From contig NZ_JAUNHI010000019.1 in NCBI RefSeq assembly GCF_030524025.1, positions 1 to 47,013 on the forward strand: a stretch of DNA of 47,013 nt. Direction: 5' to 3'. A program made the position numbers and the translations under genes. The stretch comes from Actinomyces sp. GTDB taxonomy: Bacteria > Actinomycetota > Actinomycetes > Actinomycetales > Actinomycetaceae. The notes under the pieces were generated by a model, which saw nothing but the letters and a program-made list of their open reading frames with translations, was not told the origin of the DNA and did not search any database. Positions 1 to 47,013 of the stretch are shown here, in pieces; the stretch's first letter is position 1; each line of letters opens with the position of its first letter.

Positions 1-180
1 GGGGCGGCGGGGCGGGGCGCGGGCGGCGGGGCGGTCCCGGCCTGCCCGATGAGCAGCGTTCCGACGGCCGGTCCCGGGCCTATCGCGGCGGCCGCCACGA
101 ACCCGGCCAGGGCCGCCGCTATTGAACCGGCCAGTGGCGTGCTTTCTGAGACCGTGCCCCACCGGCAGGGGTGGCCGTAG
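1..180. other. Window-edge region, no gene called
   Basis: The first 35 bases are almost pure G/C. On the minus strand one frame reads as a small hydrophobic Ala/Gly/Ile-rich segment followed by a Pro/Ala tail running off the window edge, which could be part of a membrane protein, but no start codon is visible in that frame. On the plus strand an open frame from ATG 50 to TAG 180 has an unremarkable composition. I cannot choose between these readings and do not call a gene. Confidence 0.3.
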
Positions 181-188
181 CCTGCGAC

Positions 189-1530
189 TGTGGACCTGCT
201 TGTCATCGCCGCGTGCAGCCAGATCGCACCCCGGCTCGGCCTGGCCTCTCCGCTCATCCTGCTTGGCCTGGGCGTCGCCGTGGGCTTCCTGCCGATGGTC
301 GGTGCCATCGAGTGGACCCGGAGATCGTCCTGGAGATAGTCCTTCCGCCACTGCTGTTCGGTGCGGCCGTGTCCATGCCCGTCATGGACTTCCGTCGCGA
401 GCTCATCGCGGTGGCGGGCCTGGCCGTCGGCCTGGTCGTCATGACGGCCGTGGTCCTGGGGCTCGTCATCCACGCGATCGTCCCGGTCCTGCCGCTGCCC
501 TGGGCCATTGCGCTGGGCGCCGTGCTCAGCCCGACCGACGCCGTGGCCGTGGCCATTGCCAAGGACCTGGGAGTCTCCCAGCGCATCATCACGATCCTTG
601 AGGGCGAGGGCCTGTTCAACGACGCCACCGCGCTCGTCCTGCTGTCCTCGGCCACGGCAGCAGGGCTCATGACCGACACCCACGCCCTGGAGCCGGGCAG
701 CCTCGTGCTCGACTTCCTTCTCGCCCTGGCGATCGCTCTGGCCGTGGGCTGGGTGGTCGGGGAGGTGAGCACGCGCGTGTGCGCACGGGTCAGCGACCCG
801 ACCGCCAACACGGTCATCTCCTTCACGATCCCTTTCCTGGCCTCGATCCCGGCCGAGCACCTCGGCGGCTCGGGGCTGGTGGCCGCCGTCGTGGCCGGGC
901 TCGTGGGCTCCTACCGCGCCCCGCTGCTCGTCTCGCCTGCCAACCGGCGCACGGCCCAGCACAACTGGCGCACGGTCCAGCTGGTTCTCGGGGGGGGGCG
1001 TCTTCCTGACCATGGGGCTGCAGGCCTACGGCATCGTCAGTGAGGTGGGGGAGGTGGCCGGCGGCGTGACCTGGGTGGTTCTCCTGGCCTTGACGGCGGG
1101 GACCCTGACGGTCGCCCTGCGTGCCGTCTTCGTTGTGCCGCTGCTGGCCTGGCTGCGCCGGCTGGGGAGGCGTTCCCGACGACGCTACGAGCGCTGGGAG
1201 GAGCGCATGAGCGCTTTCGAGCAGCGCCTGTCGTGCGCCTGCGAGGTCGACCCGGAGATGCTCACCGCCCGGCACCTCACGCCGCAGGAGTGGGACCGGG
1301 CGCTGCACCGGTGGTCCCGCCGGCTGGAGCGGGAACGGCGGCGGCAGCGGCGCAGCCGCAACGACCTCGACTACTTCCTCAACGAGCCCCTTGGCCTCCG
1401 GGAGGCCTCGGTCATCGTCTGGGCCGGTATGCGGGGCGCCGTCACCCTGGCCGCCGGGGTCCGGCGGGCAGGGGTCGACCACGGGCTCGGCCAGCTGGTC
1501 GCCGAGGACGTCGCCTACCCCATCCCGTAG
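189..1530 (+). pseudogene. Decayed CPA1-family Na+/H+ (cation/proton) antiporter
   Basis: Antiporter sequence is spread over three frames. The N-terminal membrane segment starts at GTG 189 (VDLLVIAACSQ). Near 311 one base appears lost (the reading expects ...IEVDPEIV), moving the frame to VDPEIVLEIVLPPLLFGAA and the family motifs LSPTDAVAVAIAKDLG and LEGEGLFNDATALVLL. A run of nine G at 990-998 shifts the frame again; eight G would give LGGGVFLTMGLQAYG. The third frame runs through LREASVIVWAGMRGAVTLAA, normally followed by further helices, but here sequence unlike the family follows and a TAG closes the frame at 1528-1530. CPA1 proteins exchange Na+ or K+ for H+ across the membrane. Two separate frameshifts plus loss of the C-terminal helices argue for a real pseudogene, although the G-run shift alone could be a sequencing error. 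Confidence 0.75.
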
Positions 1531-1962
1531 GGGGCCGACCAGGGTGAGGTCATCGCGGCCCTGGCCCACGACGTCGGCGCGCTGGGCGTCGAGCTCTTCG
1601 GGCCCTCGTACTGCTACTACTCCATGCCGGTCGGCGGCGGCTCGCGCGCCGTGGTCCTGCTCGATCAGCTGTCCCGCCCTCTGCCCCCGCTCGCCCTGGC
1701 GGACGTCACCTCCCGGCTGCCGCGCCTCCTGCCGGGCCTCGACGACCCGGCATGGTCCCTGGAGGGGCTGGTCCGGCTCCTGCCCGGCTGGACGGTCTCC
1801 CAGGGTGTCGACCCATCGGGGGCGCGCTGCCTGACGGTCAGCGACGGCGCCGGCGGTGCGGTCCTGGTCGAGTACGCCCTGGACGACCAGGGCCGTCTGG
1901 TCTCCATCCGCCTGCACCACGAGGCGGCGGCCCCGGACGCGGGGCCGACCGGCGGGGACTGA
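1531..1962 (+). pseudogene. Hypothetical C-terminal fragment continuing in frame after an amber codon
   Basis: The frame that ends at TAG 1528-1530 stays open to a stop at 1960-1962, giving about 143 further residues, or 112 if ATG 1624 is a real start. The product is soluble, with segments such as GALGVELFGPSYCYYSMPVGG and a final VEYALDDQGRLVSIRLHHE. I do not recognise the family. Sequence just before the amber (LGQLVAEDVAYPIP) reads naturally into the sequence after it, so the TAG may have replaced a sense codon such as TGG and the antiporter remnant may be fused to the tail of another gene. No clear ribosome binding site precedes ATG 1624. Confidence 0.4.
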
Positions 1963-1971
1963 GCGGCCGCG

Positions 1972-1977
1972 TAGACT
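1972..1977 (+). promoter_or_regulatory. Candidate -10 box of leaderless hisC
   Basis: TAGACT fits the actinobacterial TAnnnT form and ends 7 nt before the GTG start of hisC, so transcription would begin at or next to the start codon. No convincing -35 is visible, and there is no Shine-Dalgarno sequence. Confidence 0.45.
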
Positions 1978-1984
1978 GCGGGCC

Positions 1985-3142
1985 GTGACCACACCCCGTC
2001 TGCGACCCGGCCTTGAGGGATGCGAGCCCTACGGCGCCCCGGAGCTCAAGGTTCCGGTGCGCCTCAACGTCAACGAGAACCCCTACCCCCCCTCGGAGGC
2101 GGTCGTCGCAGGCATCGCGGCGGCAGCAGCCCAGGCGGTGGCGGGGGCCAACCGCTACCCGGACCGCGACTTCCCGGCGCTGCGCGAGGCCCTGGCCGAC
2201 TACCTCGCCGTCGAGTCCGGCGTGCGCCTGCCTTCGGAGCGGATCTGGGCGGCCAACGGCTCGAACGAGGTCATGCTCCACGTCCTCCAGGCCTTCGGTG
2301 GCCCCGAGCGGCCGTGCCTCAGCTTCGCCCCCACCTACGCGATGTACCCCGAGTACGCCCGCGACACGCTCACCCCGTTCGTGACCGCGCTGCGCTCGGC
2401 CGACTTCACCCTCGGGCCGAACGGCGAGGCGGTCGCCGCCGTGCGGGCCCACCGACCCGCCGTCGTTATCGTGGCCAGCCCCAACAACCCCACCGGGACG
2501 GCACTGCCGACCGACCAGCTCCAGGCGCTGCTCGACGCCGCCCGGGGCAACGGCCCCCTCGACCCGCAGGGCCGTCCCACCGACGCTCTGGTCGTCGTCG
2601 ACGAGGCCTACGGGGAGTTCCGCCGGCCCGGGGTCCCCAGCGCGCTCGAGCTTCTCGAGGACAACCCCCACCTGGCGGTCACCCGGACGATGAGCAAGGC
2701 CTTCGGCATGGCGGGGCTGCGGCTGGGCTACCTGGCCGCGGCGCCGGGCGTCGTCGACGCTCTGCGCGTTGTGCGCCTGCCCTACCACCTGTCGGCGCTC
2801 ACTCAGGCGGCGGCCGTCGCCGCCCTGGACCACCGCGAGGAGCTGATGGAGCAGGTGGCCTCCCTGCGCGCCGAGCGCGACGGGCTGGTGGCGTGGCTGC
2901 GCGCCCAAGGCCTGACCGCGCACGACTCCGACGCCAACTTCGTCCTGTTCGGCCCTTTCGCCGACCGCGAGGCCGTGTGGCGCGACCTGCTCGATCACGG
3001 GGTGCTCATCCGCGTCGTCGGGCCCGACGGGTACCTGAGGGTCTCGGTGGGCACCCCCGAGGAGATGGGGCTCTTCCGCGCCGCGCTCACCCGGATCCTG
3101 TCCGCACCCGACCACACCACCGCGCAGGAGGCGCCCGCATGA
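1985..3142 (+). CDS. hisC: Histidinol-phosphate aminotransferase
   Basis: PLP-dependent class I/II aminotransferase of 385 residues that converts imidazole-acetol phosphate plus glutamate to L-histidinol phosphate in histidine biosynthesis. Visible marks are [12 protein letters not shown] near the N-terminus, ASPNNPTGT near residue 167, VVDEAYGEF, and the PLP-binding lysine in [15 protein letters not shown] (Lys238). Length is normal. The frame is open further upstream, but GTG 1985 gives the family-like [16 protein letters not shown] start and lies 7 nt after a TAGACT box, suggesting leaderless translation. Its stop overlaps the hisB start in an ATGA, so the two are translationally coupled. 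A hisD is expected in this operon but is not present upstream in the window. Confidence 0.95.
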
Positions 3143-3738
3143 GCCGTACCGCCCGTATCGAACGTTCCACGAGTGAGTCGACGGTCGTCGTCGAGATCGA
3201 CCTCGACGGCACCGGGCGCACAGAAGTGGCGACGACCGTCCCCTTCTACGACCACATGCTCACCGCGCTGGGCAAGCACTCCCTCATCGACCTGACCGTT
3301 CGGGCAAGTGGGGACACCGACATCGACGTCCACCACACCGTGGAGGACACCGCTATCTGCATCGGGCAGGCGCTGCGCGTGGCCCTGGGGGACAAGCGCG
3401 GCATCAAGCGCTTCGGGGACGCCCTCGTCCCACTCGACGAGGCCCTGGCGCAGGCGGTGGTCGACGTGTCGGGCCGGCCCTACCTCATGCACGACGGCGA
3501 GTCGGAGGCCTTCGTCCATCATCTCCTGGGCGGGCACTTCACCGGCTCGATGGTCCGCCACGTCCTTGAGGCGATCGCCTACCACGCGGGCATCTGCCTG
3601 CATGTGCGCGTCCTGTCCGGACGGGACCCCCACCACATCGCCGAGGCCGAGTTCAAGGCCCTGGCCCGGGCGCTGCGCGCCGCGGTGGAGCCCGACCCGC
3701 GGGTCGACGGGATCCCGTCGACCAAGGGGGCGCTGTGA
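3139..3738 (+). CDS. hisB: Imidazoleglycerol-phosphate dehydratase
   Basis: Monofunctional 199-residue HisB, which dehydrates imidazoleglycerol phosphate to imidazole-acetol phosphate using manganese. The metal-binding histidine-rich motifs are clear: [40 protein letters not shown] and [12 protein letters not shown]. There is no N-terminal HAD phosphatase domain, as expected for Actinobacteria. It starts at the ATG overlapping the hisC stop, and its own stop overlaps the ATG of the next gene. Confidence 0.96.
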
Positions 3739-4553
3739 TGGGCGACGGACGGGATGTCGACAGGCAGGACGGCGGGGACGAGGACATCGACGCCCGTTTC
3801 GCCGCGATGATGGAAGGGCTCGACCTCGAGGCTCCCCCGGCCCCCGAGCCCGATGGGCAAGGGCGCACCGAGGGCGGCATCGTCCCGCAGGCCGGTGGGA
3901 TCGCCGGCGGGGCCGGGGCGCAGGGGGCTGCAGCCGAGGACGGGAGCGCTCCAGGCCCTGCCGCCGGCGGCGCAGCGGGCGGGGCGCCCAAGGCCGTCAA
4001 GGTGGCCGTCGTGCTCACCCCGATCGCCAACGCCGAGGCGCTGGCCGGGCTGTGCGCGATGAGCGGTCTCGACTGCACGATCGTCCCGGCGGCCTCGGGC
4101 GCCTTCGCGGTCAAGGAGTTCGTCTCGGCCCACGCCGAGTGGGATGTCGCCGAGCTCTTCGGCGGGCTGGAGACCGAGCCCGCCGAGGCGGCGGAGCTCG
4201 CCGGTGCCCTGTCGCGCTTCAGTCGGGGCGGCGTCGTTCTTCTGACCGCCGACCTGGCCACCGACGTCGGTATCGAGAAGGGGCTGTCGGGGACGATCAC
4301 CGCCCGGCGCTATGACAACGGCGCGGCGGGGGAGGAGGCCTCGGCCGGGCTGCTGCTGGCCGGGGTCGACCAGGTCGTCGAGGACGTCCTCATCGGCGCG
4401 GTCAAGGCCGATGAGGTGCGCGGGGCGGTCCGCACGGCCGAGGTCAAGCCCGGAGGCGCGCTGCGCCGGCTGGGACGAGGCCTGCGCCGGGGTCGCGGCC
4501 GGGGCCGTCACGACGACGCCGGTGCGCACGAGGACGGCAACCAGCCGAGCTGA
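3738..4553 (+). CDS. Conserved-looking hypothetical protein in the his operon
   Basis: A 271-residue soluble protein of unknown function. ATG 3738 overlaps the hisB stop (TGATG); a GTG three bases earlier is an alternative. The first 85 residues are acidic and Gly/Ala/Pro-rich and probably disordered (FAAMMEGLDLEAPP, then a Gly/Ala linker). From about residue 90 a folded domain begins with VKVAVVLTPIANAEALAGLC and includes a helix-rich middle and RFSRGGVVLLTADLATDVG. The C-terminus is a basic Arg/Gly tail (RRLGRGLRRGRGRGRHDD) that could bind nucleic acid. No membrane segment. Actinobacterial his operons often carry an extra gene between hisB and hisH, but I cannot name this one. Confidence 0.75.
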   Translation: MGDGRDVDRQDGGDEDIDARFAAMMEGLDLEAPPAPEPDGQGRTEGGIVPQAGGIAGGAGAQGAAAEDGSAPGPAAGGAAGGAPKAVKVAVVLTPIANAEALAGLCAMSGLDCTIVPAASGAFAVKEFVSAHAEWDVAELFGGLETEPAEAAELAGALSRFSRGGVVLLTADLATDVGIEKGLSGTITARRYDNGAAGEEASAGLLLAGVDQVVEDVLIGAVKADEVRGAVRTAEVKPGGALRRLGRGLRRGRGRGRHDDAGAHEDGNQPS

Positions 4554-4579
4554 CCGGCCCCGGGACCCTCCCCCCTCAC

Positions 4580-4630
4580 CGAGATCGGTAGATATGACAC
4601 CGCGAGATCGGGACATATGTCCCGATCTCG
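4580..4630. repeat. Dispersed ATATG-centred repeat, two copies, the second a perfect palindrome
   Basis: Copy one (4580-4601) has the form CGAGATCGG-TAG-ATATGACACC. Copy two (4603-4630) is a perfect 28-bp inverted repeat centred on CATATG, with arms CGAGATCGGGACAT and its complement. The same unit occurs at 27318-27362 and, reversed, at 27683-27737. It lies just after the hypothetical gene and faces the end of the reversed kinase remnant, so it could also act as a bidirectional terminator, though no T-run follows. Confidence 0.8.
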
Positions 4631-4666
4631 CAAAGGGGGTGGGTGGGGTGACACGGGTTCGGGCGG

Positions 4667-5257
4667 TCAGGCCGATGAGGGGACGCACGACAAGCCGCGG
4701 TTGCCGTTGACCGTCCACTCGACCTCGCTGGGGCCTAGGACGGAGACCTCGGGGTTGTCGAATCCGTAGGCCTGGGCCGCCCCTAGCGCCGAAGCGGCGG
4801 CGCGCACGAGGGGCACGGCGTCGGCCGGCGCCACCGGGCCGCCCGCCACCAGGTCGACCAGGCTTCCCCCGTCGCAGCGCTCCATGACGATGAAGGGCCG
4901 GTCATCGGGCAGCACGCCGGTGTGATGAGTGACACGACGTGCGGGTGGCCGGTGATCCGTCCCGCCGCCTGGACCTCGCGCAGGTAGCGGCGCCTGTTGC
5001 GCTCATCGCTCAGGGGCCGGGAGTCGATCTTGACCGCCACCGGCCGTGCCATCGACTCCTGCACACCGCCGTACACGGTGGCGAACCCGCCGCGGCCGAT
5101 GACGTCGAGGAGCCTGACCCCCGGGATGTGCAGCTGCGCGGTGGCCTGGGGCGGCGGTGGTGGGACGGGCGTGCTGGTCAGCGCGCCATCCTCGCGCCTG
5201 AGGGCCCGGAGTGTGAAGTCGGGGCGGAGCGCCGGTCCGGCCCGGAGGGCACACCCG
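4667..5257 (-). pseudogene. Truncated serine/threonine protein kinase (N-lobe remnant)
   Basis: Reading the minus strand from about 5257, one frame contains [21 protein letters not shown] (glycine-rich loop), then RPVAVKI (the ATP-binding lysine) and LREVQAAGRITGHPHVVSL (helix C), as in PknB-type kinases. Near 4925 the frame shifts to HTGVLPDDRPFIVMERCDGGSL, the hinge region. After ALGAAQAYG the sequence departs from the family and ends at 4667 with no catalytic HRD loop and no DFG motif, so no active kinase can be made. It sits reversed inside the histidine cluster, and the hisH promoter lies within its 5' part. Confidence 0.75.
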
Positions 5258-5268
5258 CCGGGGGCGGG

Positions 5269-5274
5269 TAGGCT
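5269..5274 (+). promoter_or_regulatory. Candidate -10 box of leaderless hisH
   Basis: TAGGCT lies 7 nt before the GTG start of hisH, the same spacing as at hisC. It would give hisH-priA its own promoter, which makes sense because the reversed kinase remnant separates them from hisCB. Confidence 0.45.
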
Positions 5275-5281
5275 TCGGGGC

Positions 5282-5929
5282 GTGAAAGCACCCCGGGTGG
5301 TCGTCCTGTCCTACGGAAGCGGCAATGTGCGCTCCGCCGTGCGCGCGCTCGAGCGCGTCGGGGCCCGGGTGAAGCTGACCGACGACGCCGAGGCCGTGGC
5401 GCGCGCCGACGGCCTGGTGGTCCCCGGTGTCGGCGCCTTCGGGGCGGTGATGGACCAGCTCCGGGCGGTCGACGCCCCCCGCCTCATCGATCGCCGCCTG
5501 GCCGGGGGCCGGCCGGTGCTGGGCATCTGCGTGGGCATGCAGGTCATGTTCGAGTCATCGGCCGAGCACGCCGTCGACGGCCGGGGGATCGAGGGCCTGG
5601 CCCAGTGGCCCGGGACCGTCACCCGCCTGCAGGCCGACGTCGTGCCCCACATGGGGTGGAGCCGGGTGCGCCCCCCGGAGGGCTCGGTGCTCTTCGAGGG
5701 CCTGGACCAGGAGCGCTTCTACTTCGTCCACTCCTACGCGGCCACCACCGACCCCGCGGCCCTGCTCGGGCAGGGCCCGACACGTCCGCCGCTGGCCACC
5801 TGGGCCAGACACGGTCAGGACTTCGTGGCCGCCGTGGAGAACGGCGCGCTGTGCGCCACCCAGTTCCACCCCGAGAAGTCCGGGGACGCCGGGGCCCGGC
5901 TGCTGCGCAACTGGCTGACGACGCTGTGA
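5282..5929 (+). CDS. hisH: Imidazole glycerol phosphate synthase, glutaminase subunit
   Basis: Class I glutamine amidotransferase of 215 residues that supplies ammonia to HisF for ring closure to imidazoleglycerol phosphate. The nucleophile is Cys83 in [11 protein letters not shown], and His196 and Glu198 of the triad are in [10 protein letters not shown]. The N-terminal [18 protein letters not shown] and FVHSYAA segments are typical. GTG 5282 was chosen because it opens directly into the conserved [15 protein letters not shown] start; the longer frame upstream runs through the kinase remnant. The partner hisF is not in the window. Confidence 0.95.
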
Positions 5930-5976
5930 CCCATCGCCGGCACCCGCCGGGCACACCCGATCCGAGGAGTTCGACC

Positions 5977-6711
5977 ATGCTCACCCTTCTTCCCGCCGTC
6001 GACGTCGCCGACGGCAAGGCCGTCCGTCTCCTCCAGGGGGAGGCCGGCTCCGAGACCGACTACGGCAGCCCCGTGGAGGCTGCGCAGGACTGGGTGGCCG
6101 CCGGTGCGGAGTGGATCCACCTGGTCGATCTGGACGCAGCCTTCGGGCGCGGCTCCAACGCCCCCCTGCTGGCGCGCATCGTGGCCGAGGTCGGCATCAA
6201 GGTCGAGCTGTCCGGAGGCATCCGCGATGACGCCTCGCTGGCGCGCGCTCTCGATGCGGGCGCGGCGCGTGTCAACCTCGGCACGGCGGCGCTCGAGGAC
6301 CCCGAGTGGACCGAGCGGGTCATCGCTGAGCACGGTGAGGCCATCGCCGTGGGCCTCGACGTCCGTGGAACGACCCTAGCTGCTCGCGGCTGGACCCGGG
6401 AGGGCGGGGACCTGTGGGAGACCCTGGAGCGCCTTGACGCCGCCGGCTGCACCCGTTACGTCGTGACCGATGTGACCCGCGACGGCACCTTGACCGGCCC
6501 CAACACCGAGCTGCTGCGTCAGGTCTGCGCCCGGACCGACGCACCGGTGGTGGCCTCGGGCGGCATCTCGGGCCTCGATGACCTCAGGGCGCTGGCCCGG
6601 CTCGTGCCCGAGGGCGTTGAGGGGGCCATCATCGGCAAGGCGCTGTACAACGGGAACATGACCCTGCCCGACGCCCTGGCTGTCGCCCGCGGCCAGGAGC
6701 CCGGTGCCTGA
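5977..6711 (+). CDS. priA: PriA-type phosphoribosyl isomerase (HisA, possibly also TrpF)
   Basis: A (beta/alpha)8-barrel isomerase of 244 residues. In Actinobacteria this family often isomerises both ProFAR (histidine pathway) and phosphoribosyl anthranilate (tryptophan pathway). The catalytic acids are in [14 protein letters not shown] and in [13 protein letters not shown]; the phosphate loops are [10 protein letters not shown] and [13 protein letters not shown], and [17 protein letters not shown] ends the barrel. ATG 5977 follows a GAGGAG ribosome binding site. It lies 47 bp after hisH. Whether this copy is bifunctional cannot be decided by eye. Confidence 0.93.
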
Positions 6712-7534
6712 GGACCGGCCCACGGTCGGCGGCCGGGGCGAGCCTCCTGCGCAGGCCGCGCACCGCAGGCTCGCCCGGCTCCTGGCCGCGCCCACCGCCT
6801 TCCCGCACGACGACGGCGCGGTGGCCCCGGCGGTCGCTCGTGCCCTGACGGAGGCTGACGGGCACCGGCGCCTGGAGCGGCTCCTCGCTGCTCTCAGCGG
6901 TGGGCGGGTCCTCGTGCCGGTCGATCCCCACCCCCGTGTGCCGCGGGAGGGGTGTGGTTCGGGTGGGGACGCCGGCGTCCGGACGGCCGACCCGGCCTGC
7001 CCGGCGGTGAAGGTGCAGGGCGGAAGGCTCGCCCTGCCGGTGTTCACCGGGGCCGCCGCGCTCGCCGCCTGGCGTCCGCGGGCCCGGCCGGTCCCGGTGG
7101 CGGTGGGCCGCGCAGCCGGGCTCGCCCGCCGGGAGGCCGACGGGCTGTGGCTCGTGGACCCCGGAACGGTCGACCTGCTGGTGCCGCGCACGGCGGTGGC
7201 CGCGGTGGCCCGGGGGGAGGCGTGGGTGCCCCCGTGGCGCGACGGTCGTCTCGTCGGTGAGCTCGAGCGACGCCTGGGCGCCGTCCCCGGTGTCGAGGGT
7301 GCGCGGCTCGGGCCGGGCGCGGGAGCGGGCCTGCGGGTCCTCGTCCTGCTTGATCCCCAGGGTGCGCGGCAGGTGCAGGCGGTCCTGGCCGAGTGCGGCC
7401 GGGTCGTGTCCGACCCCGCCTGGGGGGAGCGCCTCGAGGCGGTCGAGCTGTGCCCTGTGCCTCCGACCTCTCGGGGTGGGGAGGGTCACGGTGAGATCGG
7501 GGGGATGGGGCTGCCGGGGACCGGCCCGACCTGA
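6704..7534 (+). CDS. SseB-family protein
   Basis: A 276-residue protein that starts at a GTG overlapping the end of priA. The sequence [20 protein letters not shown] followed by [24 protein letters not shown] and [22 protein letters not shown] matches the SseB N-terminal domain pattern (an alpha/beta fold often found after his or infC genes in Actinobacteria). The second half ([38 protein letters not shown]) resembles the SseB C-terminal domain. Molecular role unknown; placement between priA and infC suggests co-transcription with the histidine genes. Confidence 0.8.
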
Positions 7535-7540
7535 TAGCCT
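7535..7540 (+). promoter_or_regulatory. infC: Candidate -10 box of the infC operon
   Basis: TAGCCT fits TAnnnT and overlaps the end of the SseB-like gene. A weak CTGCCG lies about 18 bp upstream as a possible -35. Transcription from about 7547 would give a leader of roughly 210 nt before infC. Confidence 0.35.
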
Positions 7541-7546
7541 TCTCAA

Positions 7547-7758
7547 CCGACCGGCCGGAGTCTGTCTCCGGCTCGCAAGCGGAGAGATCCCACCTGGGTC
7601 CCGAGCAAGGGGTCGGGTCATGCGAGGAGCAATCCTCGGCGGTCGCGCGTCCCAGCGCGGCCGTGCTCGGGCGAGCACATGCGGGGCCTTCGCGCGCGTA
7701 CTGCGGCGGGGCCCCTTCTCGTCGTGGCGGTCACCGTCACCAAGAGTGAGGAACAGTC
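7547..7758 (+). promoter_or_regulatory. Structured infC-rpmI-rplT 5' leader RNA
   Basis: The long untranslated leader contains several strong hairpins. CCGGAG at 7555-7560 pairs with CTCCGG at 7566-7571. CGAGGA at 7623-7628 pairs with TCCTCG at 7633-7638, closing a GCAA (GNRA-type) tetraloop. GTGCTC and GAGCAC pair at 7663-7678. A GGGGCC / GGCCCC pairing spans about 7682-7715. GGAG at 7581-7584 could pair with CTCC at 7566-7569 instead of the first hairpin. Leaders of infC operons in other bacteria are bound by L20 or IF3 for feedback control; that role is inferred here, and I cannot match the structure to a named RNA family by eye. Confidence 0.55.
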
Positions 7759-8418
7759 ATCAGCGAGCCCCGTATCAACGAACGGATCCGCGTCCCCGAG
7801 GTGCGCCTGGTCGGCCCCAGTGGCGAGCAGGTCGGCGTCGTCCGCCTCGAGGACGCCCTGCGCCTGGCCGAGGAGGCCAACCTCGACCTGGTCGAGGTGG
7901 CGCCTGACGCGCGCCCCCCGGTGTGCAAGCTCATGGACTACGGCAAGTTCAAGTACGAGTCGGCCATGAAGGCGCGCGACGCCCGGAGGAACCAGGCGAA
8001 CACCCAGCTCAAGGAGATCCAGTTCCGCCCCAAGATCGATGAGCACGACTACGCCACGAAGATGGGCCACGTCGAGCGATTCCTCAAGGGCGGGGACAAG
8101 GTCAAGTGCATCGTCCGCTTCCGCGGGCGCGAGCAGTCCCGCCCGGAGCTGGGCATCCGGCTGCTCCAGCGTGTGGCCGAGGAGATGTCCGAGCTGGGCA
8201 CCATCGAGTCCCACCCGCGACAGGACGGACGGAACATGGTCATGGTCCTGGCGCCCACACGCAAGAAGACCGAGGTCAAGTCGGACCAGCGCCGTCGTCG
8301 GGAGGAGGCCCGCGCGAGCCGTCGGGCCGAGAAGCACTCCCACCGGACGAGGAAGACTCAGCCGGAGGGCCGCACCGGTCAGGACGACCAGGCCCCGCCG
8401 GAGGAGGCCCAGGGCTGA
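7759..8418 (+). CDS. infC: Translation initiation factor IF-3, AUC start codon
   Basis: IF-3 of 219 residues; it binds the 30S subunit and enforces correct start-codon and initiator-tRNA pairing. The conserved N-terminal segment [19 protein letters not shown] begins at ATC 7759. There is no ATG, GTG or TTG in that frame between the stop TGA 7747-7749 and GTG 7801, and starting at 7801 would delete the conserved [19 protein letters not shown] ribosome binding site at 7748-7753 is correctly spaced (5 nt) for ATC 7759. The linker [14 protein letters not shown] and the C-domain [18 protein letters not shown] follow, with a basic Gln/Arg-rich tail. Rare start codons in infC allow IF-3 to repress its own translation, and the same is likely here. 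Confidence 0.95.
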
Positions 8419-8516
8419 GCCCCTGAATACGCAGACCATCACCCACCCCGCGGCAGACCGTGCGGGGTCCGCAGCCCGGGCCGTCCAGGCCGGGGCCGAG
8501 AACGAGGAAATCGAGA
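8419..8516 (+). promoter_or_regulatory. infC-rpmI intergenic RNA hairpins
   Basis: ACCCCGC at 8445-8451 pairs with GCGGGGT at 8462-8468 around a 10-nt loop, followed by a GC-rich stem near 8475-8498. The seven-base GCAGACC occurs at both 8431-8437 and 8453-8459. In other bacteria L20 binds RNA in this region to control rpmI-rplT; such a role is an inference. Confidence 0.35.
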
Positions 8517-8711
8517 ATGCCGAAGAACAAGACGCACTCCGGTGCCAAGAAGCGCTTCCGGGTCACCGGCAGCGGCAAGTTCATGCGTGAGCAGGCCAAC
8601 AAGCGCCACCTGCTCGAGGGCAAGTCCTCCCGCCGCAAGCGCAAGCTCGCCCAGGACCAGCCGGTCTCCCGGGCGGACCGTCGTCAGGCCAAGAAGCTGC
8701 TCGGTCGCTGA
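8517..8711 (+). CDS. rpmI: 50S ribosomal protein L35
   Basis: A 64-residue basic protein of the large ribosomal subunit. [21 protein letters not shown] at the N-terminus and [14 protein letters not shown] are diagnostic. ATG 8517 follows GAGGAAATCGAGA; the longer open frame upstream has no family similarity. It lies between infC and rplT, the standard order. Confidence 0.97.
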
Positions 8712-8739
8712 GCGCCCCACCACCCCAAGGAGTCATCAC

Positions 8740-9120
8740 ATGGCACGTGTGAAGCGGGCTGTCAACGCCCAGAAGAAGCGTCGTACCGTTCTCGACCGCG
8801 CGTCGGGATACCGCGGGCAGCGCTCGCGCCTCTACCGCAAGGCCAAGGAGCAGGTCACCCACTCCGGCGTCTACGCCTTCCGCGACCGTCGCGCCCGCAA
8901 GGGCGACTTCCGTCGCCTGTGGATCCAGCGCATCAACGCCGCCGCCCGTGCGGAGGGCATGACCTACAACCGGTTCATCCAGGGCCTGGGCCTGGCCGGC
9001 GTCGAGGTCGACCGCCGCATGCTGGCCGAGCTGGCCGTCAACGAGCCGGCCGCCTTCTCGGCCCTCGTCGACGTCGCCCGCAAGGCCCTGCCGGAGGATG
9101 TCAACGCCCCCCGCGCCTGA
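8740..9120 (+). CDS. rplT: 50S ribosomal protein L20
   Basis: A 126-residue large-subunit protein needed early in 50S assembly. It begins [19 protein letters not shown] and contains [38 protein letters not shown] and [20 protein letters not shown]. An AAGGAG ribosome binding site lies 9 nt upstream. Last gene of the infC operon; L20 is a candidate autoregulator through the leader or the infC-rpmI gap. Confidence 0.97.
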
Positions 9121-9187
9121 GACAACGGATCGTAACCGGCGCGTGACCTTGCGTCGTACCATCGTCCTAGTTGAGACTTGTGCCTCG

Positions 9188-9209
9188 GCCCCGCCCACGG
9201 GACCGGGGC
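9188..9209 (+). terminator. Candidate hairpin after rplT
   Basis: GCCCCG at 9188-9193 pairs with CGGGGC at 9204-9209, followed by a short pyrimidine-containing stretch (CTTGTCGTCC) rather than a true T-run. The perfect palindrome GCGGGGCCCCGC at 9241-9252 follows. Either could end the infC operon. Confidence 0.35.
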
Positions 9210-9278
9210 GCTTGTCGTCCTGGCCGTGCCATCGCGGCTTGCGGGGCCCCGCCCATCAGTCGTCCCTGAGAGGAAAGT

Positions 9279-10745
9279 ATGGAGCACGTCGTCGGTAACG
9301 AGCGCTTCTTCGACCCGGAAGACATCTTCTTCTCGGTCACCGACGCCAAGGGCGTCATCACGCGGTCGAACTCCACCTTCGTCCAGCTCTCGGCCTTCGG
9401 GCGCGACGAGCTCATCGGGGCGCCGCACAACCTCATCCGCCACGACACGATGCCGGCGGGCGCCTTCAAGCTCATGTGGGACGACCTGTCCCAGGGTCTG
9501 CCGGTGTGCGCCTACGTGGTCAACAAGGCCAATGACGACCTGGACTACCGCGTCTTCGCTGTGGTCGTGCCAGTGGGGGAGGACTACCTGTCGGTGCGCA
9601 TGAAGCCGCAGAACGATGAGGTTCGCACCCTGGTGGAGTCCGTCTATGAGACGGTGCGCGCCGAGGAGCGGCGGGTCGCGGGCGAGGGCGCCTCCCGCTA
9701 CGAGGTCGGGGTCTACGGCGCCGGCGAGCTGGCCGCGGCCCTCGCGCCGCTGGGCTTCGGCTCCCTGTACGACATGACCCAGGCCCTGCTTCCCACCGAG
9801 CTCCAGCTGCTGCTGGGGGCGGGTGTGCGCGTGCCCGAGACCCCCGAGGCCACGGGGCCGCTGGGCCGGATCCTCGAGGTTGTGCGCACCGTCGAGCGCG
9901 ACTCCGACGCCCTGGTGCGTCAGCTCGACGAGTACAGCCGCCTGCTGGGCGCGCTGGACGCACGCTCCTCGGAGATGGCCGACATGTCCCAGCGCGCCCG
10001 GGACGTGATCGCCGGCGTCTCGTCGGTGGGCAGCCCCGACTCCGACTCCTCCGCGCCGCGCACGAGCGAGCGGGTGGTCACCGCGCTGAGCAGCGCCGTC
10101 GAGATCCTCGGTTCCCTGCCCACGGAGATGGACGAGCTGCGTCGCGAGGTCGTCCGGCTGCGTTTCCTGGCCTCCCAGATGCGGCTTCTCACCCTCATGG
10201 TGGGACGCTTCGCCGCCTCGGCCGTGCACGACGGCGAGGAGGACGCCCTGGCATCCATGACGCTGCTGTGCCGGGCCCTGGAGGAAGGGACCGGGAGCCT
10301 GGCGGACACGAGCGCGGCGGTGCGCACGGGCGTGGCCGAGCTCGATGTGCACACCCGCGCCCTGGTCAAGGACCTCGACTCCACCCAGCGTCCCCTCGAC
10401 CGGTGGCTGCGCACCCTGCGCGACGAGGGCGCCGTGCCCCTGACGGCCGACGCGCCGCCGACTGGGGACAGCGAGAGCGAGGAGCCCGCCGCCGAGGAGG
10501 TGCCGGCGGCCGAGCCCGCCGCCGAGGAGCAGTCGGGCGATGCCGTGGACTGCGAGACGGTCATCGTGCGGGTCGAGGCACTGGCGCAGCAGGGCTTCCC
10601 CGAGGCGGGGCCGATGGCGGCCCTGGCGGCCGAGTGCCGCGGGCTCGAGCTGCCCATTGACAAGGACGCCTTCGACGCGGGCTTCCGCGTCCTGCACGAC
10701 GAGCTCGAGGCGTACACCGGCGTCACACAGGACACACAGGACTGA
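9279..10745 (+). CDS. Aer-like PAS domain sensor protein with helical signalling region
   Basis: A 488-residue soluble protein. Residues about 10-105 form a PAS domain of the aerotaxis (Aer) type: FFSVTDAKGVITRSNSTFVQLS, RDELIGAPHNLIRHDTMPAGAF and a core ending VVVPVGEDYLSVRMKP. The rest is mainly amphipathic helix, including RFLASQMRLLTLMVGRFAAS, which loosely recalls the hairpin tip of methyl-accepting chemotaxis proteins but lacks its conserved signature. An acidic Ala/Glu/Pro linker (about 390-425) precedes a small helical end. There is no membrane segment, HAMP, kinase or cyclase domain. It has an AGGAAAG ribosome binding site and stands alone. Output partner unknown; aer-type PAS domains usually bind FAD or heme to sense redox or oxygen. 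Confidence 0.75.
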   Translation: MEHVVGNERFFDPEDIFFSVTDAKGVITRSNSTFVQLSAFGRDELIGAPHNLIRHDTMPAGAFKLMWDDLSQGLPVCAYVVNKANDDLDYRVFAVVVPVGEDYLSVRMKPQNDEVRTLVESVYETVRAEERRVAGEGASRYEVGVYGAGELAAALAPLGFGSLYDMTQALLPTELQLLLGAGVRVPETPEATGPLGRILEVVRTVERDSDALVRQLDEYSRLLGALDARSSEMADMSQRARDVIAGVSSVGSPDSDSSAPRTSERVVTALSSAVEILGSLPTEMDELRREVVRLRFLASQMRLLTLMVGRFAASAVHDGEEDALASMTLLCRALEEGTGSLADTSAAVRTGVAELDVHTRALVKDLDSTQRPLDRWLRTLRDEGAVPLTADAPPTGDSESEEPAAEEVPAAEPAAEEQSGDAVDCETVIVRVEALAQQGFPEAGPMAALAAECRGLELPIDKDAFDAGFRVLHDELEAYTGVTQDTQD

Positions 10746-10766
10746 GCCGGCGGCGCCGGAATGGGT

Positions 10767-10969
10767 GTCAACTGGGGTGGGGGGGGGGGGGGGGGGGGGC
10801 CCCCCCCCCCCCCCCCCCGCCCCCACCGCGCTCCCCCCGCGCGGGGGGGAGTGTGACCACACCCCCGCCCCCACCCCCCACACCCCGACGCCCCCGGGGG
10901 GCGCGGCTGGGGTTCAAATGGGGGGTGGGTGGGTGCCGGTCCCCCCCCCCCCCCCCCACCCCAGTTGAC
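10767..10969. repeat. 29-bp inverted repeat enclosing G21-C19 homopolymer region
   Basis: The left arm 10767-10795 (GTCAACTGGGGT followed by G) is exactly complementary to the right arm 10941-10969 (C17, then ACCCCAGTTGAC). Inside lie 21 G at 10779-10799 directly followed by 19 C at 10800-10818, then further C- and G-runs and the palindrome CCCCCCGCGCGGGGGG at 10833-10848. The right arm ends inside the -35 box of the sulfur-operon promoter. The decamer GTGTGACCAC occurs at 10851-10860 and again at 10999-11008. No gene lies here. The tract could fold into a hairpin or G-quadruplex, or partly reflect sequencing or assembly error. Confidence 0.8.
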
Positions 10970-10994
10970 CCTTCGGCGTACCAGGGCCTAGGTT
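10965..10994 (+). promoter_or_regulatory. Promoter of the sulfate-assimilation operon
   Basis: -35 TTGACC (10965-10970), an 18-bp spacer, and -10 TAGGTT (10989-10994). The next GTG begins 6 nt later at 11001, so the transcript should start on the leader ORF's first codon. TTGACC is also the -35 of both rRNA promoters at the end of the window, which supports it as a strong local consensus. Confidence 0.65.
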
Positions 10995-11000
10995 GGTCGT

Positions 11001-11087
11001 GTGACCACGGACCTCGCACACCGCCCGGCGGCCCCTGCCCGCCTCGGCACGCTGCGTGTCCTGTGCTCCATGTGTTGTCAGGCCTGA
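11001..11087 (+). CDS. Leaderless cysteine-rich leader peptide upstream of sirA
   Basis: A 28-codon ORF starting at GTG 11001, exactly where transcription is predicted to begin, and ending C-S-M-C-C-Q-A then TGA at 11085-11087. The three Cys codons (TGC, TGT, TGT) lie in its last seven codons. Polycysteine, leaderless short ORFs ahead of sulfur genes are known in mycobacteria as cysteine-responsive attenuators: ribosomes slow at Cys codons when charged Cys-tRNA is scarce, changing downstream RNA folding and operon expression. Here sirA is the first structural gene, 166 nt downstream. Too short for normal gene prediction; position, promoter and codon content are the evidence. Confidence 0.7.
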   Translation: MTTDLAHRPAAPARLGTLRVLCSMCCQA

Positions 11088-11100
11088 CCGGCGCCTGACG

Positions 11101-11227
11101 CTCCGAGACGCAGCATCCCTCGGAGGCTCCGGCGCACAGCGTCCGGAGGCATGGCGGCCGAGGCGCTCGGCCAACCACGGGTCCAGCCCCCACCGGGACA
11201 CAGCCTGACATCGGCTCTCCGGACGCT
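11101..11227 (+). promoter_or_regulatory. Candidate cysteine attenuator: mutually exclusive hairpins
   Basis: After the leader stop, CTCCGAG (11101-11107) pairs with CTCGGAG (11119-11125). CTCCGG (11127-11132) pairs with CCGGAG (11143-11148). The latter strand is also the end of AGCGTCCGGAG (11138-11148), which is the exact complement of CTCCGGACGCT (11217-11227), an 11-bp alternative pairing. The two folds cannot coexist, the arrangement expected of an attenuator. The sirA ribosome binding site GAGGAA is at 11245-11250. Confidence 0.6.
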
Positions 11228-11253
11228 CACACCCTCCCACCACTGAGGAAGCG

Positions 11254-13002
11254 ATGAGCGAGACATCCGTGACTGCCCCATCCCCGACGACCCAGCCCGA
11301 CGAAGGCGCCCAGCGGACCTCCCAGCGCCCGGTTCGCCCCCCGCGTGCCGGCCGCTCCAACGGCCAGTGGGCCGTGGACGGGCGTGCACCGCTCAACCCC
11401 AACGAGACCGTCAAGCAGCTGAGCCCTCCGCTCGAGGTGCGTCAGCGGGTCGAGGAGCGCTACGCCCTGGAGGGCTTCGACTCCATCGACCCCGACGACC
11501 TCCACGTGCGCCTGCGGTGGTGGGGCCTGTACACCCAGCGCAAGCCGGGTATCGACGGTGGCCGCACGGCCCAGCTCGACGTCACCGAGCTCGAGGACTC
11601 CTACTTCATGCAGCGCGTGCGGATCGACGGCGCGGTCCTGTCGGCCGAGCAGGTCGAGGTCCTGGGGGAGATCTCCACCACCTTCGGCAGGGACACGGCC
11701 GACATCACCGACCGGCAGAACATCCAGTTCCACTGGATCAGGGTCGAGGACCTGCCCGAGATCTGGCGCCGCCTGGAGGAGGTGGGCCTGTCGACCATCG
11801 TGTCGGCCGGCGACACCCCGCGCGCCTTCCTGCTCAGCCCGGTGGCGGGCATCGCCGCCGACGAGATCATCGACCCCACGCCGGTGGCCGAGGCGATCCG
11901 GCGCACTTATATCGGCGACCCCGAGCTGGCGAACCTGCCGCGCAAGTTCAAGACGGCGATCACTGGCCACCCCAGCCTCGACATCGTCCACGAGATCAAC
12001 GACATCTCCCTGGTCGGGGTCGTCCACCCCGAGCTGGGCCCCGGTTACGACCTGTGGGTCGGTGGCGCCCTGTCGACCGCACCGCGGTTGGGGGAGAGGC
12101 TGGGCGCCTTCGTCACGCCCGAGCAGGCAGCCGAGGTCTGGTACGCAACGATCAGGATCTTCCGGGACTACGGGTACCGGCGTCTGCGAGCCAAGGCGCG
12201 GATGAAGTTCCTCCTGGCCGAGTGGGGGCCGCAGCGCTTCCGCCAGGTGCTCCAGGACGAGTACCTCGGCTACGAGCTGGCCGACGGGCCCGCCCCGCGC
12301 TCGACCGCCGCACGCGCCGACCACCTGGGTGTCCACGAGCAGAAGGACGGCCGCTTCTTCATCGGCGCCTCCCCCGGGGTGGGCAGGATCGGGGGCAAAC
12401 GCCTGAGCGCCGTGGCCCGCCTGGCCCGCAGCGCCGGAAGCGACCGGATCCGCTTCACCCCCCTGCAGAACCTGCTCATCCTCGACGTCGAGAAGGACGA
12501 GGTCGATGAGCTCGTCGCCGGTCTGGAGGCCCTCGACCTGCAGGTCACGCCCCGGCCGTTCCGGCGCGCCACCCTGGCGTGCACGGGGATCGAGTTCTGC
12601 AAGTTCGCCATCGTCGAGACCAAGGACCTGGCCTCCCGCGTGGCCGCCGAGCTCGACGAGCGTCTGGCCGACCTCGACCTCGACCGGCCCCTGAGCCTCA
12701 ACGTCAACGGCTGCCCCAACTCCTGCGCCCGGATCCAGATCGCGGACATCGGCCTCAAGGGCCAGATCATCACTGTCGACGGCAAGCGGGTGCCGGGCTT
12801 CCAGGTCCACCTGGGTGGCGGCCTGGCCGACTCCGGGCGTGAGGAGGCCGGCCTGGGCCGCACCGTGCGGGGCCTCAAGGTCCCCGCCGACGGCGTGGCC
12901 GACTACGTCGAGCGGATCACCCGCCGCTTCGTCGCCGCCCGCCACGACGGCGAGACCTTCGCCCAGTGGGCCCACCGAGCCGATGAGGAGGAGCTCGTAT
13001 GA
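11254..13002 (+). CDS. sirA: Ferredoxin-dependent sulfite reductase
   Basis: A 582-residue siroheme and [4Fe-4S] enzyme that reduces sulfite to sulfide with ferredoxin, the last step of assimilatory sulfate reduction. The two ferredoxin-like half-domains are visible: RKPGIDGGRTAQLDV with TFGRDTADITDRQNIQFHWI, then RFTPLQNLLILDV. The cluster and siroheme ligands are the cysteines in LACTGIEFCKFAIVETK and NVNGCPNSCARIQIADIG. Linkage to cysH-cysD-cysN argues for sulfite rather than nitrite as substrate. The first 40 residues are a variable Pro/Arg-rich extension. ATG 11254 has the ribosome binding site GAGGAAGCG. The stop overlaps the cysH start. Confidence 0.93.
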   Translation: MSETSVTAPSPTTQPDEGAQRTSQRPVRPPRAGRSNGQWAVDGRAPLNPNETVKQLSPPLEVRQRVEERYALEGFDSIDPDDLHVRLRWWGLYTQRKPGIDGGRTAQLDVTELEDSYFMQRVRIDGAVLSAEQVEVLGEISTTFGRDTADITDRQNIQFHWIRVEDLPEIWRRLEEVGLSTIVSAGDTPRAFLLSPVAGIAADEIIDPTPVAEAIRRTYIGDPELANLPRKFKTAITGHPSLDIVHEINDISLVGVVHPELGPGYDLWVGGALSTAPRLGERLGAFVTPEQAAEVWYATIRIFRDYGYRRLRAKARMKFLLAEWGPQRFRQVLQDEYLGYELADGPAPRSTAARADHLGVHEQKDGRFFIGASPGVGRIGGKRLSAVARLARSAGSDRIRFTPLQNLLILDVEKDEVDELVAGLEALDLQVTPRPFRRATLACTGIEFCKFAIVETKDLASRVAAELDERLADLDLDRPLSLNVNGCPNSCARIQIADIGLKGQIITVDGKRVPGFQVHLGGGLADSGREEAGLGRTVRGLKVPADGVADYVERITRRFVAARHDGETFAQWAHRADEEELV

Positions 13003-13799
13003 CGCACCAGACACCAGTGAGGCCCCAGGAGGGCCGGATCGCGCCCGAGGCCCCGGGGGCCCGGTTCCCTGAGGCGCCCCGCTCCCTGCGCCCTGCCGAG
13101 GAGCTCCAGAGTGTCGTCGAGGAGGCCGTTGGCCGGCTCGGCGGCCTCGGCGACGAGGACTCCGAGGCCAGTGCCGATGAAGTGATGGCCTGGGCGGCCG
13201 CCGCCTTCCCCGGCACGCTGGCCGTGGCCTGCTCGATGGCCGACGCCGTCCTGCCCCACCTGGTGGCGCGCCACGTCCCGGGCGTCGACGTCCTGTTCCT
13301 CGACACCGGCTACCACTTCGCCGAGACCTACGGCACCCGCGACGCCGTGGCCGCGAGCCTGGACGTGCGCGTCGTCGACGTCCTGCCCGCCCTGACCGTC
13401 GAGGAGCAGGACGCCGCCTGGGGCCCGCGCCTCTACGAGCGCGACCCGACGCGCTGCTGCGCCCTGCGCAAGGTCGAGCCCCTCCAGCGGGCACTGACCG
13501 GCTACGAGGCCTGGGTCACCGGGGTGCGGCGGGAGGACGCCTCCACCCGCACACACACCCCGTTGGTGTCCTGGGACGCCTCACGCGGTCTGGTCAAGAT
13601 CAACCCGCTGGCCGCCTGGACCCTCGACGACCTCCTGGCCTACGCCGAGGAGCACCACGTCGTGGTCAACCCGCTGCTGGCTGACGGCTACCCCTCGATC
13701 GGCTGCCAGCCCTGCACCCGGCGCGTCGCGCCGGGCGAAGACCCCCGTTCCGGCCGCTGGGCCGGATTCGCCAAGACAGAATGCGGAATCCACCTATGA
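12999..13799 (+). CDS. cysH: Adenylyl-sulfate (APS) reductase
   Basis: A 266-residue reductase that makes sulfite from APS with thioredoxin as donor. The iron-sulfur cysteine pairs of the APS-reductase branch are present: RCCALRKVEPL and GCQPCTRRV, with the catalytic cysteine in the C-terminal ECGIHL. VLFLDTGYHFAETYGTRD and VTGVRREDASTRT complete the PP-loop-like core. The cluster cysteines point to APS rather than PAPS as substrate, consistent with no cysC kinase domain in this cluster. ATG 12999 overlaps the sirA stop; the first 40 residues are variable. Confidence 0.94.
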   Translation: MTHQTPVRPQEGRIAPEAPGARFPEAPRSLRPAEELQSVVEEAVGRLGGLGDEDSEASADEVMAWAAAAFPGTLAVACSMADAVLPHLVARHVPGVDVLFLDTGYHFAETYGTRDAVAASLDVRVVDVLPALTVEEQDAAWGPRLYERDPTRCCALRKVEPLQRALTGYEAWVTGVRREDASTRTHTPLVSWDASRGLVKINPLAAWTLDDLLAYAEEHHVVVNPLLADGYPSIGCQPCTRRVAPGEDPRSGRWAGFAKTECGIHL

Positions 13800-14763
13800 C
13801 TCTCCTCGACACCGCCCCTGCCGCCCCGCTGCCCGACCTGCCCGGTCCGGTGGCCGCCCCGCCCGCCGTCGAGCCCCTGTCAGACCTCGACGTGCTGGAG
13901 TCCGAGGCGATCCTCATCATCCGGGAGGTGACCGCCGAGGTCGAGCGCCCGGTGCTGCTGTTCTCCGGCGGCAAGGACTCGGTGGTCATGCTCCACCTGG
14001 CGGCCAAGGCCTTCTGGCCGGCGCCCATCCCCTTCCCGGTCCTCCACGTCGACACCGGCCACAACTTCCCCGAGGTGCTGGCCTACCGGGACGCCACGGT
14101 CGAGCGCCTGGGCCTGCGGCTGATCGTGGCCAGGGTCCAGGACTACATCGACGACGGTCGCCTGCGTGAGCGCCCCGACGGCACGCGCAACCCCTTGCAG
14201 ACCATGCCGCTGCTCGACGCCATCGAGGAGGGCCGTTTCGATGGCGTCTTCGGGGGCGGGCGGCGTGACGAGGAGAAGGCGCGGGCCAAGGAGCGGGTGG
14301 TCTCCCTGCGCGACGCCTTCGGCCAGTGGGACCCGCGCAACCAGCGCCCCGAGCTGTGGAACCTGTTCAATCCACGGCACGCCCCGGGGGAGCACGTGCG
14401 CGTCTTCCCCCTGTCGAACTGGACCGAGCTGGACGTGTGGAGCTACATCGAGCGCGAGGGCATCGAGCTGCCCAGCCTCTACTACGCCCACGAGCGGCAG
14501 GTCTTCAAGCGCGACGGCATGTGGCTGGCGGCCTCCAAGGTCTCGGCCCCGCGCCCCGACGAGCCGGTGGTCACCCGCACCGTGCGCTACCGGACCGTGG
14601 GTGACATGTCGTGCACCGGTGCCGTGGACTCCAGCGCGGCCACGATCCACGACGTCGTCGTCGAGGTGGCGGCCTCGACCCTGACCGAGCGCGGCGCGAC
14701 CCGCGCCGACGACAGGCTCTCGGAGGCCGCCATGGAGGACCGCAAGAAGGAGGGCTACTTCTG

Positions 14764-14764
<1 letters not shown>
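13796..14764 (+). CDS. cysD: Sulfate adenylyltransferase subunit 2
   Basis: The 322-residue ATP-binding subunit of ATP sulfurylase, making APS from ATP and sulfate. The PP-loop LLFSGGKDSVVMLHLA, the segment FPVLHVDTGHNFPEVLAYRD, GVFGGGRRDEEKARAKER, and the C-terminal MEDRKKEGYF are typical. ATG 13796 overlaps the cysH stop (ATGA), and the stop overlaps the cysN ATG, so translation is coupled along the operon. Confidence 0.95.
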
Positions 14765-16073
<1,309 letters not shown>

Positions 16074-16077
<4 letters not shown>

Positions 16078-16796
16078 GCGCGCCGGAGGAGCCGCGCGGG
16101 ACGGTCACACTCGTCGGGGGCGGCCCGGGGCCCGCGGGCCTGGTCACCGAGGCCGGGCTCGCCGCCCTGGCCCGGGCCGACGTCGTCGTCCTGGACCGCC
16201 TGGCCCCGCGCGAGGCCGTTCCCCGGGGCACCGAGGTCATCGACGTCGGCAAGGAGAACGGCCTCCACCGCGTCATCCAGGACGACATCAACGCGATCCT
16301 GGTCGACCAGGCCCGGGCCGGACGACGGGTGGTGCGCCTCAAAGGGGGCGACCCCTACGTGCTGGGCCGGGGAGGCGAGGAGGTGGCCGCCTGCCGCGCC
16401 GCCGGCATCGAGCCCGAGGTCGTCCCCGGGGTCACCAGCGCCATCGCGGTTCCGGCCGCGGCGGGCATCCCCCTGACCCACCGCGGCACGGCCCGTGCCT
16501 TCACCGTCCTGGACGGCCACGGGCCGCTGGGCGAGCTCCCACTGGGCGGGGAGCACACTCTTGTCATCCTCATGGGCGTGGCCACCCTGCGCCAGGTCGT
16601 GACCGCGCTGATCGACCGGGGCAAGGACCCCGAGACCCCGGCGGCGGTCATCGAGAACGGCCTGCTGCCCCACCAGCGCGTCACCACCTCGACGATGCGA
16701 TGTCTTCCCGACGTCGCCGAGCGCACCGGCGTGCGGCCCCCGGCCGTCGTCGTCCTCGGAGACGTCGTGACCCTCAGCCCCCACTGGCACAGCTGA
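16074..16796 (+). CDS. cobA: Uroporphyrinogen-III C-methyltransferase (SUMT)
   Basis: A 240-residue SAM-dependent enzyme that methylates uroporphyrinogen III to precorrin-2, the first step to siroheme for the sulfite reductase. Motifs: VTLVGGGPGPAGLVTEAGL, VVRLKGGDPYVLGRGGEE, VPGVTSAIAVPAAAGIPLTHR and ILMGVATL. It lacks the N-terminal precorrin-2 dehydrogenase/chelatase domain of CysG, so those steps need other proteins. GTG 16074 overlaps the cysN stop. The symbol cobA is the common name for stand-alone SUMT; cysG-type naming is also used. Confidence 0.92.
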
Positions 16797-16841
16797 GACC
16801 CCCTCGGCGGCGCCACCTCCTGGCTCGGAAGGCATCTCCTC

Positions 16842-17729
16842 ATGAACAGCAAGCTCCTCAAACTCGCCATCGTCGGATTCGGGGCCCAACTCGTCGACGG
16901 TGCCCTCGGCATGGGCTACGGCGTGACCTCCTCAACCCTCCTGCTCCTCGTCGGACTCTCGCCGGCGCTGGCCGTGGCCAGCGTCCACCTGTCCGAGATC
17001 GGCACGACCTTCGTGTCCGGGGTCTCCCACTGGCGCCTGGGCAACGTCGACTGGCCCACCGCCGTGCGGCTGGCACTGCCCGGTGCGGTCGGCGCCTTCA
17101 CGGGCGCCACCGTCCTGTCCCACCTGTCGACCTCGGCGGCCCAGCCCATCACCGCCTCGATCCTGCTGGTCCTGGGTGCCTACATCATCGTGCGCTACCT
17201 GCGCCCGATCGCGGTCAGGCCACGGGCCGAGGCCCGCACGGGCTTCCTGGCCCCGCTCGGTGTCGTCGCCGGCCTGGTCGACGCCACGGGGGGCGGCGGC
17301 TGGGGCCCGGTGGCCACGACAACGCTGCTGACCAGCGGCCGGCTTGAGCCGCGCAAGGCGGTGGGCACGGTCGACACCTCCGAGTTCCTGGTCACCGTGT
17401 CGGCCTCGGTCGGCTTCCTCCTGGGCCTGGGCACCGCCGGCATCGACCTGGGCATCGTCCTGGCGCTCCTGGCGGGAGGGGTGGTGGCCGCACCCCTGGC
17501 GGCGCTGGCGGTCTCACGCCTGCCCTCCCGCCTCCTGGGGGTGGGTGTCGGCGGACTGATCGTCCTGACCAACCTGCGCACCCTGCTGTCGGCCGCCGAC
17601 GCCCGCGCCGAGGTCTCCCAGGGCGCCTACCTGCTCGTCAGCCTCGTGTGGGCCAGTGTCATCGTGTGGACCCTGGCGACGCTGCGGCGTCGTCCGGCCC
17701 CACTGGCCGAGGAGGTCGGTGCCGCGTGA
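16842..17729 (+). CDS. TauE/SafE-family membrane permease
   Basis: A 295-residue membrane protein with about eight hydrophobic segments in two related halves. The first half has AQLVDGALGMGYGVTSSTLLL and the second VAGLVDATGGGGWGPVATTTLL, the glycine-rich motif repeated in this family. TauE/SafE proteins move sulfur-containing anions such as sulfite, sulfoacetate or sulfate. The corynebacterial sulfate-reduction cluster contains a similar permease (cysZ) thought to import sulfate, and no other sulfate transporter is in this window, so a sulfate uptake role is possible; sulfite export is the alternative. Confidence 0.85.
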   Translation: MNSKLLKLAIVGFGAQLVDGALGMGYGVTSSTLLLLVGLSPALAVASVHLSEIGTTFVSGVSHWRLGNVDWPTAVRLALPGAVGAFTGATVLSHLSTSAAQPITASILLVLGAYIIVRYLRPIAVRPRAEARTGFLAPLGVVAGLVDATGGGGWGPVATTTLLTSGRLEPRKAVGTVDTSEFLVTVSASVGFLLGLGTAGIDLGIVLALLAGGVVAAPLAALAVSRLPSRLLGVGVGGLIVLTNLRTLLSAADARAEVSQGAYLLVSLVWASVIVWTLATLRRRPAPLAEEVGAA

Positions 17730-18616
17730 ACGCCCTGCCCCCATTGGCACCCCGTCCAGTGCCGCGCACCCCGACCCGGCCGCCCGGCGGCCACGGCCCG
17801 GAGCCGCATGCCGCCGAGCACCGTCCCGGCCCCCGCGCCCCCGGGCACGGGCGGGTCCCAGCCCCGGGGCGTCGGCACGAGCCCGCGGCGCCGGCCGCCG
17901 GCCGCAGTCTGGTCCTGCTGGCCCACGGCTCCGGGCACCCGGCGGGACGGGAGGTCGTGGAGGACATCACCGGCCAGGTCGCCCACCGGCTGCGCGGGCA
18001 CGGTACCCGGGTGACCCTGGGCTTCCTGCGGGAGATGACCCCCTCACCGGCCCAGGCTCTGGCGGGCACCGAGGACCCCGTCGTCCTGCCCCTGTTCCTG
18101 GGTCAGGGCTACCACGTGCGGGTCGACATCCCCCATGAGCTGCGCCGCCACGGCAGCGGGCAGATCGTGCCCCACCTCGGGGCCTCTCCCCGCCTGGTCG
18201 AGGTGCTGTCCGACCGCCTCGACCAGGCGGGGGCCCGGCCGGGCGACGGGGTGGTCCTGGCGGCGGCCGGCTCCTCCGACCCCGGTGCGGTCCAGGAGGT
18301 CCACGCCCTGGCCGAGGTTCTCGGCGCGCGTCTGAGGACCGAGGTGGGTGTGGGTTTCCTGTCGGCCGCCACCCCTGACGTGCGCGAGGCCGTTGCCTCC
18401 CTGCGCGCCCAGGGGCACCGGCGTGTCGTGGTCAGCTCGCTGCTGCTCTCCGACGGCGTGTTCCAGCAGGCCCTGAGCAGGGCGGGGGCCGACGTCGTCA
18501 CCGCACCCCTGGGTGCCCACCGGGAGATCGTCGAGGCGGTGCTCGAGGGGTACCGGGCGGCCGCCGGTCCACTCGGCGACATCCCGGTCGATGCCGCGGC
18601 CGGCCAGGAGGCGTGA
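17726..18616 (+). CDS. CbiX/SirB-type sirohydrochlorin chelatase
   Basis: A 296-residue protein with two CbiX-like halves. LVLLAHGSGHPAGREVVEDI carries the metal-binding histidine, with VVLPLFLGQGYHVRVDIPHEL nearby, and the second half repeats the pattern as VVLAAAGSSDPGAVQEVHAL and VVVSSLLLSDGVFQQAL. It probably inserts iron into sirohydrochlorin to form siroheme for SirA. The first 55 residues are a Pro/Arg-rich extension of uncertain reality; GTG 17726 overlaps the permease stop. No separate precorrin-2 dehydrogenase is in the cluster, so that step is encoded elsewhere. Confidence 0.88.
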   Translation: MNALPPLAPRPVPRTPTRPPGGHGPEPHAAEHRPGPRAPGHGRVPAPGRRHEPAAPAAGRSLVLLAHGSGHPAGREVVEDITGQVAHRLRGHGTRVTLGFLREMTPSPAQALAGTEDPVVLPLFLGQGYHVRVDIPHELRRHGSGQIVPHLGASPRLVEVLSDRLDQAGARPGDGVVLAAAGSSDPGAVQEVHALAEVLGARLRTEVGVGFLSAATPDVREAVASLRAQGHRRVVVSSLLLSDGVFQQALSRAGADVVTAPLGAHREIVEAVLEGYRAAAGPLGDIPVDAAAGQEA

Positions 18617-18697
18617 GCCCGGGGCCGGTCGGTCAGGGCTCGGTGAGAACTGTCCTTGCCGGCGGCCATGCTCACGGGGCCGCGGTGTCCGTGAGGG

Positions 18698-18703
18698 TAG
18701 CCT
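18698..18703 (+). promoter_or_regulatory. Candidate -10 box of a leaderless TrmH-family gene
   Basis: TAGCCT lies 6 nt before ATG 18710, the spacing seen at other probable leaderless starts in this window. No clear -35 is visible. Confidence 0.4.
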
Positions 18704-18709
18704 CGGCCC

Positions 18710-19603
18710 ATGAGCGCGCGCCCCGAGGCCCGACAGGTCCTGTCCAACCCCGGCTCCGCGCGGGTCACGCGGGTGGCCGGGCTGGCCCGCCGCCAGGCGC
18801 GCGAGCGGCACGGTCGTTTTCTCGCAGAAGGCCCCCAAAGCGTGCGCGAGGCCGTGCGCCACGCCCCCGACCACGTCCTGGACGTCTATCTCACCGAGGC
18901 CGCTGCTGAGCGGTACCGGGAGATCGTGTCCCAAGCCCGCCAGTCCGGGATCCACACCCACCTCGTCAGCCCCTCGGTCATGGAGGCCATGAGCGCGGAC
19001 GCGCAGGGGGCGCTGGCTGTCGTCGGTGTCGGTGCGCTCGCGGCCCCGGGGCGGGGGAGAGGTGCGGCCGAGGGCTCGACGACGGGCGCCTCGACGGACC
19101 CCGCGGTGGGCTCTGTGGGGGACTGGGCGCATGCCCTGGCCGGGGCCAGGCTCGTGGCGGTGCTCACCGAGGTCCAGGACCCCGGCAACGCCGGGACGAT
19201 CATCCGGGCCGCCGACGCCGCGGGCGCCGACGCCGTGGTTCTTGCCCGCGGATCGGTGGAGGCCACAAGCCCCAAAGTGGTGCGCTCCACGGCCGGGTCG
19301 CTCTTCCACCTGCCGGTGCTCACCGGCGGCGGCCTGGAGGAGGTCGTGGGGGCGCTGCGGGCCGCCGGGCTGACGCTTCTGGCCGCCGACGGGCGCGGAC
19401 CGGTCGACCTCTTCGAGGCCGACGAGTTGCTGGCCGCCCCCGGCGCCTGGCTGCTGGGCAATGAGGCGCGGGGCCTGGCCCCGGCCGCCCTCGAGCAGGC
19501 CGATGCCGTCGTCTCCATCCCCATCTACGGGGCCGCCGAGTCCCTCAACGTCGCCACCGCCGCCACCATCTGCCTCTACGCCTCCGCCCGCGCCCAGCGC
19601 TGA
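18710..19603 (+). CDS. TrmH/SpoU-family RNA 2'-O-ribose methyltransferase
   Basis: A 297-residue SPOUT-class methyltransferase using SAM to methylate a ribose in rRNA or tRNA. The N-terminal substrate-binding domain reads ERHGRFLAEGPQSVREAVRH. The three family motifs are LTEVQDPGNAGTIIRAADAAG, WLLGNEARGLAPAALEQAD and SIPIYGAAESLNVATAATIC. A Gly/Ser-rich insertion (about residues 110-140) joins the domains. In Actinobacteria such a gene is often found ahead of pheST; here a transporter block intervenes. The exact RNA target cannot be read from sequence. Confidence 0.92.
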   Translation: MSARPEARQVLSNPGSARVTRVAGLARRQARERHGRFLAEGPQSVREAVRHAPDHVLDVYLTEAAAERYREIVSQARQSGIHTHLVSPSVMEAMSADAQGALAVVGVGALAAPGRGRGAAEGSTTGASTDPAVGSVGDWAHALAGARLVAVLTEVQDPGNAGTIIRAADAAGADAVVLARGSVEATSPKVVRSTAGSLFHLPVLTGGGLEEVVGALRAAGLTLLAADGRGPVDLFEADELLAAPGAWLLGNEARGLAPAALEQADAVVSIPIYGAAESLNVATAATICLYASARAQR

Positions 19604-19647
19604 GGTGCGAGATCGGCCGACCGCGCGGGAGGGGATCGCGCGCGGCC

Positions 19648-19812
19648 TCAGCCCAGCACGGTGAGCAGGTCGCGCAGGCTGGCCACGACAAGGGCGCCGG
19701 GGCGTCGTCGGGCAGGGTGACCGAGGTGCCCGGCCGCACGAGCAGCGCGGCGGCCATCCCGGCGGCGCGTGCCGCCGCCATGTCGATGCCCCGGTCCCCG
19801 ACGCACAGCTAT
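19648..19812 (-). pseudogene. C-terminal remnant of a HAD-superfamily hydrolase
   Basis: The minus strand reads LCVGDRGIDMAAARAAGMAAA then LLVRPGTSVTLPDDAPA, the last motif and end of a HAD phosphatase. A one-base shift near 19698 moves to ALVVASLRDLLTVLG and a stop at 19648. An in-frame stop lies just upstream of the LCVGD, so the N-terminal two-thirds with the nucleophilic aspartate is gone. The frameshift is in a GC-rich run; the truncation is not explained by that. Confidence 0.7.
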
Positions 19813-19966
19813 TCTCCCCGGATCTGGCCTGCCGCACCGGCACTCGGAGACCCGATCTCCTGCTGGGTCCGGTCCCCGGCACCGCGGCCGGGTGGCGCTC
19901 GGACGCGAGGCGGGCTGAGCCGACCGGCCCGGCAGAGCCCCGACGGTCTCGCAGATCGGCGCAGCG
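19813..19966. other. Non-coding stretch before the ABC importer promoter
   Basis: No ORF with family resemblance is visible on either strand. The sequence is GC-rich and contains no strong hairpin that I can see. It separates the HAD remnant from the importer promoter. Confidence 0.4.
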
Positions 19967-19996
19967 CTGGGCATGGCGGGGCATCGGTGTTACGGT
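19967..19996 (+). promoter_or_regulatory. Candidate promoter of the Cys-leader ABC importer operon
   Basis: -10 TACGGT (19991-19996) with a weak -35 CTGGGC (19967-19972), spacer 18 bp. A start near 20003 would give about 45 nt before the leader ORF. Confidence 0.4.
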
Positions 19997-20047
19997 TCGG
20001 GCACGCGGCCGCGGTCGGCGGCCGCCGGATGCAGGAGGAGGAACTCG

Positions 20048-20083
20048 GTGCGCATGTGGATGTGTTGCTGTCGCTGTCACTGA
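20048..20083 (+). CDS. Cysteine-rich leader peptide MRMWMCCCRCH upstream of ABC importer
   Basis: An 11-residue ORF, GTG 20048 to TGA 20081-20083, encoding MRMWMCCCRCH: three consecutive Cys codons (TGT TGC TGT) and a fourth after Arg. A strong GGAGGAGGAA ribosome binding site (20034-20043) sits 4 nt upstream, so it is very likely translated. It lies 45 nt before the importer ATPase gene. GCTGTC (20073-20078) pairs with GACAGC (20084-20089) across the last Cys codon and the stop, so ribosome position would decide whether the hairpin forms. Three-Cys leaders are known cysteine attenuators in mycobacteria; by analogy this one should link importer expression to cysteine supply. Confidence 0.8.
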   Translation: MRMWMCCCRCH

Positions 20084-20128
20084 GACAGCCTCCAGACCCA
20101 TTCGCTCCCAGACCGAGACGAGGTGCTC

Positions 20129-20923
20129 GTGCGCACTCCCACCCCGCCCGCAGACCAGTCCGACGACCACCGGCCGGCATCGCCCGCCGACGTGCTCGTG
20201 CGCATCAGCCATGTGGTCAAGCGCTACGGAGACTTCACCGCGCTGGACGATGTGTCCCTGGACATCCACCGCGGTGAGGTGGTCACCGTCGTCGGCGCCT
20301 CGGGCTCGGGCAAGTCCACCCTGTGCCGCACGATCAACCGCCTGGAGACCATCGAGTCCGGCACCATCGAGATCGACGGCGTCCCCCTGCCCGAGGAGGG
20401 CAAGGAGCTGGCCCGCCTGCGCGCCGAGGTCGGCATGGTCTTCCAGTCCTTCAACCTCTTCCCGCACCTGAGCGTCCTGGACAACATCACCCTGGCTCCG
20501 GTCAAGGTCCGCGGCCTCGACAAGGACATGGCCCAGGCCAGGGCGCGCTCCCTGCTGGAGCGCGTCGGGCTGGCCGACCAGGCCGCCAAACGCCCGACCC
20601 AGCTCTCCGGAGGCCAGGCCCAGCGGGTGGCCATCGCGCGGGCCCTGGCCATGGACCCCAAGGTCATGCTCTTCGACGAGCCCACCTCCGCCCTGGACCC
20701 CGAGATGATCAACGAGGTCCTCGACGTCATCAAGGACCTGGCCACCTCGGGGATGACGATGCTCGTCGTCACCCACGAGATGGGCTTCGCCCGCTCGGCG
20801 GCCGACCGGGTCGTCTTCATGGATGCCGGGCAGATCGTCGAGGCCGGCCCGCCGGCGGAGTTCTTCTCCCAGCCGCGCACCGAGCGCGCCCGCGACTTCC
20901 TGTCCAAGGTCCTCAGCCACTGA
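20129..20923 (+). CDS. Polar amino acid ABC importer, ATP-binding protein (probable cystine/cysteine)
   Basis: A 264-residue GlnQ-type ATPase powering amino-acid uptake. Motifs: Walker [12 protein letters not shown]-loop [17 protein letters not shown], signature [16 protein letters not shown], Walker [15 protein letters not shown] and switch [12 protein letters not shown] 20129 has GAGG five bases upstream; GTG 20123 is an in-frame alternative. First structural gene of a four-gene operon. The Cys-rich leader ORF just upstream suggests cystine or cysteine as substrate; the protein itself would otherwise be read as a general polar amino acid transporter. Confidence 0.93.
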
Positions 20924-21095
20924 TTCCGCACACCTGAATGAGCACCTGATTCAGCCACTGGCGACCCGCCCACCAGCCACCTCACCTCCACCGTCCACCG
21001 ACCTGCGGCGGCCCCGCGCCGACCCGCACCCAGTCGCACCGGCCCGCGCACCCCGTGCGGACCCCGGCGAGCGACGATCCGTGAAAGGAACCACC
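20924..21095. other. Intergenic region inside the ABC importer operon
   Basis: The 172-nt gap is C-rich and has no plausible ORF. CTGAAT at 20935-20940 and ATTCAG at 20950-20955 form a small hairpin soon after the ATPase stop, which may set relative expression of the ATPase and the binding protein. A GTGAAAGGAA ribosome binding site precedes the next gene. Confidence 0.4.
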
Positions 21096-22055
21096 ATGGC
21101 GACCCTGTCCCGCCGACTCCTCCTGACCTCCTCGGTCTCCGCCTCCGTGGCCCTCGCCCTGGCCGCCTGCGCCGACACCGGCGCCGACGGCCAGGCGGTG
21201 GCCAGCGCGTCAGAGGGCGCCGGCGGCTTCGACACCGCGGTAGCCTCCGGCCCGGTGGCGGCCGACGACGTCGTGGCGGCCTCGACCTGGGCCACAGCCA
21301 TCAAGAACGCGGGCAAGCTGCGCACGGGCGGGACGAAGACCTCCCAGGTCTTCTCCATCGAGGACCCGGCCACCGGCAAGCTGACCGGCTTCGACGCGGG
21401 CCTGGCCCAGGCCCTGGCCCGCTACATCATCGGCGGGGACGACGCCGCCTCTCTGCTCGAGGTCACCCAGGTCTCCTCCGACACCCGCGAGACCTTCCTG
21501 ACCAACGGCAGCGTCGACGCCGTCATCGCCACCTACACGATCACCCCGGAGCGGGCCCAGAAGATCACCTTCGCCGGCCCCTACTACTCCTCGGGGCAGA
21601 TCGTCCTGGTCACTTCCGATAACAGCGAGATCACCGGGGTGGAGTCCCTGGATGGCAAGAAGGCGGCTGTCCAGTCCAACTCGACCTCCGCCGACGCCCT
21701 GGCCGAGAAGACCCCGGGGGCCCAGGCCGTGCCCTTCGACACCAACTCCGAGTGCGTGGCGGCCCTGACGGCCGGGCAGGTCGACGCCTACGTCGTCGAC
21801 CAGGCGCTGGCACTGTCCGAGATCGCCGGCAACGACTCCCTCAAGATCGTTGGCGACCCCTTCACCGACGACCCCTACGGCATCGGCCTGCCCAAGGACT
21901 CCGACGCCCAGGCCTTCGTCAACACCTTCCTGGAGACCATCGAGTCCGATGGCACCTGGGACGCCATCTGGCAGGCCACGATCGGCGCGATCCTGGGCGG
22001 CTCGGCACCCGAGCCGCCCGCCATCGGCTCGGTCCCCGGTTCCGAGACCGCCTGA
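21096..22055 (+). CDS. Amino acid ABC importer, substrate-binding lipoprotein
   Basis: A 319-residue family 3 solute-binding protein anchored outside the cell. The signal peptide SRRLLLTSSVSASVALALAAC ends in a lipobox with lipid-modified Cys25, preceded by twin arginines. The mature domain shows family marks such as GKLTGFDAGLAQALARY, VDAVIATYTITPERAQKITFAGPYY and VDAYVVDQALALSEI. ATG 21096 follows AAAGGAA. The ligand cannot be read from sequence; the operon's Cys leader favours cystine/cysteine. Confidence 0.92.
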   Translation: MATLSRRLLLTSSVSASVALALAACADTGADGQAVASASEGAGGFDTAVASGPVAADDVVAASTWATAIKNAGKLRTGGTKTSQVFSIEDPATGKLTGFDAGLAQALARYIIGGDDAASLLEVTQVSSDTRETFLTNGSVDAVIATYTITPERAQKITFAGPYYSSGQIVLVTSDNSEITGVESLDGKKAAVQSNSTSADALAEKTPGAQAVPFDTNSECVAALTAGQVDAYVVDQALALSEIAGNDSLKIVGDPFTDDPYGIGLPKDSDAQAFVNTFLETIESDGTWDAIWQATIGAILGGSAPEPPAIGSVPGSETA

Positions 22056-22122
22056 CCCGACCGCTCGGCCCTCGCCCGGGGCCGGGCGGTCGGCCTCCGA
22101 CCCGCACGTCCTCAGGAGCACC

Positions 22123-22779
22123 ATGACGGTCCTCACCGACAACCTCGACCTGCTCGGGCAGGGCCTGGCCACGACCCTGGTCCTCGCCCTGTCCGCCTAC
22201 GCCGGCGCCTTGGTTCTGGGCACCGTCATGGCGGTGTTCCGGGTCAGCCCCATCCCGCCGCTGCGGCTCGTGGGCGCTGCCTGGGTGACGGTGGCATGCA
22301 ACATCCCGCTGCTGTGCCTCATGATCCTGGCGGCCTTCGCCCTGCCGGTGGCCGGGGTGCGCGTGTCCCTGTTCTGGGCCGCGGTCGGCTCCCTGACCTT
22401 CTCCGCCTCAGGATTCGTCTGCGAAACCGTCCGCTCCGGGGTCAACTCGGTGCCCAAGGGGCAGATCGAGGCCTCCCGGGCCCTGGGCATGCCGTTCTCG
22501 ATGACCATCACCCGCGTCGTCCTGCCCCAGGCACTGGCCCGCACCATCCAGCCGCTGGTCAACATCTTCATCTCCTGCCTCATCGGCTCGGCTCTGGCCG
22601 CCGCCATCGGCGTGCCCGAGCTGACCAGCGTCACCCAGTCCCTCAACCGCCAGTACGCCGAGGCGGTCGTCACCTTCCTCACCTCGGGCCTGACCTACCT
22701 GGCCATCGCCTTCGCCGCCACGAAGGTCGGGGGAGCGCTCGAACGGCGCCTGTCCTCAGGACGGGAGGCCCGCGCATGA
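22123..22779 (+). CDS. Amino acid ABC importer, permease 1
   Basis: A 218-residue HisM/GlnP-type permease with about five membrane segments. The cytoplasmic coupling (EAA) loop is SVPKGQIEASRALGMPFSMT, followed by VVLPQALARTIQPLVN. An AGGAG ribosome binding site precedes ATG 22123. Its stop overlaps the start of permease 2 (ATGA), consistent with a heteromeric permease. Confidence 0.93.
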   Translation: MTVLTDNLDLLGQGLATTLVLALSAYAGALVLGTVMAVFRVSPIPPLRLVGAAWVTVACNIPLLCLMILAAFALPVAGVRVSLFWAAVGSLTFSASGFVCETVRSGVNSVPKGQIEASRALGMPFSMTITRVVLPQALARTIQPLVNIFISCLIGSALAAAIGVPELTSVTQSLNRQYAEAVVTFLTSGLTYLAIAFAATKVGGALERRLSSGREARA

Positions 22780-23639
22780 CGATGGCATCGACCCGGCTCG
22801 TCACCCGCCGGGGGCGCACCACCGGCCCCACCGACTCGGCCCTGCTCTTCGATGCACCAGGGCCCCGCGCCCGGCGCCGCATCCTTGTCTGCTCGGTCCT
22901 GGTCACGGTGCTCATCGTCGCCCTGGTCGCGGCCGCGGTGGCCCAGCTGGCCCAGGCCGGCCAGCTCGACTACCCCAAGTGGCGCTACTTCGCAGGCCAG
23001 TCGGTGGTGCGCTACCTGGGCAAGGCGCTGCGCGACACGCTGACGGTCACCGCCGTCAGCGCGGCGCTGTCCTTCCCGCTGGGCATCGTCCTGGGTTGGG
23101 CGCGGCTGGCGGCCGGCCGGGTCGGCAAGGTGGTCGTGGGAGCCTGGATCGACGCCATGCGCGCGATCCCCATGCTCCTGCTCATCTACTTCTTCCTCCT
23201 CGTCGTGCCGCGCTGGGGCCTGACACTGTCCCCCTTCTGGATGCTCGCGGTGCCCATCGTCATGTGCACCTCGGCGACCACCTCCGAGGTGTTCCGCTCC
23301 GGCGTGCTCTCCCTGGACCGGGGGCAGAGCGAGGCATCCCTGGCGCTGGGCCTGAGCCGCGGGCAGACGATGCGCCTCGTCCTGGCCCCGCAGGCGCTGC
23401 GGGTCATGCTGCCCACCCTCATCACCCAGCTCATCGTCATCCTCAAGAACTCCTCCCTGGGCTACGTCGTGGCCTACGCCGAGCTCATGTATGCCGCGCG
23501 CCTGCTGGTCTCCAGCGCCCGCGCCACGGTGTACCTGGACGTCTACCTGCCCGCCTACATGATCGTGGCGCTGCTCTACATCGCCCTCAACTGGTCCCTG
23601 GGCGCGGCCGCACGCCGCATCGAGGCGCGCACCCGCTGA
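22776..23639 (+). CDS. Amino acid ABC importer, permease 2
   Basis: A 287-residue permease, longer at its N-terminus than permease 1, where a cytoplasmic extension (VTRRGRTTGPTDSAL) precedes the first membrane helix. The coupling loop is LDRGQSEASLALGLSRGQTMR followed by LVLAPQALRVMLPTLITQL and LKNSSLGYVVAYAELMY, typical of the GltK/GlnP family. The stop lies in a palindrome shared with the convergent exporter gene. Confidence 0.93.
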   Translation: MTMASTRLVTRRGRTTGPTDSALLFDAPGPRARRRILVCSVLVTVLIVALVAAAVAQLAQAGQLDYPKWRYFAGQSVVRYLGKALRDTLTVTAVSAALSFPLGIVLGWARLAAGRVGKVVVGAWIDAMRAIPMLLLIYFFLLVVPRWGLTLSPFWMLAVPIVMCTSATTSEVFRSGVLSLDRGQSEASLALGLSRGQTMRLVLAPQALRVMLPTLITQLIVILKNSSLGYVVAYAELMYAARLLVSSARATVYLDVYLPAYMIVALLYIALNWSLGAAARRIEARTR

Positions 23640-23651
23640 CGGCCCCGTCAG
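23636..23651. terminator. Short palindrome shared by two convergent stop codons
   Basis: CTGACGG and CCGTCAG form a 7-bp stem with a 2-nt loop. The permease TGA (23637-23639) and the exporter TGA on the minus strand (23648-23650) both lie inside it. It could be a minimal bidirectional terminator; there is no T-run. Confidence 0.4.
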
Positions 23652-25327
23652 GCCCCCAGGTCCCGGCGCCGGTAGGCGACCAGGCCCGTCAGGAGCCCGA
23701 GGGCGCCGACCCCCGTCTGTACCGCCAGCGGCCCCCAGTCCATCGGCCCGACGACGTCGAGACCGTGACCGAGCACGCTCAGGTCGGCGGCCCACGTGGG
23801 CAGCTTGACCAGGCCCCCGAGGAACTGGGCGAAAGCGCTCCACGCCACGACCCCCCACACGAGGGCGACCCATCGCGGGGCGAGCCCCACCAGGGCCAGG
23901 GCGATGCCGACCGCGGCCATGAGCCCCGGCAGCTGGCTGACGGTCATGACGAAGGCGCGTCCGACCGCGTGGTCCGCCGTCACCTGGGTGGAGGTCGACC
24001 ACGCCATGACGGCGCCCGACAGGACCAGCAGCGCCGCCCCCTGCCCGAGGGCCGCACCGGCCTGGGCCACGAACAGGCGTGTGCGGCCGACCCCGGTCGC
24101 CGCCTCGGCCTCGACGAAGCCGTCGGACTCGGCGGCGGCCAGGGCTGTGGCGCGCTGCACCGCCGCCACGACCACGACAAGCACGGTGAGGATGGTCAGC
24201 AGGGACATGAACTGCCTGACCGGGCTGCCCGAGGCCATCTTGACGACGTAGGCGGCGGTCGCCGACCCGGGCTCGAGCAGGTCGGTGATCGCCCCCGACA
24301 TCGCCCCGAACAGGGCGGAGACGGCGGTGACCGCCACGGCCCAGCCCGCCGCCGACCCGGCCATGAGCCGCGCGAGGAGCCCGGCGTGCCCGCCGACACG
24401 CCACCGCCGCGGGCTGGCGGAGCGGTCCGGCAGGTAGCCGCTCTGGTACTCCCGGCGCGCGTAGGCCACGGCGGCCAGACCGTTGAGCAGGAGGCCGGCA
24501 ACCGCGCACGCAACCAACGGCCCGACTCGGTTGGAGGTGTAGGGCTCGACGATGTCGCGCCAGGCCAGGGGGGAGAGCCATCGCAGCCGGGCCGCACCCG
24601 TCTCGTCGGCGAGGACCCGCACGGCGAAGGAGGCGCCCAGGGCGGACAGGGCCAGACCGCGCGCGCCGGGGCCCGAGCGCGCGAGCTGGCACACCAGCGC
24701 CGCCAGACCGGTCATGGCCCATCCCGTCACGGCCACCGTTCCCGCCAGCGCCCAGGCTCCTGCGACCGTCAGCTCGGGGAAGGAGGTGTGCAGCGCCGCC
24801 AGGGTCGCCCCGATGCCCGTCGCGAGCAGCGCCACCGCGGCCCCCACGACGATGAGCGGGGCCAGGAGGGGCACGGCGCGCCCGACGCCGGCGCCGCGCA
24901 GCACCTCAGAGCGCCCTGAGTCCTCATCGGCGCGCAGCAGGCGGCAGGTGAGCAGGACCGACATGAGCCCGGTGCACACCAGGAGGTAGGTGCCGATCTC
25001 CCACTGGGTGAGCTGCCCCAGCGTCCCCGGCAGGGGCAGGACGCCGTAGAGCAGGCGGGTGCCGGCCGAGGCGCGCATCGCCTCGATGAGGGTCTCGCGT
25101 GAGGCCAAGGAGGGGTAGGCCGCCTCATAGCTCGAGGCCGCGGCCGCCAGCCCCCACAGGGGGACCAGCCAGGCGGCGACACCCAGCCACACGCGCCGGA
25201 CGGTCAGGCGCACGGCGGGCAGGAGGCCCGCCAGGTCGGGGCTCCACGCCATCGGCGTCACCCGCCGCCCGGGCCGCGGGGCCGCAGCCGCGGCCAAGGT
25301 CGGTGCAGTCGAGACGTCGGTGCTCAT
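23648..25327 (-). CDS. ABC-2 type exporter, membrane protein
   Basis: A 559-residue polytopic membrane protein with about 12 hydrophobic segments in two similar halves, each opening with a leader such as LLPAVRLTVRRVWLGVAAWL. Features typical of actinobacterial polyketide-antibiotic-type ABC-2 permeases include ADEDSGRSEVLRGAGVGR and its counterpart AAESDGFVEAEAATGVGRTR. Start ATG 25327 overlaps the stop of the ATPase gene. It likely exports a hydrophobic drug, lipid or antimicrobial together with that ATPase; substrate unknown. Confidence 0.88.
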   Translation of the reverse strand: MSTDVSTAPTLAAAAAPRPGRRVTPMAWSPDLAGLLPAVRLTVRRVWLGVAAWLVPLWGLAAAASSYEAAYPSLASRETLIEAMRASAGTRLLYGVLPLPGTLGQLTQWEIGTYLLVCTGLMSVLLTCRLLRADEDSGRSEVLRGAGVGRAVPLLAPLIVVGAAVALLATGIGATLAALHTSFPELTVAGAWALAGTVAVTGWAMTGLAALVCQLARSGPGARGLALSALGASFAVRVLADETGAARLRWLSPLAWRDIVEPYTSNRVGPLVACAVAGLLLNGLAAVAYARREYQSGYLPDRSASPRRWRVGGHAGLLARLMAGSAAGWAVAVTAVSALFGAMSGAITDLLEPGSATAAYVVKMASGSPVRQFMSLLTILTVLVVVVAAVQRATALAAAESDGFVEAEAATGVGRTRLFVAQAGAALGQGAALLVLSGAVMAWSTSTQVTADHAVGRAFVMTVSQLPGLMAAVGIALALVGLAPRWVALVWGVVAWSAFAQFLGGLVKLPTWAADLSVLGHGLDVVGPMDWGPLAVQTGVGALGLLTGLVAYRRRDLGA

Positions 25328-26310
25328 CACGCCGCCTCGTAGTGCCGCAGGAACAAGTCCTCCAGGCTGGCCGGCTCACAGGTCACCTCGGTCAGGCGGT
25401 GCGTGGCCAGCACCCCCAGGACCTCGGGCACCCGCGCGGCGGGCACCTGGACCTCAAGACGCTCCACACCTCCCGCCACGGCGATGCCCAGCTGCTCCAG
25501 GTCCTGGCGGGCGCCGGCCACCACCGAGGCCCCACCCGCCGCCTCGACGCGGGTCTCGGACAGCGCGCGCAGGGTGCTCAGGTCCCCGTCCTCGACCACC
25601 CGGCCCGCCTTGACGATCGTCACCGCCGAGCACAGGCGCTGCACCTCGGCCAGGATGTGGCTGGACAGCAGGACCGTGCGCCCCTCGGAGGCGGCGCGGG
25701 ACACCTCCTCGGTGAAGACCCGCTCCATGAGGGGGTCCAGGCCCGATGTGGGCTCATCGAGCACGAGCAGGCGCGTCGGCGCGGCCAGGGCCGCCACGAG
25801 GGCGACCTTCTGCCGATTGCCCTTGGAATAGGTGCGCACCCGCTTGGAGGGGTCGAGCTCGAAGCGCTCGATGAGTTCGCGCTCCCGGTCCCGGTCGCGT
25901 CGGCCGCGCAGCCCGGCCAGGGCGTCGAGGACCTGGCCGCCGGTGAGGTTGGGCCACAGGGCGACGTCGCCGGCCACATAGGACACCTCCCGGTTGATCC
26001 GGCTGGACTGCCTGCCCGGTGGTCGGCCGAGCACGCGCACCTGACCGTCATCGGGCCTCAACAACCCGAGCAGCACCCGGATCGTGGTGGACTTGCCGGC
26101 CCCGTTGGGGCCGAGGAAGCCGTGGACCGAGCCCGGCCGGACCTCGAGGTCCAACCGGTCCAGCGCCTTGAGGCCCCCGAACCGCTTGACCAGTCCGCGC
26201 ACCCGGATCGGTGAGTCGGTGCCCGTGCCGGCCCGCGGGGCAGCGGGTGGTGAGGTTGAGGCTGAGGTCGGGGCTGAGGTCGGGGACGTCGGTGTGGTCG
26301 GTGGACTCAC
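25327..26310 (-). CDS. ABC-2 type exporter, ATP-binding protein
   Basis: A 327-residue ATPase. Walker A GPNGAGKSTT, an Asn/Arg-containing Q-loop region, signature YSKGNRQKVALVAALA, Walker B LLVLDEPTSGLDPLM and switch LLSSHILAEV are present, with a C-terminal extension (VERLEVQVPAARVPEVLGVL) typical of drug-exporter ATPases. The chosen GTG 26310 overlaps the merR stop; the frame is open further upstream but unlike the family. The first 30 residues are a Thr/Ser/Pro-rich extension. Confidence 0.92.
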   Translation of the reverse strand: MSPPTTPTSPTSAPTSASTSPPAAPRAGTGTDSPIRVRGLVKRFGGLKALDRLDLEVRPGSVHGFLGPNGAGKSTTIRVLLGLLRPDDGQVRVLGRPPGRQSSRINREVSYVAGDVALWPNLTGGQVLDALAGLRGRRDRDRERELIERFELDPSKRVRTYSKGNRQKVALVAALAAPTRLLVLDEPTSGLDPLMERVFTEEVSRAASEGRTVLLSSHILAEVQRLCSAVTIVKAGRVVEDGDLSTLRALSETRVEAAGGASVVAGARQDLEQLGIAVAGGVERLEVQVPAARVPEVLGVLATHRLTEVTCEPASLEDLFLRHYEAA

Positions 26311-27158
26311 AGAACGGGGTCCTCTCCCGCCGAGCGGCGGATCGTGGTGGCGAGGTCGGGGTCGGTCATGAGCAGCTCGAGGAAGCGCGTGGCGAAGGCC
26401 CGTTGGGCTGGATGGGGGTAGCCCGCCACGGTGAGCACATGGGTCAGGCGCCACAAGGCGCGGCCCGCCGCCCCGTCGGGCAGGTCGTCCAGGGCCCGGA
26501 TGGCGGCCTGCTTGTGGCGCATCGTCAGCGCCATGGTGTTCTCGGCGAGCTCGTGCGCCCGCGCGATGCCGGTTGCCTCGTCGAGCTGGGTGAGCCGGGC
26601 GAAGGCGGTGATCTGCTGGGCGCACACCTCGCGCTCGGCGGCGTCGAACTCCTCGATGAAGGCGCTGGCGCTGTCGGGGATCATTCCCAGGGAGGCCAGG
26701 ACGAGATTCATCTGTTTCTCGGTGCGCAGGCTGCGCAGGTCTCCTCCCATGTCGCGCACACGGATCTCGACGTCGTCGTAGAAACGGGTCAGTGCCGCCG
26801 GTGCGGGGGACAGGGGCCGCCCGGACTCGACCCGGGCGATCAGCTCGTCGATCCGCGCGGCCTGCTCCTCCAGGCTGCGCCGCTGGGCCTCGATCGTCCC
26901 GCGGGCGGCACGCAGGTCCCGTAGGACGGCCTCACGGTCGGATCCCTGGGCATCGGAGGTGAGCATGTCGGCGACCTGGGACAGTGACAAGCCGCCGTCG
27001 GCCAGCCAGCGGATGCGCAGCAGCCGGGCCAGGTGCTCCACCCCGTAGTGGCGCCTGCCATGGACGGTGGGAGGCACCTCGAGCAGCCCGAGGCGGTGGT
27101 AGTGGCGCACCGCCCGGGGGGTCGTGCCGGCCAGATCGGCGATCTCCTTGACTCGCAT
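26307..27158 (-). CDS. MerR-family transcriptional regulator of the ABC-2 exporter
   Basis: A 283-residue regulator. The N-terminal winged helix reads RVKEIADLAGTTPRAVRHYHRLGLLEVPP then RRHYGVEHLARLLRIRWLADGG, followed by the long dimerisation helix (REAVLRDLRAARGTIEAQRRSLEEQ). The C-terminal 180 residues form a helical effector domain without the cysteines of metal-sensing MerR, suggesting a drug-like ligand. It is the first gene of a translationally coupled three-gene minus-strand operon, and its promoter has the classic MerR architecture with a palindrome in the spacer, so it probably regulates itself and the exporter. Confidence 0.9.
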   Translation of the reverse strand: MRVKEIADLAGTTPRAVRHYHRLGLLEVPPTVHGRRHYGVEHLARLLRIRWLADGGLSLSQVADMLTSDAQGSDREAVLRDLRAARGTIEAQRRSLEEQAARIDELIARVESGRPLSPAPAALTRFYDDVEIRVRDMGGDLRSLRTEKQMNLVLASLGMIPDSASAFIEEFDAAEREVCAQQITAFARLTQLDEATGIARAHELAENTMALTMRHKQAAIRALDDLPDGAAGRALWRLTHVLTVAGYPHPAQRAFATRFLELLMTDPDLATTIRRSAGEDPVL

Positions 27159-27164
27159 GGCCTC

Positions 27165-27195
27165 ATCCCAGCAGGTGACGCAACGTCACGGTCAA
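27165..27195 (-). promoter_or_regulatory. MerR-type promoter/operator with 19-bp spacer
   Basis: On the minus strand, -35 TTGACC (27195-27190) and -10 TGGGAT (27170-27165) are separated by 19 bp, the elongated spacer typical of MerR-controlled promoters. The spacer holds the perfect inverted repeat GTGACG-TTG-CGTCAC (27189-27175). The start codon at 27158 lies 6 nt after the -10, so the transcript is probably leaderless. Confidence 0.65.
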
Positions 27196-27225
27196 GCGGC
27201 CGCGCTCAGATCGTGTGGGCGGCCC

Positions 27226-27417
27226 GAGTGGAGTCCCGCATAGTGGTGTAGCGCGGTGGCCTCGTGGTCGTCCCGGATGTGGGCGCGGCGCGTGTCGTGT
27301 CGGTGCTCGTCGAACCGCGAGATCGGGACATATGGCACCTCGAGATCGGTACATATGACACGCGGGGGTGCTGGCCCGGCGGTCAGGTCTCTGAGTGGAG
27401 TCCTGCAGAGCGGTGTA
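27226..27417. repeat. 25-bp imperfect direct repeat flanking an ATATG-repeat pair
   Basis: GAGTGGAGTCCCGCATAGTG-GTGTA at 27226-27250 recurs at 27393-27417 with 3 mismatches in 25. Between the copies lies the ATATG-repeat doublet at 27318-27362, so the whole looks like a small repeated module or the remains of one. No ORF with family resemblance is visible. Confidence 0.55.
27318..27362. repeat. Dispersed ATATG-centred repeat, two direct copies
   Basis: Copies at 27318-27339 and 27341-27362 both begin CGAGATCGG and contain ACATATG followed by GCACC or ACACG. They match the copies at 4580-4630 at nearly every position. Confidence 0.75.
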
Positions 27418-27576
27418 TGAGCACCCGGTGAGCGTGGGATGGCGGCCTGGACGGCGCTGACGGGCGGGATGGCGGCGATGCGGGCGGGCATGTCACGCGG
27501 GACCCAGCGCTGGTCCTTGGCGGTGGCTCGGGGCTGGGGGGGTGAGTCGGGGGCGCGGTGGGTGGGTACGGGGCTT

Positions 27577-27615
27577 TGCGGTGATTCCGGGGGTGTCCGC
27601 CCCGGAATCACCGCA
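27577..27615. repeat. Perfect 16-bp stem hairpin
   Basis: TGCGGTGATTCCGGGG at 27577-27592 is exactly complementary to CCCCGGAATCACCGCA at 27600-27615, around the 7-nt loop GTGTCCG. Further GGGG/CCCC pairs flank it beyond a small bulge. It is by far the strongest hairpin in this region; with no T-run and no neighbouring gene end within 400 nt, its role is unknown. Confidence 0.7.
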
Positions 27616-27682
27616 GATCCCCGCTTTGACCGACCCGACCCCGGACTCACGTCGCCAGCCCGAGGACGGCCCTGCTCCCGAC

Positions 27683-27737
27683 TGTGCCATATCTATCGAT
27701 ATCTCCCGATCTCGAGGTGTCATATCTCCCGATCTCG
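27683..27737. repeat. Dispersed ATATG-centred repeat, reversed copies
   Basis: On the minus strand the unit CGAGATCGGGAG-ATATGACACC occurs at 27737-27716, and a longer variant with a duplicated GATAT segment runs 27714-27683. Orientation is opposite to the copies at 4580 and 27318. Confidence 0.7.
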
Positions 27738-27856
27738 AGGTCGAGGGCAACGGCTGAGCGCCTGCACCGCCCGCCCCGCGCCCCGGCGCGATTTCTGGGC
27801 GGCGCATCCGCGGACTACCCTGGACGCGACGTGTTGCACCACTGGAAGGTTCGCAG

Positions 27857-28942
27857 ATGACTGACGCAGCCGGCGCGCTGTCGCCGCTGGACGAAGCGGG
27901 TATCAACGCCGTGGTCGCCGAGGGGCTCGAGGCCATCGCCGCGGCGGGCGACCTGGCGGCCCTCAAGGAGGCCCGCCTGGCCTTCACCGGCGACTCCTCC
28001 GTCCTGGCGCTGACCAACCGGGGCATCGGCGCCCTGGACCGGGCCGACAAGCCCGCCGCCGGCAGGCTGCTCGGCGGGGCCCGCGCGCGCCTGGCCGCGG
28101 CCCTGACCGCACGCCAGGAGCTCCTCGAGGCCGAGGCCGAGACGCGCATGCTCGACACCGAGGCCGTCGACGTCACGATGCCCACCGACCGCGACCCGGC
28201 CGGGGCGCGCCACCCCCTGGACCTGCTCGTTGAGGAGATCTCCGACTTCTTCGTGGCCATGGGCTGGTCGATCGCCGAGGGTCCCGAGCTCGAGCACGAG
28301 TGGTACGACTTCGACGCCCTCAACTTCGACTCCGACCACCCCGCCCGCCAGATGCAGGACACCTTCTACGTCGAGGGCGCCAGCGTCGGCGCCGCCCCGG
28401 GCGAGCAGGCCAACCTCGTGCTGCGCACCCACACCTCCCCGGTCCAGGCCCGAGCCATGCTCGCCGCCGAGCCGCCCCTGTACATCGCCTGCCCCGGGAA
28501 GGTCTTTCGCTCCGACGAGCTCGATGCCACCCACACCCCCGTCTTCCACCAGGTCGAGGGCCTGGCCGTCGACAAGGGTCTGACCATGGCCCACCTCAAG
28601 GGCACCCTCGACCACTTCGCCCGAGCCATGTTCGGGCCCGAGGCCCGCACCCGCCTGCGCCCCTCCTTCTTCCCCTTCACCGAGCCCAGCGCCGAGATGG
28701 ACCTGTGGTTCCCCCAGAAGAAGGGCGGACCGGGGTGGATCGAGTGGGGCGGATGCGGCATGGTCAACCCCAACGTGCTCATCGCCTGCGGTATCGACCC
28801 CGAGGTCCACACCGGCTTCGCCTTCGGCATGGGGCTGGAGCGAACCCTCATGCTGCGCCACGGCATCGCCGACATGCACGACATCGTCGAGGGCGACCTG
28901 CGCTTCTCCCAGCAGTTCGGCACGACCGGAAAGGGCAACTGA
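27857..28942 (+). CDS. pheS: Phenylalanyl-tRNA synthetase alpha subunit
   Basis: The 361-residue catalytic subunit that charges tRNA-Phe. An N-terminal coiled coil (about residues 10-95) is followed by class II motifs: RHPLDLLVEEISDFFVAMGW, motif 2 in KVFRSDELDATHTPVFHQVEG, and motif 3 GFAFGMGLERTLMLRHGI. ATG 27857 has a GGAAGG ribosome binding site. A TACCCT box at 27816-27821 may be the -10. pheT follows after one base. Confidence 0.96.
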   Translation: MTDAAGALSPLDEAGINAVVAEGLEAIAAAGDLAALKEARLAFTGDSSVLALTNRGIGALDRADKPAAGRLLGGARARLAAALTARQELLEAEAETRMLDTEAVDVTMPTDRDPAGARHPLDLLVEEISDFFVAMGWSIAEGPELEHEWYDFDALNFDSDHPARQMQDTFYVEGASVGAAPGEQANLVLRTHTSPVQARAMLAAEPPLYIACPGKVFRSDELDATHTPVFHQVEGLAVDKGLTMAHLKGTLDHFARAMFGPEARTRLRPSFFPFTEPSAEMDLWFPQKKGGPGWIEWGGCGMVNPNVLIACGIDPEVHTGFAFGMGLERTLMLRHGIADMHDIVEGDLRFSQQFGTTGKGN

Positions 28943-28943
28943 C

Positions 28944-31601
28944 ATGCCGTACGTCCCCATCGAGTGGCTCCGCGAGCACGTCGACCTCCCCACGGGCACC
29001 ACCGCCGAGCAGCTCGCCGCCGACCTTGTGCGCGTGGGCCTGGAGGAGGAGGGCATCGTTCCTCCGGCCGTCACCGGCCCGCTCGTCGTCGGCAGGGTCC
29101 TGACCCTGGAGGCCAAGGAGCAGTCCAACGGCAAGCTCATCAACTACTGCCGCGTCGACGTCGGGCCCGAGCACAACGACCCCCCGGGCACGGGCAAGGA
29201 GCCCTCGGAGCTGCCCAGCCGCGGCATCGTGTGCGGTGCCCACAACTTCGCCGTCGGCGACCTCGTCGTCGTCACCCTGCCCGGGGCGGTGCTGCCCGGC
29301 GGCTTCGCCATCTCCGCCCGCAAGACCTACGGGCACGTCTCGGACGGCATGATCTGCTCGGCCCGGGAGCTGGGCATCGGCGAGGACCACGACGGCATCA
29401 TCGTGCTCGACCAGTGGCTGGCCGAGCAGGGGCGCGAGGTGGCGGCCGAGCTCGTTCCGGGCGCCGACGCCGTCGCCCTGCTTGGCCTGGGAGACGAGGT
29501 CCTGGAGATCAACATCACCCCGGACCGCGGCTACTGCTTCTCCATGCGGGGGGTGGCCCGCGAGTACTCCCACGCCACGGGTGCCGCCTTCACTGACCCC
29601 GCTGACGCCTCCAACGCCGCGCTCTACCCCCACGGGGTGGCGCCGGCCGGACCCGAGGGCTATGACGTGCGCTTCGCCGAGGACCCCAGCCCGGTCCGCG
29701 GGCGCCCGGGGATCGACCGGTACGTCGCCCGCGTCGTGCGCGGCATCGACCCGGCGGCCCCGAGCCCGCGCTGGATGCGTGAGCGGCTCTCGGCGGCCGG
29801 CATGCGTCCCATCTCGCTGGTCGTCGACGTGACCAACTACGTCATGCTCGACCTGGGACAGCCGCTGCACGCCTTCGACCTGGCCAAGCTGACAGCACCC
29901 GTCGTCGTGCGCCGCGCCCGGGCGGGGGAGACCCTCACCTTCCTCGATGAGGTCACTCGCACCCTGGACCCCGAGGACCTCGTCATCTCCGACTCCCCGG
30001 ACTCCGAGGGCGCGCGCGCCCTCGTCCTGGCGGGGGTCTTCGGGGGGGCCGAGGCCGAGATCGACGCGGCGACCACCGACGTGCTCATCGAGGCCGCGCA
30101 CTTCGACGCCGTGTCCGTAGCCCGCTCTGCCCGCCGCCACCGCCTGCCCACCGAGTCGGCCAAGCGCAACGAGCGGGGCGTCGACACCGCGCTCGCCCCG
30201 GTGGCCGCCCAGCGCGCCGTCGACCTCCTCGTGGCCTATGGCGGCGGGACCGCCGACCCGCAGGCCACCGACGTCGACCGCACCCGCGACCCCGAGCCGA
30301 TGGTCGTGCGCGCCGACGCCGCAGAGCGCCTGACCGGCGTGCCCTACGGCACCGCCCGGGTCGTCGAGCTGCTCAGGATGATCGGCTGCACCGTCGAGCC
30401 CGCCGGCACCGACGAGACGGGCGTTGAGCTGCTGCGCGTGACGGCCCCGACCTGGCGGCCCGACCTCGTCGGCGCGGCCCACCTGGCCGAGGAGGTCGCC
30501 CGCCTCGACGGCTACGACCACATCCCCTCGATCGTGCCCGCCGCCCCGCCCGGCACCGGCCTGACCGCCCGGCAGGCGGCCAGGCGTGAGGTCGCCCAGG
30601 CCCTGGCGGCGGCCGGGCTCACCCAGGTGCTGTCCTACCCGTTCATCGGCGACGTCCACGACCGCCTGGGAATCGACGCCCAGGACCCGCGCCGCCAGGT
30701 GGTCCGCCTGGCCAACCCCCTGGCCGAGGACGCCCCGGGCCTGCGCACCTCCGTCCTCGACACCCTTGTCGACACCGCCCGACGCAACATCTCCCGGGGC
30801 ATGACCGAGGTCGCCCTGTTCGAGATCGGCACCGTCACCCACCCCGAGCAAACCGTCCCGGCGCCGATCCCCGGTGTGGCCCACCGGCCCTCCCCGGAGG
30901 AGCTCGCGGCCATCGAGCAGGGCATCCCCGCCCAGCCCACCCATGTCGCGGCGGTCCTGACCGGTGACCGGCTTCGGCCCGGGGTGCTGGGAGCCGGCCG
31001 CCCCTGGGACTGGGCGGACGCGGTCCAGCTCGTGCGCACCATCGCCTCCGCCCTGGGGGTGGACCTCGAAGTGGGGGCCCCCGGCGCCCCTGTCGCCCCG
31101 TGGCACCCCGGGCGCACCGCCGAGCTGCGTCTGCCCTCCACCCGCAGGGGGCGGGAGACGATCCCCGGGGCCCTCGTCGCGCACGCCGGCGAGCTCCACC
31201 CCCGGGTGCTGCGCTCACTGGGCCTGCCCGAACGCGCCTGCGCCGTCGAGATCGACCTCGAGCCGCTGCTCGAGGCCGTCGAGGCCGCCGGGGTGCTCCA
31301 GGTCAGTGCGGTGTCGACCTTCCCGGTCGCCAAGGAGGACCTCGCCCTCGTCGTCGACGAGGAGGTCACTGCCGCCCGGGTCGAGGCCGTCATCATCCAG
31401 GCGGCCGGAGACCTGGCCGAGGAGGTGCGGTTGTTCGACGTCTTCCGCGGCCCCCAGCTGGGCGTGGGCAAGAAGTCCCTGGCCTTCTCCCTGCGGCTGC
31501 GCGCCGGCGACCGTACCCTGACCGCCGAGGAGACCGCGGCAGTGCGCAAGCGGGTCGTCAAGCGCGCCGCCAGGGCCGTGGGGGCGCAGCTGCGGTCCTG
31601 A
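28944..31601 (+). CDS. pheT: Phenylalanyl-tRNA synthetase beta subunit
   Basis: The 885-residue beta subunit, full length. In order: N-terminal PIEWLREHVDL, the tRNA-binding OB-fold (about 40-165, with GIVCGAHNFAVGDLVVVTLPG), the B3/B4 editing domain (SLVVDVTNYVMLDLGQPLHAFD), the B5 domain, the pseudo-catalytic core (VLSYPFIGDVHDRLG, LRTSVLDTLVDTARRNISRG), and a C-terminal anticodon-binding ferredoxin-fold domain (VSTFPVAKEDLALVVDEEV through KKSLAFSLRLRAGDRTLTAEE). Only CA separates it from the pheS stop. Confidence 0.96.
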   Translation: MPYVPIEWLREHVDLPTGTTAEQLAADLVRVGLEEEGIVPPAVTGPLVVGRVLTLEAKEQSNGKLINYCRVDVGPEHNDPPGTGKEPSELPSRGIVCGAHNFAVGDLVVVTLPGAVLPGGFAISARKTYGHVSDGMICSARELGIGEDHDGIIVLDQWLAEQGREVAAELVPGADAVALLGLGDEVLEINITPDRGYCFSMRGVAREYSHATGAAFTDPADASNAALYPHGVAPAGPEGYDVRFAEDPSPVRGRPGIDRYVARVVRGIDPAAPSPRWMRERLSAAGMRPISLVVDVTNYVMLDLGQPLHAFDLAKLTAPVVVRRARAGETLTFLDEVTRTLDPEDLVISDSPDSEGARALVLAGVFGGAEAEIDAATTDVLIEAAHFDAVSVARSARRHRLPTESAKRNERGVDTALAPVAAQRAVDLLVAYGGGTADPQATDVDRTRDPEPMVVRADAAERLTGVPYGTARVVELLRMIGCTVEPAGTDETGVELLRVTAPTWRPDLVGAAHLAEEVARLDGYDHIPSIVPAAPPGTGLTARQAARREVAQALAAAGLTQVLSYPFIGDVHDRLGIDAQDPRRQVVRLANPLAEDAPGLRTSVLDTLVDTARRNISRGMTEVALFEIGTVTHPEQTVPAPIPGVAHRPSPEELAAIEQGIPAQPTHVAAVLTGDRLRPGVLGAGRPWDWADAVQLVRTIASALGVDLEVGAPGAPVAPWHPGRTAELRLPSTRRGRETIPGALVAHAGELHPRVLRSLGLPERACAVEIDLEPLLEAVEAAGVLQVSAVSTFPVAKEDLALVVDEEVTAARVEAVIIQAAGDLAEEVRLFDVFRGPQLGVGKKSLAFSLRLRAGDRTLTAEETAAVRKRVVKRAARAVGAQLRS

Positions 31602-31692
31602 GGCCGCCCTTCGGCTGTGGGGGTGGTCACGATGGGCTCATCCGGGTCCCCAGTCCCACACGCCACAGGCCTTCGCCGTGAATACTGGAACC

Positions 31693-32187
31693 ATGAAGAT
31701 CCTGCTCGCCGTGTCTTCGCGCCACGGCACCACGGAGGAGATCGGGCACGTCATCGCCGAGCGCCTGCGCCAGGCGGGGCACGACGTCGATCAGGCCCGC
31801 CCCGAGGACGTGGCCGACGTCGCCCCGTACGGGGCCTTCATCCTGGGCAGCGCCGTCTACATGACGCACTGGACCAACGAGGCCGTCGCCTTCACCGAAC
31901 GCTTCCGCGACGCCCTGCGAGCCCACCCGGTGTGGGCCTTCTCCGTGGGGCTGGCCGGCCTGCCCAAGGGCAAGGTCTCCGACCCGCACCGGATCGGCCC
32001 GGTGCTGCTGTCCATCGACCCGGAGGACCACGTCACCTTCCCGGGAACATTTGACCCGAGCAGGCTGTCCCTGCGCGAGCGCTCGATCGCCACCCTCGGT
32101 GGTGCCACGGAGGGCGACTTCCGTGACTTCGACGCGGTGCGCGAGTGGGCGGACGCCATCGCGGGGACCCTGTCCTCGGGTATATGA
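31693..32187 (+). CDS. Flavodoxin-fold protein
   Basis: A 164-residue flavodoxin-like protein. The FMN phosphate loop is VSSRHGTTEEIGHVIAERL, followed by YGAFILGSAVYMTHWTNEAV. It resembles the menaquinone-dependent protoporphyrinogen oxidase (HemG-like) flavodoxins more than electron-carrier flavodoxins, but the exact role is uncertain. ATG 31693 is preferred: it lies 6 nt after AATACT (31681-31686), suggesting a leaderless start; GTG 31678 is an alternative. Confidence 0.8.
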   Translation: MKILLAVSSRHGTTEEIGHVIAERLRQAGHDVDQARPEDVADVAPYGAFILGSAVYMTHWTNEAVAFTERFRDALRAHPVWAFSVGLAGLPKGKVSDPHRIGPVLLSIDPEDHVTFPGTFDPSRLSLRERSIATLGGATEGDFRDFDAVREWADAIAGTLSSGI

Positions 32188-32244
32188 CACGCGGCCGGCC
32201 CCGGGGGCACTCGTCTCCGGTGCCATGTCCATGATGCCGCGTGG

Positions 32245-32289
32245 ACGGGATGGTGTGAGCCAGGCTACGTGCCCGCCGCACCATCCCGT
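32245..32289 (+). terminator. Candidate terminator hairpin between the flavodoxin and argC
   Basis: ACGGGATGGTG at 32245-32255 pairs perfectly with CACCATCCCGT at 32279-32289 (11 bp, 23-nt loop), followed by TATGGATTTCT. It probably insulates the arginine promoter from the upstream gene. Confidence 0.5.
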
Positions 32290-32319
32290 TATGGATTTCT
32301 ATGCACCCCAGCGTATGGT
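32289..32319 (+). promoter_or_regulatory. argC promoter with candidate ARG box
   Basis: -10 TATGGT at 32314-32319 lies 6 nt before the argC ATG, predicting a leaderless mRNA. Upstream, TATGGATTTCTATGCA (32290-32305) resembles an ArgR operator: an AT-rich centre with ATGCA as the right half-site and TATGGAT as an imperfect left half-site. It overlaps the expected -35, so ArgR plus arginine would block RNA polymerase. This is inferred from the motif and from the nearby argR. Confidence 0.5.
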
Positions 32320-32325
32320 TTGCGC

Positions 32326-33435
32326 ATGACTTGGACCATCGCGGTCGCCGGAGCGACGGGGTACGCCGGGGGAGAGGTGCTGCGGATCCTCCTGTCCCAT
32401 CCCGATGTCGAGATCGGCGCGCTGACCGCCAACTCCTCGGCCGGCACCCTGCTGGGCGCCCACCACCCCCATCTGCCCCTGCTCGCTGACCGCGTCGTCG
32501 AGCCCACCGACGTCGAGCACCTGCGCGGGCACGACGCCGTCGTCCTGGCCCTGCCGCACGGCGCCTCCGGCGCCGTGGCGGCCGCGCTGGAGGAGGCGGG
32601 CGCAGGCGGCGGGTCCGGCCCGGTGCTCGTGGACTGCGGGGCAGACCACCGCCTGACCAGCCCCCGGGCGTGGGCGGAGTTCTACGGGGGCGAGCACGCT
32701 GGTGCGTGGACCTACGGCATGCCCGAGCTCCTGCACGCCGGGGAGGACCGGGCGGCGGCCCAGCGCCGCGACCTGGCCGCCACCGACCGCATCGCCGTGC
32801 CGGGATGCAACGTGACCGCCGTGACCCTGGCCGCCCAGCCGGGCGTGGGCGCCGGGCTCATCGACCCCGCCCGCCTGACCGCCGTCCTCGCCGTCGGCTA
32901 CTCCGGAGCGGGCAAGGCGCTCAAGCTCCATCTGAGTGCCGCCGAGGCCCTGGGCTCGGCCCAGCCCTACGCGGTCGGGGGCACCCACCGCCACATCCCG
33001 GAGATCATCCAGAACCTCGAGGCGGCCGGTGCCCCGCAGGGCGGGGTCGGCCTGTCCTTCACTCCGGTCCTGGTCCCCATGAGCCGCGGCATCCTGGCCA
33101 CGGTGACCGCACCGGTGACCAGGGCAGTCCTCGAGGCCGACAATCCCACGGAGACACTGCGGGCCCCGTGGGTGCGCGCCTACGGTCCACCAGGTGCCGG
33201 TGAGTCGGCCGTCCATCTCCTGCCCGAGGGCACCTGGCCGGTCTCCGGTGCGGTGGCCGGTTCCGGCCTGGCGACCGTCCAGGTCGCCCTCGACCGGGGC
33301 GCGGGCGTGGCCACCATGGTGTGCGCCGTCGACAACCTCGGCAAAGGGACGGCCAGCGCCGCCGTCCAGTCGCTCAACCTCGCCCTGGGCCTTCCCGAGA
33401 CGACAGGCCTGACCCTCCAAGGAGTCGCACCATGA
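32326..33435 (+). CDS. argC: N-acetyl-gamma-glutamyl-phosphate reductase
   Basis: The 369-residue NADPH-dependent enzyme of arginine biosynthesis. N-terminal [20 protein letters not shown] binds NADP; the catalytic cysteine is in [22 protein letters not shown] and [13 protein letters not shown] follow. The longer frame upstream is unlike the family; ATG 32326 fits both the family start and the promoter. The stop overlaps the argJ ATG. Confidence 0.95.
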
Positions 33436-34613
33436 GCGTGACAGCAGCACGAGGATTCCGGGCCGCAGGCGTGCGCGCCGGGCTCAAGGCCTCCGGCAAG
33501 CCCGACCTCGCCCTCGTCGTCAACGACGGGCCCCTCGACGTCGCCGCGGGCGTGTTCACCACCAACCGGGTTGTGGCCGCCCCGGTGGTCTGGTCGCGGG
33601 AGGTCATCGAGGGCAGGGGCGGCACGGCCGGCGCGGCCCGGGCGGTCGTCCTCAACTCGGGCTCGGCCAATGCCTGCACCGGTCCGCAGGGCGCCGCCGA
33701 CGCCCGCACGACCGCTGAAGAGGTCGGACGGCTCCTGGGCGCCGCCGCCCACGAGGTGCTCGTGTGCTCCACCGGCGTCATCGGCACGCCCCTGGACATG
33801 CCCAGGCTCCTGGCCGGCGCCCAGGCCGCGGCTCAGGCGCTCGACCCCGGCGCGGCAGCCGGGCACGATGCCGCCTCCGCCATCATGACCACCGACACGG
33901 TGTCCAAGGAGGACCTCGTGGTCCGGCAGGGCTGGACCGTGGGCGGCATGATCAAGGGCGTGGGCATGCTCGCCCCCGGCCTGGCCACGATGCTCGCGGT
34001 GGTCACCACCGACGCCCAGGTCGATGCCGCCGACGCCCAGCGCGCGCTCGAGGCGGCCACCGCCCGCACCGTCAACCGCATCAACTCCGACGGCTGCATG
34101 TCGACCAACGACACCGTCGTGCTCCTGGCCTCGGGCGCATCCGGCCTCAACCCGGGGGCCCTTGAGCTGGAGGAGGCGCTCACCGAGCTCCTGGGTCTGC
34201 TGGGCCGCCGTCTGGTCGCCGACGCCGAGGGCGCCACCCACGACATCGCCGTCACCGTGTCCGGGGCGGTCAGCGAGGCGGCTGCCGAGGCCGCGGCGCG
34301 CGCGGTGTCGGCCTCGAACCTCCTCAAGTGCGCCGTGGCGGGCAACGACCCCAACTGGGGGCGGGTCCTGTCCCAGCTTGGGACCGTGCCTGAGGAGGTG
34401 TGCCCCTTCGACCCCGACCAGGTCGACGTCACCATCAACGGCGTGACGATCTTCCGCCACGGCGCGCTGGGGGAGGACCGCTCCCTGGTCGACATGACCC
34501 CCCGCGAGACCCGCATCGACATCGCCCTGTCGGCCGGCGACGCCGAGGCCACCGTGTGGACCAACGACCTCACCCACGGTTACGTCACGATCAACGCGGA
34601 GTACACGACATGA
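33432..34613 (+). CDS. argJ: Bifunctional ornithine acetyltransferase / N-acetylglutamate synthase
   Basis: The 393-residue ArgJ recycles the acetyl group from N-acetylornithine to glutamate. It self-cleaves at the Ala-Thr bond of ATML (Ala185-Thr186) in [16 protein letters not shown], exposing the nucleophilic threonine. [40 protein letters not shown] and [13 protein letters not shown] are conserved. Overlaps argC and argB by four-base ATGA junctions. Confidence 0.95.
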
Positions 34614-35545
34614 CCACGAAGTTCCCCGCCTACCTCACCGCTACCCAGAAGGCGTCGGTGCTGCTGGAGGCCGTGCCCTGGCTGCGCACCTACAAGGGCA
34701 CGACCGTCGTCATCAAGTACGGCGGCAACGCCATGGTCGATGAGCACCTCAAGCGCGCCTTCGCCGCCGACATCCTCTTCCTCCACCAGGTCGGGCTCAA
34801 GCCCGTCGTCGTGCACGGCGGCGGTCCCCAGATCTCGGCGATGCTCACCCGCCTGGGCATCGACTCCGAGTTCCGCGGCGGCCTGCGGGTGACCACCCCC
34901 GAGGTCATGGACGTCGTGCGCATGGTCCTGACCGGCTCTGTCCAGCGCGAGCTGGTCAGCCTGCTCAACAAGGACGGCTCGGCGGCCGTGGGGATCTCCG
35001 GGGAGGACGGTGGGCTGTTGTCGGCCCGGCAGCGTCATGCCACCATCGACGGCGAGAGCGTCGACGTCGGCCTCGTGGGCGACGTCGTCGAGGTGGATCC
35101 TCGCTCGGTCACCGAGCTGCTGGCCATGGGCCGCATCCCGGTCATCTCCTCGGTCGCGCCCTTGGTCACCGACTCGACCACCGTGCTCAACATCAACGCC
35201 GACACCGCCGCGGCGGCCCTGGCCGTGGCGCTCAAGGCCCAGAAGCTCATCATGCTCACCGACGTCGAGGGACTCTATGCCGACTGGCCCGACAAGTCCT
35301 CGATCATCGGCTGTATCGGTGCCGATGAGCTCGAGACCATCCTGCCTTCCCTCGCCTCGGGCATGATCCCCAAGATGGAGGCCTGCCTGCGTGCGGTGCG
35401 CGGAGGAGTGCGCCAGGCCCACATCGTCGACGGCCGCCAGCCGCACTCCATGCTCCTGGAGATCGTCACCGACTCCGGGGTCGGCACGGAGATCCAGCTC
35501 GAGCACGCCAAGGTCATCCGGCACGCAGGGGAGGTCCCGCGGTGA
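34610..35545 (+). CDS. argB: Acetylglutamate kinase
   Basis: A 311-residue amino acid kinase that phosphorylates N-acetylglutamate. The phosphate-binding [21 protein letters not shown] and [20 protein letters not shown] are typical. The extended N-terminus ([18 protein letters not shown]) is of the kind found in arginine-inhibited, hexameric forms, so feedback inhibition is plausible. Its stop overlaps the argD GTG. Confidence 0.95.
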
Positions 35546-36783
35546 GCACCTCGACGACCAGCGTCACCGAGCAGTGGCGTCGGCGCTACGCCGACGCCGT
35601 CATGAACACCTTCGGCACCCCCGAGCGCGTCCTCGTGCGCGGACAGGGCGCCCGGGTGTGGGACGCCGACGGCGTCGAGTACCTCGACCTGCTGGCGGGT
35701 ATCGCCGTCAACTGCCTCGGGCACGCCCACCCCGCCCTCATCGAGGCGGTCGGTGAGCAGATGTCCACCCTCGGCCACGTCTCCAACCTGTTCACCACCC
35801 CCGCCCAGGTCGGTCTGGCCGAGGAGCTGGCGGCGCTGACCTTCCCGGCCACCCCGGCACAGGAGGTCAAGGTCTTCCTGGCCAACTCCGGCACCGAGGC
35901 CAACGAGGCCGCCCTCAAGATGACCAGGCTCCACGGCAGCCCGGCACGCCCGCGCGTGCTGGCCCTCGAGCAGTCCTTCCACGGGCGGACCATGGGCGCC
36001 CTGGCGCTTACCCACAAGGCCTCCTACCGCGAGCCCTTCGAACCGCTGCCCGGCGGGGTGGAGTTCATCGCCGCCGGAGACATCCCCGCGCTGCGCCAAG
36101 CGATGGGACCCGACGTCGCCGCCCTCGTCCTCGAGCCGATCCAGGGCGAGGCCGGGGTGCGCGAGCTGGGCCCGGGATACCTCGAGGCGGCACGCGAGCT
36201 GACCGCCCAGGCCGGTGCGCTGCTCGTCGTCGACGAGGTCCAGACCGGCATGGGCCGCACCGGTGCGTGGATGGCTCACCACGCCCTGGCCCCCGGGATC
36301 GTCCCCGACGTCGTCACCCTGGCCAAAGGGCTGGGCGGGGGGATCCCTGTGGGAGCGGTGGTGGCCACCGGCCCGGCCGCCGAGCTGCTGGGACCCGGTC
36401 AGCACGGCACGACCTTCGGGGGCAATCCCGTGGCCTGTGCGGCGGCCCTGGCGGTCATCCGGACCATCGGCTCCCAGGGCCTGCTGCCACGGGCCACGTC
36501 CCTGGGTGAGCGCTGGGCATCCGAGCTGGGCCGTCTGCCCGGCGTCACCGAGGTGCGCGGCCGCGGGCTGCTGCGTGGCGTGGGACTGGACGAGCGGGTC
36601 GGCCCCGCCGCCGAGGTCGCCGCCGAGCTGGCCAGACGGGGCTTCATCGTCAACGCCCCCCGGCCCGACACCCTGCGCCTGGCCCCTCCGCTCATCCTGT
36701 CCGACGCCGAGGCCGACTCCTTCACCGAGGTCCTGGGGGAGGTCCTGGGCGAGCGGGCTGACCAGGGGGGCGGACGGCCATGA
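35542..36783 (+). CDS. argD: Acetylornithine aminotransferase
   Basis: A 413-residue class III PLP aminotransferase making N-acetylornithine. [51 protein letters not shown] and the PLP lysine in [16 protein letters not shown] are clear. GTG 35542 overlaps argB; the stop overlaps the argR ATG. Confidence 0.95.
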
Positions 36784-37340
36784 TCGAGGACCTTGTGGCC
36801 GAGCCGGTGACAACGGCGCCCGCCACCAAGGCGGCGCGCCACGCCCTCATCGCCCAGATCCTGTCCAAGGAGCGCATCCGCTCCCAGGCCGAGCTGCGCG
36901 ACGCCCTGGCGGCCCGCGGGGTGAGCACGACCCAGGCCACCCTTTCCCGCGACCTTGTCGAGCTGCGGGCGACCAAGATCCGCTCCTCCGGAGGGACCCA
37001 GGTCTACGCGATCCCGGAGGCCGGGGCTCCCGGCCAGGTCCAGATGCACACTGGCCCCGGCGGCGACGCCACACTGGCCGAGCACACCACGGCACGCCTG
37101 GCACGCTGGTGCGCCGATCTGCTCGTCACGGCCGAATGGGCCGGCAACCAGCTCGTCCTGCGCACCCCCGCCGGAGCCGCCCAGCTCCTGGCCAGCGCGG
37201 TGGACGACTCCATGCTCCCAGGCGTGCTCGGATGCGTCGGGGGAGACGACACCCTCCTGGTCGTCACCCGCGACGAAGGGGTCGCGGCCCGGCTCGCCAG
37301 CCACCTGCTGGCACTGGCCGACCCCGCGACGCGCGCCTGA
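36780..37340 (+). CDS. argR: Arginine repressor
   Basis: A 186-residue repressor that represses arginine genes when arginine is bound. The N-terminal winged helix has RSQAELRDALAARGVSTTQAT and LSRDLVELRATKI; the C-terminal hexamerisation domain has GNQLVLRTPAGAAQLLASAVD and the arginine-contact CVGGDDTLLVVTRDE. It ends the argCJBDR block; argF, often present just before argR, is absent. Confidence 0.94.
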   Translation: MIEDLVAEPVTTAPATKAARHALIAQILSKERIRSQAELRDALAARGVSTTQATLSRDLVELRATKIRSSGGTQVYAIPEAGAPGQVQMHTGPGGDATLAEHTTARLARWCADLLVTAEWAGNQLVLRTPAGAAQLLASAVDDSMLPGVLGCVGGDDTLLVVTRDEGVAARLASHLLALADPATRA

Positions 37341-37346
37341 GAGACC

Positions 37347-37371
37347 CCGCCCGAGGCCCTGCCGAGGGCGG
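37347..37371 (+). terminator. Candidate hairpin between argR and argG
   Basis: CCGCCC at 37347-37352 pairs with GGGCGG at 37366-37371, extending with flanking AC/GT pairs; no T-run. It may terminate or attenuate transcription into argG. Confidence 0.35.
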
Positions 37372-37427
37372 GTCCACACCCCTATCCCACAACGGTGCGT
37401 CCCTGCACCAGTCGGAGGAGAACACAG

Positions 37428-38672
37428 ATGAGCACGCACAACGACCCTGTCGTCCTGGCATACTCCGGAGGCCTTGACACCTCCGTGGCCATCGGGTGGA
37501 TCAGGGAGCGAACGGGCAGAGATGTCGTGGCGGTGGCCGTCGACGTCGGTCAGGGAGGCGAGGACCTTGAGGTCATCCGACGCCGAGCCCTGGACTGTGG
37601 CGCCCTGCGTGCCCACGTGGTCGACGCCCGTGAGGAGTTCGCCGCCGACTACTGCATGCCGGCGCTCAAGACCAACGCCCTGTACGAGGGTGCCTACCCG
37701 CTCGTGTCGGCCCTGTCCCGCCCACTGATCGCCAAGCACCTCGTGGCCACCGCGCGTGAGATGGGAGCCTCCACCGTCGCGCACGGGTGCACGGGCAAGG
37801 GCAACGACCAGGTGCGCTTCGAGGTCTCCATCACCTCGATCGCCCCCGAGCTCGAGTGCCTGTCGCCGGTGCGCGACCTCGCCCTGACACGCGACCTCGC
37901 CATCGACTACGCCGTCGAGCACCGCCTGCCGATCGAGACCACCCGGCACAACCCCTTCTCCATCGACCAGAACGTCTGGGGCAGGGCGGTCGAGACCGGT
38001 TTTCTCGAGGACCTGTGGAACGCCCCGACCAAGGACGTCTACGTCTACACCGACGACCCCGCCTACCCGCCCCTGCCCGACGAGCTCGTCATCACCTTCG
38101 ACACCGGGGTGCCGGTGGCGATCGACTCGGTGCCGGTCACGCCCCTGGAGGCGGTCCAGGAGCTCAACCGCCGGGCGGGCGCCCAGGGCGTGGGGCGCAT
38201 CGACGTCGTCGAGGACCGCCTTGTGGGGATCAAGTCACGCGAGGTCTACGAGGCCCCGGGCGCGATCGCCCTCATCGAGGCCCACCGCGCCCTCGAGGCT
38301 CTGACCCTGGACCGGCTGCAGCGCCGGTTCAAGCGCCATGTCGAGCAGACCTGGGCCGAGCTGGTCTACGAGGCGCAGTGGTTCTCGCCGCTCAAGAGCT
38401 CCCTGGACGCCTTTGTCGAGGACACCCAGCGCTATGTCAGTGGCGATGTGCGTATGGTCCTTCACGGCGGGAGGGCCACGGCCACCGGCCGGCGCTCGCC
38501 TGTGGGGCTCTACGACTTCAACCTGGCCACCTATGACACGGGGGACACCTTCGACCAGTCCTCCTCACGCGGGTTCATCGACATCTACGGCCTGCAGTCC
38601 AGGCTCGTGGCCGCCCGCGCGGCTCGCACCGGGCAGACCGAGGCCGCCCAGGGCACCACGGCGCGCACCTGA
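37428..38672 (+). CDS. argG: Argininosuccinate synthase
   Basis: A 414-residue enzyme joining citrulline and aspartate with [21 protein letters not shown] is the ATP pyrophosphatase loop; [15 protein letters not shown] and [20 protein letters not shown] are family signatures. ATG 37428 has a GGAGGAG ribosome binding site; the frame is open upstream but unlike the family. It is separated from argR by an 87-nt gap and a hairpin. Confidence 0.96.
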
Positions 38673-38688
38673 GATGCCGGGCGCGCCG

Positions 38689-38730
38689 CCGCCCCTGCCG
38701 GTCGGGTTCTGTCCGGCAGGTCAGGGGCGG
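38689..38730. terminator. Bidirectional hairpin between argG and the FNT channel gene
   Basis: Two overlapping perfect pairings are possible: CCGCCCCTG (38689-38697) with CAGGGGCGG (38722-38730), and CCTGCCGG (38694-38701) with CCGGCAGG (38713-38720). Placed between convergent genes, it probably ends both transcripts. Confidence 0.5.
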
Positions 38731-39617
38731 TCGGCGGGCCCCGAGGCCTGTGCCGCCCCCTTCATCTCCTTGCGCCGCAGGAAGCGGGTGTCGTCGTTGG
38801 CGTAGGCGTAGTAGGCGCCGATGAGCAGCCCGCCGCCGACGAAGTTGCCCAGCAGGGCGACCCCGACATTGGCCAGCGCCAGTGGGACGTCGATCCCGTG
38901 GGTCAGGCCGACCACGGAGAACAGGACCGTGTTGGCCACCGAGTGCTCCAGTCCGAGGAAGGCGAAGACGAACACGGCGACGATCATCGAGAAGATCTTC
39001 GACCAGTCCTCGTGGATGTAGCCGTTGTAGATGAGCAGCATCGCCAGGTTGATCATGAAGTTGCACAGGATTGCCCGGACGAACAGGTCCCCGACGCCGG
39101 AGGCCGAGGACAGGTAACCGAGCTTGACCTCCACCGAGTGGACGGCCATCTCGCCGGTGGGGCCCTGGACCAGTGAGGAGAAGCGGTAGAGGATCGCGAA
39201 GACCAGGCCGCCCAGGAAGTTGCCGAAGAGGCACAGCCCCAGGACCCGCAGACCCCTCCACCAGGAGCTGCGGCGGTAGTAGGCCCCGACGACCACCACC
39301 ATCATGTTGGAGGTCAGCAGCTCGGAGCGCGTGTAGTAGATGAAGACCAGGGCGGGACCGAAGCACAGGGCGCCCAGCACCCGTCCCAGTCCGGCCATGG
39401 ACGTCTCGCCGACGGTCAGGCCGTCGAAGATCCCGATGATCGCGTAGTTGACGATGTAGAAGACGGCGACGATCATGCCCGCCATCGCGGCACGCATGAG
39501 GTACCGGTGGGCGATCGAGCCGGTCATCTGGGTCTTGGTCTCCAGTGCCTCGAGCACCGTCGAGATGAACTGCTTGCCGGGGAAGAGCGCGTTCTGCGAG
39601 TCGGCCATGGTCACCAT
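38721..39617 (-). CDS. Formate/nitrite transporter (FNT) family channel
   Basis: A 298-residue membrane channel with six helices. FNT motifs include FLGNFVGGGLLIGAYYAYAN, LGLCLFGNFLGGLVF, RAILCNFMINLAMLL and LGLEHSVANTVLFSVVGL with the pore histidine. FNT channels pass formate, nitrite, lactate or hydrosulfide; the substrate cannot be assigned here. ATG 39617 was chosen; ATG 39608 is an in-frame alternative. It is divergent from the next gene. Confidence 0.9.
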   Translation of the reverse strand: MVTMADSQNALFPGKQFISTVLEALETKTQMTGSIAHRYLMRAAMAGMIVAVFYIVNYAIIGIFDGLTVGETSMAGLGRVLGALCFGPALVFIYYTRSELLTSNMMVVVVGAYYRRSSWWRGLRVLGLCLFGNFLGGLVFAILYRFSSLVQGPTGEMAVHSVEVKLGYLSSASGVGDLFVRAILCNFMINLAMLLIYNGYIHEDWSKIFSMIVAVFVFAFLGLEHSVANTVLFSVVGLTHGIDVPLALANVGVALLGNFVGGGLLIGAYYAYANDDTRFLRRKEMKGAAQASGPADRP

Positions 39618-39737
39618 CGTCCCATGTCATGACGGACGCCACGCCCGAAACATGAGGGGCACCTGCCCGACCGGCCCGGAGCCCCGGCCTCCACGCGAGC
39701 TCGTTCCATGGATCGGACACGCCCGGAGCCGCGCCGC

Positions 39738-39743
39738 TATAAA
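39738..39743 (+). promoter_or_regulatory. Candidate -10 box of the 942-residue membrane protein gene
   Basis: TATAAA is the best -10 match in this divergent 169-nt region. A partial -35 (CGGACA) lies about 18-19 bp upstream. The ATG at 39787 has a GGAG ribosome binding site. Confidence 0.5.
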
Positions 39744-39786
39744 CTGCGCTCGCTACTCCCTTCCCTGATCCATGCAGGAGACCGGC

Positions 39787-42615
39787 ATGAATAACAGTTC
39801 CGACGAACACATCCCCACTCCGCCCGAGGCGCCCGGCGCCGAGGACGACGGTTCTACGGAGGAGGTCTCCTGGCCTCCGGGGGCGCAGGCCCTCCAGGAG
39901 GGTGGCGCCTCCGGGTCCCCATCAGCCTCTGAGTCATCCTCTGAGTCTGTCGCTGAACAAGTCTCGGAATCAGTCGCTGAGCCCGCCGGCGCGCCGGCGC
40001 CCTCCTCACAGGAGGTGGTCACCGATGCCGTTGCGGCTCCGGGAGCGCCCGGCGTCCAAGGGGTGCCCGGTGTGCCGGTGGCTGCCGGTGCACCGATGGT
40101 GCCGGCAGCCCCACCGGCTCCCGGCGTGGGCGGCCCCCCACCACGGTCGGTCGAGGCCGTCGAGATGGGCCTGCTCGCCTCACCGGCGGGCCTGCTCACC
40201 GTGGGGCTCATCGTCCTGGCCGCCCTCGGTCCGATCCTCATCTCGGGGATCCTCCTGTGTGTCGGCCTGGAGACGGGGGAGGTGTCCTTGGGGGGAACCT
40301 CGATGCTGACCACCTTCCTGGTGGCCTCCGGCGCCGTCGCCGGAGGCGGGTTCACGATGGAGCACGAGTACTTCAAGGCGTTCATCTCGCTGTTGTGCCT
40401 GGGACCGCTGGTGGCCGTCGGCGTGCTCACCGCCTGGACGACGCGTCGCCGCAGCCCGGTAGACTCCCGTGCCGCCTCCATGGGCCCGCTGCTGCTGCGC
40501 TCCTTGGTCGAGGGCCTTGTCGCCGCGGCCGTCACCGCCCTGCTCACCGGACTGGCGACCATCACCAGCGGGGGTGGTTTCTCGGACCCGCTGGGTCTGA
40601 CCGACTACGGCGAGCTGACCATCTCGCCGTCGGCACCCCGGATCTTCCTGGCAATCCTCCTGGTCTCCGCGCTCGGCTCGGCCACCGGGCGCCTGTCCCG
40701 CCTGCCGGCATCCGGCATGCCCCCATGGTGGTCGCGCTCCCGGCAGGTCCGCATCGAGGTGGTGCAGTCGGCCCTGGTCCTGGCGGCCGTCTTCACCGCG
40801 GCGGTGCTCATCTTGACCATCATCGCTGCCGTGGACGACCCGAGCATCCTGCTCGCCATCCCGCTCGTCGCGCCCAACCTTGTCGTCGGGCTTCTCACGT
40901 TGGGCGCACTGGGCGGGGTGAGTGCCTCGTCCACTGAGCTGGGCTCGCCCTCGGAGACCCACTACGCCTGGACCGATTCGGCCTGGGGCTGGTTGCTCGT
41001 CGTACTGGCCGTGCTTGCCTTCGTCGTCGTGGCCCTGCGCGTCGGCGTGCACCGCCAGCGCCTGGCGGCTCCTCGGTGGAGCAGGTGCTGGCAGCTGCCC
41101 GCGGCCTGGACCGTCATCTGGATCCCCCTCGTTCTTGCCGCCCTGTCCGGCGGCGGATCGGTCTCGAGCTCCTTCCTGCGAATGGAGTTCTCGATCAGCC
41201 CTTCGGTGCTGGCGCTGGTCACCGTGCCCATCGCGGTCGCCATCGTCTCGGTCCTGGCAGAGCTCCTGCCCGCCCCCGCCTACGGTCTGTTCCCCCGGCT
41301 GCTCCAGGTGCTCGCCGGACGCCGGGCGCTCGAGTCCTGGGTGGCCGGCACGCCACAGGCAGTCCCGATCCCGGGCGCCCCACTGGGTGCGTCGGCGCCC
41401 GCCATGCCGCAGGGCGCACCGGCCCCCGCCATGCCGCAGGGCGCACCGGCCCTCGTCGCGGCGCAGGCGGCGGCCCCTCCGCCCCCGCCGACAGAGCCCT
41501 TGGCGACCAGCGCCTTCCCCATTGTGGGACAGTCCCCGTCACCGGCCCAGCCGGTCGGAGCGGCACCGGCTGCCGGTGCACCGTCACTGGCGCCGCCCCC
41601 TCCCATGTCGCCCTCGGCCCGTCAGCGCCTCCGGCTGGGACTGTTCGCCGCGGCGGTGCTAGCCCTGGCCGTCATCGCCGGCGTCGTGGCCGTCGCCGTC
41701 CTCAACTCCTCCCGCACGCCCGAGGCGGCGGCTCGTGAGTACGTCGAGCTCATCGCTGCCGGGGAGGCCGACGCCGCTACGGCCCTGGTGGACCCCGGCG
41801 TCCCCAACGCCCAGCGCGGCCTGCTCACCGACGCCGCGATGTCCGGGCGGACCTCGACGATGACCGTCCAGGAGGTCGAGGTGTCCTCTGACAGCCCCGA
41901 TGACTCCTCCACGGTGATCGTCGATGTCGACTACCAGATCGACGGCGAGAAACGTCAGGCGCAGGTCGAGGTCAAGAAGAGGGACAACTCGATGATCGTC
42001 CTCCACGAGTGGGAGGTCTCCAGCTCGCTGGCCGTGCCATGCGAGATCACCGCCGAGATGGTCGACTCGGTCATGGTCGGACGGGCCTCCATCGCGATGG
42101 AGGATCCGTCCCAGGATGGGGACACGGACACCTACGAGCGCACCGTCACTGTCTACGCCTACCCCGGTATCTACACCGTCACGGCCTCGAAGGACCTGTC
42201 GACCTATGTGACGATGGATGACGGAGTGATCGACGCAGGCGACGATCAGGACTGGGACACGGCCGCCGTGTCCATGACCGTCGAGCCCAGCGATGAGCTG
42301 GAGACCAAGGTCCTCGAGGCCGTCAAGAGCGCCGTCGAGACTTGCGCCTCGGTGCCGGGCAACACCGGGTCGGAGTGCCCCTGGCAGGTGCAGTCGACCA
42401 ACCTGCAGTCTCTCCGGGTCTCGGCGTCCCCCACGGAGATCACGGAGCTGTCGGTCGGCTCCTTCACCTCCGGGTCGGCCACGATCGCCATCAAGCCCAA
42501 GGCCACCCAGTGGAACCCCGATCCTCCCGAGACGGAGATCGAGTTCACCATGCAGGGCAATATCGAGTTCGACGACGCCGGCGAGCCCGAGATCACGGTG
42601 ACCGACTCCTGGTGA
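39787..42615 (+). CDS. Large polytopic membrane protein with extracellular C-terminal domain, unknown function
   Basis: A 942-residue protein. Residues 1-115 are disordered: acidic and Ser/Glu-rich, then Pro/Ala/Val-rich. Around residues 120-500 lie roughly ten hydrophobic segments (for example LLTVGLIVLAALGPILISGI). A Pro/Ala linker (about 515-615) holds a perfect 27-bp tandem duplication (PAMPQGAPA twice). Another single membrane helix (LGLFAAAVLALAVIAGVVAV, about 620) leads to a 300-residue domain rich in Asp, Thr and Val, beginning PEAAAREYVELIAAGEADAA, a pattern like NTF2-like or DUF4878-type extracellular modules. Start ATG 39787 has GGAG 6 nt upstream. It may be a cell-surface sensor or envelope protein; I do not recognise the whole. 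Confidence 0.75.
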   Translation: MNNSSDEHIPTPPEAPGAEDDGSTEEVSWPPGAQALQEGGASGSPSASESSSESVAEQVSESVAEPAGAPAPSSQEVVTDAVAAPGAPGVQGVPGVPVAAGAPMVPAAPPAPGVGGPPPRSVEAVEMGLLASPAGLLTVGLIVLAALGPILISGILLCVGLETGEVSLGGTSMLTTFLVASGAVAGGGFTMEHEYFKAFISLLCLGPLVAVGVLTAWTTRRRSPVDSRAASMGPLLLRSLVEGLVAAAVTALLTGLATITSGGGFSDPLGLTDYGELTISPSAPRIFLAILLVSALGSATGRLSRLPASGMPPWWSRSRQVRIEVVQSALVLAAVFTAAVLILTIIAAVDDPSILLAIPLVAPNLVVGLLTLGALGGVSASSTELGSPSETHYAWTDSAWGWLLVVLAVLAFVVVALRVGVHRQRLAAPRWSRCWQLPAAWTVIWIPLVLAALSGGGSVSSSFLRMEFSISPSVLALVTVPIAVAIVSVLAELLPAPAYGLFPRLLQVLAGRRALESWVAGTPQAVPIPGAPLGASAPAMPQGAPAPAMPQGAPALVAAQAAAPPPPPTEPLATSAFPIVGQSPSPAQPVGAAPAAGAPSLAPPPPMSPSARQRLRLGLFAAAVLALAVIAGVVAVAVLNSSRTPEAAAREYVELIAAGEADAATALVDPGVPNAQRGLLTDAAMSGRTSTMTVQEVEVSSDSPDDSSTVIVDVDYQIDGEKRQAQVEVKKRDNSMIVLHEWEVSSSLAVPCEITAEMVDSVMVGRASIAMEDPSQDGDTDTYERTVTVYAYPGIYTVTASKDLSTYVTMDDGVIDAGDDQDWDTAAVSMTVEPSDELETKVLEAVKSAVETCASVPGNTGSECPWQVQSTNLQSLRVSASPTEITELSVGSFTSGSATIAIKPKATQWNPDPPETEIEFTMQGNIEFDDAGEPEITVTDSW
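41398..41451 (+). repeat. Perfect 27-bp tandem duplication within coding sequence
   Basis: Two identical 27-bp units (41398-41424 and 41425-41451), each encoding PAMPQGAPA. Complete identity implies recent slippage or duplication; copy number may vary between strains. Confidence 0.85.
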
Positions 42616-42624
42616 GCGCACGGA

Positions 42625-42724
42625 CCCGCCCTCCGCAGGCACCGGATCGGCCGGGTTGCCCCGCCACTGGTGTCTGCGGAGGGCGGGGCAACCCGGCTGC
42701 GGTGGCGGGGAGAGTCCCGCCACC
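42625..42724 (+). promoter_or_regulatory. Overlapping inverted repeats ahead of argH
   Basis: Four perfect pairings compete: CCCGCCCTCCGCAG (42625-42638) with 42674-42687, 14 bp; CCGGGTTGCCCCGCC (42651-42665) with 42682-42696, 15 bp; CCCCGCCAC (42659-42667) with 42702-42710, 9 bp; and GGTGGCGGG (42701-42709) with 42716-42724, 9 bp. Several are mutually exclusive. It may terminate the upstream gene, attenuate argH, or both. Confidence 0.6.
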
Positions 42725-42736
42725 GGCCTCGGGTGA

Positions 42737-44328
<1,592 letters not shown>

Positions 44329-44329
<1 letters not shown>

Positions 44330-45045
44330 TGGCGCCCGCGGGTCCGGCCGAACCGGTGGGGGCCGTGGCTCCGACCGGCTCGTGCACGGGGCCGGAGGAG
44401 ATCGAGCGCGTGCTCACTCTGCTGTCAGGCGACAGCCTGACGGCCGCCCCGGGCCTGCTCGGGGCGAGACTGTCGGTGACGGGCCCCGAGGGGAGGGTCG
44501 GCGTGCGCCTGACCGAGGTCGAGGCCTACCGCGGTCGGACCGACCCGGGATCCCACGCCTTCGGCGGGCGCACGGCCCGCAACGCCACCATGTTCGAGGC
44601 CGCCGGAGCGGTCTACGTCTACTTCACCTACGGCATGCACCACTGTGTCAACCTCGTCACCGGGCCAGCCGGGCAGGCAGCGGCGGTCCTGCTGCGCGGC
44701 GGCCAGATCGTTGAGGGCATCGACCTGGCCCGGCGGCGGCGCCCCGCCGCGTCGGTCGACCGGGACCTGGCCCGTGGCCCGGCACGCCTGTGCGCAGCGC
44801 TTGGGCTGACCCGTGCCGACGACGGCCTCCGCCTCGGCCCGGACGACAGCCGCCTCAGCCTGTCCCTCCCGGAGACACCTGTGGCCGAGGACCGCCTCCG
44901 GTTTGGAGCGCGCACCGGCGTCTCCGGACCGGGCGGTGACGGCCGGACCTACCCCTGGCGCTTCTGGATCGACGGCGAGCCCACAGTCTCGCCCTACCGG
45001 GCCGCCGCCCCCAGACGCCGAACGAGGTCCTCCGCGTCGCAGTAG
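44329..45045 (+). CDS. 3-methyladenine DNA glycosylase (MPG/AAG family)
   Basis: A 238-residue base-excision repair enzyme that removes alkylated purines. VRLTEVEAYRGRTDPGSHAFGG contains the catalytic glutamate; TARNATMFEAAGAVYVYFTYGMHHCVNLVT and LARGPARLCAALGLT are typical. ATG 44329 overlaps the argH stop (TGATG), and the pairing of argH with this gene recurs in Actinobacteria. The first 35 residues are variable. Confidence 0.92.
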
Positions 45046-45048
45046 GTT
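45043..45048 (+). promoter_or_regulatory. Candidate -10 box of a leaderless methyltransferase remnant
   Basis: TAGGTT, identical to the -10 of the sulfur operon, lies 6 nt before ATG 45055. The promoter seems intact although the gene is broken. Confidence 0.4.
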
Positions 45049-45054
45049 GCGACC

Positions 45055-45263
45055 ATGGCCGAGGAGTACTGGAACCACAACGTCGCCTTCCACAACGCGC
45101 TGGTCGCCGACGCCACGAAACGCCCGATATCGGCCTCCCGGTTGCCGAGCCCCGCGAGTCGCTGACCGAGATCCGGCGGGCGGCGACACGAGTGCTCCCG
45201 GGTGCCCGGGTCAGGCGCCGCTTCTACTACCGATACACCCTCGTGTGGGACCGTCCCGAGTAG
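45055..45263 (+). pseudogene. Class I SAM methyltransferase with the catalytic middle deleted
   Basis: From ATG 45055 the sequence MAEEYWNHNVAFHNALVADA matches the N-terminus of a methyltransferase family, and after a frame change ESLTEIRRAATRVLPGA and RRRFYYRYTLVWDRPE match its C-terminus, ending at TAG 45261-45263. The whole SAM-binding core (about 150-200 residues) is missing between them, and the two ends are out of frame near 45120, so an internal deletion has occurred. Confidence 0.75.
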
Positions 45264-45360
45264 CCGCCGTCGGACATGGCACACTTGCCGCGCCGGGACT
45301 CCCCGTCCCGGACCGGTGCCCGCGAGGCGCTGTGACACCGCACGAAAGGCGAGCAGGAAC

Positions 45361-46623
45361 GTGACCGACATCCTGGACGAGTTGCAGTGGCGGGGCCTTG
45401 TGGCCCAGCACACCGACATCGACGCGCTGCGCGCGGTGCTCACCGAGGGCACGGTCACTTACTACTGCGGCTTCGACCCCACCGCGCCGAGCCTCCACCA
45501 CGGCCACCTCGTCGCGGTCAAGGTGATGCGCCACCTCCAGCTCGCCGGGCACCGGCCGCTGGCCCTGGTCGGCGGGGCCACCGGTCTCATCGGGGACCCG
45601 CGGGCCAAGGGTGAGCGCGCCCTTAACACCAAGGATGTCGTCGCCCAGTGGTCGGCGGGGCTCCAGGCCCAGCTGGAGAACCTCCTGGACTTCAGCGGCG
45701 AGAACGGCGCGCGGATCGTCAACAACCTGGACTGGACCGCCGACCTCAGCGCCGTCGACCTCCTGCGGGACCTGGGCAAGCACTTCCGCATGGGCACGAT
45801 GCTCTCCAAGGACATCATCGCCAGGCGCCTGGCCAGCGAGGAGGGCATCTCCTTCACGGAGTTCAGCTACCAGATCCTCCAGGCCAACGACTACCTCGAG
45901 CTCTTCCGCCGCTACGGGTGCATCCTCGAGGTCGGCGGCAACGACCAGTGGGGCAACCTCGTCGGTGGCATGGACCTCATCCGCAAGGTCGAGGGAGCCA
46001 CCGTCCACGTCATGACCAACCCCCTTATTACCAAGGCGGATGGCACGAAGTTCGGCAAGACCGAGGGCGGGGCCGTGTGGCTCGACCCGCAGATGCTCAG
46101 CCCCTACGCCTTCTACCAGTTCTGGCTCCAGACGGACGACGTCGACGTCGTGCGGTTCCTCAAGGTCTTCACCTTCCTGGAGCGTGAAGAGATCGAGCGT
46201 CTTGAGGCGGCCACCGCCGCCAACCCCCGTGCGCGCGAGGCACAGCGGATTCTGGCCCACGAGGTGACGACCTGGGTCCACGGGCCCGCGGCGACTGCTC
46301 AGGCCGAGGCTGCGACGGCCGCCCTGTGGGGCACCGGTGACCTCAGGGCCCTCGACGCCTCGACACTGGCGGCGGCCACCGAGGCGCTGCCGGCAACCGA
46401 CCTGACCGTCGGCGGGTCGACCATCGTCGACCTCCTCGTCGGCACGGGCCTGGAGAAGGGGCGCAACGCCGCCCGCAAGACGGTCGCCTCGGGCGGGGCC
46501 TACCTCAACAACGTCAAGGTCACTGACGAGGACGCCCCCGTCGCCCAGGCTGATCTGCTGGCCGGGGGAGTGGTGCTCATCCGCCGCGGACGGCGCAACC
46601 TGGCCGTGGCCAGGACCGTGTGA
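45361..46623 (+). CDS. tyrS: Tyrosyl-tRNA synthetase
   Basis: A 420-residue class I synthetase charging tRNA-Tyr. YYCGFDPTAPSLHHGHLVAV has the HIGH-type motif (HHGH), and DGTKFGKTEGGAVWLDP the KMSKS-type loop (KFGKT). SYQILQANDYLELFRRYGC and GGNDQWGNLVGGMDLIRK bind tyrosine; the C-terminal S4-like RNA-binding domain is about residues 350-420. GTG 45361 opens at the family-like VTDILDELQWRGLVAQHT; a weak GCAGGAA precedes it. Confidence 0.96.
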   Translation: MTDILDELQWRGLVAQHTDIDALRAVLTEGTVTYYCGFDPTAPSLHHGHLVAVKVMRHLQLAGHRPLALVGGATGLIGDPRAKGERALNTKDVVAQWSAGLQAQLENLLDFSGENGARIVNNLDWTADLSAVDLLRDLGKHFRMGTMLSKDIIARRLASEEGISFTEFSYQILQANDYLELFRRYGCILEVGGNDQWGNLVGGMDLIRKVEGATVHVMTNPLITKADGTKFGKTEGGAVWLDPQMLSPYAFYQFWLQTDDVDVVRFLKVFTFLEREEIERLEAATAANPRAREAQRILAHEVTTWVHGPAATAQAEAATAALWGTGDLRALDASTLAAATEALPATDLTVGGSTIVDLLVGTGLEKGRNAARKTVASGGAYLNNVKVTDEDAPVAQADLLAGGVVLIRRGRRNLAVARTV

Positions 46624-46651
46624 ACCGGACGAGCCCGACGGGCACCACTGC

Positions 46652-46672
46652 CCGGGACCGACGCCGTCCCGG
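46652..46672 (+). terminator. Candidate hairpin after tyrS
   Basis: CCGGGAC at 46652-46658 pairs with GTCCCGG at 46666-46672 around a 7-nt loop; no T-run follows. It may separate tyrS from the rRNA promoters. Confidence 0.4.
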
Positions 46673-46740
46673 TGCGCGGACAAGATCGTGTGCCGCGTGG
46701 CGCGGCCCGCGGCGTGTGGTTACAGTCACCGCCCTGGCGT

Positions 46741-46769
46741 TTGACCCGGGGTTGACCGCTGCGTAATGT
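46741..46769 (+). promoter_or_regulatory. rRNA operon promoter P1
   Basis: -35 TTGACC (46741-46746), a 17-bp spacer and -10 TAATGT (46764-46769); start expected near 46776. Confidence 0.75.
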
Positions 46770-46837
46770 ACTCCGCGGCCCGGCGGCCGGTGATCTGCCA
46801 AGGATGACCGTCACCGGCGGGAACCGGCAACTGAACA

Positions 46838-46898
46838 GCGAGTCGATCGGGAGACCGGGATCACTGATCCAGGGTTTGACCGGAAGACATCGACTCGC
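46838..46898. repeat. 10-bp inverted repeat around rRNA promoter P2
   Basis: GCGAGTCGAT (46838-46847) is exactly complementary to ATCGACTCGC (46889-46898). The right arm fills the P2 spacer and abuts its -10 box. In a P1 transcript it could fold into a hairpin; on DNA it could be a regulator site. Confidence 0.55.
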
Positions 46899-46904
46899 TA
46901 AAGT
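46876..46904 (+). promoter_or_regulatory. rRNA operon promoter P2
   Basis: -35 TTGACC (46876-46881), 17-bp spacer, and -10 TAAAGT (46899-46904), an excellent match; start near 46911. Confidence 0.8.
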
Positions 46905-47013
46905 TGATCGGGCGCTTCCGGAGCGAGGCGGCAGGCGAAAGTGGCCGTTGAATTCCGGTGGGTGTGTTGTTTGAGAACTCGATAGTGTGTCATGTTTTTT
47001 ATGCCATGTTGGG
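46905..47013 (+). ncRNA. 5' leader of a ribosomal RNA operon (16S lies beyond the window)
   Basis: TGTTTGAGAACTC at 46968-46980, followed by GATAGTGTG, is the boxA/antitermination-like sequence usual before 16S rRNA in Actinobacteria. The window ends before the mature 16S; it should begin within roughly 100-200 nt. Confidence 0.75.

Follow-up and report, generated by a model that had tools for sequence, protein, structure and literature searches.

A conserved cysteine-codon leader and hairpin precede an amino-acid importer operon in Actinomyces and probably form a cysteine-responsive attenuator

Introduction

Does a frame of eleven codons, four of them for cysteine, control the amino-acid ABC importer operon that follows it in an Actinomyces genome, and if it does, through which RNA structure? 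The frame lies in the stretch of 47,013 nucleotides analysed here (the window). In attenuators of the trp, his and ermC type, leader codons read an amino acid or a drug, and the coding region of the leader is itself an arm of the RNA switch. For mycobacterial polycysteine upstream open reading frames (uORFs), ribosome stalling reportedly unfolds RNA that would otherwise mask the ribosome-binding site of the next gene. A 2020 study by Canestrari et al. in Mol Microbiol is said to describe leaderless polycysteine uORFs of mycobacteria as attenuators.

In the text available of PMC13236596, Canestrari 2020 is cited for cysteine genes of M. smegmatis being under translation attenuation. The accessible part of Seliverstov et al. 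2005 (PMC1262725) predicts cys leaders for the cys operons of Mycobacterium and Propionibacterium acnes and for Bifidobacterium cbs, and the corresponding part of Shell et al. 2015 (PMC4633059) describes mycobacterial cysA2, Rv0485 and nirA as preceded by conserved, leaderless uORFs rich in Cys. Among the matches listed in our literature search none dealt with an Actinomyces cysteine leader, a weak negative given that subscription papers were thinly covered.

Results

A cysteine-codon frame ahead of the importer operon

The leader and the operon comprise the following features.

19991..19996, + strand: possible -10 element TACGGT (TG-extended), read from the sequence by itself
20033..20043, + strand: Shine-Dalgarno stretch of the uORF, AGGAGGAGGAA, from the window sequence
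20048..20083, + strand: leader uORF MRMWMCCCRCH, GTG start, TGA stop, Cys codons 6, 7, 8 and 10
20114..20123, + strand: Shine-Dalgarno region of the ATPase gene, CGAGACGAGG, from the window sequence and the leader alignment
20129..20923, + strand: ABC importer ATPase of the polar amino-acid type, by family search, start by homology
21096..22055, + strand: substrate-binding protein SBP_bac_3, by family search
22123..22779, + strand: permease, whose best NCBIfam model is a cystine ABC transporter permease, below its cut-off
22776..23639, + strand: second permease, by family search

The earlier note on this DNA had described an 11-residue peptide with three consecutive Cys codons and a fourth, a ribosome-binding site of its own and the ATPase gene within 50 nt, and each of these is present. 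The uORF reads GTG CGC ATG TGG ATG TGT TGC TGT CGC TGT CAC TGA; upstream of it stands AGGAGGAGG, the stretch before GTG 20048 being AGGAGGAGGAACTCG, and the gap from the TGA stop to the ATPase start, GTG 20129, is 45 nt. This start was favoured over 20123 because many relatives read GAGGTACTCGTG there. A filter for Cys-rich short frames (4-40 codons, three or more Cys, a Cys share of 20% or more, and nested starts taken together as a single frame) was passed by this uORF and by no other frame in the window. A scan of 19900-20300 returned no sigma-70 promoter pair near the leader, and a TG-extended -10 element just 5' of the uORF was rejected as a conserved feature, this form being found in 2 of 41 leaders when 60 nt were examined. 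Transcription of the window leader may start at about 20003.

The binding protein was considered as a guide to the substrate and rejected, as its PDB relatives carry the names of Gln, Glu, Arg and others. The leader keeps its position in 35 of 42 cases, before an importer that sequence comparison places in the polar amino-acid type.

Conservation of the leader and its codons

An orthologue of the ATPase (at least 78% identity) was found in 42 of the 49 genus genomes searched, and in 35 of these 42 an in-frame leader that carries three Cys codons in a row (CCC leader) lies ahead of it, each time with a Shine-Dalgarno-like stretch within 14 nt (35/35, by a loose pattern), which bears out the claim that the leader has its own ribosome-binding site. 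A search for C-C-C peptides at the same position in relatives, proposed in the earlier note, was thus successful; absence of the frame from relatives with the same importer, which had been named as evidence against it, applies to seven of the 42 orthologous loci. These seven (G006, G008, G011, G016, G019, G026 and G042) were inspected by eye. In G019 the place of the CCC leader is taken by VRDLMCCRP; G011 and G026 (L094, L095) have Shine-Dalgarno-led short frames that contain CRGC and end in RRCRGCRLH[HR], possibly a divergent form of the leader; the sole candidate in G006, G008 and G042 is a VGCCPP frame some 350 nt farther upstream; and in G016 no leader frame was seen upstream of the ATPase orthologue.

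Of 213 family genomes, 38 contain a match to a 36-nt uORF pattern, 37 belonging to the genus and the other being G193; the same pattern reversed, as a control, had no match in the 213. The leader's presence at 35 of 42 orthologous loci, taken with this empty control, argues that it is not a product of chance. When the ATPase was searched in 37 other family genomes, 11 matched (E <=1e-85), giving 13 loci, and the stretch scanned at these 13 contained no CCC frame. Among genomes with names, 32 stretches matched the 36-nt pattern, 23 in Actinomyces and nine elsewhere. One pattern match is the 36-nt frame MTYLMCCCCCR of Bifidobacterium jacchi (L050:3719-3754). Of 48 distinct pattern-matching leaders 41 were kept, 34 before importers and seven before permeases, and seven non-Actinomyces leaders were dropped on looks alone (L034, L046, L049, L050, L051, L055 and L057); two further non-Actinomyces matches, L032 and L056, lie outside the set of 48.

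The commonest form of the peptide is V-R-M-[WR]-M-C-C-C-x-C-[RH]. Its M-C-C-C residues are conserved, while residues 2-4 and residue 9 vary among importer uORFs. Codon choice is narrow: codon 7 is TGC and codon 8 is TGT in all 32 distinct full-length importer uORFs. Over 34 distinct importer uORFs the 154 Cys codons divide into 95 TGT and 59 TGC; the Cys codons of 12 window genes are 27 TGC and one TGT.

A hairpin with one arm in the uORF

Comparison of the leaders yielded two nested helices, P1 and H2, which are listed here with a further hairpin at the start of the ATPase gene.

20056..20062, + strand: 5' strand of helix P1, GTGGATG, in uORF codons 3-5, from comparison of leaders
20073..20078, + strand: 5' strand of the stop-codon hairpin H2, GCTGTC, from comparison of leaders
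20084..20089, + strand: 3' strand of H2, GACAGC, from comparison of leaders
20099..20105, + strand: 3' strand of P1, CATTCGC, 15 nt beyond the uORF stop, from comparison of leaders
20118..20130, + strand: hairpin ACGAG-GTG-CTCGT, able to cover the Shine-Dalgarno and start of the ATPase gene, in 23/34 importer leaders

H2 pairs the last Cys codon with the bases directly after the stop and is enclosed by P1. It is the 6-bp stop-codon hairpin of the earlier note, and comparison supports it, its outer pair being C-G in 19 and G-C in five of 24 leaders. The conserved pairing that goes beyond that note is the long-range helix P1, in which uORF codons 3-5 meet CATTCGC. Two of the seven P1 pairs in the window are G-U; relatives pair as GCGAATG/CATTCGC, GCGGATG/CATCCGC or GTGGAT/ATCCAC. 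When the best of 28 offsets may be chosen, P1 is complete at its seven positions in 27 of the 41 distinct leaders; ten others have one mismatch and four have two, three of the latter being A. oris-type. The P1 partner lies 12-20 nt beyond the stop in 39 of the 41.

The earlier note had also suggested that CCTC (20089-20092) pairs with GAGG (20120-20123) in competition with the stop-codon hairpin. Both motifs are there and the first shares C20089 with H2; as a switch, this pairing was rejected, since just 5 of the 34 distinct importer leaders have CCTC within 16 nt of the stop and CCTC:GAGG is absent from the fold predicted for the window leader. Moreover, if a stalled ribosome freed CCTC, starvation would mask the ATPase site, whereas an importer would be expected to need it exposed then.

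For statistical support we used an alignment (A3) of 85 columns and 24 leaders, namely 17 of the 34 importer leaders and the seven permease leaders, restricted in this way because a MAFFT alignment of the 34 importer leaders (A1) had misplaced the spacer motif in some of them. The importer leaders outside A3 are L003, L004, L007, L016, L063, L066, L073, L074, L076, L077, L079, L080, L086, L087, L090, L091 and L100; some have P1 mismatches, and they, or an identical leader, are present in the mismatch, tree, stalling-model and 41-leader counts. Counting leaders as independent and ignoring kinship, as do all the P1, duplex and pairing controls here, we found 97.5% of P1 and H2 cells paired against 92.8 (sd 0.7) after shuffling, and 14 cells changed on both sides against 4.4 (sd 1.5), with 0 of 500 shuffles as high in either case and at most two such cells in slid controls. 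The both-side changes fall on three pairs, a number that 106 of 500 shuffles reach, and the same holds for pair types. RNAalifold, run unprompted on the 24-leader alignment, returned H2 and six of the seven P1 pairs.

Across all 41 leaders, the P1 score was 11.8 with the leader's own spacer. It fell to 10.4 (sd 0.25) when leaders exchanged spacers at random, with 0/20000 permutations as high, and to 6.5 when the spacers were shuffled. Of the 41 leaders, 27 outscored 95% of their own shuffles, and the window leader reached about 92-96%. The duplex between uORF and spacer had an energy of -12.3 in the 34 importer leaders against -11.3 (sd 0.28) when permuted (4/20000 as low), and against shuffled spacers the 41 leaders gave a weak mean z of -0.68. 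Folding z of ten chosen hairpins ranged from -2.4 (the window) to -6.6, and the whole window leader of 148 nt, at a fold z of -1.53, was unremarkable.

On an ATPase tree with 35 leaders, three states are seen at P1 pair 2 (C-G, T-A and T-G) and two each at P1 pair 4 (G-C, A-T) and at the outer H2 pair (C-G, G-C). Parsimony assigned 6 + 7 one-side changes and 11 pair-state changes to pair 2 (about two coincident), 2 + 5 and five to pair 4 (about two coincident), and 2 + 4 and five to the outer H2 pair (about one coincident). The seven permease leaders taken alone (A2) contained no covariation. The comparison thus shows conservation of the predicted P1-H2 hairpin with some compensatory changes, of which few are coincident on the tree.

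Spread of the element and a second class of operon

A covariance model, R1, was built from the 24 leaders of A3.

20032..20112, + strand: whole element, R1 match at 80.6 bits and E 4.2e-18, the window sequence being in the training set

In the window genome the importer copy is the only strong R1 match, the next best having E 0.26. R1 matched 42 of 49 genus genomes at E <=0.05. Under stricter filters that lose weak matches, the 212 family genomes yielded a single weak match from beyond the genus (G156, E 0.005), and the 396 phylum genomes none besides the window genome. Rfam 15 at the gathering threshold had no match in the window or in 13 relative loci, so that no curated model of a known riboswitch or T-box fits the leader; two sub-threshold matches near it, on the other strand, were rejected as looking like chance.

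Beyond the training set, which already held seven leaders of the same class, R1 added 17 genus loci (L154-L170) whose reading-frame layout is that of a peptide-permease operon. The three loci that were family-searched (L107, L155 and L162) have OppC/OppB-like permeases and a binding protein that scores best with the NCBIfam model of glutathione-binding GsiB; all of these assignments fall below curated cut-offs. Although the number of Cys in the 17 leaders ranges from two to five, P1 is kept throughout, fully paired in 16 (wobbles included) and with one mismatch in the other. Many of their spacers hold an extra GC-rich hairpin, GAGCGC..GCGCTC (once GCGCGC..GCGCGC).

Two weak matches were set aside from the R1 loci. 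One (L171:284-368, in G026, E 0.004) contains the frame VPMGMHCRCCR before UgpA/UgpE-like sugar-type permeases; the other (L172) lies inside a reading frame and looks like chance.

Modelling of a stalled ribosome

The ribosome was modelled as a 29-nt mask, and we computed the cost of opening the region from -30 to +15 around the start. With the ribosome stalled at Cys codon 1, this cost was lower by a mean of 5.9 kcal/mol than in free RNA (in 34/34 importer leaders) and by 5.8 kcal/mol than with the ribosome at the stop (in 32/34). Shuffled-spacer controls gave 2.6 and 3.4, respectively, and the mean ranks were 0.16 and 0.22, where 0.5 is expected; the window leader, with ranks of 0.20 and 0.42, is unexceptional among its own shuffles. 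Opening of the Shine-Dalgarno-to-start core cost a mean of 8.0 free and 7.7 stalled over the 41 leaders, and sequestration of this core as the sole switch was rejected on that near identity. For the seven permease leaders the predicted effect of stalling was small over the wider region too. The conserved hairpin takes in the Cys codons, and the ATPase Shine-Dalgarno is outside it. These results support a hairpin that would sense a ribosome on the Cys codons and be open in the low-cysteine state, and the step that it controls may be ribosome binding or transcription.

A second cysteine uORF and other features of the window

A second Cys uORF, VTTDLAHRPAAPARLGTLRVLCSMCCQA, lies at 11001-11087 before a sulfate-assimilation operon made up of a NirA/sulfite-reductase-like gene, cysH, cysD and cysN. 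TAGGTT ends six nt before its GTG, with TTGACC farther upstream, and it is apparently leaderless. The sulfite-reductase gene occurs in 28 of 49 genus genomes, and at 27 of the 28 loci a short frame upstream has MCC[QR]A at or close to its end, the miss (L151) being a shorter locus. Since two designs of Cys uORF share the window, one at synthesis and one at uptake, the view that the importer would belong to a cysteine regulon is strengthened. On inspection by eye, TCAGGC could pair with GCCTGA around the stop of the 11001-11087 uORF, much like H2.

Two other stretches of the window drew attention. Between two genes, 10779-10957 contains homopolymer tracts (21 G, 19 C and 17 C), which may reflect an error of assembly or a repeat of an unusual kind. 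On the - strand, 19651-19810 has a stretch reading GDRGIDMAAARAAGM, which we take to recall a decayed HAD-type hydrolase; a 53-residue piece of it had no Pfam match.

Discussion

The MRMWMCCCRCH leader is probably a cysteine-responsive, ribosome-mediated attenuator of the importer. Its assignment to the attenuator class, as a leader peptide with its own ribosome-binding site before an amino-acid ABC importer, and its stop-codon hairpin are both well supported by comparison. From the uORF, its codon bias, the hairpin and the importer behind it, all of which comparison of sequences brought out, we infer the stalling, its direction, the cysteine signal and a translational step. A ribosome would load on the uORF through its strong Shine-Dalgarno. 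With Cys-tRNA plentiful it would read through, terminate and depart, upon which the uORF and the downstream spacer could fold as the P1-H2 hairpin, the low-expression state. With charged Cys-tRNA short it would stall at the TGT-rich Cys codons 6-10 and cover the 5' arm, so that the hairpin stays open, the downstream ribosome-binding region is relieved and more importer is made. That the importer is raised when cysteine is short is the most likely direction, a sign that follows from its role as an importer.

Cysteine attenuation might act on transcription instead, the uORF ribosome and P1-H2 governing Rho access or pausing of RNA polymerase, which we consider unlikely but the alternative to be taken most seriously. 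The Shine-Dalgarno core was hardly affected in the modelling, and the permease class keeps the hairpin with a small predicted effect on its ribosome-binding region, so a mechanism shared by both classes might not be translational; the available text of PMC1262725 also proposes Rho for actinobacterial cys leaders. The consensus scan of 19900-20300 found no intrinsic terminator-like site between leader peptide and gene, although this result is silent as to Rho. The spacer is moreover just 45 nt long, and stalling would expose its C-rich 3' arm where a Rho site would have to be hidden. If translational coupling or reinitiation fed the ATPase gene and the Cys codons merely set ribosome flow, a short uORF with a strong Shine-Dalgarno and stop-to-start distances of 41-58 nt in importer leaders would be in keeping, but classical coupling usually spans a shorter gap, the main frame has a Shine-Dalgarno of its own, the P1 helix goes unexplained and starvation would be expected to cut importer output rather than lift it; we regard this as improbable.

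Very little weight goes to the two readings in which uORF translation in place is not what counts. That the peptide itself acts, by binding a metal or thiol or as a signal, with its position incidental, would suit the CCC motif and the conserved M-C-C-C residues; variation at residues 2-4 and 9, the 17 permease-class leaders whose Cys go from two to five with P1 unchanged, and a near-fixed codon choice at the conserved Cys positions, needless for peptide function, make it very improbable. A riboswitch-like or protein-bound RNA hairpin with uORF translation secondary seems just as remote: permease-class hairpins are conserved even with two or three Cys codons, but in the importer class start, stop, Shine-Dalgarno and Cys codons are conserved together, and the Rfam search at the gathering threshold came back empty.

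The ribosome-mediated cysteine attenuator that we favour would be a variant rather than a plain member of the polycysteine class, because the importer uORF is Shine-Dalgarno-led in 35 of 35 leaders where the mycobacterial uORFs are leaderless, the start of its own transcript being put at its place by inference. It resembles the mycobacterial attenuators in being a short uORF with at least two consecutive Cys codons near the stop. It departs from them in its 11 codons and M-C-C-C-x-C-R/H form, in a coding region that is the 5' arm of a conserved hairpin, and in preceding importer operons where theirs precede sulfur or cysteine genes. With the leaders in the accessible text of PMC1262725 it shares runs of Cys codons near the stop of short frames without a terminator; that text reports no conserved terminator-capable hairpin and deals with neither importer operons nor leaders of Actinomyces, and the Actinomyces leader has the conserved P1-H2 hairpin. 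The Cys-rich uORFs in the available part of PMC4633059 find their like at window 11001-11087, before the NirA-like sulfite reductase, whereas the importer leader, with its Shine-Dalgarno and different peptide, differs from those leaderless uORFs. As in trp, his and ermC, the uORF coding region is one hairpin arm, but the Actinomyces leader lacks the terminator-like site of a classical transcription attenuator and the gene's Shine-Dalgarno falls outside the conserved hairpin.

It is possible, and we put it forward tentatively, that the hairpin and leader make up an Actinomyces-specific cis-element placed before both the importer and a glutathione/oligopeptide-type permease, a portable switch for thiol uptake whose output does not involve hiding the Shine-Dalgarno. 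The two uptake operons have different ribosome-binding regions, and it is from this that an output step independent of Shine-Dalgarno hiding would follow. The same 36 nt would then serve as a cysteine-sensing frame and as an arm of a conserved hairpin.

If the cysteine attenuator is real, ribosome-mediated cysteine sensing would reach beyond the leaderless mycobacterial uORFs to another group of actinobacteria, whose leaders are Shine-Dalgarno-led, and would be tied there to uptake, not synthesis. The conserved hairpin would offer a concrete, mutable switch for the question of translational versus Rho-dependent control, and the importer and the peptide permease would be predicted to carry cystine, cysteine or Cys-containing peptides.
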